Part shown: positions 1 to 64,000 of the stretch, piece by piece
How positions within the stretch are numbered: the stretch's first letter is position 1
Layout of the letters: the number at the start of each line of letters is the position of its first letter
Source of the DNA: Fimbriimonadales bacterium
Lineage (GTDB): Bacteria; Armatimonadota; Fimbriimonadia; Fimbriimonadales; ATM1
Direction: 5' to 3'
DNA: 64,000 nt
Assembly: GCA_026129745.1 (NCBI GenBank)
Contig: JAHCHL010000010.1
Location: 1 to 64,000 of the forward strand
Made by a program: the position numbers and the translations under genes
Notes under the pieces: generated by a model
Databases searched by the model: none
What the model was told of the DNA's origin: nothing
Seen by the model: only the letters and a program-made list of their open reading frames with translations

Positions 1-854
1 AGTTTGATTGGCCTTTCACCCCTATCCACAGGTCATCCGAAAGGTTTTCAACCCTTACCGGTTCGGCCCTCCACTCCGAGATTATCGGACCTTCAGCCTG
101 CCCATGGATAGATCACTCGGTTTCGCGTCTATCCCCACTGACCTCGAACGCCCTGTTAAGACTCGCTTTCGCTGCGGCTCCATGTCAGAGACACTTAACC
201 ACGCCACGTAGAGTAACTCGCAGGCTCATTCTGCAAAAGGCACGCCGTCACCCATTTACCGATTGCTCGGCACATAGGGCTCCGACTGTTTGTGGGTATC
301 ACGATTTCAGGAACTATTTCACCCCGGTTCTCCCGGTACTTTTCACCTTTCCCTCACGGTACTGGTTTCGCTATCGGTGACGTGTGGTATTTAGCCTTAT
401 CCGGTGGTCCGGACAGATTCGCACAAAATTCCTCGTGATTCGTGCTACTCGGGATACCGCCACCTATCGTCGACTTCGTGTACGGGGCTCTCACCCTCTG
501 TGGCCCAACTTTCCAGAGATGTTCCACTCGTCTATTTTCGGATTACGCGGTCCCACAACCCCAACCGGCAAGCCGATTGGTTTAGGCTCTTCCGTGTTCG
601 CTCGCCGCTACTGACGGAATCTCTTCGAGTTCTTTTCCTCTGGTTACTTAGATGTTTCAGTTCACCAGGTTCCCTCCTACACCCTATGGATTCAGGTGCA
701 GGTGACAGGGCATTACCCCTGCCGGGTTTCCCCATTCGGAAATCCTCGGATCAACGCTTATGTGCAACTCCCCGAGGCGTATCGCCGCTTTCGCGTCCTT
801 CATCGGCCACTCGTCCCTAGGCATCCGTCGTGTACCCTTCGTAGCTTATAACCT
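1..854 (-). rRNA. rrl: 23S ribosomal RNA, 5' part (gene runs off the left edge)
   Basis: The minus strand from about 854 down to 1 reads as the first ~850 nt of bacterial 23S rRNA. It starts with ggttataagctac and soon reads gacggatgcctaggg, the conserved 5' helix region, and reaches domain II at the window edge. The 3' part is outside the window. The 5' end is placed by analogy with the E. coli start (GGTTAAG) and may be off by a few bases. All short ORFs inside are artefacts. Upstream in its direction of transcription lies leuB, not 16S rRNA or spacer tRNAs. Confidence 0.96.
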
Positions 855-960
855 CTGTCGAGATTCGACTGATGCGTGGTTCCAAAACGCTATGTAACTG
901 TCAAGGTGCAAGGCTGGTTAGCCGGTCAGCGCCCCATTTCGGGGGTGACAGCGATTTGGC

Positions 961-989
961 ATCGTACCCGAACCACGGGAGAAAGTCAA
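961..989 (-). promoter_or_regulatory. Putative promoter of the 23S rRNA gene
   Basis: On the minus strand a TTGACT -35 box (984-989) is followed after 17 bases by a TACGAT -10 box (961-966). It points at the 23S gene, with a predicted start near 953, about 100 nt before the mature 5' end. A second TTGACA occurs at 899-904 without a matching -10. Confidence 0.6.
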
Positions 990-1007
990 GGGCTCTGGCA
1001 AGAAATT

Positions 1008-1025
1008 GAAGGCATTTTTGCCTTC
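1008..1025 (-). terminator. Intrinsic terminator of leuB
   Basis: GAAGGC (1008-1013) and GCCTTC (1020-1025) form a short stem with a six-base loop. On the minus strand it is followed by AATTTCTT and lies 13 bp past the leuB stop, separating leuB from the 23S promoter. Confidence 0.5.
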
Positions 1026-1038
1026 GAACTCGTCTTTT

Positions 1039-2100
1039 TTATGCCAAGTTTGCCAGGATCGCTGCCGTTGCGTCTTTGGTTCCTGCATTGCCGCCCAGGT
1101 CAAGGGTCCTCAACCCCGAATCCAGCGCTTTTGAGACTGCTCTCTCGATTGCTTCGGCTTCCTCTTTCATGTCGAACGAAAACCGAAGCATCATCGCTGC
1201 ACTTAGGATGGTTGCTATCGGATTGGCAATCCCTTGGCCTGCGATGTCGGGAGCGCTTCCGTGCGCCGGTTCATACATGCCGAAAACATTATCGCCGCGT
1301 GGGTCCGATAGCGATGCGCTCGGAAGCATGCCCAGTGAGCCTGTGACTTGTGCGGCTTCATCGCTCAAGATGTCTCCGAACATATTCTCAGTCAAGATCA
1401 CATCGAACTGGCCTGGATCTCGCACGAGTTGCATCGCGCAATTGTCGACGAGCATGAACTCCCAATCGACATCCTGATACCCTTCCGCAACTTCGGTTAC
1501 GACCTCCCTCCAAAGTCGACTCGTCTCCAAAACATTTGCCTTGTCGACGCAATGCAGCTTTCGTCTTCTCTGTCGCGCAATCTCGAAACCTCTGCGTGCG
1601 ATTCGGCGAATCTCGATCTTGGAGTAAACGCAAGTGTCGACGGCGACTTCTCCATTGTCCCGCCGTTCCCTCGGCTTGCCAAAGTAGATTCCGCCTGTTA
1701 GTTCCCGAACAACGATGCAATCGATTGGGCCACTTGGACCGAATCGAACCGGGCTTGCATCGATCAGTGCCGGAAAGATCCTTGCGGGTCTGAGGTTTGC
1801 GTATAGATTCAATTCCCGTCGGAGTGGAAGCAGCGCACCAACCTCTGGGCGCAATTCAGGTGGCTCGATCTTGTCCCACTTCGGCCCGCCGACTGCTCCG
1901 AGCAAAACGGCATTTGACTCTTTGCAAATCTTCAGCGTTGTTTCAGGTAGCGGCTTTCCAACGGCATCGTAAGCTGCACCGCCAATTAGACATTCATCGA
2001 ATTCGAGCTCGTCTGTGACACTCCTGAGAACTTGAATCGCTTCAGTGGTTACTTCAGGTCCAATTCCGTCACCTGGTAGGACAGCTACTTTGAATGGCAT
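1039..2100 (-). CDS. leuB: 3-isopropylmalate dehydrogenase
   Basis: Cytoplasmic enzyme that oxidatively decarboxylates (2R,3S)-3-isopropylmalate with NAD+ in leucine synthesis. The 353-residue length is normal. The start [13 protein letters not shown] carries the nucleotide-fold entry. The substrate-binding arginine region is [17 protein letters not shown], and the signature [20 protein letters not shown] holds the metal-binding aspartates. No other leu gene is adjacent. The ATG lies 8 nt after a CATAAT box (minus strand, 2109-2114) with no Shine-Dalgarno site, so the mRNA may have almost no leader. Paralogous tartrate or homoisocitrate dehydrogenases are less likely given the leuB-type motifs. 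Confidence 0.93.
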
Positions 2101-2108
2101 GGCGTGGG

Positions 2109-2114
2109 ATTATG
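2109..2114 (-). promoter_or_regulatory. Putative -10 box of leuB
   Basis: CATAAT on the minus strand, ending 8 nt before the leuB ATG. There is no clear -35 box. It is one of a set of -10-like boxes placed close to start codons in this window. Confidence 0.4.
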
Positions 2115-2282
2115 ACCGTGAGACTGGAGACGTTGCCGAATTGCAATTCCTAGGCTTTGGCTCAATTTTCGAGCCCAATCGACTTCTTCAAGTTGAACTC
2201 AGTCTCGGCAGCGAATGGTCGGGCGTCCTGTCTAACCAACTCATTGATTTCTCATGAAACTAGAACCAGCATTCCGCAGTAA

Positions 2283-2294
2283 CATAGTGCGCCA
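2283..2294 (+). promoter_or_regulatory. Putative leaderless promoter of the ABC exporter operon
   Basis: CATAGT at 2283-2288, then exactly six bases, then the ATG at 2295. There is no Shine-Dalgarno site. With a usual -10 to start distance of 6-7 nt, transcription would begin at the ATG. Confidence 0.4.
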
Positions 2295-3041
2295 ATGATC
2301 ACCGTCGAAGACCTCGCCAAGCATTTCAAAGACCCGAAGAGGGGTGTGGTCCGAGCAGTCGATGGCGTTTCGTTCTCAACTAGCCCGGGCGAAATCTTTG
2401 GGCTGCTTGGCGCAAACGGAGCCGGAAAGACAACGTTGCTGAGAATGCTCAGTACTGTGATTGCGCCTACTTCCGGTCGAGCAGAGATTCATGGTCACGA
2501 CGTTGCGAATGAGCCTGATGCGGTTCGCAAGAGCATCGGATTTATGTCTACGACGACTGCCCTCTATTCAAGGCTCACACCGCGCGAAATGCTCAAGTAC
2601 ATGGGCAAGTTATATGGCATTGCGTCATCCCAACTTGGAGCGCGAGTCGAAGAAACCATCGCTATGCTGGAAATGGAAGAATTTGCAGACAGGCTTTGCG
2701 ACAAGCTGAGTACCGGTCAAAAGCAGCGCACTTCATTGGCCCGAACGATCCTTCATGACCCACCGGTTCTGTTCTTCGATGAGCCGACTGCAGGACTCGA
2801 TGTGCTTGCGAGTAAAACGATTATGGAGTTCATCGAAAGCTGTCGCGATCGAAACAAGACCGTCGTGTTCAGTACTCACATCATGAGCGAGGCAGAACGG
2901 GTGTGCGATCGTATATGCGTGATTCATGATGGAAAGATTCGCGCCATTGGAACGCTTCAAGAGCTCAAGCAAGCGACTGGAGAGGAAAGACTTGAGAGAG
3001 TATTTCTTGCGCTGACCGAACCGACGGAGTCTGCGGCTTGA
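2295..3041 (+). CDS. ABC transporter ATP-binding protein (NatA-like)
   Basis: ATPase of an ABC-2 type exporter that powers the permease encoded next. At 248 residues it is a typical single-domain subunit. Walker A GANGAGKT lies at residues 39-46, the ABC signature is LSTGQKQR (about 140), and Walker B is LFFDEPTAGLD (about 155-165), followed by a switch histidine in VVFSTHI. NatA-type sodium extrusion ATPases are the closest family by motif style, but the substrate cannot be told from sequence. Its TGA overlaps the TTG start of the permease, so the two are translationally coupled. Confidence 0.88.
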   Translation: MITVEDLAKHFKDPKRGVVRAVDGVSFSTSPGEIFGLLGANGAGKTTLLRMLSTVIAPTSGRAEIHGHDVANEPDAVRKSIGFMSTTTALYSRLTPREMLKYMGKLYGIASSQLGARVEETIAMLEMEEFADRLCDKLSTGQKQRTSLARTILHDPPVLFFDEPTAGLDVLASKTIMEFIESCRDRNKTVVFSTHIMSEAERVCDRICVIHDGKIRAIGTLQELKQATGEERLERVFLALTEPTESAA

Positions 3042-4231
3042 GGGGGTGGAGCGACGTATTTCGGAAGGAACTCAAGGAGTTCGTTCGAGACAAGCGCGTG
3101 CTTTACAGCGCGGTGCTCGGCCCGTTGGTTCTGGAAGTCTTCATCATCTTGCTCTTCGGATATCTGAGCACCAGCTTCACGAAAGACTTTGCTCACAAAG
3201 TGGTTGTTGAGAATTCGCGGCACGCAGAGCCATTCCTTTCTGCGATGGTCGAGTCCAAAAAGTTTGAAATTGTAGAGCTCACTCCCGGCATGTCAGCCGA
3301 AGAAGCGCTCGCGCAAAAAATGGGGCGACTCGCAATCAGCTTTCCAGAAAACTTTCAAGAATTGCTTGAGGCGGGCCAATCACCAGAAGTTCGAGTGACC
3401 TATGATCCGAACGAAGAAACTGCGCTTATATCTCTTGCTGCCGTCAAAGAAGTCTACTCCTCGTTCGCGTCGAAGTATTCGATTGAACGTATGACAGAAC
3501 TGAACATCGATGCGAGGACTCTGTTGCCGTTTGTCTTGGTCGAGGACAAGTTGCCCGTTGAAAAGCCCTTTGCTGGCGCGTGGCTGGTTGGTTTCCTTCC
3601 CTACTTGATCGTTATTTGGGCATTCTATGGCGGATTCTCGATCGTCGGCGATTTGGTTGCCGGCGAAAAGGAAAGAGGGTCGCTAGAAACCCTCTTGATA
3701 ACTCCTGTATCGAGGCAAGCTATTGCCTTTGGCAAATTCTGTGCGCTCGGATCTGTGAGTTTGGCTTCTTGCATATCAGCTTTGGCCGGAGTCTTGATCA
3801 TGGGTGTCGCGCCGATCCCAATGACTCAAAGGCTGTTCGAGTCTGGACTCAGCCTGTCACCGGCCTCAATGTTTGCAATAGCAGTAACCATTATTCCTCT
3901 CGTCATGTTCTTCGCAGGCATATTGTTGGCAGTTTCGACATTTGCCAGAAACCAGCGCGAAGTACAGAGCTATTTGTCCTTGCTCAGCTTCGTAGTACTC
4001 ATTCCGGCTATTTTCAGTCAAATCATCGGATATACGGACATTGCCGGCAAGGCTTGGGTGAACTTCATTCCTATCCTCAACAGTGCAAGCGTTATGAGAG
4101 ACGCGCTGCTCAATCGCGTTGATTGGACAAGTTTGGGCATGACGTCCGCAGTCAGCGTTGTTTTGGCAATTGGGGGCCTATGGCTTGCAGTAAAGCTGTT
4201 TACCAAAGAAAAGGTTTTGATGCGAGTCTAG
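3038..4231 (+). CDS. ABC-2 type transporter permease (NatB-like)
   Basis: Membrane subunit partnering the preceding ATPase, 397 residues. It starts with TTG at 3038 inside TTGA, overlapping the ATPase stop. One membrane segment lies near residues 22-42, then a large extracytoplasmic domain to about 175, then five or six membrane segments from about 180 to the end. This is the ABC2_membrane_3/NatB layout. The motif GEKERGSLETLLITPVSR is the conserved cytoplasmic element of this family. Its TAG stop shares a CTAG palindrome with the stop of fliD on the other strand. Substrate unknown. Confidence 0.85.
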   Translation: MRGWSDVFRKELKEFVRDKRVLYSAVLGPLVLEVFIILLFGYLSTSFTKDFAHKVVVENSRHAEPFLSAMVESKKFEIVELTPGMSAEEALAQKMGRLAISFPENFQELLEAGQSPEVRVTYDPNEETALISLAAVKEVYSSFASKYSIERMTELNIDARTLLPFVLVEDKLPVEKPFAGAWLVGFLPYLIVIWAFYGGFSIVGDLVAGEKERGSLETLLITPVSRQAIAFGKFCALGSVSLASCISALAGVLIMGVAPIPMTQRLFESGLSLSPASMFAIAVTIIPLVMFFAGILLAVSTFARNQREVQSYLSLLSFVVLIPAIFSQIIGYTDIAGKAWVNFIPILNSASVMRDALLNRVDWTSLGMTSAVSVVLAIGGLWLAVKLFTKEKVLMRV

Positions 4232-6489
4232 CGCTGCTGCTGCATATTCGCCAATAAAGAGCCAAGTTGAGCGGTCTGTGCCTGCAGCCGCGATATGGCT
4301 TGTTCCATCGCAAGAAATCGCCTGCGCAACGACTCTTCCTTTCGAGTCAATGCTTCTTCTAGTCGCTTAATGTTATCGTCGATTCCGGTCATCTGCGCAT
4401 CCAGAGCGTTTACGCCAGCATTGAGTGAACCGTTGACAAAATCGAGAGCGTCGTCAAGGGTCCTTTGCAGCATGGTGGCTACGCCCTTCGAATAGATCAG
4501 TGTTCCGCGGCTTCCCAGCGCGCCTCCTGATACCTGAATGGCGAGCCCCTCCGTATTTGCGTTGCCGATGTTGCCAGTCAGAGTCTGTCCTAGGCCGGAC
4601 GCAGGCTCTCCATTGATGGTTCCTTCGACATTGAGTCCGACAACACTAACTTCTTCTGTGCCAATTCCGGTGTTGTCGCTTCCTGGCTCAAGGTTGCTCT
4701 TGACAGTAAAACCCCCGGGTGTGCCGTGCCTCTTCGATGTGATTACAAGGCGGTCGCCATCTTTGCTTGCCGTGACTAGATCTTTTAGGCGATTGTCGGC
4801 GTTGATCTGTGCGATCACGTCGTCAAGAGTCTTGCCGGCGTCCATTGTGATCTGATATTGGGTGTTGCCAAACAGTGACCCATTGAACGTCAATGTCTCT
4901 TGCTCAGTTGTTGGCGAGGTGAAGTCCGTATTCGACGTGAATGATCCGAGTGTCGCGAGCTGCGTGATAATCACTTCGTACCCTGCAATGCCGCTCGCCT
5001 TCGTTCGGCCCGTCGCATTCAGGAAACTTATTTCTGAGTCCTCGATGATGCCACTTTCGACAAATAGGCTTCTCACTTCGTTCAAGTGCGTTCCAAGCGC
5101 CGCTTCGAATTTCGCTGAATCTATCGTCATACGACCGGAACTATCAAAGTCCACTCCAAGCGCCAGCAAATTTCGATAATTCCCCGAAAGGCCTGGGGGT
5201 TGAAAAAGTAGGTTGCTGAACATCGACGATTGCAGGATATTTACGGTGGAGTTACCGAACAACGGGCCGCTTTCGAGCGACTCTTTATCGAATGAAGCCG
5301 TCGTTGCTAAGTAGTCGATGATCGCATTGTAAGCACTCGCGAGCGACTCAAGCTTTCCGCGAATCGCGGTGGAGTCTCGTTGCAATGTGATCGTCGTAGT
5401 CTCAGGCGAACTGTCGTTTGCCTTGTGCAACGTTATCGTTGCTCCAGGAATCGCGGTTGTGACAGTGTTTGTCGCACTTGTCAGGTTGATGCCATCAATG
5501 GAAAAGTGAGCGTCCTGCGCTGCGAGCAATTCGTTTCCGTAGCCGCGCTGAAGTATGCCGAGATTCTCGAGTATGCCATTTGCGTCGACAAAACTTGGAG
5601 TCGATGCACCCGTAATCTGCAGTTTATATACTGTGCTCCCACCTATGGACTCTGTAACGACGCTGGCAGTTGCTCCTGCCCCCGCACCATTGATCTTGGC
5701 CGCAATCGACGATAATGAATCGGTATCAAAGTCGATGTTGACGGCAACCCCGTTGACGACTACGTCACCTGCCGGCACCGACGCCCCCAACAGCACACCG
5801 ACAGGAGTCGAGCCATCTGCGAACCCGATTCCCTGTGCACCGTTGGTGATCGGCTTTCGAATCGCTGCGGCGCCGGAAACCAATCCTAACGCACTCAACG
5901 CTCCCGATCCATCGACATCGCTAAGTGCTATGGCCTGCGCCGATCCTGTTGACGTAGTAGTGAGAGTCAGATAAGCGTTGCCCTGTCCGCCATCGATGAT
6001 CGACGCGATAACGCCGGCACCCGCAGCGTTAATCTTGGTTGCGATTGCGGTCAGACTGTCGCTTGCGGTTACCTCGACAGACTTGCCGTTGACAAGAAAC
6101 TTGCCGGATAGGCCAAGGGCTTCCGTCGGCGTCGATTGCGCTGCTGTCGCGATCTTATGGGCCTGAGCGAGCTTTGATACTGCAAGCGAGTAAATGCCAG
6201 GAGCGGAGTTCGGGCCGGCCGTTATCGAAGCGACATCCGACTTCGAGCTGGTACCCGACATCAAATTGAACGTCGCCCCATTGTTCAGTTCCGATGCGGC
6301 TGACCGCAGACTTGTGACAAGTGACTTGTACTGACTAAGTGCGGCTTGCTGCGTTTGAAGCCTGACCCGGTCCAGTTGAAACCGCTGGATCGGCCGCCTT
6401 TCAAGCTGAAGAATGCGCCCGATGATCGTCTCGGTGTCGACTCCCGACGCCAAGCCAGAAAATGTGATGCCTGATCCGCTGAATCCCAT
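4228..6489 (-). CDS. fliD: Flagellar hook-associated protein 2 (filament cap) FliD
   Basis: Caps the growing flagellar filament and guides flagellin folding outside the cell. The N-terminus (FSGLASGVDTETIIGRILQL) is the FliD D0 signature, the middle has repeated flagellin-hook IN-type segments (for example GNTQYQITMDAG), and the C-terminus is a glutamine-rich coiled coil. I place the start at the ATG giving MGFSGSGITF (753 aa). An upstream TTG would add 13 residues but has no better ribosome site. This is long for FliD (often 450-700). No other flagellar gene is nearby, and it converges on the ABC permease with a shared CTAG stop. Confidence 0.87.
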   Translation of the reverse strand: MGFSGSGITFSGLASGVDTETIIGRILQLERRPIQRFQLDRVRLQTQQAALSQYKSLVTSLRSAASELNNGATFNLMSGTSSKSDVASITAGPNSAPGIYSLAVSKLAQAHKIATAAQSTPTEALGLSGKFLVNGKSVEVTASDSLTAIATKINAAGAGVIASIIDGGQGNAYLTLTTTSTGSAQAIALSDVDGSGALSALGLVSGAAAIRKPITNGAQGIGFADGSTPVGVLLGASVPAGDVVVNGVAVNIDFDTDSLSSIAAKINGAGAGATASVVTESIGGSTVYKLQITGASTPSFVDANGILENLGILQRGYGNELLAAQDAHFSIDGINLTSATNTVTTAIPGATITLHKANDSSPETTTITLQRDSTAIRGKLESLASAYNAIIDYLATTASFDKESLESGPLFGNSTVNILQSSMFSNLLFQPPGLSGNYRNLLALGVDFDSSGRMTIDSAKFEAALGTHLNEVRSLFVESGIIEDSEISFLNATGRTKASGIAGYEVIITQLATLGSFTSNTDFTSPTTEQETLTFNGSLFGNTQYQITMDAGKTLDDVIAQINADNRLKDLVTASKDGDRLVITSKRHGTPGGFTVKSNLEPGSDNTGIGTEEVSVVGLNVEGTINGEPASGLGQTLTGNIGNANTEGLAIQVSGGALGSRGTLIYSKGVATMLQRTLDDALDFVNGSLNAGVNALDAQMTGIDDNIKRLEEALTRKEESLRRRFLAMEQAISRLQAQTAQLGSLLANMQQQR

Positions 6490-6600
6490 GCTGGTTATCC
6501 GGTATTGATTGTCGGCAACCGGAGGCAAAGTCCCAACGGCTCCGCGAATGGATCAAGAACCGCTTGCATCAGCGAAGTCTCCCTCTGAGTCCGCCGGATG

Positions 6601-6612
6601 TACAATGGTGGA
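6601..6612 (+). promoter_or_regulatory. Putative leaderless promoter of pyrF
   Basis: TACAAT at 6601-6606, six bases, then GTG at 6613. The same arrangement precedes the RNase J gene. No -35 box is seen at the usual distance. Confidence 0.5.
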
Positions 6613-7305
6613 GTGGATTCTCACGTTATCGTAGCCCTCGACACCGCTGACCTCGAGCAAGCCAAGTCACTTATCTCAAGGCTGTCCCCCCACGTGTTCG
6701 CCTTCAAGATCGGTCATGGCCTCGTATTGGGCCATGGACTGGATGTCATTCGCACTTTGCAGGACCAAGGCGCGCAAAGGATTTTTCTTGACATGAAGTT
6801 TCACGACATTCCAAGTGCTGTTGCATTGGGAGTCTATGAGGCTGCGAGGAGGGGCGTTTGGATGATGACCATGCACGCTTCCGGCGGTCGCGCGATGATG
6901 GCCGCTGCCGTTGAAGCTGCTGCCGATGCACAGCCCGAAATCCCCCCAATCCTTCTGGGCGTCACAGTACTGACTAGCATCGACGAAATCGCATTGTCGC
7001 GACAAATCGGCATCGAGCGAACACTCAAAGACCAGGTATTGCACCTTTCCGAACAAGCGATCGAAGCCGGTCTTGACGGATTGGTGTGTTCGGCCCACGA
7101 AGTTTCGGACGTGCGCGCTCGTGTCGGCCCTGAGCCAGTTCTTGTGACACCTGGCATGAAATCGCCAAGTGGTGCTGCAACCGATCAAGCGCGAGTTGCA
7201 TCTCCTGCAGACGCAATCTCAAATGGCGCGAATTACGTTGTGATCGGCCGAGCGTTGACCAATGCTGAAGACCCGCAAAAGGCGCTTGCCGCACTTGGAC
7301 TCTGA
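6613..7305 (+). CDS. pyrF: Orotidine 5'-phosphate decarboxylase
   Basis: Last step of UMP synthesis: decarboxylation of OMP. The beta-alpha barrel begins VIVALD; the catalytic Asp-x-Lys region is DMKFHDIPS with Lys about residue 62. The phosphate site lies near VTPGMKSPSG and YVVIGRALT. I choose the GTG at 6613 (230 aa), because the family starts just before VIVALD and because a TACAAT box ends six bases upstream. An ATG at 6598 would put that box inside the gene. The 3' end overlaps mutY by 44 bp. Confidence 0.92.
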   Translation: MDSHVIVALDTADLEQAKSLISRLSPHVFAFKIGHGLVLGHGLDVIRTLQDQGAQRIFLDMKFHDIPSAVALGVYEAARRGVWMMTMHASGGRAMMAAAVEAAADAQPEIPPILLGVTVLTSIDEIALSRQIGIERTLKDQVLHLSEQAIEAGLDGLVCSAHEVSDVRARVGPEPVLVTPGMKSPSGAATDQARVASPADAISNGANYVVIGRALTNAEDPQKALAALGL

Positions 7306-8311
7306 GGCGTTTCGCACGGCGCTGATCGACTGGTACGAGTCGAATCGCCGCGAGTTGCCGTGGCGGAGAACAAACGATCCATACCGCATTTGGATTAGCG
7401 AGATCATGTTGCAGCAGACCCAAGTCAAAACCGTAATTCCGTATTTTGAACGCTTCGTTCAGGAGTTTCCCAATTTAGCAGCATTGAGACGTGCGAGCGA
7501 ACCGGAAGTGCTGTCACTGTGGCAGGGCCTTGGATACTATCGTCGCGCGAAAAACTTGTTGGTTGCCGCAAAGATAGCAAAGTCAGTTCCGCAATCGTAT
7601 AGTGAACTGCTCGAATTGCCAGGGATTGGCAGGTATACCGCCGCTGCAATCGCATCCATCGCTTTTGGAGAACGACGCGCCGCAGTCGACGGCAACGTCG
7701 AACGCGTGATCAGCAGACTTTGCTGCATCGACGCATCTGCCTCCAAGCTGAAGCGGAATTGTGAATCGGTTTCGCAGGGCGCGATGGGCGACGCAAATCC
7801 AGGTGACTGGAATCAGGCACTGATGGAACTCGGTGCAACCGTTTGCCGACCGTTTGAACCGCAATGCGACAAGTGTCCTGTTGCAAAGTTTTGCAAAGCA
7901 AATCAGACCGCTACCCAATCCAAGTATCCGATTGCGAAACCAACCGCAAAGCCGAAGAAGCTCGTTCATGCATGCGTTTGCCCAGTTCATAAGGGCAAAG
8001 TCGGCTTGTGCAAAATCGCTTCCGGACAGTGGTGGGCCGGCATGTGGGAGTTTCCTCGAACGGAAGTCGATACCACGGAAACGCCAATGACTGCAGCAGA
8101 ACGCCTGGGGTTTGCTGACTTACAAGGCTTGTTAATCGTCAAGCACTCGGTGACCCAGTATTCGATAACGCTTCACTCCTTCGTCGCGAGAGCAAAGAAG
8201 CAAAAGCGAGAGCTGAGTTGGTTCAGCCAGGATGCGATTGCTGAGTTGCCCATGCCGGCTGCTCAGCGAAAGGTCGCAGATGCCCTCAAACACGCGGTAA
8301 TCTCAACTTAG
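7262..8311 (+). CDS. mutY: A/G-specific adenine DNA glycosylase
   Basis: Removes adenine paired with 8-oxoguanine. 349 residues, normal for the family. Catalytic Glu47 lies in EIMLQQTQV, the helix-hairpin-helix is LPGIGRYTAAA (119-129), and catalytic Asp143 is in AVDGNV. The 4Fe-4S loop has Cys195, 202, 205 and 211 (spacing C-x6-C-x2-C-x5-C). The C-terminal third, from about 235, is the Nudix-like domain that recognises oxoguanine. The start overlaps the end of pyrF; the first ~10 residues are uncertain because a later start near LDSEAF is possible. Confidence 0.94.
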   Translation: MLKTRKRRLPHLDSEAFRTALIDWYESNRRELPWRRTNDPYRIWISEIMLQQTQVKTVIPYFERFVQEFPNLAALRRASEPEVLSLWQGLGYYRRAKNLLVAAKIAKSVPQSYSELLELPGIGRYTAAAIASIAFGERRAAVDGNVERVISRLCCIDASASKLKRNCESVSQGAMGDANPGDWNQALMELGATVCRPFEPQCDKCPVAKFCKANQTATQSKYPIAKPTAKPKKLVHACVCPVHKGKVGLCKIASGQWWAGMWEFPRTEVDTTETPMTAAERLGFADLQGLLIVKHSVTQYSITLHSFVARAKKQKRELSWFSQDAIAELPMPAAQRKVADALKHAVIST

Positions 8312-8313
8312 CG

Positions 8314-8475
8314 ATGCGAAGAAGAGCGAGCGCTTGGGCAATTGCAGCTGCGGTGTTGGGGTCCGGCTGGTGGGTCATCAGTCGAACGTTGGGATTCGCG
8401 AGTTTGCCAGCATTGTTGCTAGCGATTGCATTCGCCGCTGTACTCGGCATTATCGTTGCGCGATTCGCTCGGTAG
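8314..8475 (+). CDS. Small two-helix membrane protein, unknown function
   Basis: A 53-residue ORF starting 2 bp after the mutY stop: an arginine-rich start (MRRRASAW), a hydrophobic stretch (AIAAAVLGSGWWVI), a short polar turn, a second hydrophobic stretch (LPALLLAIAFAAVLGIIVA) and a basic tail RFAR. Inferred as a small inner-membrane protein co-transcribed with mutY. Its last 26 bp overlap the 3' end of the convergent DUF1611 gene. I recognise no family. The hydropathy pattern and tight spacing support it, but it could be chance. Confidence 0.5.
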   Translation: MRRRASAWAIAAAVLGSGWWVISRTLGFASLPALLLAIAFAAVLGIIVARFAR

Positions 8476-9520
8476 ATGGAATCAGCGTTCTCGCAAATAT
8501 GTCTGCGCCGTCTCGAATTGGATCGGCTACTGGCAAGCCAGTTTCAGCTTTAAGTGTTTCTTTGGCTTGTCGCGCCTCTGGCTCAGCCAAGTGCGATGTG
8601 TTCAGCGCTATTCCAATCGTCTTCGGGCGATCGAATGTCCCGCAGGCTTCAGTAAGATCTTCATGCAAGCGAATGAAATCCATTAGTTCTGGAATTTTCG
8701 CCCACTCGTATTGACGCTCACATGTTTGTCCTGCGCGGTGCACCATTAGCAAGTGCGTTGGCATCGATCCACGAATCAGCGCCAGGTTTGCGCTCGCAGC
8801 AGGATGACAAAGCGCTCCCTGGCCCTCAATGACAATGACGTCTGTCTCGCTCGCCAGTCGCAGCGTCTCGCGTTCAATTGCTCCTGGGGCATAGTCGAGC
8901 CTGATCGCATCGACCGGCACGCCATTTCCCGTGATTGTGATTCCCACCTGTCCAGTCGCAAGCATCGCAGCTGATTCACCGAGTCGCTTGAGCGATCGAA
9001 CAAGTTCAAGGGAAGCCGTCATCTTTCCTACCGCCATGTCAGTTCCAACTGTTAGGATACGGCGATTTGGCAACAACCGAGCGGCGCCTGTCGCCGGTTG
9101 CAGTCCGAGAGGCTCCTGTCGAACGTCCCAAATCCAGCAACCTGGTTTGAGCTTTGAGCGAAGTTCGGGATCATCCGACCAAGTAGCATGAAGCGGATTG
9201 ACGAGCGACATCCCATTATCGAGCGCAATCAGAAGCTCTTCGCGCCAACCTTCCGGAAGCAATCCGCCAGGTGGAGCAATTGCTACGACAAGGACCTCAG
9301 CGCCAAGCTCCTTTGCAGCAACGACGTCCGCAACTACTCGAGCATTTGTTTCAATACCTGTTTTCTCTCGAACGGTTTGTCTACCAGCTTCCCTGTCGAT
9401 GACCGCAACAATTTTCGATTCCGAGTAGCGAAGCATTCCGATGCCGTGCTTGCCTTGAGAATGACCCAAGAAGCCATGCATTAATAGTGCGACGTTTGTT
9501 TCAGGGCCTAACCGATTCAC
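8450..9520 (-). CDS. DUF1611 family P-loop protein, DgcN-like
   Basis: A 356-residue cytoplasmic protein. The N-terminal half is Rossmann-like and the C-terminal half has a P-loop, GTDMAVGKMT, at about 170-180. This is the DUF1611 family. In characterised marine bacteria a DUF1611 protein (DgcN, reported to N-acetylate D-glutamate) works with an enolase-superfamily partner (DgcA) to convert D-glutamate to L-glutamate via N-acetylated forms. The adjacent upstream gene here is exactly such an enolase-family protein, with a GTGA start/stop overlap. The precise reaction here is inferred from that pairing only. Confidence 0.8.
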   Translation of the reverse strand: MNRLGPETNVALLMHGFLGHSQGKHGIGMLRYSESKIVAVIDREAGRQTVREKTGIETNARVVADVVAAKELGAEVLVVAIAPPGGLLPEGWREELLIALDNGMSLVNPLHATWSDDPELRSKLKPGCWIWDVRQEPLGLQPATGAARLLPNRRILTVGTDMAVGKMTASLELVRSLKRLGESAAMLATGQVGITITGNGVPVDAIRLDYAPGAIERETLRLASETDVIVIEGQGALCHPAASANLALIRGSMPTHLLMVHRAGQTCERQYEWAKIPELMDFIRLHEDLTEACGTFDRPKTIGIALNTSHLAEPEARQAKETLKAETGLPVADPIRDGADIFARTLIPSTERIAQR

Positions 9521-10560
9521 TTCAGGTCGACTCCAAGTCCCGGATCGGAATTTGGCAGCACCTGCCCAGCATCGAACAAGAGTCCGAACGCAGGATCAGG
9601 GTTCATATTGAATTGACTGTCTAAATCAACGTAGTCGAAAAGCGAAGCAATGTGTGCTCCCGCGCCAATGCCAACAGATGACTCCGACATGCAGCCTATC
9701 ATGACTTTCTTGCCAAGTGCGCGAGCAGTATGGACAAGGCGAAGCGCTTCGGATATTCCACCGGTCTTCATCAACTTCAGATTAACACCATCGCAAAAGT
9801 CCGCCCAGACGGGGACATCGGCGGCTGTGTGGATGTTCTCATCGAGAAACATTGGAAGGCAACGATGTCTCGCTGCATCTCGAATGCCCGGGATGTCCTC
9901 GTGATGCACCGGCTGCTCTACGTACTCGCACCCTCGGTGAAGGAGCCAGCGCATCATTTCAATTGCAACTTTCGAACTCCAGCCGCCATTTGCATCGATT
10001 CGGAGCTTTGAATTCGGAGCTGCTTCCTGAATAGCCATGAAACGCAGTTGATCAGCTTCATGTCCATCCTGGTCCCCCATTTTTATTTTGATGGCACATT
10101 CGGGATGATCCATGAAGATTTCTTTGGCCTGTTCTCTTGCCTCATCAGGTGAGCAAATCCCAATGGTTAGGCTTGTCGCCGCCGTTTGCCTCTCAAGCCC
10201 AAGAAGTCGATGAAGCGGCAAGCCGGCTCGCTTTCCAAGCCAATCCCAGCACGCTATGTTGACTGCTGCACGGGCGGCCGGCTGAACGCGATGCTCCATG
10301 AGAACCTGCTCGATCCTGGACAAGCGACTTGGTTCGAGCGAATCAATTCCGGGAATAGCGCTCGTAAGATCTCGCTGTGCTGTCTCAGCCGTTTGGGGTT
10401 CGCCATATCCTACCGGTGCCATCTCTCCGAGGCCAGAAAGACCTTCATGCTCGACAATTACAAACAGATTCTCCGTCTCGGTGGAGAGGCCTCGACTGAT
10501 TCTAAAGGGTCGTTTCCGCTGGATCACGATTCGCCGGAATTCGAGACGCACAGCGAACAA
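9517..10560 (-). CDS. Dipeptide epimerase / DgcA-like enolase-superfamily racemase
   Basis: Enolase-superfamily member that abstracts an alpha proton next to a carboxylate; the family includes L-Ala-D/L-Glu epimerases and DgcA. The N-terminal capping domain has KRPFRISRG. The catalytic Lys-x-Lys is AIKIKMG, metal ligands lie in RIDANGG, YVEQPV and FLDENI, and the second catalytic lysine is in LKLMKTGG. I choose the TTG at 10560 (347 aa), because related proteins start just before this point and it leaves 90 bp for divergent promoters. A TTG at 10623 would add 21 residues. It is translationally coupled to the DUF1611 gene. Confidence 0.82.
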   Translation of the reverse strand: MFAVRLEFRRIVIQRKRPFRISRGLSTETENLFVIVEHEGLSGLGEMAPVGYGEPQTAETAQRDLTSAIPGIDSLEPSRLSRIEQVLMEHRVQPAARAAVNIACWDWLGKRAGLPLHRLLGLERQTAATSLTIGICSPDEAREQAKEIFMDHPECAIKIKMGDQDGHEADQLRFMAIQEAAPNSKLRIDANGGWSSKVAIEMMRWLLHRGCEYVEQPVHHEDIPGIRDAARHRCLPMFLDENIHTAADVPVWADFCDGVNLKLMKTGGISEALRLVHTARALGKKVMIGCMSESSVGIGAGAHIASLFDYVDLDSQFNMNPDPAFGLLFDAGQVLPNSDPGLGVDLK

Positions 10561-10650
10561 TGTTAGCGCATCGGAGCTAACTTCGATTAGGTTCGATGCC
10601 GATAATCTCAAAGGATCCCGCAAGTCAGACGATCGGAATAACTACTCAAG

Positions 10651-11520
10651 ATGGCTCTATCCCTCAATCGAAGCGCGCTGCGGCGCTACATCGAGAGGTC
10701 GATTCAGGACCTCCCGGCACTGCCCACGGCCGTGACCAGAGTTCTCGAATTGACCGAGAATCCTAACGCGACTGCATCAGACTTGGACAAGCTGATCGGC
10801 TCCGACCCGGCACTTGCAACGAAAGTGCTGCGCGTTGTGAACAGCGCCTACTACGGATTATCTGCCGAAGTGTCGACAACTTCGCACGCTATCGTCATCT
10901 TAGGATTCCAACAGGTTAGAAATCTCGTCTTGAGCATGGCCGCAATGAGCCTTGTCAAGGCAAGAACTCAGGCCATGATTCAGACCCAGTACGCTTTTTG
11001 GAGACACGCGTTTGGAACGGCTTCGACTGCAAGAATGTTGGCGGAGCGAAAGGGCTGCAGCGTTGAGACTCGCGACATTGCCTACACAGGCGCGCTACTG
11101 CACGACTTGGGCGAACTGTTCTTGCTGGCAAACTTTCCGGACTTGCTTCGTGAAGTTCTCAGGCAATCGGCTGCGACCGGCATAATGATGCAGGAATCCG
11201 AGCAACGAGTTCTTGGAATCGACCACGCAGAAATCGGCGGCATGCTCACGCAGGTTTGGAAGTTTCCTGTTGAGTTGACAGACATGGTTGCGCACCATCA
11301 CGGGCCGTACAATGAAATGCCTTCTGTCAGTGTTGCACTCGTGCATGCTGCAGATTACTATGCGTCTTTGTGCGGATTCGCATCTGTTCCAAACGGTTCC
11401 TTCTATCTCGATCCATTTGTCGATGAATGGCTCAATTTGCGAGAAGAAGAGTTGCCCGCTTTCTTTGAGGCAATCTCCGAAAAAGTGCGCGACGCGGAGA
11501 CGTTCTTCGACCTTATTTAG
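10651..11520 (+). CDS. HDOD domain protein
   Basis: A 289-residue protein dominated by an HDOD domain (roughly 15-215), starting with DLPALPTAVTRVLEL and running through VLRVVNSAYYGL and FQQVRNLVLSMA. HDOD proteins are HD-like but usually non-catalytic and are found in signalling and chemotaxis or stress pathways. It stands alone with no output domain; the last ~70 residues are a helical tail. Divergent from the dipeptide epimerase gene. A TAACTA sequence ends six bases before the ATG, and no Shine-Dalgarno site is visible. Role unknown. Confidence 0.85.
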   Translation: MALSLNRSALRRYIERSIQDLPALPTAVTRVLELTENPNATASDLDKLIGSDPALATKVLRVVNSAYYGLSAEVSTTSHAIVILGFQQVRNLVLSMAAMSLVKARTQAMIQTQYAFWRHAFGTASTARMLAERKGCSVETRDIAYTGALLHDLGELFLLANFPDLLREVLRQSAATGIMMQESEQRVLGIDHAEIGGMLTQVWKFPVELTDMVAHHHGPYNEMPSVSVALVHAADYYASLCGFASVPNGSFYLDPFVDEWLNLREEELPAFFEAISEKVRDAETFFDLI

Positions 11521-11522
11521 GC

Positions 11523-11552
11523 TTGCTCCGCCGTTAGCGAATTCGGTACACT
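11523..11552 (+). promoter_or_regulatory. Putative promoter of tRNA-Glu
   Basis: TTGCTC (11523-11528), 18-base spacer, TACACT (11547-11552), 10 bases before the tRNA 5' end. It begins only 2 bp after the HDOD stop codon. Confidence 0.45.
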
Positions 11553-11562
11553 TCGCCTGCTT

Positions 11563-11639
11563 GCCCCCGTCGTCTAGCGGTTTAGGACATCGCCCTCTCA
11601 CGGCGAAGATCGCGGGTTCGAATCCCGTCGGGGGTACCA
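11563..11639 (+). tRNA. tRNA-Glu (CTC)
   Basis: A full cloverleaf can be folded. The acceptor GCCCCCG pairs with CGGGGGT (one G-T pair). The anticodon loop is CTCTCAC with anticodon CTC, the T arm is CGGGTTCGAATCCCG, and the discriminator A and CCA end are encoded (11637-11639). A T-run (11643-11647) follows directly and may end transcription. Confidence 0.95.
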
Positions 11640-11646
11640 CCACTTT

Positions 11647-12675
11647 TTAAAGATCTTCGCCAAGACCTGGTCCATAAAACGACTTGACGAAAGTCTGGTA
11701 CTCAAGCCTTTGAGTTATTGGGCGCCACCATCTTTCATTGTCGACATACCAACGAACGGTGTCACGCAACGATTCTTCGAAAGTCTTTGAAGGTTTCCAA
11801 CCCAGTCCTTGCAGTTTATCTGCGCTCATGCTGTAACGAGTGTCATGAGCACCTTCTCTCGGATCAGGGATGTGCTTGATCAGTTCACGTGACTTTCCTA
11901 ACTCGTCAAGCAAGATTTCGACCACTTCCATATTGCGTCTTTCATTGCTGTCACCGACGTTGTAGACTTGCCCGGGGCTGCCCATTCTCAGGGCGGTGTC
12001 GATGCCGGAAGCGTGATCCATGACATGAATCCACTCTCTGACTTGACTCCCTTCACCATATACAGGCACCTTCTTGTTGTCCATCAGTCGCGCACAAAAG
12101 AACGAGATCAGCTTTTCAGGGTATTGGTAAGGGCCATATGTGTTGCCGCCTCGGGTCACGATTACCGGAGTGCCGAACGAAACGAAGTGCGCCCTACATT
12201 GCAGATCGCCTGCCGCTTTGCTTGCACTGTATGGAGTGTTTGGCATAAGCGGAGACTCTTCTGTGAACTCTCCGCTCGAAATGGAGCCATACACTTCATC
12301 TGTCGAAACGTGCAGCATGCGTTGCAGTTTGTGTCGCCTGGTCGCGACCAACAAAACATGGACTCCAATGACGTTTGAAGTTAGGAAATCGCCTGCATCG
12401 ATGAGACTTCGATCGTTGTGTGTCTCTGCTGCAAAGTTTACGATCGCGTCGATTTTGTCTTCTTGAATGATTCTATCGACAATCTTTGGATCTTCAATTC
12501 TTCCCTGATGGAATCGAAACCTCGGGTCCGTTTCCATATCTCTGATCGTTGATAGGCTGCCCGCATATGTCAGGGCGTCAAGGACGCTGATGCTATCTTC
12601 CGGGTGATGCTGCAATACATGTCGACAGTAGTTGCTGCCGATAAACCCCGCACCACCCGTGACCAACAAGTTCAT
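11647..12675 (-). CDS. rfbB: dTDP-glucose 4,6-dehydratase
   Basis: Converts dTDP-glucose to dTDP-4-keto-6-deoxyglucose for deoxysugar synthesis in surface polysaccharide. 342 residues, an extended SDR enzyme. The NAD motif is TGGAGFIGSN at the N-terminus, the active-site stretch HVSTDEVYG has the TDE variant, and the catalytic Tyr-Lys lies in PYSASKAA (YxxxK). It overlaps rfbC upstream by 4 bp. rfbA and rfbD are not here, so the final sugar is unknown. Confidence 0.92.
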   Translation of the reverse strand: MNLLVTGGAGFIGSNYCRHVLQHHPEDSISVLDALTYAGSLSTIRDMETDPRFRFHQGRIEDPKIVDRIIQEDKIDAIVNFAAETHNDRSLIDAGDFLTSNVIGVHVLLVATRRHKLQRMLHVSTDEVYGSISSGEFTEESPLMPNTPYSASKAAGDLQCRAHFVSFGTPVIVTRGGNTYGPYQYPEKLISFFCARLMDNKKVPVYGEGSQVREWIHVMDHASGIDTALRMGSPGQVYNVGDSNERRNMEVVEILLDELGKSRELIKHIPDPREGAHDTRYSMSADKLQGLGWKPSKTFEESLRDTVRWYVDNERWWRPITQRLEYQTFVKSFYGPGLGEDL

Positions 12676-13130
12676 AGGACAAACCTCGTCTCAGCATCGT
12701 CTTCGTGACGGATTTCATCGACAGGTTCTGCTCTGCCGTGTCCCGCATATAGCTTGTCAGGAAAGTTGAGAACGAAAGCGTCACCATCTCCTACATTCTC
12801 ATAGGCGTGCACAACTCCCGGTGGAACGGTGATAAAGACTGGGTCTTCGTCACCGACTTCAAGCGTGATCTTGGCCTGCTCGTTACCTTCACGATTCTCC
12901 CACAGGTGCAAACGAAACTTTCCGGACAAGAAGACGAATCCGTCCGTTTGATGAACATGCTCGTGCGGTCCACGAGCGACCCCGGGATGCGTTACGCTGA
13001 TGTATCCCATAGCGGGTGAAAAACCTTCCGGCAACTCATCTTCCCTAAATGCCTCGATTAGCCAGCCGCGGCTGTCCTGATGACGCCTCAGCTTTCGCAT
13101 ATACACCCCGGGCAACGGCTGTTCAAACAT
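12672..13130 (-). CDS. dTDP-4-dehydrorhamnose 3,5-epimerase family cupin
   Basis: A single cupin of 152 residues, shorter than classical RmlC (about 180). RGWLIEAF and RGPHEHVHQTDGFVFL carry the RmlC-type active-site histidine, and PPGVVHAYEN the second cupin motif. Together with the coupled rfbB it likely makes a 4-keto-6-deoxy sugar epimer or isomer. A 3,4-ketoisomerase of the FdtA type is the main alternative. The ATG is six bases after a CATAAT box on the minus strand, suggesting a leaderless rfbC-rfbB message. Confidence 0.82.
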   Translation of the reverse strand: MFEQPLPGVYMRKLRRHQDSRGWLIEAFREDELPEGFSPAMGYISVTHPGVARGPHEHVHQTDGFVFLSGKFRLHLWENREGNEQAKITLEVGDEDPVFITVPPGVVHAYENVGDGDAFVLNFPDKLYAGHGRAEPVDEIRHEDDAETRFVL

Positions 13131-13142
13131 GCGCCGATTATG
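13131..13142 (-). promoter_or_regulatory. Putative leaderless promoter of rfbC-rfbB
   Basis: On the minus strand CATAAT (13137-13142) is followed by six bases and the ATG at 13130. There is no Shine-Dalgarno site and no clear -35 box. Confidence 0.45.
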
Positions 13143-13148
13143 GCGCGG

Positions 13149-13619
13149 CTACCGTATCGTTACGACCGTTCCGACGTCCGCCCACTTAAATAGCTCTTCA
13201 GCATCCGCATGTTTCAGCCTAATGCAGCCATTGGACGCCGGATAGCTCGGTACGCTCTTATGTGCGTGGATGGCGATTCGGTACCTTCTCCCATTCTTGA
13301 CCACATCCAATCGTAACGAAAATGGAATGGGAACGCTGCCGTATTCCGGCAGCGCCCGGTTATATCGGCGCTTCTCCCTAATCGGCCACACACCGCGCGG
13401 GGTCCGATTGTTCTTTCCCGTGCTGCACCTGAATCTGTGCTTTTCTTCGCCATTCTCAAATGCGATCAGAGTCTGAGAAGCGATATCGATCTCAATGGTC
13501 TTCTTGACCTCTGCCCTAATGTAGGCCTTCGAAGGGTCGGTACCAACCGGAATCGGCGGAGGCGGGGACTGCAGGGCGACCACGCCAAGCATCAAGACTG
13601 GCATCAACATGGTTATCAT
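13149..13619 (-). CDS. L,D-transpeptidase (YkuD domain), exported
   Basis: A 156-residue exported enzyme. Residues 1-18 form a hydrophobic signal (MLMPVLMLGVVAL), then a short proline-rich linker, then a YkuD domain. The active site is HAHKSVPSYPASNGCIRL with the catalytic cysteine in NGCIR. Such enzymes make 3-3 peptidoglycan cross-links or attach proteins to the wall. With so little outside the domain it is a minimal form. GAGGTGACC just before the ATG is a possible ribosome site. Neighbouring sugar genes also point to the envelope. Confidence 0.88.
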   Translation of the reverse strand: MITMLMPVLMLGVVALQSPPPPIPVGTDPSKAYIRAEVKKTIEIDIASQTLIAFENGEEKHRFRCSTGKNNRTPRGVWPIREKRRYNRALPEYGSVPIPFSLRLDVVKNGRRYRIAIHAHKSVPSYPASNGCIRLKHADAEELFKWADVGTVVTIR

Positions 13620-13636
13620 CTTCGGTCACCTCGGTC

Positions 13637-14002
13637 CTAAACCCAGGTCGATATTCTCCTAAAAATCTTCATCGTGACTGGCCTCCTGACCATGCCATGG
13701 AGGAAGTTCGGCCAACCGACCATATAGTCGAGATCGTAGTCAGCCGGCGGCGCGATAAGAACCACCGGCACGTCTTTGGCGGTCGGATGAGCCATTTTCG
13801 TCAGTCCAAACTTCTCGTATCCTTCAATGACGTGCGGTTCTTCCAGGGTCGATATAAGGTCGACGATGATAAGCTCTGCTCCCGCTGATTGATCCAATGC
13901 TTGCTGCCAGTTACTGAACGTTGCCAACTCATCTGTGAGCTTGTAGGCATCCTCGGCTGCGCTAAGCAACTCTCGATCATCGCTAATCAGGATTATCTTC
14001 AT
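13637..14002 (-). CDS. Stand-alone receiver-like domain, probably degenerate
   Basis: A 121-residue protein with the CheY-like pattern. The start ATG giving [11 protein letters not shown] matches a receiver beta-1 with its acidic pair. LIIVDLIS supplies the would-be phosphoacceptor Asp at the end of beta-3. VVLIAPP replaces the usual Thr/Ser with Ala, and GMVRRPVT lacks the usual Lys-Pro, having Arg-Pro. Phosphorylation may therefore be lost or altered. Its first 20 bp overlap the end of the HD-domain gene upstream, so the two are co-expressed. No kinase or output domain is near. Confidence 0.65.
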
Positions 14003-14579
14003 CGCTCCCTTCGTTCTTCGATAACTCGCCTGCGAGGCCAAGCATTTCGGCATTATCTCGAAACGCTTGCAGCAGGTTTTCTATATGTTCTTCTAGTGTA
14101 AGACTGATTCCTGCTGCACCGGCGTAGACATCGGCCCGACTGACTCCAGCAGCGAACTGGGGCGTTTTGAGCTTCTTGATGACGCTTTTGACCTCAACCT
14201 CGTGTACGCTCTTGCTCGGACGGACGTAAGTCACCGCTGAAATAAATCCGGAAAGCTCGTCGCATGCAAACAAATATCGTTCCAGCGCCGATTCCCTGGG
14301 GATGCCGAGCGAATCGTTGTGAGACCCGATTGCCCTAATTATCTCTTCACTCCAACCAAGTTCCTGCAGAAGCGCCATACCCCATGCGGGGTGGCCGTTC
14401 GGGTGCTTTTCGTAATCGAAGTCGTGAAGCAGTCCGGTGACGGCCCACTTAGGCTCATCTTCGCCCAGCTTCCGTGCATACCAGGTCATGGCTGTCTCCA
14501 CCGCGAGGCAGTGGCGCCTCAGCGAAAGCGATTCGGTGTGCTCACAGAGCAGGTTCCACGCTGCTTCGCGGTCAAGCAT
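13983..14579 (-). CDS. HD domain protein (HDIG-like hydrolase)
   Basis: A 198-residue protein with an HD phosphohydrolase domain. The histidine of [10 protein letters not shown], the paired [11 protein letters not shown] and the later GSHNDSLG fit the family. C-terminal ~50 residues are helical and acidic. I place the start at the ATG giving [11 protein letters not shown], because relatives start here and because an upstream start would cover the divergent promoter region of the Spy-like gene. Substrate unknown; nucleotide-type phosphates are typical. It overlaps the receiver-like gene by 20 bp. Confidence 0.78.
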
Positions 14580-14619
14580 TTGAGCCAGTTTACCGGCGAA
14601 CTTTCTCCCAACAACTTCG

Positions 14620-14625
14620 TATAAT
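14620..14625 (+). promoter_or_regulatory. Putative -10 box of the Spy-like gene
   Basis: A perfect TATAAT in the 92-bp gap between divergent genes, 46 bp before the chosen ATG. No good -35 is visible at 16-18 bp. Confidence 0.4.
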
Positions 14626-14671
14626 CTTGATGAGTCTAGCCGAAAAGGCTTTAGAACGGAGGAAATCAGCG

Positions 14672-15133
14672 ATGTCATTTGGAAGGTGGTGGTTGGGAAT
14701 CGCAATCGGCTTGGTTGCGCTTTTCGCGGCGACATTGTCCCCAGCGGCCAATAGGTCTGCTGATCAGACTCAAAAGGCAGCTCCCGCTCAGTCTCTCGAC
14801 GGCAACACGAGCAAGACCTCCACCCTCCTCAAAGAGTGGAGGGCAGCGAAAGACAAAGCAAAGAAGGACTGCAAGACCGTATTTGGTGACCTAGCGCTCA
14901 CCGAACAACAACGGACTGCGGTTCGCGAGATTCGAAGATCGAACCATGAAAGGATCAAGGCTCTTAAGTCGGGAAGCCCAACAAAGGAAGCGTTAAAAGC
15001 TGAGCTTGCTGCGATTCGAGAAGAGACTAAGCAGAGGATCGCTGCAATTCTCACGCCCGATCAGCAGGCCAAATTGAATGAGATCAGGCAACGATGGAAG
15101 GAACGCCGAGCTGGCAAGTTGGCGGACCATTAG
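14672..15133 (+). CDS. Spy/CpxP-like periplasmic protein with LTxxQ motifs
   Basis: A 153-residue exported protein. The ATG at 14672 is fixed by GGAGG at 14658-14662. A signal peptide follows ([20 protein letters not shown], about 6-25), then a charged helical domain with two LTxxQ motifs, LTEQQ and LTPDQQ, the hallmark of Spy/CpxP family periplasmic chaperones and metal or envelope-stress sensors. The 3' end is followed by a strong hairpin. Specific role unknown. Confidence 0.78.
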
Positions 15134-15181
15134 ACTGGCGGATCCAGCAGGACGGCCCAGTAGCACTCAGGTTTGAACTGC

Positions 15182-15214
15182 ACAGTCCCCGGCTCTCAGC
15201 GAGCCGGGGACTGT
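15182..15214 (+). terminator. Terminator hairpin after the Spy-like gene
   Basis: A perfect 14-bp inverted repeat (15182-15195 with 15201-15214, core CCCCGGCTC) and a 5-base loop, about 50 bp after the stop. The following tract is CCTTAACTT, not a strong T-run. Confidence 0.65.
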
Positions 15215-15227
15215 CCTTAACTTCCCC

Positions 15228-15259
15228 TTGACCACAGGCGTTCTTGCGAGGGATACAAT
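15228..15259 (+). promoter_or_regulatory. Possible promoter of the first pseudopilin gene
   Basis: TTGACC (15228-15233) and TACAAT (15254-15259) with a long 20-base spacer, 55 bp before the ATG at 15315. The spacing makes this weak. Confidence 0.3.
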
Positions 15260-15314
15260 AGCTGACGGATTGGCCGCGGACCAAACCAAATAAAAGCAAA
15301 AGAGGGATATCCAA

Positions 15315-16262
15315 ATGAAATCGACTACGTCGAGACGCGGTTTCACGCTGATCGAACTGCTCGTCGTCATTGCGATCATCGCAATTCTCGCGGCAATTTT
15401 GTTCCCGGTTTTCGCGCGTGCGAAGGAGGCGGCAAAGAAAACGACTTGCGTTTCAAACATAAAGCAAATCGGGCTCGCGGCTCAACTCTACGCGACGGAC
15501 TACGACGATACTTACGCACGTGCCGACAACTGCGAGTATTTGACAGGTTCTTTGAATCCGGTTCATCGAACTCCAGGTTCGGTGCCAGGCGATGGCTGTA
15601 CAAACTTTCCATTCGCGTACCGTGTGAACCACTACAAATGGCCAAAGTGGCTAATGCCCTATTCTGGAGAGAGCTGGAAAATGTATGTCTGTCCATCGAG
15701 AGAGAAAGACAGACTTCAATGGGACCAGAACGGAGAAATCCAAAACGCGTACGCCGTCAATCTGGCGTTGACCGGCGCATTGAATACCTGGGGAAATCCG
15801 AATCGACTTGGCGCGTACCGAAATTCATTCCTTGGCGGCAAGACAACGAATGTTCCTGATCCTTCGTCTGCGATGCTGTTCATGGAGCTTTCGAGCACAA
15901 CCATTCCGTTCGTGCCCGTGTTCACCACACCTAGCGCAACTATTCAGACCGCATACCCAGTCGCACTCCGGGAGCTTTGGGCTCCCTATTTCATGAAGTG
16001 GGTCAGTGCGGCAGACTGCACTCCAACGAACGAAGTCGACGCGCGATTGATCCCGCACAATCAAGTGTTCGTCATTGGAAGAGCGGACTCTTCCGCGAAG
16101 GCGATTAATGCTCGTCAGTTCCTTGCTGAGTCTCCGACGACGGCAGACTACATCGTGCCGAGCTATGGCTCCGGTTGGCAATGCGGGCCAAACAGCGGAT
16201 CGAGAACAGTCGCCTCGCCGCCAACATGGAGCAAAGAGTGGCCGCTTTGGGCACTAAATTGA
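15315..16262 (+). CDS. Pseudopilin-type protein (prepilin cleavage/methylation domain)
   Basis: 315 residues with a type IV prepilin leader: a short basic leader, then [20 protein letters not shown] with the cleavage site after G and Glu at +5. The large C-terminal globular domain resembles the DUF1559/H-X9-DG type proteins that are heavily multiplied in Planctomycetes and Armatimonadota. It is probably inserted by the prepilin peptidase and exposed at the surface. AGAGGG at 15301-15306 is the ribosome site. No pilus assembly genes are near. The next gene, a lipoprotein, overlaps its stop. Confidence 0.88.
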
Positions 16263-16435
16263 TGGGCAACCTCACTGCGTTCATTGTGTTCGCGATTGGG
16301 GCATTCTTACTATGCGGATGTGCCAGCGATACTGCATCGAACCCTGATACAGTTCGCGAAAAGGATGCAATGCGCAAAGATGCGGCGAAGAATATGCCCG
16401 GCAGCGACATACCAAAAGACCCGGCAGACGACTAA
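16262..16435 (+). CDS. Small lipoprotein following the pseudopilin gene
   Basis: 57 residues beginning [20 protein letters not shown], a lipoprotein signal with lipobox LCGC. The mature part is about 36 residues, charged and disordered (EKDAMRKDAAKNM). The ATG overlaps the pseudopilin TGA (TGATG), so translation is coupled. A longer reading from 16175 would run inside the pseudopilin gene and is rejected. Function unknown; the pairing suggests a partner or anchor of the pseudopilin. Confidence 0.7.
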   Translation: MGNLTAFIVFAIGAFLLCGCASDTASNPDTVREKDAMRKDAAKNMPGSDIPKDPADD

Positions 16436-16445
16436 ATCAGAATAG

Positions 16446-16482
16446 TTGCAGTCCGCGCCGATTCATCATGCGCGGACTGCAA
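16446..16482. terminator. Bidirectional terminator hairpin
   Basis: A perfect 13-bp inverted repeat, 16446-16458 (TTGCAGTCCGCGC) and 16470-16482, with an 11-base loop, sitting between the convergent lipoprotein gene and the next minus-strand gene. Confidence 0.65.
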
Positions 16483-16486
16483 ACCC

Positions 16487-16723
16487 CTACCTTGTGATTC
16501 GCACCCAATAGAATCTTGGTGGATTGGACGCCAAGTCATGAACGAGGGCGTACGACTCGGCGGTGTTTCTGTTCCACATGATTGCCTGTGGCGCACCTTC
16601 ACTTTGAACCACGCCCCAAGGCCCTACATCGGATGTGGATTGGCTTGGACTGCCGGCGAATGCGACTGCGGTGAGGACGGCTCCAACCGCCGCTGAAACG
16701 ACTACGAGAACGACTTCTTTCAT
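16487..16723 (-). CDS. Small exported protein, unknown function
   Basis: 78 residues. A signal peptide or anchor spans about 4-23 (VVLVVVSAAVGAVLTAVAFA). The mature ~55 residues contain WGVVQSEGAPQAIMWNR and end YWVRITR, which looks like a single small beta domain. AGGAGG seven bases before the ATG makes this a convincing gene. It faces the pseudopilin/lipoprotein pair across a shared terminator. I recognise no family. Confidence 0.6.
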   Translation of the reverse strand: MKEVVLVVVSAAVGAVLTAVAFAGSPSQSTSDVGPWGVVQSEGAPQAIMWNRNTAESYALVHDLASNPPRFYWVRITR

Positions 16724-16910
16724 GGTGAATCCTCCTTATCTGAAATACTAACGCTCTAAATCCTAAATCATTTCGCGGCCTTGGGCCAGGGGTCGTGCCC
16801 CATGCCTACCCTTGGTGCAATGGAGCCGAGATCAATTGCGCGGTTGTCGGCAAGACTGCATAGATGCCGGATCGAATGGCGATACGGCACACTCCGGGAG
16901 AAACGGTAGG

Positions 16911-16922
16911 TAGCCTAAACCT
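16911..16922 (+). promoter_or_regulatory. Putative leaderless promoter of the PD40 gene
   Basis: TAGCCT (16911-16916), six bases, then ATG at 16923. No Shine-Dalgarno site. Weak match to the -10 consensus. Confidence 0.3.
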
Positions 16923-17951
16923 ATGCTTACCCTGAGCCTGCTCCTACTTGCCCAGGATCCCATGGCGCCAAACGACGCCTTGCATCGCCATCCCGATGAA
17001 GTCAATCTCAAGAACATTCGTCAACTAACATTCACTGGCCAAAACGCCGAAGCTTATTGGAACCTCGCCGGCGACAAGATTATTTATCAGTCGACACAAG
17101 AAGACTATGTCGACGAACAAATTCTGATAATGAATGCCGATGGCACGGGCAAGAGAATGATCAGCAGCGGAAAAGGCAGACACACCTGCGGGTACTTCGT
17201 GCCCGGTACCAATGATGTGGTCTTCAGTGCCACTGACTGGAAGGATCCGGGACCTGGAATGAAAGCAGACATGTCGCAGGGATACGTTTGGGTTGTGAAT
17301 CCCTGGTACCGCATTTTCAGAGTCAATCTCGACACGGGTGAGCGAAGAATGATCGATCTCGGCTCAGGTTACTTTGCGGAAACAACAATCGCGCCAGACG
17401 GATCATTCATGACTTTTACGAGCGACCGCGACGGTGACCTCCAGATCTACCGTGCGAACTTGGACGGAACGAACTTGCAAAGGCTCACCGATGAAGAAGG
17501 CTACGACGGCGGTCCCTTTGTAAGTTGGGATGGCAAACACATTGTCTATCGGCGTGCCCCGATCATGGATGAAGAGCATCGAAAGGACTACTTCGATCTT
17601 CTTTCACGACACATGGTCCGACCGGGCAAGCTCGAAATCTGGATTATGGATGCCGACGGAAAGAATAAGCGCCAAGTGACGCGGCTCGGTGCGGCGAGTT
17701 TTGCGCCATTCCTCCATCCGGACGGCAAACGCATCATATTCTCTTCAAACTACGGAGATCCGACTGGTCGAGAGTTCGATTTGTTCATAATCAACGTCGA
17801 CGGAACTGGCCTCAAGCGAATCACACATACGCCAGAATTCGATGGGTTCCCGATGTTCAGCCGAGACGGAAAGCGACTGATTTGGGCAAGCAATCGAAAC
17901 GGAACGAACAAAGGCGATACGAACGTATTCGTTTGTGACTGGGTGGACTAA
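16923..17951 (+). CDS. PD40/TolB-like beta-propeller protein
   Basis: 342 residues. The short hydrophobic start MLTLSLLLLAQ suggests export. The body consists of WD40-like PD40 blades, recognised by repeated FTSDRDGDLQIYRANLDGT and IFSSNYGDPTG-type units (about five). Such propellers resemble the TolB C-terminal domain and the N-terminal domains of S9 peptidases but carry no catalytic domain here. It lies 2 bp upstream of the M28 peptidase and is probably co-transcribed, so it may present or recognise the peptidase substrate. That is inference. Confidence 0.8.
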   Translation: MLTLSLLLLAQDPMAPNDALHRHPDEVNLKNIRQLTFTGQNAEAYWNLAGDKIIYQSTQEDYVDEQILIMNADGTGKRMISSGKGRHTCGYFVPGTNDVVFSATDWKDPGPGMKADMSQGYVWVVNPWYRIFRVNLDTGERRMIDLGSGYFAETTIAPDGSFMTFTSDRDGDLQIYRANLDGTNLQRLTDEEGYDGGPFVSWDGKHIVYRRAPIMDEEHRKDYFDLLSRHMVRPGKLEIWIMDADGKNKRQVTRLGAASFAPFLHPDGKRIIFSSNYGDPTGREFDLFIINVDGTGLKRITHTPEFDGFPMFSRDGKRLIWASNRNGTNKGDTNVFVCDWVD

Positions 17952-17953
17952 TC

Positions 17954-19696
17954 ATGATTCTCTCTCTTGTACTTGCTGCGTCGATCGGATCCATCGACGC
18001 CACTGCACTTCAACGCCATGTGGAGTTCCTCGCCAATCCGAAATTGGAAGGCCGAATGACAGGCTCCCCCGGCGAACGAGAAGCAACAGAGTATTGTGCG
18101 AACTACTTCAAAGAGATTGGCGCATTGCCAGGGGGAGTCGGCGGAACATACTTTCAAGACTTCCCGGTGACCTATGGTGGAACGAAAGCGCCAAACTCTG
18201 ATCTTCGCATCAAGCTCAGCGACGGTTCCGAACTTGCTATTGCTGACAGCGATTGGAGTGCCGTTTACGGCTCAGCCGAGAACCAGGTAGCCACGGGATC
18301 GTTAGTTTTTGCCGGCGAAGGAGTCGTGTCAGACCAGAGAGATGACTTTCGAGGACTTGATGTTGGAGGCAAGTTCGTAATGCTTTTCCCTGCAGCACCG
18401 AGGCAGAACCCTTCGAATGCGGTCAGGGCAAAAGCAGCAGAAGACAGGGGTGCGGTTGGAGTAATCTTCGCGGGGCCGACAGAGGACGGTTCGCATTCCG
18501 TCATGCGCACCACCCGCCAGCGAGGAATTGGCCGCGACTCGCGACTTGTGGCGCTGGCAGTTTCGGCAGATGTTTTCACGAAACTCTTAGGCCTGGATTA
18601 CAACGAAGCCCGCACGGCCGCGAAGTCTGGAAAAGTAATAGCCCCAAAGCAGACCTCTGCATCGATCACTGCCAAGATCGAGATTCAACCGAATCGTGTA
18701 ACTGGCAGAAATGTAATCGCCGTACTTCCTGGAAACGACCCCAACTTGCGAAATCAACACATTGTCATTGGCGCCCACATCGATCATGTTGGCTGGGGAG
18801 ACGTGGGATCGCTTTCAGGGAGCGAGAAGATTCACTTCGGCGCGGATGACAACGCGAGTGGAACCGCAATGGTGCTGGAGATTGCCAAGCACTTCGCAAA
18901 ATCAAAATCCAATCGACGGACGCTCGTATTTCAACTCTATTCAGGAGAAGAACTCGGACTAATCGGCAGCACGTTTTTCACACGAAACCCAACAATCGCC
19001 CTTGACTCGATTGCCGCGATGATCAATTTGGACATGGTCGGCAACTATGCTGATGGAAAGCTTGAAATCAGCGGTGTTGGCTCGTCACCCTCGTGGCCAG
19101 CATTGATAGACAGCGTTAAGGAAACCGCAGAAATCAAGTCTGTAGAAGGCGTGCGGCCAGACAGCGACCAGTGGCCATTTGCAAATCAGGGCGTACCTGT
19201 GCTCTTTCTCCACACCGGATTGCATCCTCGATACCATCGACACACTGATACAGCTGAATTTATCGATTATGCCGGAATGCAAATCGTAGGCAACACCGCC
19301 ATCGAGATTATCAAACGAATCGATGCAATGGCTGAAATGCCTGCATTTAAGAGGGGACAGACAATCGTGGATCGAAAGGCGCCCGCAACGGACACGTCAG
19401 ATCGAAACATGGGAAGGAGAGTTCGCGTCGGCTTGATTCCCGAATACGGAGACGGCGGACCCGGCTTGCTTCTGAGCGGAGTTGCAGATAATTCGCCCGC
19501 CCAACGAGCGGGCCTGCAAGGCGGTGACCGAATCATCATGTGGGGCACCACTAAGATTGAGTCGATCGAAGACATCCAAGAGATCTTCACAAACTCTGAA
19601 GCTGGCAAGGCAGTTGAAGTGACTATCTTGCGTGACGGCAAGGAAATGAAAATGACCGTTGTGCCCGAGGCAATTGGAGATTTATTGGCAGCCTAA
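17954..19696 (+). CDS. M28 family metallopeptidase with PA and PDZ domains
   Basis: 580 residues. An N-terminal signal-like stretch ([13 protein letters not shown]) is followed by a region interrupted by a protease-associated (PA) domain at about 100-215. The M28 zinc aminopeptidase domain spans about 235-460, with ligands in GAHIDHVGW, ADDNASGTA, GEELGLIG and HRHTDT. A C-terminal PDZ domain spans about 475-575, with GLLLSGVADNSPAQRAGL. The layout fits an exported aminopeptidase that trims peptides. Its stop overlaps the stop of the convergent gene in CTAA. Confidence 0.9.
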   Translation: MILSLVLAASIGSIDATALQRHVEFLANPKLEGRMTGSPGEREATEYCANYFKEIGALPGGVGGTYFQDFPVTYGGTKAPNSDLRIKLSDGSELAIADSDWSAVYGSAENQVATGSLVFAGEGVVSDQRDDFRGLDVGGKFVMLFPAAPRQNPSNAVRAKAAEDRGAVGVIFAGPTEDGSHSVMRTTRQRGIGRDSRLVALAVSADVFTKLLGLDYNEARTAAKSGKVIAPKQTSASITAKIEIQPNRVTGRNVIAVLPGNDPNLRNQHIVIGAHIDHVGWGDVGSLSGSEKIHFGADDNASGTAMVLEIAKHFAKSKSNRRTLVFQLYSGEELGLIGSTFFTRNPTIALDSIAAMINLDMVGNYADGKLEISGVGSSPSWPALIDSVKETAEIKSVEGVRPDSDQWPFANQGVPVLFLHTGLHPRYHRHTDTAEFIDYAGMQIVGNTAIEIIKRIDAMAEMPAFKRGQTIVDRKAPATDTSDRNMGRRVRVGLIPEYGDGGPGLLLSGVADNSPAQRAGLQGGDRIIMWGTTKIESIEDIQEIFTNSEAGKAVEVTILRDGKEMKMTVVPEAIGDLLAA

Positions 19697-20643
19697 TTCT
19701 CGCCTGGAGATATCACGTCGACTCTGTCGCCAACTCTAAATAACGAGAGACCCAAGTGGGGGGCAAGTTCGTCGAGAGGCAACAGCAGTTCTCCACCGTA
19801 ACTGATCGGAGCCAAGGATAGTGCCTTGCTATTACCCGCAACATCACACTTCCAGGAGTACGCATCAATCTTGACTGACTTTCCGCCAAGTGAAACAGAT
19901 GCGTGCCAATTGACGCGATCGCAAACTAATTCGACGCTTGCGCCAAGCGCTTCAAGGCCGTCTAACGTTACAAGAACGTGATTATTGAATAGTATTCCGG
20001 TCCCCCCACTCTCTTCGGAGCCTCTCTTGTAAATCCTGACTGTCATCGCCTTTCCCGATAAACTCGGCAACGCCATTGATGCTCGAAATTCGAGGGCGAC
20101 AGCCAAGGCTTCGATGAAGTCTATGTGGACTCCCGTTCCGCGCACCATTCCAAGCATGGGTCCGACAGCGAACCGCACTGTCAGCGATTCCGATCGCCTC
20201 GCGAACCGCTGATCGCCGATGCGCCGAGTGGCTGAGTCTACGATTTGAAGCTCTTTGTCAATCTCAGACAGTCTTCTTGCATCGATGTCTAGTGGGAAGA
20301 TTGTCGTCTCGAATTCGATCGTTCCACTCCCCGAATATGATGCGAATTTGCGAATGACATGGCCACGCGATGCAGTCAACTCTGCAATCGTGTGCGCACC
20401 GTTCGGTGTGAATGGTTGCAGTCTAAACCCCGGAACTTCATTCTCACGAAACAGCAAATCAAACAGTGCTTCTGGCGAAGCCACCTTGCTGGAAGTGTCC
20501 AAAATGCAACTTACTCCGTTGATAGGACCGTTACCTGTAAAGACGATTCTCGCCTCTTGAAAGAGCTGATTTACAGGTGGCAAGTCGGCTCGCCCGGTTT
20601 GAAGCGCTGCGAATAGGCTTGCGATGGTGACGGATGCGACCAC
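19693..20643 (-). CDS. Exported protein with copper-amine-oxidase-N-like C-terminus
   Basis: 316 residues, GTG start. The first ~18 residues are hydrophobic (VASVTIASLFAALQ), predicting export. The middle part is beta-rich and unrecognised. The last ~60 residues (SYGGELLLPLDELAPHLGLSLF) resemble the copper amine oxidase N-terminal-like domain that occurs as a non-catalytic wall or stalk module in many bacteria. It is tail-to-tail with the M28 gene and divergent from tgt. Function unknown. Confidence 0.6.
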   Translation of the reverse strand: MVASVTIASLFAALQTGRADLPPVNQLFQEARIVFTGNGPINGVSCILDTSSKVASPEALFDLLFRENEVPGFRLQPFTPNGAHTIAELTASRGHVIRKFASYSGSGTIEFETTIFPLDIDARRLSEIDKELQIVDSATRRIGDQRFARRSESLTVRFAVGPMLGMVRGTGVHIDFIEALAVALEFRASMALPSLSGKAMTVRIYKRGSEESGGTGILFNNHVLVTLDGLEALGASVELVCDRVNWHASVSLGGKSVKIDAYSWKCDVAGNSKALSLAPISYGGELLLPLDELAPHLGLSLFRVGDRVDVISPGEN

Positions 20644-20688
20644 GACCCATGTATCGTACCATCCTCATGGCGTATGCTGACAGCAGCG

Positions 20689-21798
20689 ATGAAATTTGAT
20701 GTTGTCACCTCTGATCCAACAAGCCAAGCTCGGCTGGGAAAGCTAACGCTTCCTCATGGTGTAGTTCAAACGCCGGCATTCATGCCTGTTGGAACTCAGG
20801 CGACGGTGAAAACTCTTAGCTCGGAAGACGTGGACGCGCTCGGATACGAACTAATCCTCGCTAACACCTATCACCTTCATCTTAGACCTGGTGAAGAACT
20901 TATCAACAGGCATGGTGGTCTTCATAGGTTCATGAATTGGAAACGTCCGATCCTGACGGACAGCGGCGGATATCAAGTAATGAGCCTTTCAAAGACCAGA
21001 AAGCTAACAGAGGACGGTGTCACTTTTCGGTCGCATCTTGACGGCACAGAAATATTCCTCTCACCAGAAAAGAGCATTCAAATACAGAGCAAACTCGGTG
21101 TTGACATTTCAATGGCGCTTGACGTTTGCCCAACCTATCCCGCTACAAAACAACAAGTGGCAAATGCAATGCACATAACGCATTCATGGGCAGCAAGAAA
21201 CCTCAGTGCTCGCTCGCTTGGCCAAGTTGTTTTCGGTATTGTTCAGGGCGGCGAATACGAAGAACTTAGACGCGAGTCTGCCGAATACTTGTCTTCACTT
21301 GCCTTTGATGGATTCGCTATCGGCGGAGTTAGTGTTGGAGAGCCAACGGAGACTCAAGGCCCCGTCGTTCAATTTACTGCGCCGCTTTTACCAGTCGGCA
21401 AACCAAGGTATCTCATGGGAGTAGGTCATCCAAATGACATCATTCATGCCGTCAAATGCGGTATTGACTTGTTTGATTGCGTTTTACCAACCCGGATGGC
21501 GAGGCACCACGCAATCTACACACTTGATGGAATTGTAAATGCCACAAACTCAAAGTGGACGGATCACAATGGACCTTTCGACGAACAAAGCGTCTTTCCT
21601 GGGCTAGAGGGTTACTCAGCCGCTTACATCCGACATTTGTTCCTCGCTAAAGAGCCACTAGCGGCTAGGCTCGCAACGCTTCACAACTTGGCTTTCTATG
21701 CCAGGCTAATGGCGGAGATTAGAGAAACGATTCGGAACGGTCAATGGCCGAAATTGGAGGAGCGCTACAAGTACTTTCGTAATCATTCAAAAACATGA
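20689..21798 (+). CDS. tgt: Queuine tRNA-ribosyltransferase homologue lacking the zinc cysteines
   Basis: Tgt exchanges guanine 34 in GUN-anticodon tRNAs for preQ1. The start at 20689 gives 369 residues; ATG 20674 would add five. TDSGGYQVMSLS has the catalytic Asp91, FDCVLPTR the nucleophile Asp263, and GGVSVGE and RYLMGVG are typical. However, the CxCxxC zinc knuckle is replaced by Ser301, Phe303 and Leu306 within GPFDEQSVFPGLEGYS, leaving only His332. The usual PTRNARNG is PTRMARHH. The fold should be kept without zinc, but tRNA or base specificity may differ. No other queuosine gene is nearby. Confidence 0.85.
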   Translation: MKFDVVTSDPTSQARLGKLTLPHGVVQTPAFMPVGTQATVKTLSSEDVDALGYELILANTYHLHLRPGEELINRHGGLHRFMNWKRPILTDSGGYQVMSLSKTRKLTEDGVTFRSHLDGTEIFLSPEKSIQIQSKLGVDISMALDVCPTYPATKQQVANAMHITHSWAARNLSARSLGQVVFGIVQGGEYEELRRESAEYLSSLAFDGFAIGGVSVGEPTETQGPVVQFTAPLLPVGKPRYLMGVGHPNDIIHAVKCGIDLFDCVLPTRMARHHAIYTLDGIVNATNSKWTDHNGPFDEQSVFPGLEGYSAAYIRHLFLAKEPLAARLATLHNLAFYARLMAEIRETIRNGQWPKLEERYKYFRNHSKT

Positions 21799-21899
21799 CA
21801 TGATTTTTATCGACAGACGCAATTAGTCTGGAATCGATAGAATGCTTTCTGGGCTAGCGTGTGAGTGTTGATCCGCGAAACAACTCGCGTAGGCGGTCC

Positions 21900-21934
21900 A
21901 GCGGCACGCCGAGGCCGGGGTGGGGCGTGCCGCT
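21900..21934. terminator. Hairpin between convergent tgt and HTH-PAS genes
   Basis: AGCGGCACGCC (21900-21910) pairs perfectly with 21924-21934 across a 13-base loop. It abuts the stop codon of the HTH-PAS gene and can serve tgt on the plus strand (followed by CTAAAGTTCTT). Confidence 0.5.
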
Positions 21935-22975
21935 CTAAAGTTCTTCGAGGAGTTCGACATGACCGAATGCTTGAGTTGGAGTGCCATCTCCACTTCGTGC
22001 AACTTTCCCCTCTGCCCGAATTCTTCGCGCTGGTCGGCCATTTTCAAACACAACTACAGTCGAAGTCGCATACTGTAGTTCACCGTCTGCAAACGAAGTC
22101 CAAAGCCCTTGGATCCTGGCCCGATCCTGTTCATCGACGTTCTCCAGCCACTCATCCACGGTCAGTGCTTTTGGATGCTTCGTCAATTGGCCCCAAAGCA
22201 TATAAGCCGTTGGGTCTGCAATGATCCTCATCGTTTCGAAACACGCGAACCAATGCCCAACTGTACTGCTGGATTTAGCACATTGCCTCGAACGTGCCTC
22301 GCGTGTCGCTTCGCCGGAAGGACTGACTTCTTCAACGAAAGCGTAAAGGAGCCGTGCACTTTTGTCGAACACTCCTCCATTAATTTTCACGGTGGTTCGG
22401 CTTCCGTCAAGCTTCGCAAGATCTACTATGGTCGGGTCCTCTCTGGTTGAAGTAAATGCGCTATCTACTCTTTCCATGATTTCCTGAATCGATTCTTCAG
22501 GAATGTGGTCGATCCACGACACCTCACCGGCTTCAACCTCCTCCTGATCCCTACCGATGATCTCCAAGTACTTCGAGTTTGCTTCTACAACTGCACCATC
22601 CGCCTTGCATATAACGATTCCAACGTGATCTGAATTGAAGAACCTCCGAAAACGTTGTTCACTCGCTTCGAGTTCCTGTTCGATTGCTTGCCGCAGCGTA
22701 ATCTCTTCAGCGAGTCTCCGCTCCAAATCTACAGCGTGCTGCAAGTTTCCGCGCGACTCCCACTCGACTAACATCGCCACCGCTTCCGCCCTCGTCACGA
22801 CGTCAAGCTTTGAGCGTATGCGCAGCCAGTAGGAGTTCAACGTTCCCTTGGCGATGTTTCGCATCGAACAAATCTGCTTGTCCCCATACCCTTGACGGGC
22901 AAGCTCAATGATTGCTCGCTCGTTTGAAGTGAGCATTCTTATCCGATACAGCCCAGGGCAGTCTGGCCGATCCAT
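21935..22975 (-). CDS. Regulator with N-terminal LuxR-type HTH and C-terminal PAS domains
   Basis: 346 residues from the ATG at 22975, chosen because GGGGGAG lies eight bases upstream. Longer readings would cover the divergent small gene. A GerE/LuxR-type helix-turn-helix is at about 14-65 (LTSNERAIIELARQGYGDKQ), a coiled coil at about 75-105, and a PAS domain at about 108-225 (FFNSDHVGIVICKADGAVVE). A second PAS-like fold follows to the end. The usual order in such regulators is sensor first, HTH last; here it is reversed. There are no kinase residues. The ligand is unknown. Confidence 0.75.
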   Translation of the reverse strand: MDRPDCPGLYRIRMLTSNERAIIELARQGYGDKQICSMRNIAKGTLNSYWLRIRSKLDVVTRAEAVAMLVEWESRGNLQHAVDLERRLAEEITLRQAIEQELEASEQRFRRFFNSDHVGIVICKADGAVVEANSKYLEIIGRDQEEVEAGEVSWIDHIPEESIQEIMERVDSAFTSTREDPTIVDLAKLDGSRTTVKINGGVFDKSARLLYAFVEEVSPSGEATREARSRQCAKSSSTVGHWFACFETMRIIADPTAYMLWGQLTKHPKALTVDEWLENVDEQDRARIQGLWTSFADGELQYATSTVVVFENGRPARRIRAEGKVARSGDGTPTQAFGHVELLEEL

Positions 22976-23114
22976 TTCAGTTTCTCCCCCGTGTCCGCAC
23001 GATCGACATGCGGTACTAAGATTGAACAAAAAGGATTGTAGCACCACTTTGTCGAGATCACAGAGTGGTAGCTGGCTACGAACTTGCGGCGGAATTGGGT
23101 AGATTCGCCATCCG

Positions 23115-23207
23115 ATGAAGAACGATGTTTCGCCCGCGACATTGGCCATGGTCATAGCCTTGGTCGTGGTGATCCTGGGCTTGCTCTTTTACTTCTTCGT
23201 TTGGTGA
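23115..23207 (+). CDS. Very small single-pass membrane protein
   Basis: 30 residues: polar MKNDVSPAT, then LAMVIALVVVILGLLFYFF and a terminal VW. Divergent from the HTH-PAS gene. A TAGATT box ends nine bases before the ATG, as seen at other genes here. Size and pattern resemble the many tiny transmembrane proteins in this lineage, but no family can be named. Confidence 0.5.
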   Translation: MKNDVSPATLAMVIALVVVILGLLFYFFVW

Positions 23208-23268
23208 GTCGTCACTGGGCGCACAATCGTTGCTGGACGGGCGAGCCCGTCTGGGCTTGTTCGCTTTC

Positions 23269-23997
23269 TTAGAAGCCGCCTGCGTAGTAGGTGAACAGTA
23301 TCGGACGCCTATCACTAACTCGTTCCGCTGCTTGAAAGTCGCGGGCACCGAAGTAAGCTCCCTGTTGACCCGGACCGATGCCGTTGCCTGCCTGCCATCC
23401 TCTTGGATAGGTCGAGTCCACCGAGAAGACAGCAGACTGGCCATTCGGCAGTTGCGCATAGCGAAGGGCGACGCTAAGCTGGCCTATCTTTCGGTCCTTC
23501 CATGAGTTGACAAACCGAATGTCATAAGCGAAAGTCTGCAAGTCCGCCGAAAATGTCGATGCGAGCTCGCTCCTGTACTCAATCGTCAAATTGTGAGTGC
23601 CTTCTGACTTGATCACCACCTTTGCGGTGATCTGACCGTCAATGTCGACCGGCCTATCTCCTACAAATTCAATTGAGCCGGCATCAACTTGCGCTGGAAC
23701 CTGTTGACCGTCCCAGTAGACTCTAAGTGAACCCAAAATGCCTCTAAGTGCGAAATCGCCTAAAGCGGTGCGGGCATTGCTCGGTATGAGAACGGTAATC
23801 TCGCCGCCTTCCTTCGAGTGGTTCTTAATCTGAGTGACCGACCTCACAGACTGGCCCCGTTGCAACACTTCTGCCGAAACGGCGTGAGTACGAAGTTCGA
23901 GGTCCACTCCAATCGTACCGACGAAGCCCGGCACACCCGAAAATGAGCCGACCGTGTTTGGGACGACGAGCGACATTATCGATATCAGGCCAATCAT
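23269..23997 (-). CDS. Exported beta-rich protein, unknown function
   Basis: 242 residues from the ATG at 23997 (a TTG at 24033 would add 12). The N-terminus MIGLISIMSLVVPNTVG is a membrane anchor or signal. The rest alternates short beta segments with polar loops and ends YYAGGF. TATCCT lies seven bases before the ATG, which favours the shorter form. It lies just after a strong hairpin and downstream of the second pseudopilin. I recognise no domain. Confidence 0.55.
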   Translation of the reverse strand: MIGLISIMSLVVPNTVGSFSGVPGFVGTIGVDLELRTHAVSAEVLQRGQSVRSVTQIKNHSKEGGEITVLIPSNARTALGDFALRGILGSLRVYWDGQQVPAQVDAGSIEFVGDRPVDIDGQITAKVVIKSEGTHNLTIEYRSELASTFSADLQTFAYDIRFVNSWKDRKIGQLSVALRYAQLPNGQSAVFSVDSTYPRGWQAGNGIGPGQQGAYFGARDFQAAERVSDRRPILFTYYAGGF

Positions 23998-24040
23998 CAA
24001 GACAAGGATACCGTCACTTAGAATCTCAGTCAATAGATCT

Positions 24041-24066
24041 ACGCCCGCCCCGGATGGGGCGGGCGT
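24041..24066. terminator. Strong GC-rich hairpin after the second pseudopilin gene
   Basis: ACGCCCGCCCC (24041-24051) and its perfect complement (24056-24066) around a GGAT loop, 29 bp past the pseudopilin stop. On the plus strand ATTGTTT follows. Confidence 0.6.
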
Positions 24067-24094
24067 ATTGTTTCACGGTTGGTCTGTGACGACT

Positions 24095-24967
24095 CTAATC
24101 GCTGAAGTCATAACCCGGCCTAAACAGCCAGGCATGCCAGCCATCCCACCAATACCAACCGGGAAAGCCCTGGAGGTCATAGCCAGTGAATGGGTCGACC
24201 CTCCAATCTGTGAATGGCGGACCCGGCGATCCAGGTGTCACTTGTGCGCCCACTCTGCGCCACTTTGCATGGCTATCACCAAAGGCGCAGTTGAGACCTC
24301 TGTTATGAATCCATGCCGTTCCACGCAGAACAAACATTGCTCCGGAGGGTAGTGTTTGCGGGCGGTAGATGCATGGTGTTGTCGAGGTAATTGGGAAGTC
24401 GCAACGCAAAGTAGGGCTTGATAGAGCGAAGCCCAAAACATTCGCCTTGCCTCTGCCTTCCCAGAGGATGATTAGCTCAGCCGGAGAGATGATTCCCGAA
24501 GCGTTATAGGTGTGGAGCAATCCGTTGTAGGTATATGCAACACCCCTTGGTCTAGGGCCTCCCTCGTTGAAGTTGACCCCATCGATCCGGAACTCTGGCC
24601 CAGACGGGCATGCATAGATTCCATAATTCTCGATGTAGGGTTTGATCGCATTCGACCAGTGAGTCTTCATCTCTTCGTCGTACTGCGTTCCAAGGCTTAC
24701 GCGCCAATTGTTCGGTACGGCGTGGTTGAAGTTCCACCGGTACGTGCCTGCTGCCTGGTTGATGGACATGGCAAGTGGATAGGTGTCGTCATGGTCCCCG
24801 AGATAGAGGTGAAATGCACTTCCCCATTGCCGATTGTTGCTGAGACATGAGGTCTGCTTGGCCTTCTCTTTGGCTGTCGCAAACACAGGGAAGAGGATCG
24901 CTGCCAAGATCGCTATGATCGCGATGACCACCAGCAGCTCGATAAGCGTGAACCCACGATTTTTCAT
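24095..24967 (-). CDS. Pseudopilin-type protein (prepilin cleavage/methylation domain)
   Basis: 290 residues starting [20 protein letters not shown], with a four-residue leader, cleavage after Gly, Glu at +5 and the hydrophobic spine. The globular part has paired cysteines and the terminal AFGDSHAKW motif that fits the H-X9-DG family end. The ribosome site AGGAGG is five bases before the ATG. It shares the N-terminal 30 residues closely with the pseudopilin at 15.3 kb but diverges after, so each probably displays a different surface domain. Confidence 0.88.
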
Positions 24968-25080
24968 TACTGCCTCCTACTTCAAATGCATTGATTCATG
25001 CCAATTGATCTCTGATGGCAGCGGCGATGCGTCAATATCATTATATCGCAAGTTCCAGCGAATCCCAAAGGCCAAAATCC

Positions 25081-27165
25081 ATGAAGAACCTATACAACAG
25101 GCTAAGCCAAGCCTCCAGCCCTTATCTGAAGCAACATTCAGGGAACCCTGTTCATTGGCAACCTTGGGACGAACAAGCGTTCTCTTATGCCTCGAAGGAG
25201 GAGAAGCCTGTTTTCCTTAGTGTCGGCTATAGCTCCTGTCACTGGTGTCATGTGATGGAGCACGAAAGCTTTGAGGACCCTGGAATCGCGGACCTGCTGA
25301 ACCAGCACTTTGTGTCAATCAAAGTTGACCGCGAGGAGCGACCCGACGTTGACGATGCCTACATGGCGGCTGTTCAGTTAGCGACTGGACGAGGCGGCTG
25401 GCCGATGACCCTTTTCCTGACTCCTGACAAGAAGCCTTTCTTTGCAGCCACATACTTACCACGAGACGATACGGGAGGTCGACAAGGATTTCGTTCGGTT
25501 CTCATGAGCATTGCTGCTGCATGGAAGGAGAACAGAAAGGAAGTCTTGGCTGCTTCGGACGAGTTCTCGCGAGTTCTAGAAAGGCATCGTACAACAGAAC
25601 CAAGTGCCTCATCTGCATTGACGCGGGATTCAATAGATGGTGCTTTGGAGACGATTGCGGCGTCGTTCGATGCAGTCAATGGTGGATTCGGAACTCGTCC
25701 GAAGTTTCCTCCCCATAGCGCAATTCTGCTGTACCTTCATCGAGTCGACTTTCCCGCTGCTGCAGCAATTGTCAATAAGACGTTGGACTCGATGTCGGCA
25801 GGTGGAATACACGACCATGTTGGCGGAGGCTTTCATCGATACTCTACAGACGAGAGGTGGCACTTGCCTCACTTTGAGAAGATGCTCTACGACAATGCGC
25901 TGCTTCTAAAAGCGTTCGCTGTTTCCGCAAGCTTAACCCATGACCAAGCCCATAAACGTGTATGTGACCGCATCATCACATGGCTGAAGCGCGAGATGAC
26001 GTCAATTGACGGATTGCTCTACTCCGCGATCGATGCCGACAGCGATGGCGAAGAAGGACTGTACTACACGTGGACGCAAAATGAAATCGAGAACGCGCTT
26101 GGTCGTCGATCTGATGCTTTCATTGATGCCTTCGGAATTCGAAAGGACGGCAACTATTTCGACGAGGCGACTGGAAAGTTGACTGGAAGAAACGTACTCA
26201 TTGCGCAAACGAAGGACTTGGACGAATTCGACGAGGATCTGGAGGTCCTTCGCGCAGTTCGAAGTTCACGTATTAGGCCTGAGATTGACAACAAGGCGCT
26301 TGTTGCTTGGAACGGATTGGCAGTGGGTGCGCTGGCAAAAGCGGGCGAGATTGCAATGGCTTCCCGTATCGCAGACGCACTTATGGAGTATGGAGATTCG
26401 CTTCCGCACCAAATCGTTTCAGGCAAGCCTGAAGGAAGACCGTTTCTCGATACGGCCTACTTGGTCGAAGGGTTGCTCGACTTGCATGAAGCGTCTGGTG
26501 AATCAAAGTATTTGGATAATGCCTCTCGACTGTTTGAAAGCTTTCGAGGTAGGTTTCGTTCGAAGTCTGGAGGTTGGTTCTTCACAAGCACAGATCATGA
26601 GAACCTGTTCGGTTTGAATAAACCTGTCTTGGACTCATCAATGCCCAGTCCAAGTTCCGTCATGGCTCTCTGTGCAATACGACTTGGTCTCATCGATGTT
26701 GCCCGTGAAGATTTAGAATCCATGCATGGCTGGATGGAGATCGCGCCGTCTGCCACTGAGACCGCGTATTTGGCCGCTTCAATGTATTTTGATGCTGGAG
26801 GTTCCGACATAACACCAGAGCTCACTCAAATCGACGTTACAGAGTCTGAAGTAGACGAAGCGGGCATTGCGACATTCAAGGTTCAGATCAAGCCGCCAAC
26901 TGGCTGGCGCGTGGCAATCGAAGAGACCCCGTTGTTGACAGAACTCGGCGTGGCAATTGAAGGCCTGGAAAACCCAACGGCATCCCTTACGACAGAAGGG
27001 CAAACACACGTCGTAACGATTGCCGGCAAACCAGGTCCGGGTTCAAGAGGAGCTGCGACCGCAGAACTCCGCCTTCAATTGTGTACTGATACCGAGTGTC
27101 GCAGGCCCGAGTCTCGAATGCTCGAACTGCGGTGGCGCCGTGCTGGCGCTCCGCCCGAAAGGTAG
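25081..27165 (+). CDS. YyaL-type thioredoxin-like/glycosidase-fold protein (DUF255)
   Basis: 694 residues from the ATG giving MKNLYNRL; upstream starts lack family support. The N-terminal DUF255 thioredoxin-like domain (about 5-165) begins [15 protein letters not shown] and has the CHWC motif in [15 protein letters not shown]. The middle is the (alpha/alpha)6 barrel of the N-acylglucosamine epimerase/cellulase-like fold ([15 protein letters not shown]). The last ~110 residues are a beta domain with two cysteines. The family is widespread but its activity is not established. The stop is 14 bp before the E2 gene. Confidence 0.88.
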
Positions 27166-27179
27166 AATCGCGCAAAGAG

Positions 27180-28427
27180 ATGCTTGAAGTGATCATGCCC
27201 AAAATGGGAGATGCGATGGAGGAGGGCACCCTCATTGAGTGGCTAATGAAAGCGGGAGATAAGGTCAAAGCGGGTGACCATATCGGCAACATTCAGACTG
27301 ATAAGGCGACCGTGGAGCTGACGGCACCGGGTAGCGGAGTCCTGAGTGGACTTCTCATAGAAGCCGGCGAAACAGTACCTGTTGGAGTACCCATTGCAGC
27401 GATACTAAAAGAAGGCGAATCGCTACCGGAAGGCTGGGGCTCTGGAGGTTCCCGCAAATCAGCCAAGGAGTCTGCAACGGCTGAGCAGGCCAAGCCATCT
27501 GGCCGCAGTGAAGCAGTCGCTGTTGCAGAGCCGACTACCAAAGCTGATGGTCAAAGAGTGTTTGCTTCGCCGCTCGCGAGACGGATTGCAGAAGATGCCG
27601 GGATTTCCATCGAAGCGATACATGGCACGGGTCCCCAAGGAAGAGTAGTGGAGCGCGATGTTCGCGAGGCGATTTCTGCTGGGATCCAAAAGTCCGGCGC
27701 CCAGCCGGTTTCTATTGCTCCGACCACGCAGCTTGAGAGCAAAGTTGTACAGCTCAATACGCTTCAAAGGATAACTGCGCAACGCACGGCGCAGGCGAAG
27801 CAAGTGGTTCCCCACTATTACGTTACCGTTCAGGTCGATTTAGAACGCCTGACTGCACTTCGCGAAGCCATGAATGAAGAACAACCCGACGCTAAGTTAA
27901 GCATCAACGACTTTATCGTTAAGGCGGCTACGCTGGCATTGCAAGACCTGCCCCACATCAATGCGAGTTGGGAGGAAGGAAACCTGCGGCTTCACGGATC
28001 GGTCAACATCGGAGTTGCAGTCGCGGTTCCTGACGGATTGACGATGCCTGTCGTGCATAACTGCGAAGCAAAGCCGCTACGGCAAATAGCCTCGGAAATC
28101 CGCAATTTAGCCACAAAGGCAAAGGAGAATAGACTAAAGCCAGATGAACTCTCCGGAAGCACATTCGCAATCAGCAACATGGGAATGTACGACGTTGAGA
28201 ACTTCTCCGCAATCATTAATCAGCCGAATGGGGCGATAATCGCTGTGTCAACTGCCAAGCGAGTGCCTGTCGTGGTCGATGGCGATGACGGCGAAGAACT
28301 GGAAATAAGAACTCTGATGAAAATTACAGGTTCATTCGATCATCGGATAATCAATGGAGCGCAAGGCGCAGAGTTCATGGGCGTCTTGCGCAAGTATCTC
28401 GAATCCCCTACATTGCTGCTCACTTAG
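27180..28427 (+). CDS. 2-oxoacid dehydrogenase E2 (dihydrolipoyl acyltransferase)
   Basis: 415 residues, starting MLEVIMPKMGDAMEEG. The lipoyl domain (1-75) has the modified lysine in TDKATVEL. A flexible linker follows, then a peripheral subunit-binding domain (about 123-160, FASPLARRIAEDAG) and a catalytic acyltransferase domain (about 190-415) with SFDHRIINGAQ, the catalytic His and Gly. Pyruvate dehydrogenase E2 is most likely by sequence style, but branched-chain is possible. E1 and E3 genes are not in the window. A longer start in the preceding gene is rejected. Confidence 0.9.
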   Translation: MLEVIMPKMGDAMEEGTLIEWLMKAGDKVKAGDHIGNIQTDKATVELTAPGSGVLSGLLIEAGETVPVGVPIAAILKEGESLPEGWGSGGSRKSAKESATAEQAKPSGRSEAVAVAEPTTKADGQRVFASPLARRIAEDAGISIEAIHGTGPQGRVVERDVREAISAGIQKSGAQPVSIAPTTQLESKVVQLNTLQRITAQRTAQAKQVVPHYYVTVQVDLERLTALREAMNEEQPDAKLSINDFIVKAATLALQDLPHINASWEEGNLRLHGSVNIGVAVAVPDGLTMPVVHNCEAKPLRQIASEIRNLATKAKENRLKPDELSGSTFAISNMGMYDVENFSAIINQPNGAIIAVSTAKRVPVVVDGDDGEELEIRTLMKITGSFDHRIINGAQGAEFMGVLRKYLESPTLLLT

Positions 28428-28433
28428 TCGAAC

Positions 28434-29777
28434 ATGACAAATCGGGATTGGTTCGCCCGGCACAGGGTGGCCTCGATACACCCAGCTGCGGCAATAGTTG
28501 AGAGGCGCTGCGCAATGCTAAACGAGAGCCAATGGTGGCCTCGTGATGTGATTGATTCCTATCAACTTACTCAGTTCAATCGACTCTTTCTGCATGCTAA
28601 GACGCATGTTCCCATCTATCGGCAAATGTATGCTGACTTTGAACCACCAACCACATTTGAAGAGTTGAAGGGGCTTCCAATTCTAACGAGAGAAGCATTC
28701 AGTGGCGACCCCAATTTGATTCGATCCGAGCACCTGCCTGTAGGGACAGAGATTTTCTCCGAGGCGAGCACTTCCGGAACAACCGGAGTGCAAGTAAAAG
28801 TTCTAACGACCAACCAAACAGAAGCGATTAGATTAGCCTGTGCCGTGCGAGAGTTTGACTGGTATGGACTGGATCCAAAGGGTTCGTACTGTGTCTACCG
28901 CGATACCTACAAGCACCCGAAGGATGCACCGATCTTGCAACTGCACCGGTGGCCATTCCAAGTCATTGGCGATTTGGTGCAGACCGGCCGTGGCTACTGG
29001 ATTGCGGCTTCCGCAAAGGTCGACCAGATAATCGAGTTGTTCACCAGTGCTGGCCTTTCATACCTTCAAACGATGCCAGCCCTCATCTCACGACTCATTG
29101 AAGCTGACGTCAACAATCGGCTTCACTTTCAGTTAGTGCAAACGTTCGGCGAAGTCTTGGATGATTCTGCGAAGATGCTCATCGAAGAGGCATCCGGAGC
29201 GCAAGTCAGGAATACGTACTCCTCTGTCGAGACAGGCAGGATAGCAACTGCATGCACCGAGTCTCAACTGATGCACGCTTACGAAGAGAGCGTATTGCTC
29301 GAGGTTATCAAAGAAGATGGTACGCAGGCCCAGGCAGGTGAAACGGGTCGCGTTGTCGTTACCGCTCTGCATAACTACGCTACTCCCTTCATCCGATACG
29401 ACATCGGCGACTATGTCCAACTTCCTCAGGGGCCCTGCCCTTGCGGCCGTTCGCTTATGGGAATTGAGCGGGTTCATGGCCGAGTCAGGGAGAGGCTGTT
29501 AACGGCCTCGGGAGAGTTCGTACCCGCGTATTCGCTCTTTGGACAAATCACCAATGTCCCTTGGATTCGCGAGTATCAGCTAACGCAGATGAATTCTCAA
29601 GATTTTCTCCTGCAGTACGTCGGCGAGAAGGGCGAAGCAGGCGCACTCGCCGGCGTTGTGGAAGTCTTATCAAACCTAACTGGCAACACTGTCAGACTCG
29701 AAGTCGAAATGGTCCAACATATAGCCATTGGAGCAACTGGCAAAAGAGTTCGATTCGTCAACAAGACGAGCGCGTAA
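28434..29777 (+). CDS. Phenylacetate-CoA ligase-like AMP-forming enzyme
   Basis: 447 residues of the PaaK/CapK adenylate-forming family. The P-loop-like EASTSGTTGVQVKV is near 120, the adenylate site NTYSSVETG near 260, FIRYDIGDYVQL with the conserved Asp near 325, and a C-terminal hinge and small domain. The cysteine cluster CPCG lies in the metal-binding position found in PaaK. It is 6 bp after the E2 gene, so co-expressed. The substrate is not predictable; CapK members work in polysaccharide synthesis, PaaK in aromatic acid activation. Confidence 0.8.
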   Translation: MTNRDWFARHRVASIHPAAAIVERRCAMLNESQWWPRDVIDSYQLTQFNRLFLHAKTHVPIYRQMYADFEPPTTFEELKGLPILTREAFSGDPNLIRSEHLPVGTEIFSEASTSGTTGVQVKVLTTNQTEAIRLACAVREFDWYGLDPKGSYCVYRDTYKHPKDAPILQLHRWPFQVIGDLVQTGRGYWIAASAKVDQIIELFTSAGLSYLQTMPALISRLIEADVNNRLHFQLVQTFGEVLDDSAKMLIEEASGAQVRNTYSSVETGRIATACTESQLMHAYEESVLLEVIKEDGTQAQAGETGRVVVTALHNYATPFIRYDIGDYVQLPQGPCPCGRSLMGIERVHGRVRERLLTASGEFVPAYSLFGQITNVPWIREYQLTQMNSQDFLLQYVGEKGEAGALAGVVEVLSNLTGNTVRLEVEMVQHIAIGATGKRVRFVNKTSA

Positions 29778-29827
29778 ACCTAACATAAATGTCAGGTCTA
29801 CGCGCCCGAGTCTTTCTTTCTGTGTTG

Positions 29828-30442
29828 CTAAGCGCTTCGTCGTCGTCTTGCGGCGAGCGCAGCGAGTCCAACACCGATCGCCAGGAACGTCGCCGGTTCT
29901 GGAACCACGGTGATGTGCCCGGAGTCTCCGTTCGGTCCAATATTCTGAATGTGAATCATGGCTTGGATTCCACCTGGCGACATCGCAAGGAAAGAGTTCT
30001 CTGTAAGCCCTGTTCCAGAAACCTGCCACGTTGCCGAGTCTCCAGGGAGCAGCCGTGCTGCGGGCGGAGCTAGGTTGAACTGGACAAAGAAGTCATAGGG
30101 GCCACCTACGGTGTTGATTCCGTCTTGAGAGAAGGTGTGCCCTGAAATCTTGTCGCTCGTCGTGCTGAAGGCTAGATCACCCGGAAACGGGTCGATGTTC
30201 ATCCAAAGCCGACTCACGAATTGCCCTGCTGTACTGGTTGCATGGTGCGTCAGCGTCATCTCCACCGTGTCGGCGGCAATGTCCTGGATCGTTAGGGTCG
30301 CCCAAGGTGAAGCGCCGCCCGGAGTTGAACCCGTGAGGACGACCTCGAAGTCCATCGTAATCAGCGCCTGAGCCGAAGCTCCACCAACAACTAGGCCCGC
30401 AAACGCAAGGACGCGCCCAGACCCCCCAAAATATCTATTCAT
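29828..30442 (-). CDS. PEP-CTERM sorting domain protein
   Basis: 204 residues. An N-terminal signal (VLAFAGLVVGGASAQA) precedes a beta-rich mature part and ends in the PEP-CTERM signal VPEPATFLAIGVGLAALAAR plus an arginine cluster. The sorting motif implies an exosortase elsewhere in the genome that transfers the protein to the surface or exopolysaccharide. Ribosome site AAGGAG is six bases before the ATG. Function of the mature domain unknown. Confidence 0.88.
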   Translation of the reverse strand: MNRYFGGSGRVLAFAGLVVGGASAQALITMDFEVVLTGSTPGGASPWATLTIQDIAADTVEMTLTHHATSTAGQFVSRLWMNIDPFPGDLAFSTTSDKISGHTFSQDGINTVGGPYDFFVQFNLAPPAARLLPGDSATWQVSGTGLTENSFLAMSPGGIQAMIHIQNIGPNGDSGHITVVPEPATFLAIGVGLAALAARRRRSA

Positions 30443-30611
30443 CTATTTCTCCTTTGAATGCAAGTACAGACAGAATGTCAATAGCAAGGCCCATGCCACA
30501 CGCATTTGCCTGACCAACATTATATCACAGTCTTAGCTAAATGACTTCTCGGAACGCACCCCAGTTCCAAGAAAATCATAGCGAAATCAAACCTGGTAGA
30601 TTCTACAGACG

Positions 30612-31694
30612 ATGAGATCCACACTGGTAATCGGTTTTGTCGCCACTTGCATCCTGCCTGGTTGCAGCCCCACAAAACCCCAGGCATCGTCTGAGCCGGT
30701 TACAGAACCCGTTTCGAAGCCGGGTTCGGGCGGCGCGGTCGTGTCTGGCCCCTTACTCGCTTACGTGGTCGACGACAAATGGGGCCTGATGGATCTCGAA
30801 TTCAAGCCCGTCGTCGAACCAGCGTATGAAGGCATTCTTCCGTTTAGCGACGGGATGGCACAGGTCTGGCAAAACGGAAAAGCCGGTTTTGTCGACTCGA
30901 AGGGCCGCCTGGTGATCCCGTGCAAGTTCGAAGAAGTCGGCGATTTCTCGGAGGGGCTTGCTCCAGTCATTTTGGGAGGAAAAGTCGGATACATTGACAA
31001 GGCAGGCGATCTCGTTATTCCTGCCAAGTTCGAGCTAGTCGATGACCTCATTCCATACCGCGCGTTCAGCGAAGGCTTGGCTTGCGTCATGTTTGATGGG
31101 AAGTACGGCTTCATCGATCGAGCGGGCCTTTGGGTAATCGAACCGAGCTTCCCGCTTCCATCAGACTTCTCGGAGGGTCTCGCGGTAGTCGAGATCGATG
31201 GAAAGCCAAGGTGGATCGATCGCGGAGCAAGGGTGGCCATCTCGGAGGCATTTGAGGACATCGGACCAATGTCGGAAGGGCTGGCTCCTGCGAAGAGGAA
31301 CGGAAAATGGGGCTTTATCGACGGTAGCGGCAAATTTGTAATTCCTGCCAAGTTCGAGTTTGTGCGCCCATTTAAGCGGGGCTACGCCCAAGTGGTCGTT
31401 GGCGGCAAGCTTGGCTACATCGACAAGATCGGAACGGAAATCGTTTCTCCCGCATACATGCCGTACGTGGACAGCGAAGAACCAGCTGCCGGCAACTTCA
31501 GCGAGGGATTGGCATGGGTGCGAATCAGTGACGGCAACATAGGATTCGTGGACACTTCAGGTCGCATGGTGATCTCAGCAAGGTTCCAAGCAGCAACCGA
31601 CTTCGAACACGGGCTTTCATTCGTCTACCTCGATGGGCGGGCTGCCTACATCGACAAGTCTGGCCAAATCAAGTGGCAAGAAAAGTCTAACTAG
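30612..31694 (+). CDS. WG-repeat lipoprotein
   Basis: 360 residues. Lipoprotein signal MRSTLVIGFVATCILPGC with lipobox LPGC, then a Pro/Ser linker. About seven WG repeats follow, seen as KWGLMD, KAGFVDSKGRLVIP, KVGYIDKAGDLVIP, KYGFIDRAG and KWGFIDGSGKFVIP. The repeats form a beta array thought to bind ligands or partners outside the membrane. A TAGATT box sits nine bases before the ATG and no ribosome site is seen. Its stop shares a CTAG with mqnC on the other strand. Confidence 0.87.
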   Translation: MRSTLVIGFVATCILPGCSPTKPQASSEPVTEPVSKPGSGGAVVSGPLLAYVVDDKWGLMDLEFKPVVEPAYEGILPFSDGMAQVWQNGKAGFVDSKGRLVIPCKFEEVGDFSEGLAPVILGGKVGYIDKAGDLVIPAKFELVDDLIPYRAFSEGLACVMFDGKYGFIDRAGLWVIEPSFPLPSDFSEGLAVVEIDGKPRWIDRGARVAISEAFEDIGPMSEGLAPAKRNGKWGFIDGSGKFVIPAKFEFVRPFKRGYAQVVVGGKLGYIDKIGTEIVSPAYMPYVDSEEPAAGNFSEGLAWVRISDGNIGFVDTSGRMVISARFQAATDFEHGLSFVYLDGRAAYIDKSGQIKWQEKSN

Positions 31695-32785
31695 ATCAAC
31701 TCGTATCGAGTGTTTCTTCGCTTCGGCTCATAACCCGCATCTCGGATTAGCCGTTCGAATTCTTCTGCGTTCAAAATGAACTTGTTCCCGGCAGCGGACA
31801 CGACGTTTTCCTCAATCATGACTGAGCCAAAGTCGTTTGCGCCATACTCCAACGCGAGTTGTGCGACTTTCGGCCCTTGCGTTAAGATCGACACCTGCAG
31901 ATTCTCGATGTTGTCAAGATAGATTCGACTGATTGCAAGTGTTCGCAAGTAATCAAATCCGCTCGCCTTGCGGTCAATTTGCAGTTGGGTTTCTTCTGGT
32001 TGAAAACTCCAGGTGATAAACGCTCTGAACGGGCTGCACTCGTCCTGTAACGAGCGAATCCGGGATAGGTGCTCGACACGGTCCTCAATTGTCTCAACGT
32101 GCCCGAACATCATGCTCGCAGTGGATCGTATTCCGAGAGCAGAAGCAGCTCTCATGCATTGCAGCCACTCATCGGTGGTGTCCTTGTATGGAGCAATGAT
32201 CTTTCGAACTCGATCGACCAAAATCTCGCCGCCGGCGCCAGGAATCGAATGCAGACCAGCGCTCTTGAGTCTGGCCAGGCAGTCTTCAAGCTTCAGCTTA
32301 CTGATGTGTGCGATGTAAATGATCTCAGCCGGCGAGAGCGCGTGTAAAATGACATTCGGATACTTTTCGATAATCTTTGTGAAAATGCTCTCGTAATAAT
32401 CGATCTTGAGCTTTGGATTAAGTCCTCCTTGGAAGAGAATCTCAATCCCACCTTTGTCAACGGTGTCACCGACCTTTTGGAGAATTTCATCATCGCTCAA
32501 TAAATAGCCTTCCGCATGATTCGGAACACGATAAAATGCGCAGAACTTGCATCGAACCCAACAGATGTTCGTGTAGTTTAGGATTCGTCCAATGATGTAG
32601 GTAACGGTTCGTCCTGGGCTCTTCTGCTGACGTCTAAGATTAGCAAGCGCTGAGAGCTCTACGAGATTGGGGTGATAAAAAAGGCGAAGCGCGTCGTTAT
32701 TTGATATTCGCTCGCCAGATCGCACTTTCTCTGCAATCGACTCTATGGAAAGCTCTCTAACTTTCTCCGGCAATGCGACAGTCAT
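31691..32785 (-). CDS. mqnC: Cyclic dehypoxanthinyl futalosine synthase
   Basis: Radical-SAM enzyme of the futalosine route to menaquinone, cyclising dehypoxanthinylfutalosine. 364 residues. The 4Fe-4S cluster is bound by NICWVRCKFCAFYR (C-x3-C-x2-C). ILFQGGLNP and HALSPAEI are strongly conserved in MqnC, and IPGAGGEILVDRVR follows the usual pattern. MqnE, the other radical-SAM enzyme of the pathway, is similar, but HALSPAEI and length favour MqnC. It indicates that this organism makes menaquinone by the futalosine pathway. Confidence 0.9.
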   Translation of the reverse strand: MTVALPEKVRELSIESIAEKVRSGERISNNDALRLFYHPNLVELSALANLRRQQKSPGRTVTYIIGRILNYTNICWVRCKFCAFYRVPNHAEGYLLSDDEILQKVGDTVDKGGIEILFQGGLNPKLKIDYYESIFTKIIEKYPNVILHALSPAEIIYIAHISKLKLEDCLARLKSAGLHSIPGAGGEILVDRVRKIIAPYKDTTDEWLQCMRAASALGIRSTASMMFGHVETIEDRVEHLSRIRSLQDECSPFRAFITWSFQPEETQLQIDRKASGFDYLRTLAISRIYLDNIENLQVSILTQGPKVAQLALEYGANDFGSVMIEENVVSAAGNKFILNAEEFERLIRDAGYEPKRRNTRYELI

Positions 32786-32856
32786 GTTGATCCAGTTTTA
32801 CCCTTTCGAATTTGTTAAGAGTCGTCCGAAGTGTGATAACGTGCATCGGGAGAAGG

Positions 32857-32932
32857 TGGTGCCGCAGGCCGGAATCGAACCGGCGACACATGGATTTTCA
32901 GTCCATTGCTCTACCAACTGAGCTACCGCGGC
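32857..32932 (-). tRNA. tRNA-Phe (GAA)
   Basis: On the minus strand the 76-nt cloverleaf starts GCCGCGGTAGCTCAG, has anticodon loop CTGAAAA (GAA), T arm CGGTTCGATTCCG, discriminator A and encoded CCA (32857-32859). Acceptor GCCGCGG pairs with CTGCGGC with one G-T pair. Confidence 0.97.
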
Positions 32933-32950
32933 ACTTGTGGATTTACAAGA

Positions 32951-33027
<77 letters not shown>

Positions 33028-33052
33028 GTTTCGCCCTTGCGGGCAGAGGGCG

Positions 33053-33082
33053 ATTATAGCCCAGCAGCCATTGAGGTCGCAA
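33053..33082 (-). promoter_or_regulatory. Promoter of the tRNA-Asp/tRNA-Phe unit
   Basis: On the minus strand TTGCGA (33077-33082), an 18-base spacer, and a perfect TATAAT (33053-33058), 25 bases before the tRNA-Asp 5' end. The -35 box abuts the stop codon of the response regulator gene. Confidence 0.65.
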
Positions 33083-33676
33083 CTAACTGAGTTTGCCGCA
33101 CCTTGAACTGAGAACTTCGTGGACTAAAGCAACTAACCTCTGGGGCCCGAACGGCTTGGCAAGCACATGTTCTCGGCTTGAGTCAAATCCAAGTGCATGA
33201 AGCTTGTCCATCGATTGCCCAGTTACGAACAGGGCCTTAACGCCTGGAATTGCCGCCCTTAGCCGCCTGGTAAGTTCATAGCCGTTTGCGCCTGGCAGCA
33301 TTACGTCTGACACGATCAATCGAACATCGTTCGAATGAAGTTGGGCAAGTTCGAAGGCCTGAAATGTGTCTTGGGCTGTAAGTACGTCTAAGCCTGAAGC
33401 TCGGAGAGCCTCGGAGTAAATGGCACGCAAGTCTTCGTCATCCTCTATCACCAAAACCGTTCCCTCATGACCGACGGCCGAATTGCCTGCAACAGCTGCG
33501 ATGTGGGAATTTTGGTCTGAAGTTTTGCCTTCGAACTGGGCTCGCGAAGTGCAAAAGGAGTGCGACCGCAAAAACTTGCCCGCTGCGGTTGAATCTTTTG
33601 GCAAAAGCGCTCTAATGGAATTGAGCGACGTGATGACCGACTCTGGATGCTCGTTCATGGTGGTTGATTTCTCCAT
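33083..33676 (-). CDS. Response regulator with C-terminal receiver domain
   Basis: 197 residues. The first ~70 are low-complexity and unrecognised. Residues about 72-190 are a complete receiver: VLVIEDDEDLR (acidic pair), VSDVMLPGANG (phosphoacceptor Asp), FVTGQS (Thr) and VLAKPFGP (Lys-Pro). All phosphorylation residues are present. There is no output domain, so it acts as a single-domain regulator with an N-terminal extension. GGGGG lies five bases before the ATG. Divergent from acs; partner kinase not in the window. Confidence 0.83.
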   Translation of the reverse strand: MEKSTTMNEHPESVITSLNSIRALLPKDSTAAGKFLRSHSFCTSRAQFEGKTSDQNSHIAAVAGNSAVGHEGTVLVIEDDEDLRAIYSEALRASGLDVLTAQDTFQAFELAQLHSNDVRLIVSDVMLPGANGYELTRRLRAAIPGVKALFVTGQSMDKLHALGFDSSREHVLAKPFGPQRLVALVHEVLSSRCGKLS

Positions 33677-33744
33677 GCAACCCCCACCATCCCGAGAAAA
33701 GGGCCTTCAAGCTGGTTCCACAAGTCTCGCCACGCATTACAGGA

Positions 33745-35760
33745 ATGGTTACCAGACATCGCTGGCTGAAGGAAATTCCCAACAAATCGTCGAAAAGTCT
33801 CTATGTGCCAGAGACCATTGAGGCCCTGCTAAGTGAGGGGCGATCATTCCCGCCGCCGGAGTCATTTTCAATTCAGGCCAACGTAAGCGACGGCAGTATC
33901 TACGAGGAGGCAGAAAGGGACTATGTCTCTTTTTGGGAGAAGTGGGCAGAACGACTCGATTGGCACACAAAGTGGGACCAGGCGCTCCAATGGGATCCGC
34001 CTTATGCCAAATGGTTTGTGGGCGGGAAACTGAACGCCTGTTTCAACTGCGTGGATCGGCACACGGATGGAGATCTATCCGAAAAAGTTGCAATCATTTC
34101 CGAGGGTGAGCCAGGCGATGTGCGAACGTTCACCTACAGCGAAGTTAAGTTGGAAGTCGCGCGGCTTGCCAATGCACTCAAACTGCTGGGAGTGAAGAAG
34201 GGTGACATCGTATGTATCTACATGCCGATGGTAGCCGAGCTGGCATTCGCAATGCTTGCCTGTACGCGAATCGGTGCTGCGCACACCGTGGTCTTCGGTG
34301 GTTTCTCTGCCGACGCGCTGAGGGAACGGATCGCAGATGCTTCAGCCGTCTGCGTAATCACCGCGGACGGAGGCTGGAGGAGAGGCAAGGTGGTTGAGTT
34401 GAAGAAGACCGTCGACGATGCGATCGCTGGAGCGACCACAGTACGAAACGTGCTGACATTGCGACGGATCGGCGACTCCACTGCTTTCAATGCCGGAACT
34501 TGGGTTGTTGGGCGAGATCACTGGTGGCACGAATTGGTCACCAAGGAAAGCTCAGATTGTCCATGTGAAGTAATGGACAGCGAGGACTTGCTGTTTACGC
34601 TTTACACAAGTGGCTCCACCGGTAAACCCAAAGGCATCGTCCATACGACAGGCGGATACTTGACCGGAACCAGCGCAACTTTCCACTGCATCTTCGATCA
34701 TAAGCCCAGTGACATTTATTGGTGCACTGCGGACTGCGGCTGGATTACCGGCCATTCATACGTTGTCTATGGGCCAATGGCTAACGGCGCGACAGTGCTG
34801 ATGTATGAAGGCTCACCAGATACCCCTGATAAAGACCGATTCTGGAAGATTGTCGAAAAGCACAAAGTCACCATTCTCTATACTGCTCCAACGGCAATTC
34901 GCACATTTATGAAGTGGGGAGAGCAGTTTCCTGGCAACTGCGATCTGTCTTCTCTCAGGCTTTTGGGGACGGTCGGCGAGCCGATCAACCCAGAGGCGTG
35001 GGTTTGGTATTGGAAACACATCGGCAACGAGAAGTGCCCAATCGTGGACACTTGGTGGCAAACCGAAACTGGACAAATCTTGATCAGTCCGTTGCCCGGC
35101 TTGACTCGCTGCAAGCCCGGCTCTGCGACCCATCCGTTTCCTGGCATCAAGGCAGAACTCTTTTCGGAGGACGGACACCTTTTGGAAGGAGCAAAAGGCG
35201 GCTATCTGGTTTTGACCAGGCCTTGGCCTGCTATGCTGCGCGGACTCTACAACGATCATGACCGCTATGTGGAAACTTACTGGAGCAGATTCCCCGGTGT
35301 TTACTTCACGGGTGACGGCGCAAAACGAGACGACGATGGTTTCCTTTGGCTGCTTGGACGCGTCGACGACGTCATGAACGTCGCCGGGCATCGCATCAGT
35401 ACAATGGAGGTTGAGAGTGCGCTTGTCGATCACCCCGCAGTTGCAGAAGCTGCCGTGATCGGACGGTCGCATGAAGTCAAGGGACAAGCGATCAGCGCTT
35501 TCGTGCTCCTCAGGTCAGGATTCGAAGGCGATCATTTGGTGGGAGAAATTCGCGAGCACGTAGCCTCAGTGATCGGTCCAATTGCCCGTCCAGACGACTT
35601 GTTTGTTTGCGCAGACCTCCCGAAAACTCGAAGCGGAAAGATCATGCGGCGGCTGCTTCGTGACATTGCCGAAGGCCGTGCCCTTGGCGACACCACCACA
35701 CTCGCCGACTCCGCAGTCGTAGCAGGTTTGCGGCAGCAATACGAGCACCTGGAGTCCTAA
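33745..35760 (+). CDS. acs: Acetyl-CoA synthetase
   Basis: Activates acetate to acetyl-CoA with ATP. Motifs: YTSGSTGKPKGIVHTTGGY (phosphate loop), DTWWQTETGQ (adenine/acetyl site), and the C-terminal PKTRSGKIMRRLLR with the lysine usually controlled by acetylation. I choose the ATG at 33745 (671 aa; E. coli is 652), because the ATG at 33664 lies inside the divergent response regulator. A GTG near VPETIEALL is another option. The TAA is followed directly by the coaD ATG, so they are probably one operon. Confidence 0.9.
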   Translation: MVTRHRWLKEIPNKSSKSLYVPETIEALLSEGRSFPPPESFSIQANVSDGSIYEEAERDYVSFWEKWAERLDWHTKWDQALQWDPPYAKWFVGGKLNACFNCVDRHTDGDLSEKVAIISEGEPGDVRTFTYSEVKLEVARLANALKLLGVKKGDIVCIYMPMVAELAFAMLACTRIGAAHTVVFGGFSADALRERIADASAVCVITADGGWRRGKVVELKKTVDDAIAGATTVRNVLTLRRIGDSTAFNAGTWVVGRDHWWHELVTKESSDCPCEVMDSEDLLFTLYTSGSTGKPKGIVHTTGGYLTGTSATFHCIFDHKPSDIYWCTADCGWITGHSYVVYGPMANGATVLMYEGSPDTPDKDRFWKIVEKHKVTILYTAPTAIRTFMKWGEQFPGNCDLSSLRLLGTVGEPINPEAWVWYWKHIGNEKCPIVDTWWQTETGQILISPLPGLTRCKPGSATHPFPGIKAELFSEDGHLLEGAKGGYLVLTRPWPAMLRGLYNDHDRYVETYWSRFPGVYFTGDGAKRDDDGFLWLLGRVDDVMNVAGHRISTMEVESALVDHPAVAEAAVIGRSHEVKGQAISAFVLLRSGFEGDHLVGEIREHVASVIGPIARPDDLFVCADLPKTRSGKIMRRLLRDIAEGRALGDTTTLADSAVVAGLRQQYEHLES

Positions 35761-36243
35761 ATGCCAACCGCGATCTATGCTGGGAGCTTCGATCCGCCTA
35801 CTCTTGGACACCAGGAGCTGATTCGAAGAGCTTCGAGTCTCTTCTCTATGGTGATTGTTGCTGTCGGCATCAATTCAGACAAGTCGAATCTGTTTGCACT
35901 TGAAGAAAGGATGCAGATGCTTCGAGAGATTTCGAGCGAGCTTCGTAACGTCGAAGTCACGCAGTTCGACGGCCTGCTTGTGGACTTTGCCCGGTTGCGG
36001 GGCGCGACCATTTTGATTCGTGGCCTGAGAGTCGTGAGCGACTTTGAGCATGAGTTTCAAATGTCACTCACCAACCGAACGTTGGCCCCAGAAATCGAGA
36101 CCGCTTTTCTAATGGCAACGGCAGAGCACATGTTTGTCTCGTCCAGTATTGTAAAGGAAGTCGCCAGGCTTGGTGGCGACGTCTCGAAGCTTGTCCCGCC
36201 AGCAGTTGCTGATCGGCTCAAGGCAAAATTCAAGCACGGATAA
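35761..36243 (+). CDS. coaD: Pantetheine-phosphate adenylyltransferase
   Basis: Fourth step of CoA synthesis: 4'-phosphopantetheine plus ATP gives dephospho-CoA. 160 residues, as usual. The nucleotidyltransferase motif is GSFDPPTLGHQELIRRA, the substrate-binding RGLRVVSDFEHE follows, and the second ATP motif is FVSSSIVKEVARLGG. Its ATG directly follows the acs stop, a sensible link between CoA supply and acetyl-CoA synthesis. Confidence 0.96.
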   Translation: MPTAIYAGSFDPPTLGHQELIRRASSLFSMVIVAVGINSDKSNLFALEERMQMLREISSELRNVEVTQFDGLLVDFARLRGATILIRGLRVVSDFEHEFQMSLTNRTLAPEIETAFLMATAEHMFVSSSIVKEVARLGGDVSKLVPPAVADRLKAKFKHG

Positions 36244-36247
36244 TGAA

Positions 36248-36784
36248 ATGGAAGTCATCAGGGCTCTCGAAGACCTCAAAGAGCGGATAGAAAAGCCGCG
36301 ACAGTTTCTCGGAATTACATTCGGCCTCAACAAGGAAGAGTGCATTCTCCTCATTCGCAAGATCCACGCAGGCCTGCCAGAAGCGATCAAGGAAGCCGAG
36401 AAGATAACGCAGGAATCCGATCGGATAGTTGGCTCCGCGAAGGAGGACGCCACACTAACCTTGGAGCGAGCACAAGCTGAAAGCAAGCGACTGCTGGAAG
36501 CCAGCGAGAAGGAAGCTGCTCGAACGCTTGAGCAGGCTCGAATCGAACGCGAGCGGCTCATCTCCGAGAACGAGGTGCTCAAGGCCGCCAAGTCGGAAGC
36601 CGAACGCCTCAAGTCCGAGGCTGAAGCCGAGGCAACGCGGCTCAAGCGAAGCGCCGACGAATACACTCTCGACCTCCTGACGAGAGTTGAGGGCGTCATC
36701 AGCAAAGCGATGGCGAGCGTTGAACGAGGGAAACAGGAAGTCTTGCGAACGACCCAAGCCGGCAAAACCGCAAGCCCCAGATAG
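36248..36784 (+). CDS. Coiled-coil protein between coaD and DUF177 (SepIVA/DivIVA-like context)
   Basis: 178 residues from MEVIRALEDLKERIEKP; an upstream start overlaps coaD and is rejected. Residues about 10-40 are a short globular start. From about 45 to 165 there is an almost continuous coiled coil rich in Glu, Ala and Arg (SEAERLKSEAEAEATRLKRS). There is no membrane segment. As I recall, actinobacterial SepIVA, a septation coiled-coil protein, occupies the same place between coaD and the DUF177 gene. Homology is not shown by sequence here, only context. An ATP synthase b-type helix is the other superficial match. Confidence 0.7.
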   Translation: MEVIRALEDLKERIEKPRQFLGITFGLNKEECILLIRKIHAGLPEAIKEAEKITQESDRIVGSAKEDATLTLERAQAESKRLLEASEKEAARTLEQARIERERLISENEVLKAAKSEAERLKSEAEAEATRLKRSADEYTLDLLTRVEGVISKAMASVERGKQEVLRTTQAGKTASPR

Positions 36785-36829
36785 GGGAAAACCGTCTGGT
36801 AGACTTAGCCCGCCACACCGGACACCGGT

Positions 36830-37345
36830 ATGAAGAAACCCTTGGTCATTGACCTCAACGATGCGATCCAGCATCCTGGCAAGCACCTTGACTTCGAGAT
36901 ATCGACGAACTTAGAAGAAGTCGAGGATATTGACCTGCTCCAGCCTATTGCTGGCAATCTTCACGCTGTCAGCACTGGCAATATGCTCTTGCTTAGGGGA
37001 AAGTTCGACACAACGGCAGTCGTCGAATGTAGCCGGTGCCTTTCGCCGATTAACCTCGAACTGGAATTTGAAGTCGACGAGCAGTTTCCTGTCGCCGGAA
37101 TTCCTGCCAGCGGTGGGGGTAATACCTACGCCCATGTCGAGGAAGACGAGCCATCTCCGCTGTTCGACGGGAACAGCCTAAGAGTCGAGGAACTCCTTCG
37201 TCAGGATCTCCTACTAGCGCTTCCCGCACAGCCGCTGTGTTCTCCCGATTGCCAGGGGATCGACTTGGGACCGAGCGAGTCCGAGGGACGGCCCGAGTTC
37301 GCCGAACTTCAGAAGCTGCTGACTCCGGAGGAAAAGGGCTCTTGA
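36830..37345 (+). CDS. YceD family protein (DUF177)
   Basis: 171 residues. The DUF177 core has ECSRCLSPINLELEFEVDEQF and the later acidic ELLRQDLLLALPAQPLCSPDCQG, with two cysteine pairs that may bind metal. The family is linked to 23S rRNA maturation and ribosomal protein L32, and usually sits next to rpmF. Here no rpmF lies between it and plsX: the TGA overlaps the plsX TTG start. A GGTAGACT sequence 35 bp upstream may be a -10 box. Confidence 0.85.
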   Translation: MKKPLVIDLNDAIQHPGKHLDFEISTNLEEVEDIDLLQPIAGNLHAVSTGNMLLLRGKFDTTAVVECSRCLSPINLELEFEVDEQFPVAGIPASGGGNTYAHVEEDEPSPLFDGNSLRVEELLRQDLLLALPAQPLCSPDCQGIDLGPSESEGRPEFAELQKLLTPEEKGS

Positions 37346-38352
37346 GAATCGCTCTCGACGCAATGGGTGGTGACCACGCGCCATCAGAAATTGTAAAAGG
37401 CGCTATCGAAGCGTCTCCACACATCCAAGGTGAGATTCTTCTCGTCGGTGAAACATCAGCAATAAAGTCATCATTCCATGGAAACTTTCCTCCCAATGTT
37501 CGCCTCATTCATGCTTCGCAGTCGATCGATATGCACGAAGCGCCAGTGGAGGCCCTCAGGAGAAAGAAGGACTCGTCTCTCGTCGTGGCCGCAAATTTAG
37601 TTCGCGATGGCGAAGCGGACGCCATGATCTCCGCTGGCAACACAGGAGCTGCGACCGCTGCAGCAACGATGTATTGGAAATGCTTGCCAGGGATCTCAAG
37701 GCCTGCAATTGCAACCATTTTTCCGTCTAAGACGGGTCGCTTTGTATTCTTGGACAGCGGCGCGACGGTCGATGCGGACGCGCAGAACATGGTTGAGTTC
37801 GCCATCATGGGAGCGGCCTACGCGCAAACCGTACTCGGAATTGCGAATCCAAGAGTCGGGCTACTGAACATCGGTGAGGAAGAAACAAAGGGCAACGCGC
37901 TCACGAAACAAAGCTACCGCCTTTTTCGCGAACATATCGACAATTTCATTGGAAACGTCGAAGGCAAAGACATGTGGAAAGGCGCTGCCGATGTCGTCGT
38001 ATGCGAAGCGTTTGTCGGCAATGTTGTGCTGAAGTCATCAGAGGGTCTTGGAGAGCTAATTTTCTCAGCGATCAAAGACGAGTTGTCAGCGAACACGCTT
38101 AGCAAGATCGGCGCGATGCTTTTCCTTCGGGCGCCATTTCGTGAAATCAAGAAGAAAACCGATTACGATGAGTACGGAGGCGCACCGCTGCTTGGCGTCA
38201 ATGGACTGTGCGTGATTTGCCATGGGCGCAGCAACGCGAAGGCAATCAGAAACGCAATCCTCGTCGTCAAGCGCGAATACCAAGAACATATAAACGACAT
38301 CATCGAAAAGAAGGCAGGAATTGCGCATGGGGGCAAGGGCGATGTCGCGTAA
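37342..38352 (+). CDS. plsX: Phosphate acyltransferase PlsX
   Basis: Makes acyl-phosphate from acyl-ACP for phospholipid synthesis. 336 residues from a TTG at 37342 (LRIALDAMGGDHAPSEIVKGA), which overlaps the DUF177 stop as TTGA. A start at 37237 would lie inside DUF177. Family motifs: AMGGDHAP, ISAGNTGAATAAA, NIGEEETKGN and VVCEAFVGNVVLKSSEG. It overlaps fabH by 11 bp, the classic plsX-fabH pair. Confidence 0.95.
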   Translation: MRIALDAMGGDHAPSEIVKGAIEASPHIQGEILLVGETSAIKSSFHGNFPPNVRLIHASQSIDMHEAPVEALRRKKDSSLVVAANLVRDGEADAMISAGNTGAATAAATMYWKCLPGISRPAIATIFPSKTGRFVFLDSGATVDADAQNMVEFAIMGAAYAQTVLGIANPRVGLLNIGEEETKGNALTKQSYRLFREHIDNFIGNVEGKDMWKGAADVVVCEAFVGNVVLKSSEGLGELIFSAIKDELSANTLSKIGAMLFLRAPFREIKKKTDYDEYGGAPLLGVNGLCVICHGRSNAKAIRNAILVVKREYQEHINDIIEKKAGIAHGGKGDVA

Positions 38353-39328
38353 AGCTGTCATCGAAAGCGTTGGAATGGCAGTTGCCGAGCGCGTGATGCC
38401 AAACAGCGAATTCGAAGCGATCGTGGAAACGAGCGACGAGTGGATTCGCACACGGACCGGAATTTCTGAAAGAAGAGTTTCATCCGACGAAGAAACTTGC
38501 AGTTACTTAGCGGCAAAGGCGGCAAGCCAGGCGTTGGAACGAGCAAGTTGCGATCCGAACGACGTTCAGATGGTGGTCGTTGCCACCGTTACTGGAGATT
38601 ACATTTTCCCTTCGACCGCATCACTCGTCCAAGACATGATCGGCGCAACCAATGCCGGTGCATTTGACGTTGGGGCCGCGTGCGCCGGATTCATCTACTC
38701 AGCGCAAGTCGCTGCATCGATGATTGAGAGCGGAACGATCGACAACGCGCTCGTAATCGGCGTCGATGTTCTCACAAAATTCGTGGATTGGTCGGATCGT
38801 TCGACTTGCATCTTGTTCGGAGACGGCGGAGGCGCCGTGTTCATGCGTGCGCAAGAGAACACGAATCGAGGCCTCATTGCAACAGTGATGAACTCCGACG
38901 GATCTGGAGCGAAGCACATCAAGATCGACGTTGGTGGTTCGCTGCACGCATCCGGGTCTGAATCGTCGAAAGGCAAATCGTGTCACATCTTCATGGAAGG
39001 GCGCGAAGTCTATCGATTTGCAGTGAAAGCGATGGGCGAGAGTTGCTGCTCTGTCCTGGAAAAAGCGGGCGTCTCGGCAGATGAAGTCGATCTGTTCGTT
39101 CCGCACCAAGCCAACCTACGAATCATCGAGGCCGCATCACAACGAATCGGCTTGCCTCCCGAAAAAGTCTTCGTTAATGTGCAGAAGTACGGAAACATGA
39201 GCGCAGGCAGCATCCCGGTTGCACTCTATGAAGCAGAGCAAAGCGGCAAACTCAAGAAAGGCGGCCTTGTGCTGACCGTTGGATTCGGTGCGGGACTCGT
39301 CTGGGGCGCGAATCTCATTCGCTGGTAA
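38342..39328 (+). CDS. fabH: 3-oxoacyl-ACP synthase III
   Basis: Condenses acetyl-CoA with malonyl-ACP to start fatty acid synthesis. 328 residues from MSRKAVIESVG, preceded by a GGGGGCAAGGGCG ribosome site in plsX. The catalytic triad is visible: Cys in DVGAACAGFIYS, His in VPHQANLRI, Asn in YGNMSAGSIP. The ending GFGAGLVWGANLIRW is typical. Upstream acs and coaD supply its acetyl-CoA, which gives this cluster a clear metabolic logic. Confidence 0.95.
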   Translation: MSRKAVIESVGMAVAERVMPNSEFEAIVETSDEWIRTRTGISERRVSSDEETCSYLAAKAASQALERASCDPNDVQMVVVATVTGDYIFPSTASLVQDMIGATNAGAFDVGAACAGFIYSAQVAASMIESGTIDNALVIGVDVLTKFVDWSDRSTCILFGDGGGAVFMRAQENTNRGLIATVMNSDGSGAKHIKIDVGGSLHASGSESSKGKSCHIFMEGREVYRFAVKAMGESCCSVLEKAGVSADEVDLFVPHQANLRIIEAASQRIGLPPEKVFVNVQKYGNMSAGSIPVALYEAEQSGKLKKGGLVLTVGFGAGLVWGANLIRW

Positions 39329-39334
39329 CTGGCG

Positions 39335-40387
39335 ATGTATTCCCTTCAGAGGTATCGCAAAGTAGCTTTCGGTATTGCTTGCGGATTGCTCGCCATCGCA
39401 AGCTTCTATATCCTGCTGCCGTTTTGGCAAGCGCTTGCATGGGGTGTCGCGCTGTCGATCATCGTTTACCCGATCCGAACAAAACTAAGGACTCGCATGA
39501 ACGACACCTGGGCCGCGCTCGTAACGACCCTGCTGACACTTCTGTTCATTGTTGGACCTGTCGTTCTTGTTGTTCTTGCCGGTTGGCTCGAAGTCAAGCA
39601 CACACTCGAACATCTGCGTGACATCAGCGCGCACGGTTCGGCGCAAGAAGGCGCAGCGCAAACCCTCGAACAGCTCAACACCCGCATACAAGGACCCCTT
39701 GGGCAACTCGGCATTACCGACTTCAATCTCCGTGAGAGCATTCAGCAGATGGTCGAACCTGCCATCAAGTCTGCTCCTAACCTGCTTGCACGCATCGTAA
39801 AAAACATTCTGATCTTTGTCTTTTCGGTATTGCTGCTGTTCTTTATTCTCAGGGATGGGCACAAGCTTAAGGTACCTGCAGCCGATTTGATTCCTTTGCC
39901 ACCGAAGCAATCACAGAAAGTTCTCGACTCGGTTTACGATACCGTCCACGCTACATTCTATGGCGTCGTTCTCATCGCGATTCTCAACGGAATCATTATG
40001 GGGCTGCTCTTCTTCTTGCTCGGTTTGCCTTCGCCCATTCTATGGGGAATTATCTCTGTCGTCATTTCGATTATGCCGCTAATTGGGGCACCGACGATTT
40101 ACATTCCATGGGCGATCTATCTCGCAAGCCAAGGACAATGGCCGCAAGCGATTTTCCTCGCAATTGTTGGATTTGTTCTGATCACGATCTTTGTTGACAA
40201 GATTTACCGTTCGAGATTAATCGGACATCGAAGCAACCTTCATGAAATCGTCGTGCTCTTCAGCATGGTCGGCGGAGTGCTTGCGCTTGGTGCAGTTGGA
40301 ACGTTCCTTGGCCCAGTCATCGTCATCGTCGCGCTGGGCGCGGTTGAAGTCGTCCGAGAAATGGCGCAGGTAGAGGAAGCCGAATAA
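39335..40387 (+). CDS. AI-2E family transporter (first of a tandem pair)
   Basis: 350 residues, with about seven or eight membrane segments. An N-terminal pair (17-75), a soluble helical part at about 90-145, then segments from 150 to 335. The hallmarks are VLDSVYDTVHATFYGVVLIAILNG and the PLIGAPTIYIPWAIYL loop. AI-2E proteins are named after TqsA, an autoinducer-2 exporter, but many move other ions or solutes. It starts with the same pattern (MYSLQRYRK) as the next gene. Confidence 0.85.
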   Translation: MYSLQRYRKVAFGIACGLLAIASFYILLPFWQALAWGVALSIIVYPIRTKLRTRMNDTWAALVTTLLTLLFIVGPVVLVVLAGWLEVKHTLEHLRDISAHGSAQEGAAQTLEQLNTRIQGPLGQLGITDFNLRESIQQMVEPAIKSAPNLLARIVKNILIFVFSVLLLFFILRDGHKLKVPAADLIPLPPKQSQKVLDSVYDTVHATFYGVVLIAILNGIIMGLLFFLLGLPSPILWGIISVVISIMPLIGAPTIYIPWAIYLASQGQWPQAIFLAIVGFVLITIFVDKIYRSRLIGHRSNLHEIVVLFSMVGGVLALGAVGTFLGPVIVIVALGAVEVVREMAQVEEAE

Positions 40388-41449
40388 ATGTATTCCATCG
40401 AACGCTATCGGAAGATTGTGTTCGGCGTTGTGTGCGGACTCTTAGCAATCGCAACTTTTTGGCTTGCGCTGCCGCTTTGGTCGGCGTTTGCCTGGGGCAC
40501 GGTACTTGCTATTCTCGTGTTTCCGCTGCACACCAAGTTTCGAGATCGATTCGGGCATAGCATTGGCGCGGCACTATCTACGCTCGCGACGCTCATTTTC
40601 ATCATCGTGCCGCTTGCTCTTATCGCGATCGCAGCCGTTGCGCAAACTCGCTCCGTTGCCACGCAACTTCAAAACGCAAACGTGAACGGCGAGCGAGTGA
40701 CGATCAAAAAGCTCGTCGACGATGCAGACGCGCTCATCAAACCAGCACTCGAACAAATCGGCATCAAGGACTTCGACCTCCATGTCGCAATCGAACAATC
40801 CTTCGAAACGTTCTCTGCAAGCCTGCCTTCAATCATTCGATCGGGGTTGATCGGCATTCTCAGTTTCGTTTTCGCAATCCTTCTGCTGTTTTTCATCTTA
40901 CGCGATGCGCATCGAATGCGCGAGCCTGTGATCGAATTGATGCCGGTGCCTCGTGACAAAGCGGAATCAATTTTGAAATCGGTTTACGATACCGTTCATG
41001 CGACTTTCTTCAGCACGGTCATTGTCGCCTTGATACAAGGATCATTGCTTGGCGTCGCTTTTTGGTTCTTGGGACTTCCGGCGCCTCTAATTTGGGCAGT
41101 CGCCGGCGCAATTCTGTCGATGATTCCTTTCATGGGTACGCCCATTCTATGGGTGCCTGCAAGCATCTTGCTTGCATCGCGCGGCCAATGGGTCGAAGCG
41201 ATTGGACTCGCGCTCTTCGGCGCATTCGTCATCGGCATTGTCGACAACATATTGAAACCGTTTATCATCGGTGCGCGAGTCAAACTGCATCCGATCGCCG
41301 TTTTCTTTGCAATCGTGGGCGGAATCGTCGCGCTCGGTCCGGTCGGCGTTCTCGTTGGGCCTGTGTTGCTTAGCGTCGTTCTTGGCGCAATCGCGATACT
41401 GCGCGAAATGGCCGAGCAGCAAGAACCCGAAAACACAATGGAAGCCTAA
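40388..41449 (+). CDS. AI-2E family transporter (second of a tandem pair)
   Basis: 353 residues, starting directly after the stop of its paralogue. MYSIERYRKIVFG, LKSVYDTVHATFFSTVIVAL and SMIPFMGTPILWVPASILL match the first copy position by position, so the pair arose by tandem duplication and then diverged considerably. The topology is the same. The TAA overlaps the RNase J stop on the other strand (CTAA). Substrate unknown; the two could form a heteromer. Confidence 0.85.
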   Translation: MYSIERYRKIVFGVVCGLLAIATFWLALPLWSAFAWGTVLAILVFPLHTKFRDRFGHSIGAALSTLATLIFIIVPLALIAIAAVAQTRSVATQLQNANVNGERVTIKKLVDDADALIKPALEQIGIKDFDLHVAIEQSFETFSASLPSIIRSGLIGILSFVFAILLLFFILRDAHRMREPVIELMPVPRDKAESILKSVYDTVHATFFSTVIVALIQGSLLGVAFWFLGLPAPLIWAVAGAILSMIPFMGTPILWVPASILLASRGQWVEAIGLALFGAFVIGIVDNILKPFIIGARVKLHPIAVFFAIVGGIVALGPVGVLVGPVLLSVVLGAIAILREMAEQQEPENTMEA

Positions 41450-43092
41450 ACTTCGATGACCGAAGCGATGACGAGCGGCCTTTTGTTTGTCGCTTTTTTG
41501 ATGTACTTTCTCGCAACATCGCTGATCTCGTGGTGCAGCGCGGAAGTGTCACGCAGTTCAGCGTGATCGAGTTTGTCGAGCATCGCAGCCAAAACGTCGC
41601 GCAATGAATCCAGTTCCCCATTTGGCGAAATCATTCCGCGAGAGATGAGCTCCGGCTTCCCAACAACCTTGCCTGCGTCTGGATCGATCGCGACATGGAC
41701 GAACAACACTCCGTCGCTTGCCAAATTGCCGCGATCGCGAAGCGTTTCGTCGCTGACACCCGCATAGCCGCTCGTGTCGACAAGAACCCTTCCGCACACG
41801 ACGTTCTCTGCAAAAAACGCGCCGTCCTTTTCGATAATCAGCCGATTGCCGTTTTCCATCACGATGATGTTCTCTTCCGAATAGCCCATTTCTTCTGCGA
41901 GCTTTACGTAATGATATTGATGCCGAGGCTCCCCGTGCACCGGCGCAATGTACTGTGGGCGCGTCAAATTGATCATCATCTTCAATTCTTCGCGATAACC
42001 GTGGCCGCTGACATGCACGCCCTCTTCCGAACCATAAACGACGACAGCTCCCTGCCTGAACAATCGATTGACCGTTTGCCAAATCGCCGCTTCGTTTCCG
42101 GGAATCGGTTTTGCAGCGTAAATCACCGTGTCGCCCGGTTGAATCTGCAATCGCGAATACTCTTCGCGCGCCATTCTGCTGAGCGCAGCGAGCGGTTCGC
42201 CTTGCGTTCCTGTCGTGAGAATCACGACTTCTTCCGGCGCATACTCGTCGACATCTTCGAGTCGTATCATCACGTCTTTCGGCAGCTTCAGTTTGTCGAG
42301 ATTCTGTGCGATCTTGACGTTCGTTTCCATGCTGCGGCCGGCGAGCGCGACTTTGCGCCCAAACTCCTGCGCGACTTCGAACGCTTGGCGAACGCGATGC
42401 AAGTTGCTCGAAAACATCGTCATCAAAACGCGACCGGGCGCGTTGCCGATCACGCGGCGAAAACCTTCGTAAACGGATTTCTCGCTCGGACACCAGCCGT
42501 CGTTCTCGACGTTCGTGCAATCGCTGAGCAAAACCAAAACGCCTTTGTCGCCGAGTTCGCCGAATCGCGATAGCTGCGTGAGATGGCCGTCGATCGGCGT
42601 GAAATCGAATTTGAAATCGCCGGTGAACAAAACGACGCCGAGTTCGGTGTGAAGCGCGATCGCGCACGAATCCGGAATGCTGTGCGTCACGTGAATCGGT
42701 TCGACCGTGAACTCTGCGACATCGAACGCTTCGCCCGGTCGCATCACTTTCAAATCGTATTGATGCGGCAGCAATCGTTCCGCCAGTTTGCGATTCGCCA
42801 TCGCGATGGTGAGTTCGGTGCCGAAAACCGGCGCAGAGATTTCGCTCAGCACATAAGAAAGCGCGCCGATGTGGTCTTCGTGTCCGTGCGTAAGAATGAT
42901 CGCGCGGATGCTGTCGCGGTTCTGCCTGAGGAATTCGATGTCCGGGATAACGACGTCGACGCCGTGCATCTCTTCGGATGGAAAGCTGAGTCCCGCGTCG
43001 ATGACGATCATTCCGTCGCCGACCCTCACGGCGGTCATGTTCTTCCCAATTTCCCCGCAACCGCCGAGCGGGATGATCTCAATTCGGCTCAC
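41446..43092 (-). CDS. rnj: Ribonuclease J
   Basis: Endo/5'-3' exoribonuclease for mRNA decay and rRNA maturation. 548 residues from GTG 43092. Metallo-beta-lactamase domain: THGHEDHIGAL, HSIPDSCA, FTGDFKFD. Beta-CASP domain: TTGTQGEPLAALSRMA, and SGHGYREEL, then PVHGEPRHQYHY. The C-terminal domain follows from about 450. I prefer GTG 43092 over GTG 43098 because a TACAAT box ends exactly six bases before it, as at pyrF. Its use of Arg- and Ala-rich codons produces a long false ORF in another frame. Confidence 0.94.
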   Translation of the reverse strand: MSRIEIIPLGGCGEIGKNMTAVRVGDGMIVIDAGLSFPSEEMHGVDVVIPDIEFLRQNRDSIRAIILTHGHEDHIGALSYVLSEISAPVFGTELTIAMANRKLAERLLPHQYDLKVMRPGEAFDVAEFTVEPIHVTHSIPDSCAIALHTELGVVLFTGDFKFDFTPIDGHLTQLSRFGELGDKGVLVLLSDCTNVENDGWCPSEKSVYEGFRRVIGNAPGRVLMTMFSSNLHRVRQAFEVAQEFGRKVALAGRSMETNVKIAQNLDKLKLPKDVMIRLEDVDEYAPEEVVILTTGTQGEPLAALSRMAREEYSRLQIQPGDTVIYAAKPIPGNEAAIWQTVNRLFRQGAVVVYGSEEGVHVSGHGYREELKMMINLTRPQYIAPVHGEPRHQYHYVKLAEEMGYSEENIIVMENGNRLIIEKDGAFFAENVVCGRVLVDTSGYAGVSDETLRDRGNLASDGVLFVHVAIDPDAGKVVGKPELISRGMISPNGELDSLRDVLAAMLDKLDHAELRDTSALHHEISDVARKYIKKATNKRPLVIASVIEV

Positions 43093-43104
43093 AAGCACAT
43101 TGTA
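43093..43104 (-). promoter_or_regulatory. Putative leaderless promoter of rnj
   Basis: On the minus strand TACAAT (43099-43104), six bases, GTG at 43092. No -35 box. Confidence 0.5.
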
Positions 43105-43154
43105 CTACTCACGAAGTTTTTCGAGATGCCGCAAACGTTCCGCTCCTATCGAAT

Positions 43155-43176
43155 GCCGGGGCGTCGACGCCCCGGC
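43155..43176. repeat. Perfect 22-bp GC-rich palindrome
   Basis: GCCGGGGCGTCGACGCCCCGGC, halfway between the RNase J start and the end of the next minus-strand gene. It could act as a terminator for the PD40 lipoprotein gene, though no T-run follows. The rest of this 185-bp gap shows nothing else. Confidence 0.6.
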
Positions 43177-43277
43177 GAGATTGTCTATTTCACGCCACCA
43201 CCGTTGCGCTGGCGTTTCCTGAGATGGGTCCGGCTTCACCCGCGCGTGTGCACCCTGCGGCTCCAATCATCGACTCG

Positions 43278-44180
43278 TCATCGTTTCCACGCTGGATAGA
43301 CGTCGTTCGCTAAATTGTTCGACACGTTTACTTGGTTCGCCCCGTTTGCGTCCATGACAAAGATCTCATAGTTGCCATCGCGGTCGGAAGTGAAGGCGAT
43401 CTTCGATCCATCAGGTGACCAATGCGGCCAAAGATCGCTCGCTGGATGGGTAGTCAATCTCGTTGGGTTCGCTCCGCTTACGTCCATGATGTAGATCTCA
43501 CTGTTGCCGTCGCGCGTGCTCGTGAAGACGATCTTCGTTCCGTCTGGAGACCATGAAGGATGGACATCGAATTCAGTATTGATCGTGAGCCTCGTTTGGG
43601 CTGTCCCGTTCGCGTTCATGGCGTAGATTTCCGCGTTGCCATCGCGGTCGCTCCTAAACACGATCTTCGTTCCGTCTGGAGACCACGAAGGTTCGGTGTC
43701 GACTGCAGCATTGTTTGTCAGTCGCGTCACGTTCGTGCCGTCCGCGTTCATGACGTAAATTTCAGAACTGCCGTCACGGTTGCTCGTAAAGGCGATCTTC
43801 GTTCCGTCTGGAGACCATGATGGCTCGTTGTCGAGCGCGATATGGTTCGTGAGCCTCGTCGGGTTCGTCCCGTCCGCGTTCATGACGTAGATTTCGAAGT
43901 TGCCGTCGCGCTCGGTGGTGAAGACGATCTTCGAACCGTCAAAAGACGCCGATCCTTCGCCGTCGAATCCGAGGCTGTTTGTGAGCCTCGTCTGATTGGT
44001 CCCGTTCGCATCCATGACGTAAACCTCGAAGTTGCCGTCACGGTTGCTGCCGAAGACGATCTTGACGACCGAGCCGCCGGTTGTGCAGCCAAACAAACCA
44101 AGCGGCAACACAAGCGCCGCAAGAAACCACGCTGAGCCAAACCGCAATCGAGCACGGCCAGCAGATGTCATTGGATTCAA
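43278..44180 (-). CDS. Lipoprotein with six PD40 beta-propeller repeats
   Basis: 300 residues. TTG start at 44180, supported by AGGAGG nine bases upstream. Signal FLAALVLPLGLFGC with lipobox LFGC. The mature protein is six repeats of about 44 residues, each with RDGNxEIYVMxADGTxxTRLT and SWSPDGTKIVFTS. One propeller of six blades fills the protein. At DNA level neighbouring repeats share long near-identical blocks (for example around 43520, 43655 and 43790), so the repeat has expanded recently. Probably an outer-surface or periplasmic binding module; no enzyme domain. Confidence 0.85.
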   Translation of the reverse strand: MNPMTSAGRARLRFGSAWFLAALVLPLGLFGCTTGGSVVKIVFGSNRDGNFEVYVMDANGTNQTRLTNSLGFDGEGSASFDGSKIVFTTERDGNFEIYVMNADGTNPTRLTNHIALDNEPSWSPDGTKIAFTSNRDGSSEIYVMNADGTNVTRLTNNAAVDTEPSWSPDGTKIVFRSDRDGNAEIYAMNANGTAQTRLTINTEFDVHPSWSPDGTKIVFTSTRDGNSEIYIMDVSGANPTRLTTHPASDLWPHWSPDGSKIAFTSDRDGNYEIFVMDANGANQVNVSNNLANDVYPAWKR

Positions 44181-44356
44181 GTTAAGGGTCCTCCTAATAA
44201 GTCTCTGCCCCTCACGTCCATCGAACGCAAGAGTTCGGGAAAATTATACAGCATGGTCGTGGCGCCGGCCCCCTCGGCTCGGACTCTCCGTATCTCACTC
44301 CAACCACCCGCCGGTGGCCTCTCTGTCTGGCATTTTGGGGTCGCCGCCCGAAAACC

Positions 44357-44582
44357 ATCGCCCGATGGAGCTTCCCCATTGCCTAATGGCTCTTCGATTA
44401 GGCTGGATCGCTCGTCCATTCTGCCTAATGCGAATCGATTAGCCCTAATGGCTCGGCCATCGAGCCTAATCGCTCGTCCACTAAGCCAAATGGCTCGTCG
44501 ATTAGGCTGAATCGCTCTTCCATTCAGCCTAATGGAGCGTCCCTACGGCTATCGGAACCGTCCATTCGGCCTATTTTTGGCC
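44357..44582. repeat. Degenerate 21-bp tandem repeat array (about 11 units)
   Basis: Units of about 21 bp with the pattern AT-T-GCCTAATGGCTCGTCC follow head to tail at 44357, 44378, 44397, 44418, 44438, 44459, 44480, 44501, 44522, 44543 and 44564. Some units carry the core in the opposite sense (ATTAGGCT versus AGCCTAAT), giving inverted pairs such as 44501-44512 with 44522-44533, a perfect 12-bp stem with a 9-base loop. The array fills most of the 470-bp gap before the M14 gene. The remaining part (44181-44356) holds only the leader of the PD40 gene. Confidence 0.8.
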
Positions 44583-44638
44583 TTGGATGCCTCCTCCGCT
44601 TGCTGTGGCGGGATCGAAGCGACTGCGTTCCGAAGCGG

Positions 44639-44650
44639 TAATCTGCGCTT
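44639..44650 (+). promoter_or_regulatory. Putative leaderless promoter of the M14 gene
   Basis: TAATCT (44639-44644), six bases, ATG at 44651. No Shine-Dalgarno site. It lies 56 bp beyond the repeat array. Confidence 0.4.
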
Positions 44651-46324
44651 ATGCCTGAGATCGCATTCGACCGCTATTACCGCTATGACGACTTGACCGC
44701 TCTGCTGCAGGCTTTCGCCAAGGAGTACGCGGATTTGGTGTCGGTGGAGTCGATCGGCAAGAGCCACGAGGGGCGCGACATTTGGCTGGCGACGGTGACG
44801 AATCGCGCGACCGGCGACGCGAAGGACAAGCCCGCGTTTTGGTGCGACGGGAATATCCATGCGAGCGAGGTGAGCGCGAGCGCGTCGGTGATGAACATCT
44901 TGTGGCAACTCGTGACGCGGTATGGGAAGGACGCGGAGGTCACGCGGGCGGTGGACACGCGGGCGTTCTATTTGGTTCCGCGCGTGAACCCGGACGGGGC
45001 GGAGTGGGCGCTCGCCGATGTGCCGAAGATCATCCGCAGCGGGACGCGGCCTTATCCTTGGGACGAGGAGGATTTTTACGGTTTGGAGCGGCAGGACATG
45101 GATGGCGACGGGCGCATTTTGAATATGCGAATCGAGGACCCGAACGGCGGCTGGAAGGTTTCGGGAGAAGAACCGCGTCTGCTGATGAAGCGCGAGCCGA
45201 GCGAGTCGGGCGGCAAGTATTACCGGCTGCTGCCGGAGGGCATCTTCCACAACTTCGACCCGCTGACGCTGAAGGGGCGGCGAATCAAGGAGGGGCTGGA
45301 CTTCAACCGAAACTTCCCGAGCCAGTGGCGGATGGAGGGCGAACAGCACGGCGCGGGGCCCTATCCGACGAGCGAGCCGGAGATTCGCGCGCTGGTCCAG
45401 GCGATCGTGGATCGGCCGAACATCTGCGGGGCGGTGACGTTTCACACGTTCAGCGGGGTGCATTTGCGCCCGCCGAGCACGAAGCCGGACGACGACATCC
45501 CGGCGGAGGATCTGTGGCTGTACAAGGAGATCGGCAAGAAGGGCGAGGAGATCACGGGGTATCCGGCGATCAGCAACTACCACGAGTTTCGGTATCACCC
45601 GAAGGAGGTGATCACGGGGGTGTTCGACGACTGGATGTTTGAGCACCGGGGCGTTTTCGCGTGGACGACGGAGATTTGGTCGCCTCAGCGGCAGGCGGGG
45701 ATTACGGATTACAAGTACATCGATTGGTTCCGGGATCACCCGCACGAGGACGACATCGCGCTGTTGAAGTGGTCGGACGAAAAGTTGGGTGGGAAAGGGT
45801 ACGTGGACTGGTACGAGTTCGAGCACCCGCAGCTGGGGAAGGTGGAGCTTGGGGGTTGGGATTCACACTTTGCGTTCCGGAATCCGCCGCCGGATTTCTT
45901 GGAGGCGGAGATATCGCCGTTCGCGGATTGGGTGGTTTGGCAGGCGCTGATTTCGCCTCGTCTGGAGGTGGCGGCGATCGACCTGCGCCCGGTTGGGGAC
46001 GGGACGGTGATCCGTTTCGCGGTGGAGAACACGGGGTATTTGCCAAGCTATGTGGCGAGGATTGGTCGGGACAAAAAGGTTTGCCGGGGCGTAATCGGAG
46101 AGATCGAGCTTGGCGAAGGCTTGAAGCTGCTATCGGGGAAGCTTCGCGAGGAGGGGCCTCAGTTGGAGGGGCGTTCACATTTGCCGAGCGCGGGATTCGG
46201 CTGGCTGCTGGAGTCGACGGATAATCGGCACGTTTTCGAGTGGACCGTGTCGGGCCATGGGAGCGTTCGTTTGATCGGTCGACATGACCGGGCCGGGCGG
46301 GTTGTCGAAGATATCGAAATTTGA
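44651..46324 (+). CDS. M14 family zinc carboxypeptidase
   Basis: 557 residues. Zinc ligands: GNIHASEVSAS (H-x2-E) and the later FHTFSG histidine. NPDGAEWA, DFNRNFP and the catalytic Glu in AWTTEIWSP mark the fold. The C-terminal ~150 residues are a beta domain (VIRFAVENTGYLPSYV) of a type often found after M14 domains. No signal peptide is evident, which is unusual for the family. The gene is distinctly richer in GC, especially in third positions, than its neighbours, suggesting transfer or a different selection. Long false ORFs on both strands result from this. Confidence 0.88.
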   Translation: MPEIAFDRYYRYDDLTALLQAFAKEYADLVSVESIGKSHEGRDIWLATVTNRATGDAKDKPAFWCDGNIHASEVSASASVMNILWQLVTRYGKDAEVTRAVDTRAFYLVPRVNPDGAEWALADVPKIIRSGTRPYPWDEEDFYGLERQDMDGDGRILNMRIEDPNGGWKVSGEEPRLLMKREPSESGGKYYRLLPEGIFHNFDPLTLKGRRIKEGLDFNRNFPSQWRMEGEQHGAGPYPTSEPEIRALVQAIVDRPNICGAVTFHTFSGVHLRPPSTKPDDDIPAEDLWLYKEIGKKGEEITGYPAISNYHEFRYHPKEVITGVFDDWMFEHRGVFAWTTEIWSPQRQAGITDYKYIDWFRDHPHEDDIALLKWSDEKLGGKGYVDWYEFEHPQLGKVELGGWDSHFAFRNPPPDFLEAEISPFADWVVWQALISPRLEVAAIDLRPVGDGTVIRFAVENTGYLPSYVARIGRDKKVCRGVIGEIELGEGLKLLSGKLREEGPQLEGRSHLPSAGFGWLLESTDNRHVFEWTVSGHGSVRLIGRHDRAGRVVEDIEI

Positions 46325-46374
46325 TGCTTTGAACTAAGTTTGGGCAGGATTCCGTCTTGAAGTTGGGCGAAAAT

Positions 46375-46400
46375 AGGACGTCAGGGCGCTTTGACGTCCT
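46375..46400 (+). terminator. Terminator hairpin after the M14 gene
   Basis: AGGACGTCA (46375-46383) pairs with TGACGTCCT (46392-46400) around an 8-base loop, followed by TTCCGTT. Confidence 0.5.
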
Positions 46401-46460
46401 TTCCGTTCATCTTGGCGTCAATCGTGGCGCCAATGTCAGCAAAGTTGAGGGAGGATGCAA

Positions 46461-49064
46461 ATGTTTGCATCGATCATTGCGATAGTTCTGGGCATGGGTG
46501 GACAGGTTGCTCCTGTCCCTTCGGTTGAAGAATTGACGGTCCGCCGCACGGGCGGGACGTTTGAGGTGTTGCGATCCGACGGGCACGTGATTCACACGAC
46601 GACGGCGCGGGTCGGCGATGCACGCTTGATTCGGCTTGGCGGTTCTTCGGGCCAAGTTGCGACTTGGACGGAGACGTCTGGCAGGACGAGTGTTCCGTTT
46701 TTCGGCGTTTCACTTACGGGCGGCGAGTTCGAGCGAGTGGCACAAGCGGACAACAAGATTCATTTGCGTTATGCGCAGTTCGACCCGGCGCAAGCGGTTC
46801 CGACGGTTCCGGCTGCGCTGAAGGCAAGCAGTGATTCTCGCGCATACATCGTGCAGTTTGTTTCTCAGACTTTGGATGAATATCGCTCGGCGATTCGGAG
46901 CGTCGGCGGCGAGATTTACAACTATCTTCCAAGCAATGCGTACATTTGCAATCTGTCGGCAGAAGGCGCAAGTGCGCTGCGTCAGTTGCCGTTTGTTCGA
47001 TATGTCGGATTCTATGAGCCGGCGTACCGCATAGAAGAAGGGCTTCGGGCTTCGCTCGCATCGGGCAAGCTGGGCAATGGGCGCTATTTCATTCAGATGG
47101 TCGGCGATGACGTGCTCCTCAAGCGCGCAACTGCGTTTCAGCTTTCGACAATTGGCGCCATCGTCGAAAGCGCACCCGACGAAGGCATTCTGATTGAGGC
47201 TTACATGACTCCCGGACAGCTTGTTGCTGCTGCGCATCTCGATGGGATTATGTGGATTGAGCCGTGGTCTGCTCCAGAACCGGATATGGACAACGTCCGG
47301 ATTATCAGCGGAGCCAACTACATCAACACGTTTGGCACCTTTCGCGGTCAAGGGGTCAATGCGCACGTCATCGACGGTGGCGTTCGCGCAACGCACCAAG
47401 CATTCGCGGGACGGCTAACTGTACGCTCCAATTCAACGTCCACGAGTCACGGAACAAGCACGACCGGTTGTGTCGGTGGCAGCGGCGCTGCGAATGCGGC
47501 AGGTACTGGAATGATGCCGGACTGCCAATTGATCTTTTCTGTGTATTCGACAAGTTGGTCTACAGCTCAGCGGCTTGCTTTGACGCAAGACACGGTAAAC
47601 ATCCATCAATGTGTTGTTGAGTCGAACAGTTGGGGCAACCCTCAAACGACCGAGTACACAAGCGTTTCTGCGCAAATGGACGAAATCATCTTCAAGACTG
47701 ATTTGACCATTCTGAATTCGCAAAGCAACACCGGCAATCAGAACTCTCGTCCGCAAGCATGGGCGAAGAACATCGTCTCAATCGGTGGAATCAGCCACTA
47801 TAACAACGCGATACTCTCCGACGACCAATGGACTTCTGCGAGCATCGGCCCTGCTGCCGACGGAAGGCTGAAGCCAGATATGTCGTTCTACTACGATTCG
47901 ATCCTTTGTCCATCGAGCACCAGCGACACGTCGTACACGACATCGTTCGGTGGAACGAGCGCAGCGACTCCGATGACCGCTGGCGCGTTTGGCCTCTTCC
48001 ACGAAATGTGGCACAAGGGACTGTTCTTTAATACCGCGATGGGTTCGACGGTTTTCCAGAATAGACCGAAGGCAACTTTGGCGAAGGCTTGGATGATCGC
48101 GTCTGCTCGCCAGTACAGCTTTTCTGGCACAGGCCACAACTTGTCTCGCTACAAGCAAGGCTGGGGACTGCCAGATCTTCAGAAGATCTACGACATGCGA
48201 AATCGATTCTTCTGGATCAACGAGACGGACATTCTTCAGAACCTTCAAACGAAAACGTATCGAATCTTTGTGCCTGCTGGGACTCCGCAACTGAACGTCA
48301 CTCTTGCCTACAACGACTATTGGGGCACGACGTCAGCGACGCAGCACAGAATCAATGCTGTCGGTGTTCGAGTCATCGGTCCGACCGGCACGAACTGGTA
48401 TGGAAACAACGGCCTCGCTGCTGGAAACTTCAACACTTCGGGCGGAACATGGAACTTGATCGACAACGTTCAATGCGTGATTCTGAATGCACCAGCATCC
48501 GGAGTCTATACAATTGAAGTTCGTGCGAATGAAGTCAACGTAGACGGACACGTCGAAACGCCAGAAGTCGATGTCGACTATTCGTTGGTCGTTCTTGGCG
48601 GGGCCCCGTGGGCAGCGCATCAAAGTGTAGCGACTACGTTTGGGGTTCACGTTGGCGGAGGACTCGATGAGTTGCTTCTAAGCGACAACCTACGGTATCG
48701 CGTGCGAGAAGCTCCGCCAATCGCACTTGGCGGGCCCAACGTTACTGTCGAGACTACGCTTGCTGCGCCAACAAATGCAGGAACCCTCCTCGAAGTTGGC
48801 GTCGAACACCGCGCAACTGCAATCGGAGTAACAGGAAAGATCTCCCTATTCAATGTGGCTCAAAACAGATGGGACGAGATCTCTTCTCAGGTGCTCACAG
48901 GGGCAGATTCTCTGCAGACTGCCACAGTAACGACGAACGTCAATGACTATATCAATTCAAGCGGCAATACGATTAGAGTGCGTACCTCGTACTTTGGCGG
49001 CGCTGCGGCATCCATCGGCTGGAATGCGGAAATCGATCAAGTAAGGGTCCATTTGCAGCCTTAG
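46461..49064 (+). CDS. S8 family subtilisin-like serine peptidase, exported
   Basis: 867 residues from the ATG at 46461, fixed by GGGAGG at 46449-46454 (the ATG at 46455 would overlap it). Signal MFASIIAIVLGMGGQVAPVP. An N-terminal ~260-residue region contains an inhibitor-like propeptide (AYIVQFVSQTLDEYRSAI). The catalytic domain spans about 270-560: Asp in NAHVIDGGVRATH, His in TSHGTSTTGCVGG, Asn in ESNSWG, Ser in GTSAATPMTAG. The C-terminal part has beta-sandwich modules. Likely a secreted degradative protease. A strong terminator follows. Confidence 0.92.
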   Translation: MFASIIAIVLGMGGQVAPVPSVEELTVRRTGGTFEVLRSDGHVIHTTTARVGDARLIRLGGSSGQVATWTETSGRTSVPFFGVSLTGGEFERVAQADNKIHLRYAQFDPAQAVPTVPAALKASSDSRAYIVQFVSQTLDEYRSAIRSVGGEIYNYLPSNAYICNLSAEGASALRQLPFVRYVGFYEPAYRIEEGLRASLASGKLGNGRYFIQMVGDDVLLKRATAFQLSTIGAIVESAPDEGILIEAYMTPGQLVAAAHLDGIMWIEPWSAPEPDMDNVRIISGANYINTFGTFRGQGVNAHVIDGGVRATHQAFAGRLTVRSNSTSTSHGTSTTGCVGGSGAANAAGTGMMPDCQLIFSVYSTSWSTAQRLALTQDTVNIHQCVVESNSWGNPQTTEYTSVSAQMDEIIFKTDLTILNSQSNTGNQNSRPQAWAKNIVSIGGISHYNNAILSDDQWTSASIGPAADGRLKPDMSFYYDSILCPSSTSDTSYTTSFGGTSAATPMTAGAFGLFHEMWHKGLFFNTAMGSTVFQNRPKATLAKAWMIASARQYSFSGTGHNLSRYKQGWGLPDLQKIYDMRNRFFWINETDILQNLQTKTYRIFVPAGTPQLNVTLAYNDYWGTTSATQHRINAVGVRVIGPTGTNWYGNNGLAAGNFNTSGGTWNLIDNVQCVILNAPASGVYTIEVRANEVNVDGHVETPEVDVDYSLVVLGGAPWAAHQSVATTFGVHVGGGLDELLLSDNLRYRVREAPPIALGGPNVTVETTLAAPTNAGTLLEVGVEHRATAIGVTGKISLFNVAQNRWDEISSQVLTGADSLQTATVTTNVNDYINSSGNTIRVRTSYFGGAAASIGWNAEIDQVRVHLQP

Positions 49065-49076
49065 CCGACCTTCTCG

Positions 49077-49120
49077 AGCCGCCCACCGACAGCTTGTCGG
49101 TGGGCGGCTTTCTTCTTGTT
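49077..49120 (+). terminator. Strong intrinsic terminator of the subtilase gene
   Basis: A perfect 14-bp stem (49077-49090 with 49096-49109, core GCCCACCGAC), AGCTT loop, then TTCTTCTTGTT. The clearest intrinsic terminator of a protein gene in the window. Confidence 0.85.
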
Positions 49121-49139
49121 GGCAGTAAACTATTCGGCA

Positions 49140-50165
49140 ATGCATGGCTTCTTTGTCGGCTCAATACAGGTTGACCCTCCCATTCTGCTTGCGCCGATGG
49201 AGGATGTGACGAGCGCTTCATTTCGCCTGATAACAAAGCGCATCGCGAAACCGGGACTAATGTTCACCGAATTCGTCAGCGCAATGGCGATTCATCACAA
49301 CGCCAGAAAGACGATCAAGAAAATGATTGTTCACGAAGGAGAACGGCCGATTGGAATTCAGATATTCGGCAGCGATGTCGATACGATGGTTGAAGCGGCC
49401 AACTTGAGTGTCGAGATGGGTGCTGACATCGTCGACATCAACATGGGATGCTGGGTCCCGAAAGTTTGCAAAACGGGCGCAGGTGCCGCACTGCTCAAAG
49501 ATCCTAAAGCAGCAGAAAGGATCGTCTCAGCCGTAGTTCGCAGTGTTAGCGTTCCTGTCACCGTGAAAGTCCGCGCTGGTTGGCACTACGATTTGTACAC
49601 CGCGCCCGACCTTGCACGGCGCTTCGAACAGGCAGGCGCGAAGATGCTAACGCTCCATGCAAGGTTTGCCAAGCAAGGCTTTGATGGTAACGCGAACTGG
49701 AAGCTCATTGAAGACTTGCGAAAGGCAATCTCGATTCCGCTTGCCGGAAATGGCGATGTGCGGACTCCGAACGACGCGCTTCGAATGTTTAGGGAAACTG
49801 GCTGCGACGGAGTGATGGTCGGACGAACAGCTATTGGAAACCCATGGGCATTGCGAGCGATAACAGAGGCTGTTTGTGGACTGCCAGCCTCGTCACCTCC
49901 TTCATTAGATGAACGCGTTTCGACTGCTCTCGAGCACGCTCGACTGGCAATCGACTTGGAGCGACAAAACGCAATCGATAACAAGCTCGATGCGGAGTTG
50001 GTCGCAATGCGATCCTTGCGAGGCATTCTTCCCCTCTATATAAAAGGTGAGCCTGGAGCAGCAGAAATCAGAAACTGCATCACGAAGACCGAACGTTTTG
50101 ATGAACTGGAACGAGTTCTCAAAAGCTACGTCACCGATCGGCAACTACGCAGTATCCCTGCATAA
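49140..50165 (+). CDS. dusB: tRNA-dihydrouridine synthase (DusB-type)
   Basis: Flavoenzyme reducing uridines in the tRNA D-loop. 341 residues from MHGFFVGSIQV. LAPMEDVTSASFR is the FMN-binding start, INMGCWVPKVCKTGAGAALL has the catalytic Cys region (the family usually reads NxGCPxxKV, here GCWVPKV), KVRAGW and LTLHARFAKQGFDG follow, and GNGDVRTPNDALRM and DGVMVGRTAIGNPW close the barrel. TAAACT sits eight bases before the ATG. Confidence 0.9.
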   Translation: MHGFFVGSIQVDPPILLAPMEDVTSASFRLITKRIAKPGLMFTEFVSAMAIHHNARKTIKKMIVHEGERPIGIQIFGSDVDTMVEAANLSVEMGADIVDINMGCWVPKVCKTGAGAALLKDPKAAERIVSAVVRSVSVPVTVKVRAGWHYDLYTAPDLARRFEQAGAKMLTLHARFAKQGFDGNANWKLIEDLRKAISIPLAGNGDVRTPNDALRMFRETGCDGVMVGRTAIGNPWALRAITEAVCGLPASSPPSLDERVSTALEHARLAIDLERQNAIDNKLDAELVAMRSLRGILPLYIKGEPGAAEIRNCITKTERFDELERVLKSYVTDRQLRSIPA

Positions 50166-50182
50166 CAGTTGCTCAACAGGAT

Positions 50183-51814
50183 TCAGAATAGTCCTGATAT
50201 CTTCCCTGTGCCGTCGATATCGATACGTTCTGCTGCTGCAGACCTGCCTAATCCAGGCATTAGCAATATGTCACCAGCATGTGCGACAAGAAAGCCCGCG
50301 CCCGCCGAAAGCGTGACATCTCTAAGTTTGATTTTGAATCCCTTCGGGGCGCCTTTGAGCTTCGGATCAGCAGAGAGGCTGTATTGAGTCTTGGCTACGC
50401 AGATTGGCAGATCAGGAAATCCATTCGATTCTGCCCAAGCCATGTGCTTCGCCGCAGCATTGGAGATTTCAACGCACTCTCCTCCGTAAGCGTGCTTCAC
50501 AATTGAATTCAGCTTAGCTTCCTCTGTGTCTGTTGGCTCGTAAAGCCGCTTAGACACACTGGGTCTTGTGCAGAGATCAACGACTTGCTCGGCTAAATCC
50601 ACGCAACCATCTCCTCCTCTTAGCCAAGGGCTTGATGTAACGCAAGAGACTCCCAGTGACTGGCATAGATCGGAAATTCGTTCATGTTGCTCCTTTGAGT
50701 CTGTATGGAACTCATTGATCGCGACAGTCATTGGAACTTCGTACATTTGCAAATGCGAAATGTGCTTTCGCACATTGTCGAATCCCGCAACTATGTCGCC
50801 ATCGCCATGGTGCTCTAACGCTCGAACTGTGACGACCAATACAATTGCATTGGGTGATCTGCCCAACTCGTGCGTTACGATGTTCATGAACTTTTCTGCG
50901 CCAAGGTCCGCTCCGAACCCTGCCTCAGTCACGACATAGTCCGCCAATCCTAACGCGCACTGCGTTGCGATAACGGAAGAACATCCATGGGCAATGTTTC
51001 CAAATGGTCCGCCATGAACAAATGCGGGCCCGCCTTCCATCGTCTGCACCAAGTTAGGCCGAATCGCGTCGCGAAGCAATGCCGCCATCGCGCTGGACGC
51101 ATTGAGATCTCTCGCTGTAACTGCACGCTTGTCTGGTGTGAGCCCAACGATAATATTGCCCAGCCTTGACTTTAGTTCATCGATCGATTTAGAAAGGCAA
51201 AGCACGGCCATGACTTCACTTGCTGGAGCGACAACGAAACCATCTTGTCTCGGATAGCCGTTCGAAAGCCCACCAAGTCCGACGACAATCGACCGCAAAG
51301 CGCGGTCATTCATGTCAATCGTTCGCGGCCAAGAGATGTTTCTCACGTCGAGGCCGTGGGGATTGCCATGCATGATCGACGCGTCGATCATCGCGCTCAA
51401 CAAATTGTGGGCAGCGCAAATCGCTGGAAAGTCACCGGTGAAGAATAGGTTGATGTCTTCCATCGGAAGCACTTGGCTGTACCCTCCGCCTGCAGCACCG
51501 CCTTTGATACCAAAGACAGGGCCGAGCGCAGGTTCGCGTAGCGCAGGCACTGCCCTTCTGCCTGCCCTATTAAGGGCTTGGGCAAGTCCGACGCAAGTTG
51601 TCGTTTTCCCTTCGCCAGCAGCAGTCGGTGTCAGCGCAGTTACCAAGATCAGGTTTCCGTGCTGCTGCGATCGCAAGCGATCCATCCCCTCATACGTAAG
51701 CTTTCCTTTATAATTTCCGAGTGGTTCGCAGTCGGTTTCCGACAATCCACACTCTTCCGCAATCTCTGCAATTCGGCGCAGCTTGACTGATTGGGCAATC
51801 TCAAGATTCGTCAT
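50183..51814 (-). CDS. fhs: Formate-tetrahydrofolate ligase
   Basis: ATP-dependent activation of formate to 10-formyl-THF for one-carbon metabolism. 543 residues, normal. P-loop TPTAAGEGKTTTCVGLAQAL at about 61-80, EPALGPVFGIKGGAAGGGYSQ is highly conserved, and GGPFVHGGPFGNIAHG and LPVMPG-like PGDILLMPGLGRS lie further on. Its ATG overlaps the recR stop by 4 bp, so it is the last gene of the ffs-dnaX-ybaB-recR-fhs group. Linking fhs to this replication-repair group is unusual. Confidence 0.95.
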   Translation of the reverse strand: MTNLEIAQSVKLRRIAEIAEECGLSETDCEPLGNYKGKLTYEGMDRLRSQQHGNLILVTALTPTAAGEGKTTTCVGLAQALNRAGRRAVPALREPALGPVFGIKGGAAGGGYSQVLPMEDINLFFTGDFPAICAAHNLLSAMIDASIMHGNPHGLDVRNISWPRTIDMNDRALRSIVVGLGGLSNGYPRQDGFVVAPASEVMAVLCLSKSIDELKSRLGNIIVGLTPDKRAVTARDLNASSAMAALLRDAIRPNLVQTMEGGPAFVHGGPFGNIAHGCSSVIATQCALGLADYVVTEAGFGADLGAEKFMNIVTHELGRSPNAIVLVVTVRALEHHGDGDIVAGFDNVRKHISHLQMYEVPMTVAINEFHTDSKEQHERISDLCQSLGVSCVTSSPWLRGGDGCVDLAEQVVDLCTRPSVSKRLYEPTDTEEAKLNSIVKHAYGGECVEISNAAAKHMAWAESNGFPDLPICVAKTQYSLSADPKLKGAPKGFKIKLRDVTLSAGAGFLVAHAGDILLMPGLGRSAAAERIDIDGTGKISGLF

Positions 51815-52410
51815 ATTTCGCGCCGATACTCGAACGCACTGAGAAGCGTCGCCTGATCTGCAAAGTCCAAATCACCACCAATCGGCATGCCGTGTGCCAA
51901 CCGAGTAACTTTCACGCCGATCGGTCTAAGGAGTTGCGCAAGATAGAGCGCAGTTGCGTCACCTTCGACTGTGGGGTTCGTCGCAAGAATCACTTCGGCG
52001 ACACTGCCACTTTCTAATCTCGCCAGGAGTTCACGGATCTTCAGTCGCTCTGGACCAACTCCATCCATTGGACTCAGGACTCCGTGCAAAACGTGGTACG
52101 TTCCACGAAACTCGTTCATTCGCTCGATCGCAGTTACGTCTTTCGCTTCCGCTACAACACATATCAGCGATGGATCGCGCTTTGGGTCCGAACAGATGGC
52201 GCAGATTGATGCTTCGCTGAATCCCTGGCACCTCTCACACAAAGTCATGCGGTCTCGAGCATCGCGAATGGCATCAGCTAAACGGCGGACATCTTCTTCA
52301 GGTTGACCAAGAATGTGATAGGCAAGCCGCTGCGCAGACTTTGGGCCAACTCCTGGCAGCTTCTCTAATTGACTGATAAGTGTTGCGAGAGGCTTCGCAA
52401 ACAGCATCAC
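51811..52410 (-). CDS. recR: Recombination mediator protein RecR
   Basis: Works with RecF/RecO to load RecA at gaps. 199 residues. The helix-hairpin-helix is LEKLPGVGPKSAQRLAYHIL, the Cys4 zinc finger CERCQGFSEASICAIC, the Toprim domain starts ICVVAEAKDVTAIE, and THLAHGMPIGGDL-like VTRLAHGMPIGGDLDF ends the fold. Coupled to ybaB upstream by a 4-bp overlap, the conserved dnaX-ybaB-recR order. Confidence 0.96.
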   Translation of the reverse strand: MMLFAKPLATLISQLEKLPGVGPKSAQRLAYHILGQPEEDVRRLADAIRDARDRMTLCERCQGFSEASICAICSDPKRDPSLICVVAEAKDVTAIERMNEFRGTYHVLHGVLSPMDGVGPERLKIRELLARLESGSVAEVILATNPTVEGDATALYLAQLLRPIGVKVTRLAHGMPIGGDLDFADQATLLSAFEYRREI

Positions 52411-52736
52411 ATACCCATGCCAGGCGGAATCGGAAGATCGCCCGTGATTTCTCGCACCTTCTGCTGCTTAAGTTCGTTTGACCTTTCTTGACCTTCGCGA
52501 AAAGCCATGATCACGGCGTCTTCTAGTGTCTCGATATCGTTCGGATCGACGATTTCTGGAGAGATTTTGAACGAAAGCAAGTCTCCACTACCATTGAATC
52601 TCACGGTGACTCCGTTCTTTGTGGCTTCGACTTCGAGAAGTTTTAGTTCCTCTTCCAGATTTTTTGCCTTCTCCATCGCCTCCTTGGCTTGCTTCATGAG
52701 GGAATTGATGTCTCCGAGACCTTTGGGAAGTTTCAT
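52407..52736 (-). CDS. ybaB: YbaB/EbfC family nucleoid-associated protein
   Basis: Small dimeric DNA-binding protein of 109 residues: helical MKQAKEAMEKAKNLEEEL, then the beta core VEATKNGVTVRFNGSGDLL and ETLEDAVIMAFREGQERS. It sits in its standard place between dnaX and recR, with a 9-bp gap to dnaX and a 4-bp overlap with recR. Confidence 0.92.
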   Translation of the reverse strand: MKLPKGLGDINSLMKQAKEAMEKAKNLEEELKLLEVEATKNGVTVRFNGSGDLLSFKISPEIVDPNDIETLEDAVIMAFREGQERSNELKQQKVREITGDLPIPPGMGM

Positions 52737-52745
52737 TTGGTTTGG

Positions 52746-54344
52746 TTACTCCGGTTTCACTTGGAATACGTCTTCGACGAGGCGAGCCAATGCTTCACCC
52801 TCGACCGGGGATTGTACCGAAGTCGGTTCAGTGGGCGGCGAACCAGTCTCGGCAAGTTCGAACTTTAGCTTACAGTCCTTTTCACTAACGGCCTGCCCAA
52901 AAGCCGAACTGATTATTTCTTGCAACTCCGGCTTGTTTTGAAGTCTTTCGAGCTGAAACCGGCTTTCTAAGGCGACGACGTACCCAGTGCCTTCCTTACC
53001 AACCAGCTTCGCAGCGTCGAGCATGGCCCCTGCAGATGGAAAGCACTGCTTGATCGCTTCGACTGTAGCTGTCCAATACTTGGCCAGTGACTGCTCGTCA
53101 AAGCTGGTCGGTGGCGGCATGGCCGGAACAGTTGGTTTCTTGGGCCTCTTCGCTGGATCTACGAATACGGCAGCTTTCTTTGATTCGTTTTGTTGATCTG
53201 GAGCGGGAGTTCCGCGTTGCTGCACCGGTTCTGTTTGAGCATTGCTCACACGTTTCGCATCCTGACCATCGATGAGTCTCAGCAACGACACTTCTAGCCA
53301 AAGCCTTGGAAGACTTGCGCTTCGGATTTCCTTGTGGGCTTCGGCAATGCTCGACCTTATGGATACCAGCCTCTGTCGCCCAATTCTTACAGCCATTGCA
53401 TGATTGGCAGCTCGCCTTTCTGGATCTGCACCTTCCGAAACGTCCACCTCATAAGCAGCATAAGTCAATTCGCTCAGCCTATATAGAATGCTCTCAAGAA
53501 TTCCTCGAGGGTCCTTGCCCATTCTTACGGCGCTATCTGCCGAAAGTATTAGAGTTTCGGCGTCACCTTCTACTGCCGCAATCAGCATCTTGTCTATCAA
53601 TTCGTCATCGATAAGGCCTAGCTGCTCAGTAACGCCTTTTAGTGTAATCTCACGATCCGCTCGAATCATCGCCTGCTCCAACAGCGTCAGTGCATCGCGA
53701 AAACCTCCATCCGCCATCCTTGCGATTGCAAGCAAAGCAGCCTTGTCGGCTGCAATAGACTCACTTCTGCATACAAACTCCAATCGGCCGATCAAGTCGG
53801 TCACCGATCCGCGGTGAAATTCGTACTTTTGGCAACGCGACCGAATCGTTATTGGAACCTTCGAATATTCTGTAGTGGCAAGAATAAACACTACATGTGG
53901 TGGTGGTTCCTCGATTGTCTTAAGCAATGCGTCGAATGCTTTGTTCGATAGATCATGCACTTCGTCGATAATGTAGATCTTATAGCGGCCCTCCATTGGC
54001 GCATACCGCGCATTCTCAACGATATGCTGGCGGACTTCCTCAACACCCGCCTCGCTAGCTGCGTCGAGTTCAATTACGTCACCGCCAGTACCCGAAGTGA
54101 TTGAATTGCAAATGTTGCACTCATTGCAAGGCTTTGACGTTGGGCCGCTCTTGCAGTTAAGTGCTTTTGCAAGTATCCGAGCAGTGCTTGTCTTGCCGGT
54201 TCCTCTTGGACCGGTAAACAAATAAGCGTGCGCGATCTTTCCATCGTCGAGCGCAGCCTGAAGCGTCTTTACGATGTGTTGCTGACCTACCAAATCGTCA
54301 AACGACTGGCTTCGATACTTTCGATAAAGTGCCAAATGGGACAA
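52746..54344 (-). CDS. dnaX: DNA polymerase III subunit gamma/tau
   Basis: Clamp-loader ATPase, 532 residues. TTG start at 54344 with GGAG seven bases upstream. Walker A FTGPRGTGKTSTARILAKAL, zinc module CKSGPTSKPCNECNIC (C-x8-C-x2-C-x2-C), Walker B IYIIDEVHDLS, SRC motif IRSRCQKYEF. Domain III runs to about 365, followed by a variable tau tail (about 375-532). I see no A-rich slippery site for a gamma frameshift. It starts 14 bp after the SRP RNA gene and is probably co-transcribed with it. Confidence 0.95.
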   Translation of the reverse strand: MSHLALYRKYRSQSFDDLVGQQHIVKTLQAALDDGKIAHAYLFTGPRGTGKTSTARILAKALNCKSGPTSKPCNECNICNSITSGTGGDVIELDAASEAGVEEVRQHIVENARYAPMEGRYKIYIIDEVHDLSNKAFDALLKTIEEPPPHVVFILATTEYSKVPITIRSRCQKYEFHRGSVTDLIGRLEFVCRSESIAADKAALLAIARMADGGFRDALTLLEQAMIRADREITLKGVTEQLGLIDDELIDKMLIAAVEGDAETLILSADSAVRMGKDPRGILESILYRLSELTYAAYEVDVSEGADPERRAANHAMAVRIGRQRLVSIRSSIAEAHKEIRSASLPRLWLEVSLLRLIDGQDAKRVSNAQTEPVQQRGTPAPDQQNESKKAAVFVDPAKRPKKPTVPAMPPPTSFDEQSLAKYWTATVEAIKQCFPSAGAMLDAAKLVGKEGTGYVVALESRFQLERLQNKPELQEIISSAFGQAVSEKDCKLKFELAETGSPPTEPTSVQSPVEGEALARLVEDVFQVKPE

Positions 54345-54358
54345 GCGGCTTCTCCAAA

Positions 54359-54456
<98 letters not shown>

Positions 54457-54464
54457 GTTGCCCT

Positions 54465-54470
54465 ATGATA
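54465..54470 (-). promoter_or_regulatory. Putative -10 box of ffs-dnaX
   Basis: TATCAT on the minus strand, 8 bases before the SRP RNA 5' end. No clear -35 box. Confidence 0.4.
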
Positions 54471-54502
54471 GCACCGTGCCAAGCTTCGAGCCGCCCGTCC
54501 CA

Positions 54503-55840
54503 TCAGTTGCGTAATGGAGCTCGCGGGATCCTCTCGATCACGTCGCTCTGCTCCCGGACTTCGACGTCGATGAACCCTTCGGATCTGAGCACACCTTCGA
54601 GCCGGTAATTGCCACGTCGCAGGATCATGTCCCTGGGGATTTCAAACGCTGCATAAAGCCAATGGTGATTCCGTTCCTTATCGAAAACGTAGTAACGCTT
54701 ATCCGTCATGCCTTCGCCATCCCAACCGACTTTGTCCTGAATGTGGTGGGGCGCGGTTCTGGGGTTGAACATGAACTCGACTACAACTGTATCTGCTTTG
54801 AACGGATACATAGTGGGATTCCTGCTCATGTCGATTTTGCGGTCAAACCGATTGTTTTGAGTATACAGAGAGTCGAGCATGTACGTTCTTCCCTTGTCTA
54901 GCTCAAAGTCCATGCTTGGAGCAGGCTCCCACGGTATTTCAAAACCTTTGTCCCGAATTACGCACCGAATTCTTGCGCCTGTCGCCGGAATTCCCCAAGT
55001 TCCGCTAACTCGAACAACTTTCGGTTGGAGCACTTCGATTTTCACCGTGAAATTCAGATCGACTGGATTCTGTGTATCGTAGTCATATTGATCATAGACT
55101 CCAGCTCGTCGTCCAAAGACGCCCCTTGATGTCATCCTAATGAGGAGATTGTTCAAGTTGTTGGCCATGACATCGTACTGAGTTTCGTCGCTGCGATCGC
55201 CAGTAAGCTCGAATCGCGTTTGGTAATCCTTTTCGAGTGTGGCGTACCAGTCGACGGCTTTGTCAAGTTGCCCAGCCTTCAGGTAAGCGTTGGCAAGTAT
55301 GCCTCTCAAAGCAGGCAGAACGTCCGGCTTTTGGACAGATTGCTCAAACCATCTGACTGCCTCAGGAAAATTGTCGTCAACCTTATGATAGTAAATCCAA
55401 CCCGTCTCATGAAAGAGGCGATACGTATCTGGATTCTGAACCACACCCTCTTCGAGCAAGCGAAGTGCGATGGGAATGTAACGGCGGTCTGAGCGGTTCT
55501 GTTCGTCAGTGAAGTTGTAGGCTATATGCCATGCACCGGATGAGTACACTTCCATTTGGCGTGGATCGAGCCATGTTATCAATCTAACAAGAGGCAAGAT
55601 CGCATCGAACTGTCCATTGTGGAAGTACTCGTCACATTGCACCCAGAGGATTCCTGCGACCATCTGGCGAAGTCCCGACATCGAAGCGAGCAATTGGTCA
55701 ACTGAAAGCCCTTCGGCTATGCCAGTGTTTCCCGTGCTGTAGTCGCGCTTCCAAGTCGGATACATAGATTGGGAGATAGCCGCCTGAGCGATGAATGCTC
55801 CGGCAAGTACGCCAATCAGAACTCCTCGCTTCTTCGCCAT
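54503..55840 (-). CDS. Exported TPR-like protein in an ABC transporter operon
   Basis: 445 residues. An N-terminal signal anchor (GVLIGVLAGAFIAQAAISQ) precedes an extracytoplasmic helical region with TPR-like repeats at about 55-225 (ILANAYLKAGQLDKAVDWYATLE; FHETGWIYYHK). A C-terminal beta domain at about 255-440 follows. It is 3 bp after the ABC permease gene, so it is the third gene of that operon and probably a periplasmic partner. I know no named family for the C-terminal part. Confidence 0.75.
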   Translation of the reverse strand: MAKKRGVLIGVLAGAFIAQAAISQSMYPTWKRDYSTGNTGIAEGLSVDQLLASMSGLRQMVAGILWVQCDEYFHNGQFDAILPLVRLITWLDPRQMEVYSSGAWHIAYNFTDEQNRSDRRYIPIALRLLEEGVVQNPDTYRLFHETGWIYYHKVDDNFPEAVRWFEQSVQKPDVLPALRGILANAYLKAGQLDKAVDWYATLEKDYQTRFELTGDRSDETQYDVMANNLNNLLIRMTSRGVFGRRAGVYDQYDYDTQNPVDLNFTVKIEVLQPKVVRVSGTWGIPATGARIRCVIRDKGFEIPWEPAPSMDFELDKGRTYMLDSLYTQNNRFDRKIDMSRNPTMYPFKADTVVVEFMFNPRTAPHHIQDKVGWDGEGMTDKRYYVFDKERNHHWLYAAFEIPRDMILRRGNYRLEGVLRSEGFIDVEVREQSDVIERIPRAPLRN

Positions 55841-55843
55841 TAC

Positions 55844-56638
55844 CTAAACCTCTTTCCTATCGAAAACAAGAACTGAGAGAATCAGCAGAATGCCAATATA
55901 TGCAAGGGCATAGAGCATTCCCTGAGTCATATAGACAAGTTCACTGCCGCCGATTCTTGTGCCAGCTTCCGATGCGGCGTTCGTCGAGATGTCGAGTGTG
56001 CTGAAGTTAGGTACTGCATAGTGCGCAATCTTTGTAATGACTTGCATTGCCGGCTGGTTTCCGCGCTCACCGAGCGCCTCAAAGAGCGGATTAAGCAAAG
56101 TCCCAAAAACAAACACCAGGCCTGTCAGGAAGAAATTGACGACTGGTGTGACGAACGTTGAGAAGAACATCGCAACGGCTGCCAAGAGGCTCATCTGGAA
56201 CACCAGCATGATCGATGACCGGATGATTGGGCCAAGATCCTTCATGTCGAAGGTCTGTTGCTGAATCACGAATGCTACAAGCAACACCAGCGTCATCATT
56301 CCGATCATCAGCGTGAGTGCGCCAACAGACCCGAAGAACTTGCCCAGCAGAAACTGATAGCGCTGAACCGGCTTGCTGAGTATCGTGTAGATTGTGCGCC
56401 GTTCGACTTCATTTGGCAGCAAGTAAACGGTCAAGGTTACTGCTAGGATTGCAGAAGTAATCTTTAGAATACCAAGCGTCATCTGAATCAGAACCATCCT
56501 CTCGCCTCGCGGAGTTAGCTGGTTCAGGCTGGGGGAGATGATAAGAAAGGCCAAACCTACCATCAAAATAATCAGGAGGACGCGTCGCCGAATAGCCTCG
56601 CCAAGAGTCGTGCTGGCTATTGCTAGAATCTGACTCAT
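55844..56638 (-). CDS. ABC-2 type transporter permease
   Basis: 264 residues with six predicted membrane segments: about 18-38, 55-80, 98-125, 140-165, 170-190 and 235-258. The conserved element ERRTIYTILSKPVQRYQFLLGKFFG is the cytoplasmic signature of the ABC-2 family related to NosY. The start overlaps the ATPase stop by 4 bp. It forms the channel of the exporter with the upstream ATPase. Substrate unknown. Confidence 0.87.
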   Translation of the reverse strand: MSQILAIASTTLGEAIRRRVLLIILMVGLAFLIISPSLNQLTPRGERMVLIQMTLGILKITSAILAVTLTVYLLPNEVERRTIYTILSKPVQRYQFLLGKFFGSVGALTLMIGMMTLVLLVAFVIQQQTFDMKDLGPIIRSSIMLVFQMSLLAAVAMFFSTFVTPVVNFFLTGLVFVFGTLLNPLFEALGERGNQPAMQVITKIAHYAVPNFSTLDISTNAASEAGTRIGGSELVYMTQGMLYALAYIGILLILSVLVFDRKEV

Positions 56639-57579
56639 CGTGCATCCTCCCTCTTGATTCGTTCCGTCGCTCGAGTTACCGTCTCAACGAATAGGTCCTC
56701 AAGACGCTTCCTCCGGGGAATCACACTGATTACTCGACCCCCAGCGGTACGGATCGCATCGAGGAAACCATCGGAGCCAGCAGAATCTGGCGCATCGATG
56801 ATCAGTCTTCCCCCGTGATTAGAAACGATCACTCCATCAGTTCTAAGTGAATCTACGGCACCGTCTGGGACCCCTTCCGCCTGGATCTCTATTCTTCCAC
56901 CCTTTAGCAGGTCGTCGAGCTTGCCTTGCTGCTCGACCTTTCCCTTATTGAGAATGGCAACTCGGTCGCAAATCCTTTCAACGTCAGACAATTCGTGGCT
57001 CGAAATAAAGACCGTCTTGCCTTCATCCCTCATTTGGAGGATTAGGTCGCGAATCTCGACATGGGCAATCGGATCGAGACCCGCCGTCGGTTCGTCGAGA
57101 AAGAGAAGAACCGGGTCGTTCAGCAAGCTTTGCGCAAGCCCAATCCGCTGCTGCATTCCTTTTGAATATTGCGAAATGGTTTTGGCTCCATCTGAGGCGA
57201 GGTTGACCTTCTCAAGTAGTGCCGTTGCTTTCGCCGCCCGCTCCGCGGGACCGATGTTGAACAGCTTCGCATAGAAATTCAGGATCTCCATCCCGGTCAT
57301 ATGCTCGTAGTAGTACGGCTTTTCTGGGAGGTAGCTGATCTTTCGGTGTATCTCCATATCACCGACTTCCTTGCCAAGCAACCACGCTTGCCCGGAAGAG
57401 GGGTAAGAGATGCCGAGCAACATCTTGATAGTGCTTGTCTTTCCTGCACCGTTTGGTCCGAGGAAGCCATATATCTCGCCCTCCTCGACTTCTATGTTCA
57501 GGTTGTCTACAACGTTGACCGATCCGCTTCGAGTGCGGTAGGTTTTTGTCAGGTTCTCAGTCTTAATGGCTGTTGGCAC
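56635..57579 (-). CDS. ABC transporter ATP-binding protein
   Basis: 314 residues, GTG start (VPTAIKTENLTKTYRT) with AAGG nine bases upstream. Walker A GPNGAGKTSTIKML at about 40-53, signature YSKGMQQRIGLAQSLL, Walker B LLFLDEPTAGLDPIAH, and a switch His in VFISSHELSD. The last ~80 residues form the extra C-terminal domain seen in NosF/CcmA-type gliding and exporter ATPases. It starts the ATPase-permease-TPR operon. Confidence 0.9.
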   Translation of the reverse strand: MPTAIKTENLTKTYRTRSGSVNVVDNLNIEVEEGEIYGFLGPNGAGKTSTIKMLLGISYPSSGQAWLLGKEVGDMEIHRKISYLPEKPYYYEHMTGMEILNFYAKLFNIGPAERAAKATALLEKVNLASDGAKTISQYSKGMQQRIGLAQSLLNDPVLLFLDEPTAGLDPIAHVEIRDLILQMRDEGKTVFISSHELSDVERICDRVAILNKGKVEQQGKLDDLLKGGRIEIQAEGVPDGAVDSLRTDGVIVSNHGGRLIIDAPDSAGSDGFLDAIRTAGGRVISVIPRRKRLEDLFVETVTRATERIKREDAR

Positions 57580-57767
57580 GCAGTTCTACCTTCAAACAAT
57601 TGATGGGCAATCTTAGGGACGCGAAAGTATACCGCCGGGTCTCCCGGACGTCGGCAAGGCCTCCCACTCCATACGCTTCGAGCGGCAAAATGGTCCCGCC
57701 AGGCCCCAGAAATGCAAAATTTTCTAGTGAAAGTAAAAAAAGACGTCACTTTTCGCGTTAACGCCGT

Positions 57768-57773
57768 CATAAT
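57768..57773 (+). promoter_or_regulatory. Putative -10 box of the 57.8-kb small RNA
   Basis: CATAAT, preceded by an A-rich stretch (57729-57742) that could act as an UP-like element. No convincing -35 hexamer. A start near 57780 would fit the RNA structure. Confidence 0.35.
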
Positions 57774-57779
57774 GGTAAG

Positions 57780-57899
57780 GCCATCGGTCGAGACCCCGAG
57801 GAAGGTTCAAACTACCGGAATGGGCCCAACGGTCGATGGCAAAAGCTTGCGGGAACGTGCTTTGCTCTCCTTTCGGCGTTCCCGCACTTTTTATTTTTT
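57780..57899 (+). ncRNA. Putative small structured RNA with intrinsic terminator
   Basis: A gap of 343 bp (57580-57922) holds no gene. In it GCCATCG (57780-57786) pairs with CGATGGC (57834-57840), enclosing a GGTTCAAACTACC hairpin. Next comes a perfect 10-bp terminator stem, TGCGGGAACG (57848-57857) with 57877-57886, followed by CTTTTTATTTTTT. A CATAAT box lies just upstream. The expected product is about 115-120 nt. It is not 5S, 6S, SRP, tmRNA or RNase P RNA by their known cores. A leader of the next gene is unlikely because that gene has its own -10 box after the T-run. The first 190 bp of the gap show nothing clear. Confidence 0.55.
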
Positions 57900-57908
57900 G
57901 AGGGTCGG

Positions 57909-57922
57909 TAGACTCGTTTCCC
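57909..57922 (+). promoter_or_regulatory. Putative near-leaderless promoter of the hydroxyacid dehydrogenase
   Basis: GGTAGACT with the TAGACT hexamer at 57909-57914, then eight bases and ATG 57923. GGTAGA-type boxes recur before other genes in this window. Confidence 0.4.
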
Positions 57923-58909
57923 ATGAAGGCTCTCTTTACTGAGTGCAAGGAAGGGGACTTGGAGTTCTATCCCTCCGCTCTTCAAGGGATTGAAGTCGAA
58001 GCCACCACACTCTCTCTCAAAGAGATCCACCCAGATCCCGAAACTAGTGTCCTCTCGGTCATGGTCCACAGTCCGGTTGGGGAAGTCGAAATGGAGCAAT
58101 TGCCCAAGCTGCGCCTAATCACGACTCGTTCGACTGGCTTCGATCATATCGACTTGATTACTGCCTCCAAGAAGGGCATCGTGGTCTGCAATATCCCGGA
58201 CTATGGGTCGCGAACAATAGCAGAACACACAATTTTGCTTCTCCTGGCGATCATGCGCAGACTCCCCGCGGCCAGGGCTCCTATCGAGAGTGGCCGATTC
58301 AGTCTCGAAGGGCTCCTTGGGTTCGACATGTTTGGAAAGACCCTCGGTGTGGTGGGCACCGGACTGATAGGTGGCGAGGTCGCTCGGATGGCGCGGTGCC
58401 TGGGCTTGCGCACCATCGGGTTCGATCCCCAACCGATCCCTGGAAAAGTCGACCAGTACGTCACCCTCGAAGCTCTCCTTTCTGAATCTGACGCCATTGC
58501 CATTTGTTGTCCGTTGAATCCACAAACACGCCATATGATCGGAAGGGAGGAATTTCGGAAGATGAAGCGCGGCGTGTTTATCGTCAACACTGCAAGGGGC
58601 GCGATTATCGACAGCTCAGCACTTCTGAACGCATTGGAATCCGGTCATGTAGCATGCGCTGGACTTGATGTGCTTGAACGCGAAGACTTAATGCGAATCG
58701 GCGCGAATGCACTAAACCAATACTCGATGACTGAAGAAGAAAAGGCAATCGTTTCTATCAATCTGAGACTTATGAAGCATCCAAACGTGCTGGTGACACC
58801 GCATATGGCTTTCTACACACAAGAAGCGAGACAACGAATCAGAACGCAAACTGTTGAGAACATATTAAGCTTTTTGAAGGGTAAACCCATTCGAGTCGTC
58901 AATCAATAG
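57923..58909 (+). CDS. D-isomer specific 2-hydroxyacid dehydrogenase
   Basis: 328 residues. NAD-dependent reduction of a 2-ketoacid to the D-hydroxyacid, D-lactate dehydrogenase (LdhA)-like. The Rossmann motif is LGVVGTGLIGGEVAR at about 140, followed by an Asp (GFDPQP) for NAD. Catalytic residues: Arg in VNTARGAIID, Glu-Asp region CAGLDVLERED, and His in LVTPHMAFYT. N- and C-terminal parts form the substrate domain. The stop overlaps the convergent Na/Pi gene by 7 bp. The exact substrate is uncertain. Confidence 0.88.
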   Translation: MKALFTECKEGDLEFYPSALQGIEVEATTLSLKEIHPDPETSVLSVMVHSPVGEVEMEQLPKLRLITTRSTGFDHIDLITASKKGIVVCNIPDYGSRTIAEHTILLLLAIMRRLPAARAPIESGRFSLEGLLGFDMFGKTLGVVGTGLIGGEVARMARCLGLRTIGFDPQPIPGKVDQYVTLEALLSESDAIAICCPLNPQTRHMIGREEFRKMKRGVFIVNTARGAIIDSSALLNALESGHVACAGLDVLEREDLMRIGANALNQYSMTEEEKAIVSINLRLMKHPNVLVTPHMAFYTQEARQRIRTQTVENILSFLKGKPIRVVNQ

Positions 58910-60483
58910 GCGACTTGGTCGTCAATGGTCTCTGGACCATAGAGATAGAAAGCCGTTCTTCCGACGTGCCTTAGGCATTGATCAGCCCATCGAATGAAGT
59001 CCAAGTGTGCAAAGGACTCTTCGGGATTCGCTTTGCCAATTGCCGTGTCCGATAGAACCTGATGCCTTGCGTCTCTAAGCAAGTCTCGAACCGACCCGAT
59101 GATGGTTTCGCTTCCAGTTGCAGGTCGGCTGTCGTCCGAACGGTTGCTTGTGTTCAACAACTCGAATGCCCTGGCAAGAGAAACTTGGATCTCAGAGTCC
59201 AAAGACTCTGGAACTCGCTGCATGACCAACAAGAGCTTTGATAGTTCGGCAAGATGATCGACAGCGTGTAGGTTTGCCACATGCCGTTTGTGATCAACCT
59301 GTGAGTTTGGATCTATTACAGTTGCTGCCATAAACTTGCGCACAGCTTCGAGAGCCTGCATGGTGTTCTTTGCTGTCCTCTCAGCTTCTGCCCGGCCGTT
59401 CTGGCGTCGGATCACCGTTGCTCCTACCTTGCCTATTTCTGCCGCAATGTCTGCCAGCGTTCGCTTTGCAGCCTCAATGGCTACGGGGCCTGTTTGGGTG
59501 ACACTTCGGTCAAGGCGAGACACCAGTGGCGACTTAGTTTCTGGGATCAACCGTCCGACCCACATCGAAAACGGACGAACGAGAGGCAGAAAGATCAGTA
59601 CGCCAATTGCGTTGAATGCCGTATGAAACGCGGCAATGCTGACGGCGGCCGGATCACTAGGAATCGCCGTGCGCACCGCTTCCGAGATCGTTCCCAATGC
59701 AGGTAGTGCAAGCACTGCGATAACTCCGGTGCCCAAATTGAACAAGATGTGAGCAAGGGCTGTTCTCTTAGCTGCAGCTGATGCCCCTATCGCAGCAATT
59801 GCAGCGGTTACCGTCGTTCCGATGTTTTGACCAATGACAAGGGCACCAGCCTGGTGCAATCCGATGGCGCCTGCATTCAAGGCCGTCAATGTCGTCGCCA
59901 CGGCTGCGCTAGAAGACTGCATAACGATCGTCATCGCTGCGCCAACTGCGATGAGTGCCAAGACCTCAACGATGCCGCTGCCCACAAACTTTTGGAGATC
60001 GAATCTTGTGGACAAGTCCGCCATGCCTTCCTGCAACGTGTCGATTCCGACAAAGATCAGCCCGAAACCCGCGAGTGCGGTCCCGAACGCTCTGAGCCTT
60101 CCGTGACCAAACATCCGGAATCCAACACCAACTCCAACAAGCGGCAAGGCGACGATAGAAACACTGAATTTCAGCCCCAGCAACGAAACGATCCAACCCG
60201 TACTTGTGGTGCCGAGATTTGCTCCAATAATGATGGAAACGGCGCTGGTCAACGAAATTAACCCCGCACTGACGAAACCGATCGTCATCACCGTCGTAGC
60301 GCTCGATGATTGAACGACCGCCGTAATACCGACGCCCGCGAGAAATCCACGTATCGAGCCGCCGGTCAGCTTTGTGAGCGCCCGCCGAAGCGCGTCGCCG
60401 GCCAGGCTCTTAAGGCCCTCGGTCAACTGCGACATGCCCAAAATGAAGAGGCCGACACCGCCAAGAAGATATGCGACCATCAT
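58903..60483 (-). CDS. Na/Pi cotransporter family protein (NptA/YjbB-like)
   Basis: 526 residues. Inverted repeats each carry the QSSS motif: VVQSSSATTVMTIGF near 60 and VMQSSSAAVATTLTA near 190. About eight to nine membrane segments lie within the first 315 residues. The C-terminal cytosolic ~200 residues are a PhoU-like helical domain. Imports or exports phosphate coupled to sodium, with the PhoU part probably controlling flux. No other phosphate genes lie nearby. A TAGAGT box ends about 10 bases before the ATG. Confidence 0.88.
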   Translation of the reverse strand: MMVAYLLGGVGLFILGMSQLTEGLKSLAGDALRRALTKLTGGSIRGFLAGVGITAVVQSSSATTVMTIGFVSAGLISLTSAVSIIIGANLGTTSTGWIVSLLGLKFSVSIVALPLVGVGVGFRMFGHGRLRAFGTALAGFGLIFVGIDTLQEGMADLSTRFDLQKFVGSGIVEVLALIAVGAAMTIVMQSSSAAVATTLTALNAGAIGLHQAGALVIGQNIGTTVTAAIAAIGASAAAKRTALAHILFNLGTGVIAVLALPALGTISEAVRTAIPSDPAAVSIAAFHTAFNAIGVLIFLPLVRPFSMWVGRLIPETKSPLVSRLDRSVTQTGPVAIEAAKRTLADIAAEIGKVGATVIRRQNGRAEAERTAKNTMQALEAVRKFMAATVIDPNSQVDHKRHVANLHAVDHLAELSKLLLVMQRVPESLDSEIQVSLARAFELLNTSNRSDDSRPATGSETIIGSVRDLLRDARHQVLSDTAIGKANPEESFAHLDFIRWADQCLRHVGRTAFYLYGPETIDDQVAY

Positions 60484-60540
60484 TTGAGTCGCACTCTACC
60501 GCGCCTTTGGAATGAGTCCTAAGTCATTGAACTAAGCGGA

Positions 60541-60603
60541 GGGGCGGTTGCAGTGGACGCGCCGATAGTCATTGAGGCGCATATGCCACACCCTCACCGC
60601 CCC
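60541..60603. repeat. Inverted repeat between trpF and the Na/Pi gene
   Basis: GGGGCGGT (60541-60548) and ACCGCCCC (60596-60603) flank 47 bases, ending 10 bp after the trpF stop on the minus strand. It may be a weak terminator of trpF. Nothing else is seen in the 129-bp gap. Confidence 0.3.
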
Positions 60604-60612
60604 TTCGCCCTA

Positions 60613-61293
60613 TTAGGCTGCCTGCGGCAAATCAGAACTGGATGAGAGTCGCCAAAGGTCGTTGTCGGCATCTCTCACCGCTTCCATAAAGGCCCGAAGC
60701 TTGCCGTGGTCCTTAACGCCTGGTGCAGACTCAACCCCTTCGCACACATCAACAGCGTACGGCTTGACTTTCCTAATAGCTTCCCCAACGGTGTCTGGAG
60801 TCAATCCGCCTGCAAGGATCACAGGAAGCCTGCATGCCTGCACGAATTCTGCGGCAACTTCCCAATTCAACGGAGCGCTCGAGTGATCCCAATTTGGAAT
60901 GAATGTGTCAAGCAAGAATGCTGAAGCAACGCGCTGAATCTCGAGCAGTTCATCGACTGTGGCCTCTGCATCCAATCTCAATGCACGAACGTGCGCCTTC
61001 GGAGGTCCACCTCCAACACTTACGATGACTGGAAGCTTGCCCTCTTCTGACTGCAAGACGTCAAAGAATGAAAGTTGCGGCGGAAGCAAGAACTTTGGCA
61101 CTCGCTGAAAGACTGCAACCATCGTTACAAATGGCGGCACATGGTGCTTTCGCTTGAACATCTCATTGTCCTGACGGACAAATCTCGGACTCTTCGGCTC
61201 TAAAACAAGGCCGACCGCGCTCGCTCCAAAGTTAACTGCCGCTTCGAGGTCATCCCACCTCGTAACTCCACAAATCTTGACTCGTGTCATCAT
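60613..61293 (-). CDS. trpF: Phosphoribosylanthranilate isomerase
   Basis: Third-stage enzyme of tryptophan synthesis (Amadori rearrangement). 226 residues. VKICGVTRWDDLEAAVNFGA carries the catalytic Cys, GLVLEPKSPRFV the phosphate-binding region, LDTFIPNWDHSSAPLNWE the catalytic Asp, and LPVILAGGLTPDTVGEA the second phosphate loop. GGAGG lies just before the paired ATG ATG. It stands alone, without other trp genes. Confidence 0.93.
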   Translation of the reverse strand: MMTRVKICGVTRWDDLEAAVNFGASAVGLVLEPKSPRFVRQDNEMFKRKHHVPPFVTMVAVFQRVPKFLLPPQLSFFDVLQSEEGKLPVIVSVGGGPPKAHVRALRLDAEATVDELLEIQRVASAFLLDTFIPNWDHSSAPLNWEVAAEFVQACRLPVILAGGLTPDTVGEAIRKVKPYAVDVCEGVESAPGVKDHGKLRAFMEAVRDADNDLWRLSSSSDLPQAA

Positions 61294-61326
61294 GGTTCCT
61301 CCGCTTTGTGGATATTCCCGCGATGT

Positions 61327-61363
61327 TGCGAGTGTCGGCAGGTGATATTGCCGGGAACTCGCA
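61327..61363 (-). terminator. Compound hairpin downstream of the M55 gene
   Basis: TGCGAGT (61327-61333) pairs with ACTCGCA (61357-61363), with an inner CGGCA/TGCCG stem, three bases after the M55 stop on the minus strand. It may end or stabilise that transcript before trpF. Confidence 0.35.
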
Positions 61364-61365
61364 CC

Positions 61366-62184
61366 TCATGGTTCCCAACCCCAAATTTGGTCCCAAGCCG
61401 TCATCCAATCGTTGCCACGACTGACTACTTTTAGAGGATCGACTAACTCTACTCCATGCCTACCTTTGAACTTTAATGCTGATTCAACGTTTCCGAGCTC
61501 GACTATAATTTCGCACGGTTTGCCTGGATCATAAGGTTTTGTGGATGACAAGTTGCCTAGCGCAGCCTTCGCTCCTTCTTCGATCATCTGCCGCGCACGG
61601 ACGGGAGGAATCTGTCTCGCGGAGTATCTTGTCAGGCCGGTCTTGACCGCAACCGTTGTCAACCCACTTCCGATCAATTCACGCGATTCGCGACATGTGG
61701 CTTCATCCCCGGTGACAAGCAGGATAGGAACTCCAAAGTGTCCGCAGAGTGCCGCATTGATTCCAACCTCTCCAACGAGATCGTTGTTAAACCATAAGTT
61801 TCTCCAAGTCGTCGTGCTAATGGTGTGACACATGACACCGTCGGGCGTTCCTGCTCTCGCGTGCATCCCGACTAGAAGACATGCGTCACACCCTGATTCG
61901 AACATCTCAGAATAACGCGACCAAGCATGATGTGCAACCCACTCGCAATTTGGATCAAGCAACTCGGGGACTAAGGAATTGAATGTGTTCGGTCCGCCTG
62001 CGCCATGGCAGTCTACGACGACAATTTGCGTTGCTCCTGCTGCCTTTGCACCACGCACCGCAGCATTAATTTCTTCGGTGTAAAGTCTTCTTCCCTCTTC
62101 ATACATAGAGCCGCCGTGGCTAACTTGGTCCCACACGACGATTCCGGAGACGCCCTCCATATCGGTCATGATCAATACGCGCAT
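61366..62184 (-). CDS. M55 family D-aminopeptidase (DppA-like)
   Basis: 272 residues, full family length. RVLIMTDMEGVSGIV begins with the metal-binding Asp and Glu. VVDCHGAGGPNTFN and LVGMHARAGTPDGVMCHT carry further His ligands. Bacillus DppA removes N-terminal D-residues from peptides, for example from peptidoglycan fragments. No dpp transporter is adjacent. A TATAAT box lies exactly six bases before the ATG, so the message is probably leaderless. Confidence 0.9.
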   Translation of the reverse strand: MRVLIMTDMEGVSGIVVWDQVSHGGSMYEEGRRLYTEEINAAVRGAKAAGATQIVVVDCHGAGGPNTFNSLVPELLDPNCEWVAHHAWSRYSEMFESGCDACLLVGMHARAGTPDGVMCHTISTTTWRNLWFNNDLVGEVGINAALCGHFGVPILLVTGDEATCRESRELIGSGLTTVAVKTGLTRYSARQIPPVRARQMIEEGAKAALGNLSSTKPYDPGKPCEIIVELGNVESALKFKGRHGVELVDPLKVVSRGNDWMTAWDQIWGWEP

Positions 62185-62196
62185 TCGGGGATTATA
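62185..62196 (-). promoter_or_regulatory. Putative leaderless promoter of the M55 gene
   Basis: On the minus strand a perfect TATAAT (62191-62196), six bases, ATG at 62184. It is the best -10 match of the leaderless set. No -35 at 16-18 bp. Confidence 0.55.
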
Positions 62197-62343
62197 GCGA
62201 CAATTGGCCGGATTACCCGATCACAAGTTCGGACGCATATGTCAAGAATTGTTAGAGACACAAAACACGAACCGTGGCATCCTTTCGATTCAAATTCTCA
62301 ATCGAAGACAGATTGAGCCTATTGAATTGCGAAGACCACGGAG

Positions 62344-64000
62344 TTAGGCTCCGGGATACGGCAAGTTTAGCGCCTTGAGCGCCATTTTCAACCACTCGAT
62401 CCGTTCCGAATCACCCGAAGGAATCTGCAGCGGACGGCCGCGAGTGTCGACGATCAATCCTACGATCCCGCCACAGTACCGTTGCTGGCCAGGCGATTGT
62501 TTACCGCCAGGATCGAATGGCCTTGCGACGACTGCCTTGCCCTTGCCCGCACCAACATCGAAGCCCTTGGCAGGTTCCACCGTGATCTCGAAGTTCGCAT
62601 CCTCATGCAAAGGAAACACTTGTAGCTCGCCGAACGGCACGCTGGCATCGATTCCGCCGCCACGAACTCTTATACATGGCTCACCTTTCTTGCCTGCTCC
62701 GACTGGGGCAATCACCGTTCCAACTTTGACGATGCAGTCGCGCTCAAACACTTGGTATGCAGCAGTTGGATGGTGTTCGGACAACACTCCCAGATGCGGC
62801 ATCATAAAAATTGAGTCGACAGTCAAAATCGTCACCCCTTCGGGTTGGTAAGCGTCTATCATCATGAGCGCAGACTGTGCACGCTGTGGCGCATGGGACA
62901 ACACTCCACCCGAACCGATGACCATGTCAAGCTTCAACATATTAACGAGGGTTGCGCCCGTCGCTTCTTGCGATATGGCTTCGCCAATCGTGCGCTGTGT
63001 CTGAACGCCCACTAGCCCGCGAGCAAGTGTCTTGTGGTGATCGAGAGCGAGGCGCAGCGCTTCCCTTGCGACACCTTGCTCAATGAGCAAATCTTCAAGC
63101 GTGTGCGGAATCGTAGTAGGCCGAATCATCTTGTTTCGCAGTCGATTTCTCAACTCGAATGAGTCGATTTCGAATGGAAGCCACCGCTTGATGTTCTCAG
63201 TGCCTGCTTCTTTCAGGACATTGCAAATTGAGTAAGACATTCCGAGGTTCGCTGAAACGGTTCGGTTGTAAACCAGTTGCTCATCGCCCTTTTCGTCTTT
63301 GGATGTGAAAACAGAAAAGATGTCTGTCGTGGCACCTCCGATGTCCACACCCAATAGGTGGATTCCTCGCGCCTTGGCATAGTGTTCCATCAGCTTTCCC
63401 ACCGCATTAGGTGTGGCCATAATCTCTTCGCTGGTCCACTCGAGAAGCTTGTTGTATCCGGGCGCTTGCTGCATCACGTGTTCAAGAAACATTTCGTGAA
63501 TTTCTTCGCGTGCTGGTCCTAAATTTTCTCTGTCGAGCGTCGGTCGAAGGTTGTCGACATTCTTGACTTCGATAGTTTCGCCTATCGCCAGTCGAACCTT
63601 CTCACGCGCATCCTTGTTGCCCGCGAAGATAACTGGAAGCTTCATGTCTCCAAATCGAGGTCGCGGATCCGCACGTCGAATGACCTCTCCCATGTCTACA
63701 AGGTGGTCGACTGTTCCGCCATCGACTCCGCCGGACATCAGAATAATGTCTGGCCTCAGCTGCCTTAGCCGCTCTACCCGCTGATATTCCTTTCTTCCGT
63801 CGTCGACCGCGAGCGTGTCCATCAAGATTGCGCCGGCACCAAGTGCGGCCCGCTCTGCAGACTCTGCGCTCATCGCTTTGACGACACCCGCCACCATCAT
63901 TTGCAGCCCACCGCCTGCTGAGGAAGTTGACACGTAAAGGTCAGCAGCCTCATCCGGGTCATTGCGAACGTCGACAATTTTTCCGTTTTTCATGAGGCGC
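62344..64000 (-). CDS. MutL/GlmL-type ATPase (glutamate mutase L family), 5' end outside window
   Basis: 551 residues visible; the reading frame stays open to the right edge (before MKNGKIVDV), so the N-terminus is missing. The family is an ASKHA-fold ATPase. LLGVDIGGATTDIFSVF is the internal phosphate motif, LVNMLKLDMVIGSGGVLSHAP the adenosine motif, and IILMSGGVDGGTVDHL is typical. MutL proteins accompany adenosylcobalamin-dependent glutamate or ornithine mutases and are thought to reactivate them. No mutase subunit is seen here, though it could lie just outside. The 159-bp gap to M55 holds only that gene's promoter. Confidence 0.85.
   Translation of the reverse strand, partial: RLMKNGKIVDVRNDPDEAADLYVSTSSAGGGLQMMVAGVVKAMSAESAERAALGAGAILMDTLAVDDGRKEYQRVERLRQLRPDIILMSGGVDGGTVDHLVDMGEVIRRADPRPRFGDMKLPVIFAGNKDAREKVRLAIGETIEVKNVDNLRPTLDRENLGPAREEIHEMFLEHVMQQAPGYNKLLEWTSEEIMATPNAVGKLMEHYAKARGIHLLGVDIGGATTDIFSVFTSKDEKGDEQLVYNRTVSANLGMSYSICNVLKEAGTENIKRWLPFEIDSFELRNRLRNKMIRPTTIPHTLEDLLIEQGVAREALRLALDHHKTLARGLVGVQTQRTIGEAISQEATGATLVNMLKLDMVIGSGGVLSHAPQRAQSALMMIDAYQPEGVTILTVDSIFMMPHLGVLSEHHPTAAYQVFERDCIVKVGTVIAPVGAGKKGEPCIRVRGGGIDASVPFGELQVFPLHEDANFEITVEPAKGFDVGAGKGKAVVARPFDPGGKQSPGQQRYCGGIVGLIVDTRGRPLQIPSGDSERIEWLKMALKALNLPYPGA

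Follow-up and report, generated by a model that had tools for sequence, protein, structure and literature searches.

To our knowledge, small regulatory RNAs (sRNAs) rarely keep a recognisable sequence beyond the genus or family. Loops complementary to the Shine-Dalgarno (SD) sequence, in several sibling RNAs per genome, characterise AbcR and the cuckoo (CcsR) sRNAs of alphaproteobacteria, sX13 of Xanthomonas and LhrC of Listeria. AbcR1 has been termed an anti-SD sRNA (PMC6234868). RepG of Helicobacter pylori pairs through a C/U-rich loop in its terminator hairpin (PMC8295292), and in RoxS/RsaE, FsrA and CsfG of Bacillus and Staphylococcus exposed C-rich stretches pair with mRNAs, including their ribosome-binding sites, and similar C-rich regions are common to several sRNAs of one genome (PMC8216469). 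No regulatory RNA of Armatimonadota was described in the literature searched. The RNA reported here, which we call type A, is encoded in a 64,000-nucleotide stretch of a Fimbriimonadales genome (the window); in kind it appears to be a C/U-rich-loop sRNA, and as a family it appears to be new and unusually widely conserved, with paralogues sharing one loop. Pairing through a C/U-rich terminator loop, as proposed below for type A, is a feature of RepG (PMC8295292), but RepG pairs with homopolymeric G-repeats, whereas the type-A loop UUUGCUCUCCUUUC matches SD-type purine stretches, and the two RNAs come from different phyla and have no sequence relation. RoxS/RsaE, FsrA and CsfG differ in architecture and seed, the predicted type-A seed lying in the terminator loop and being nearly invariant across the order, and their Rfam models give no match to type A; nor do the Rfam models indicate homology with AbcR, CcsR, sX13 or LhrC.

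The RNA lies on the forward strand in the gap between the start of a divergent ABC transporter ATPase gene (Pfam ABC_tran, 56635-57579, minus strand; start at 57579), which is outside the RNA and marks the syntenic locus, and the start of a 2-hydroxyacid dehydrogenase gene (57923, plus strand). Its architecture (57768-57899, plus strand) consists of a -10 box, a 5' hairpin, a short linker and an intrinsic terminator hairpin. The -10 box, CATAAT (57768-57773), precedes an RNA of about 113-116 nt (57780-57892), whose 5' end was placed from this box and whose 3' end was placed from the T-run. In the minimum-free-energy fold the 5' hairpin spans 57780-57840, and its closing stem, GCCATCG (57780-57786) with CGATGGC (57834-57840), is extended by folding to 11 bp (57790 with 57830) and encloses a weak inner hairpin. 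The linker AAAAGCTT (57841-57848; consensus GAAGCCU in family f4) leads into the terminator stem, in which the arms GCGGGAACGT (57849-57858) and GCGTTCCCGC (57876-57885) form 10 pairs around a 17-nt loop that holds the nearly invariant UUUGCUCUCCUUUC (57861-57874), with CUCCUUU at 57867-57873. The T-run (57888-57899) is present in every aligned relative. A prior reading of the DNA letters (the sequence-only reading) had proposed a new, independent small RNA of about 120 nt from a -10-like box, closing stem, inner hairpin, 10-bp terminator stem and T-run in a gene-free gap, all of which are indeed in the sequence; it overlooked the anti-SD-like terminator loop, which is the most important feature of the RNA, and the reuse of that loop in a second RNA of the genome.

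Folding energy by itself does not set the RNA apart from chance (z = -1.56; 16 of 200 shuffles fold equally well), and promoter and terminator scans of the region missed it, the terminator scan because the loop exceeds that program's limit of 8. The evidence that 57768-57899 encodes a real, free-standing and independently made small RNA is instead comparative, namely matches in relatives, covarying stems and an independent model match, and on these grounds we judge it to be real. BLAST of the DNA against 60 related genomes returned matches down to 1e-19, with the 3' half found in many and the terminator as the best-conserved part. In an alignment of 17 terminator hairpins from 17 genomes, 99.4% of the stem cells were paired, 6 of the 10 pairs had changed on both sides, and none of 500 shuffles reached the observed scores; G-U pairs were frequent in this stem, and the plus strand is therefore the functional one. 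The covariance model R1, built on the terminator hairpin, matched in 80 of 113 Fimbriimonadales genomes and in 78 of 251 genomes drawn from the phylum Armatimonadota; 44 of the 113 each had a single strong copy, scoring at least 60 bits, the threshold that defines type A. Low-scoring R1 matches (L132-L137, L139-L141 and L146) proved to be ordinary terminators lacking the loop, and we discounted them as chance.

The region upstream of the terminator is conserved as well. At 39 type-A loci a TATAAT-like box and a 5' hairpin precede the terminator, and the RNAs, measured from the box, are mostly 111-129 nt long; at the -10 place A2 occurred in 38 of the 39 hexamers, T3 in 37 and T6 in 37, although the boxes were picked by eye and these counts are partly circular, and a -35 box is weakly visible. 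In 19 sequences from family f4, chosen because they are well alignable, covariation extends over the closing stem, the inner stem and the terminator stem: two-sided changes affect 14 of 21 pairs, 8 of the 11 in the two stems of the 5' hairpin among them. No covariation score among 500 shuffles was as high, and slid controls were far lower. The window's own family contributed no sequence to the full-length model built from this alignment (R2). R2 matched the window at 57770-57893 (68.2 bits, E = 2e-15), the terminator probably contributing most of the score. Most members of the window's own family have the 5' hairpin, but its sequence cannot be aligned among them, and two type-A copies (L018 and L080) have no clear 5' hairpin. 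The sequence-only reading had counted an Rfam match, or conservation confined to the terminator, as evidence against it. Rfam has no match (below), and in the relatives the 5' hairpin covaries and the -10 box precedes it, so that, as judged from these comparisons, the whole RNA is conserved and not the terminator alone.

These data bear on the possibility that the conserved element is a terminator shared between convergent transcription units, with no regulatory RNA at all. The terminator is the best-conserved part and most relatives have a convergent gene ahead, as this explanation would predict, but we regard it as very improbable: an invariant 14-nt loop is no requirement for termination, the covarying 5' hairpin with its upstream -10 box would be left over, no proper T-run is present on the opposite strand, where the G-U pairs become mismatches, and other loci carry this loop on different stems.

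Gene neighbourhoods likewise argue for autonomy. The divergent ABC ATPase gene adjoins the RNA in 35 type-A copies, with a permease gene beyond it in 31. Of the 36 type-A loci with a callable gene downstream, 33 have that gene facing the RNA in convergent orientation. The usual convergent neighbour is trpF, an orthologue of which lies directly downstream in about 20 other type-A loci; in the window, trpF (Pfam PRAI, 60613-61293, minus strand) is separated from the RNA by the dehydrogenase and a Na/Pi cotransporter gene (57923-60483). The dehydrogenase starts about 30 nt past the terminator on the same strand in this genome, which could suggest a 5' leader or attenuator of that gene. This arrangement was found at none of the relatives' loci examined, however, and the nearest homologues of the dehydrogenase are located elsewhere; by its position it is a local insertion between the RNA and trpF, and the RNA therefore does not look like its leader. 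Nor was a co-oriented downstream gene conserved with the RNA, of the kind expected for a leader, riboswitch or attenuator, found across type-A loci. From this synteny a leader role is very unlikely, to the point that we give it almost no credence, as the sequence-only reading had held. Part of that reading's argument did not survive, in that the -10 box it assigned to the dehydrogenase itself (TAGACT) is weak and a consensus scan gave no promoter there; the autonomy of the RNA does not depend on this box, since the comparative data suffice for it.

The sequence-only reading held that no known housekeeping RNA or riboswitch core fits the locus, and Rfam 15 returned nothing at gathering thresholds in the region, the best sub-threshold scores being 12.9 and 11.3 bits (E up to 10). 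Elsewhere in the window, at 54357-54455 on the minus strand, lies a bacterial small SRP RNA (RF00169, 64.7 bits). A sponge, a 6S-like RNA or another housekeeping RNA would fit the conservation across the order and the usual single strong copy per genome, but there is little to recommend it, because no Rfam model matches at a useful score, the RNA, unlike a housekeeping RNA, has been cleanly lost from the syntenic locus in several genera and so is dispensable over evolution, and the loop has no recurrent complement in the genomes besides the RNA genes themselves.

Viral contigs gave no match to the RNA, and a scan of named genomes yielded 52 stretches, mostly from Armatimonadetes, Fimbriimonadales and Chthonomonadia. 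Among matches whose titles name other phyla, most scored below 21 bits with the hairpin model and lacked the stem, in keeping with the estimated 15 or so chance matches, and were rejected. Two such contigs, JADZEW010000031.1 (L286, 'Methanoregulaceae archaeon SJ84') and DDBP01000352.1 (L262, 'Anaerolineales UBA2029', titled as Chloroflexota), carry the full type-A hairpin; probably they are mislabelled or were binned wrongly.

Columns of the terminator loop are invariant or nearly so in both alignments (17 and 19 genomes), and the CUCCUUU within it equals the anti-SD core in the 3' end of this genome's 16S rRNA, GGATCACCTCCTTTAAAGG. The loop is predicted to be unpaired, with a mean probability of 0.90 in 39 type-A RNAs and 0.94 in the window RNA, and a pseudoknot with the 5' hairpin was rejected (mean z = 0.08); type A thus has a C/U-rich loop that is complementary to SD sequences and predicted to be accessible. 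Its 14 nt are almost unchanged across the order, and sibling RNAs with the same loop occur in other Armatimonadota families. Type B is an RNA of about 60-70 nt in which GAGUUCACCUUCCUUCC is followed by a hairpin with the type-A loop on a different stem; this stem covaries too (two-sided changes in 6 of 9 pairs; covariation score equalled by 0 of 500 shuffles), and type B also has a second 16S-tail-like stretch, GUUCACCUUCC. The present genome holds one type A, in the window, and one type B (G000:C10:4162-4205), and type B extends to other Armatimonadota families (L126-L131). Type C, from family f2, has the loop GCUUUGAUCCUCCUUUCGA and carries GAUCCUCCUUUC, which resembles the 16S tail.

The RNA probably controls the translation of other genes. 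We consider it fairly likely that it does so as a trans-acting regulatory sRNA of the RepG kind, whose loop pairs with SD regions and blocks translation, possibly assisted by Hfq. By this mechanism the RNA would be transcribed from its own sigma-70-like promoter and stop at the intrinsic terminator; the loop UUUGCUCUCCUUUC, kept open, would base-pair with purine-rich, GAAAGGAGAGC-like SD regions in a group of mRNAs, thereby excluding ribosomes, with Hfq perhaps helping, and the 5' hairpin would protect or present the RNA, its sequence free to drift while the fold stays. We infer these steps, from transcription in cells to mRNA pairing, repression and any dependence on Hfq, from the features above. 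SD-like motifs precede 17 of 50 long open reading frames in the window, compared with 13% of random 15-mers, and Hfq is encoded in this genome and was found in 106 of 113 genomes searched.

The search for targets gave no conserved specific mRNA. Outside the RNA family, the loop had exact 12-mer complements about as rarely as a reversed control did, and the few complements that fell on SD sites did so in different genes in different species. An extended conserved mRNA target was rejected, because 15-mer and 12-mer loop complements match mostly the genes of the RNA itself and are otherwise scattered. A recurrent extra complement site in family f2 resembles a further copy of the RNA. The neighbouring ABC operon was rejected as a special partner, since the loop pairs with its ribosome-binding sites no better than the 16S tail does.

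Alternatively, the loop may serve as a decoy, protein-binding or ribosome-linked, which copies part of the 16S 3' tail and titrates a tail-handling or other CU-binding protein, mRNA pairing being secondary. The lack of a conserved mRNA target is compatible with this, as are the second tail-like stretch of type B and that of type C, and the loop is more invariant than pairing with variable SD sites would require. Simple SD pairing leaves the invariance of UUUGCU unexplained, because the invariant part reaches past the anti-SD core, and there is therefore room for a protein-binding or ribosome-mimic role. We nevertheless consider a decoy rather unlikely, because the match of type A to the 16S tail is 7 nt only, the protein partner is hypothetical, and with Hfq present ordinary sRNA pairing is available. 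A broader interpretation, also unlikely, is that types A, B and C are phylum-wide paralogous mimics of the 16S tail that act as global translation modulators and not as regulators of a few mRNAs; they would then compete with the ribosome for SD sequences generally, or titrate a protein that binds the 16S tail. The clean covariance model, which can serve annotation, the syntenic locus and the precise loop make anti-SD mimicry as a conserved regulatory device directly testable.

Several further observations concern the sibling RNAs. Rfam gave nothing at type-B and type-C loci besides a tRNA. The type-B locus of this genome (L003, about 1490-1533) has the upstream stretch GAGTTCACCTTCCTTGGGG, and in several relatives from families f1 and f2 type B adjoins a divergent MacB/FtsX-like permease gene. 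The loop of type C, GCUUUGAUCCUCCUUUCGA, is even closer to the 16S tail; type C (L115-L117, L119 and L120) consists of near-identical elements present in multiple copies within a genome, which may be mobile or recently duplicated. Common to type-B loci (L113, L118, L123, L125 and L127-L131) is a promoter-like pair, CCTGAAGAA ... CCGATAAT/CCATAAT, which sits about 30-60 bases before GAGTTCACC and resembles a box recognised by one specific sigma factor.
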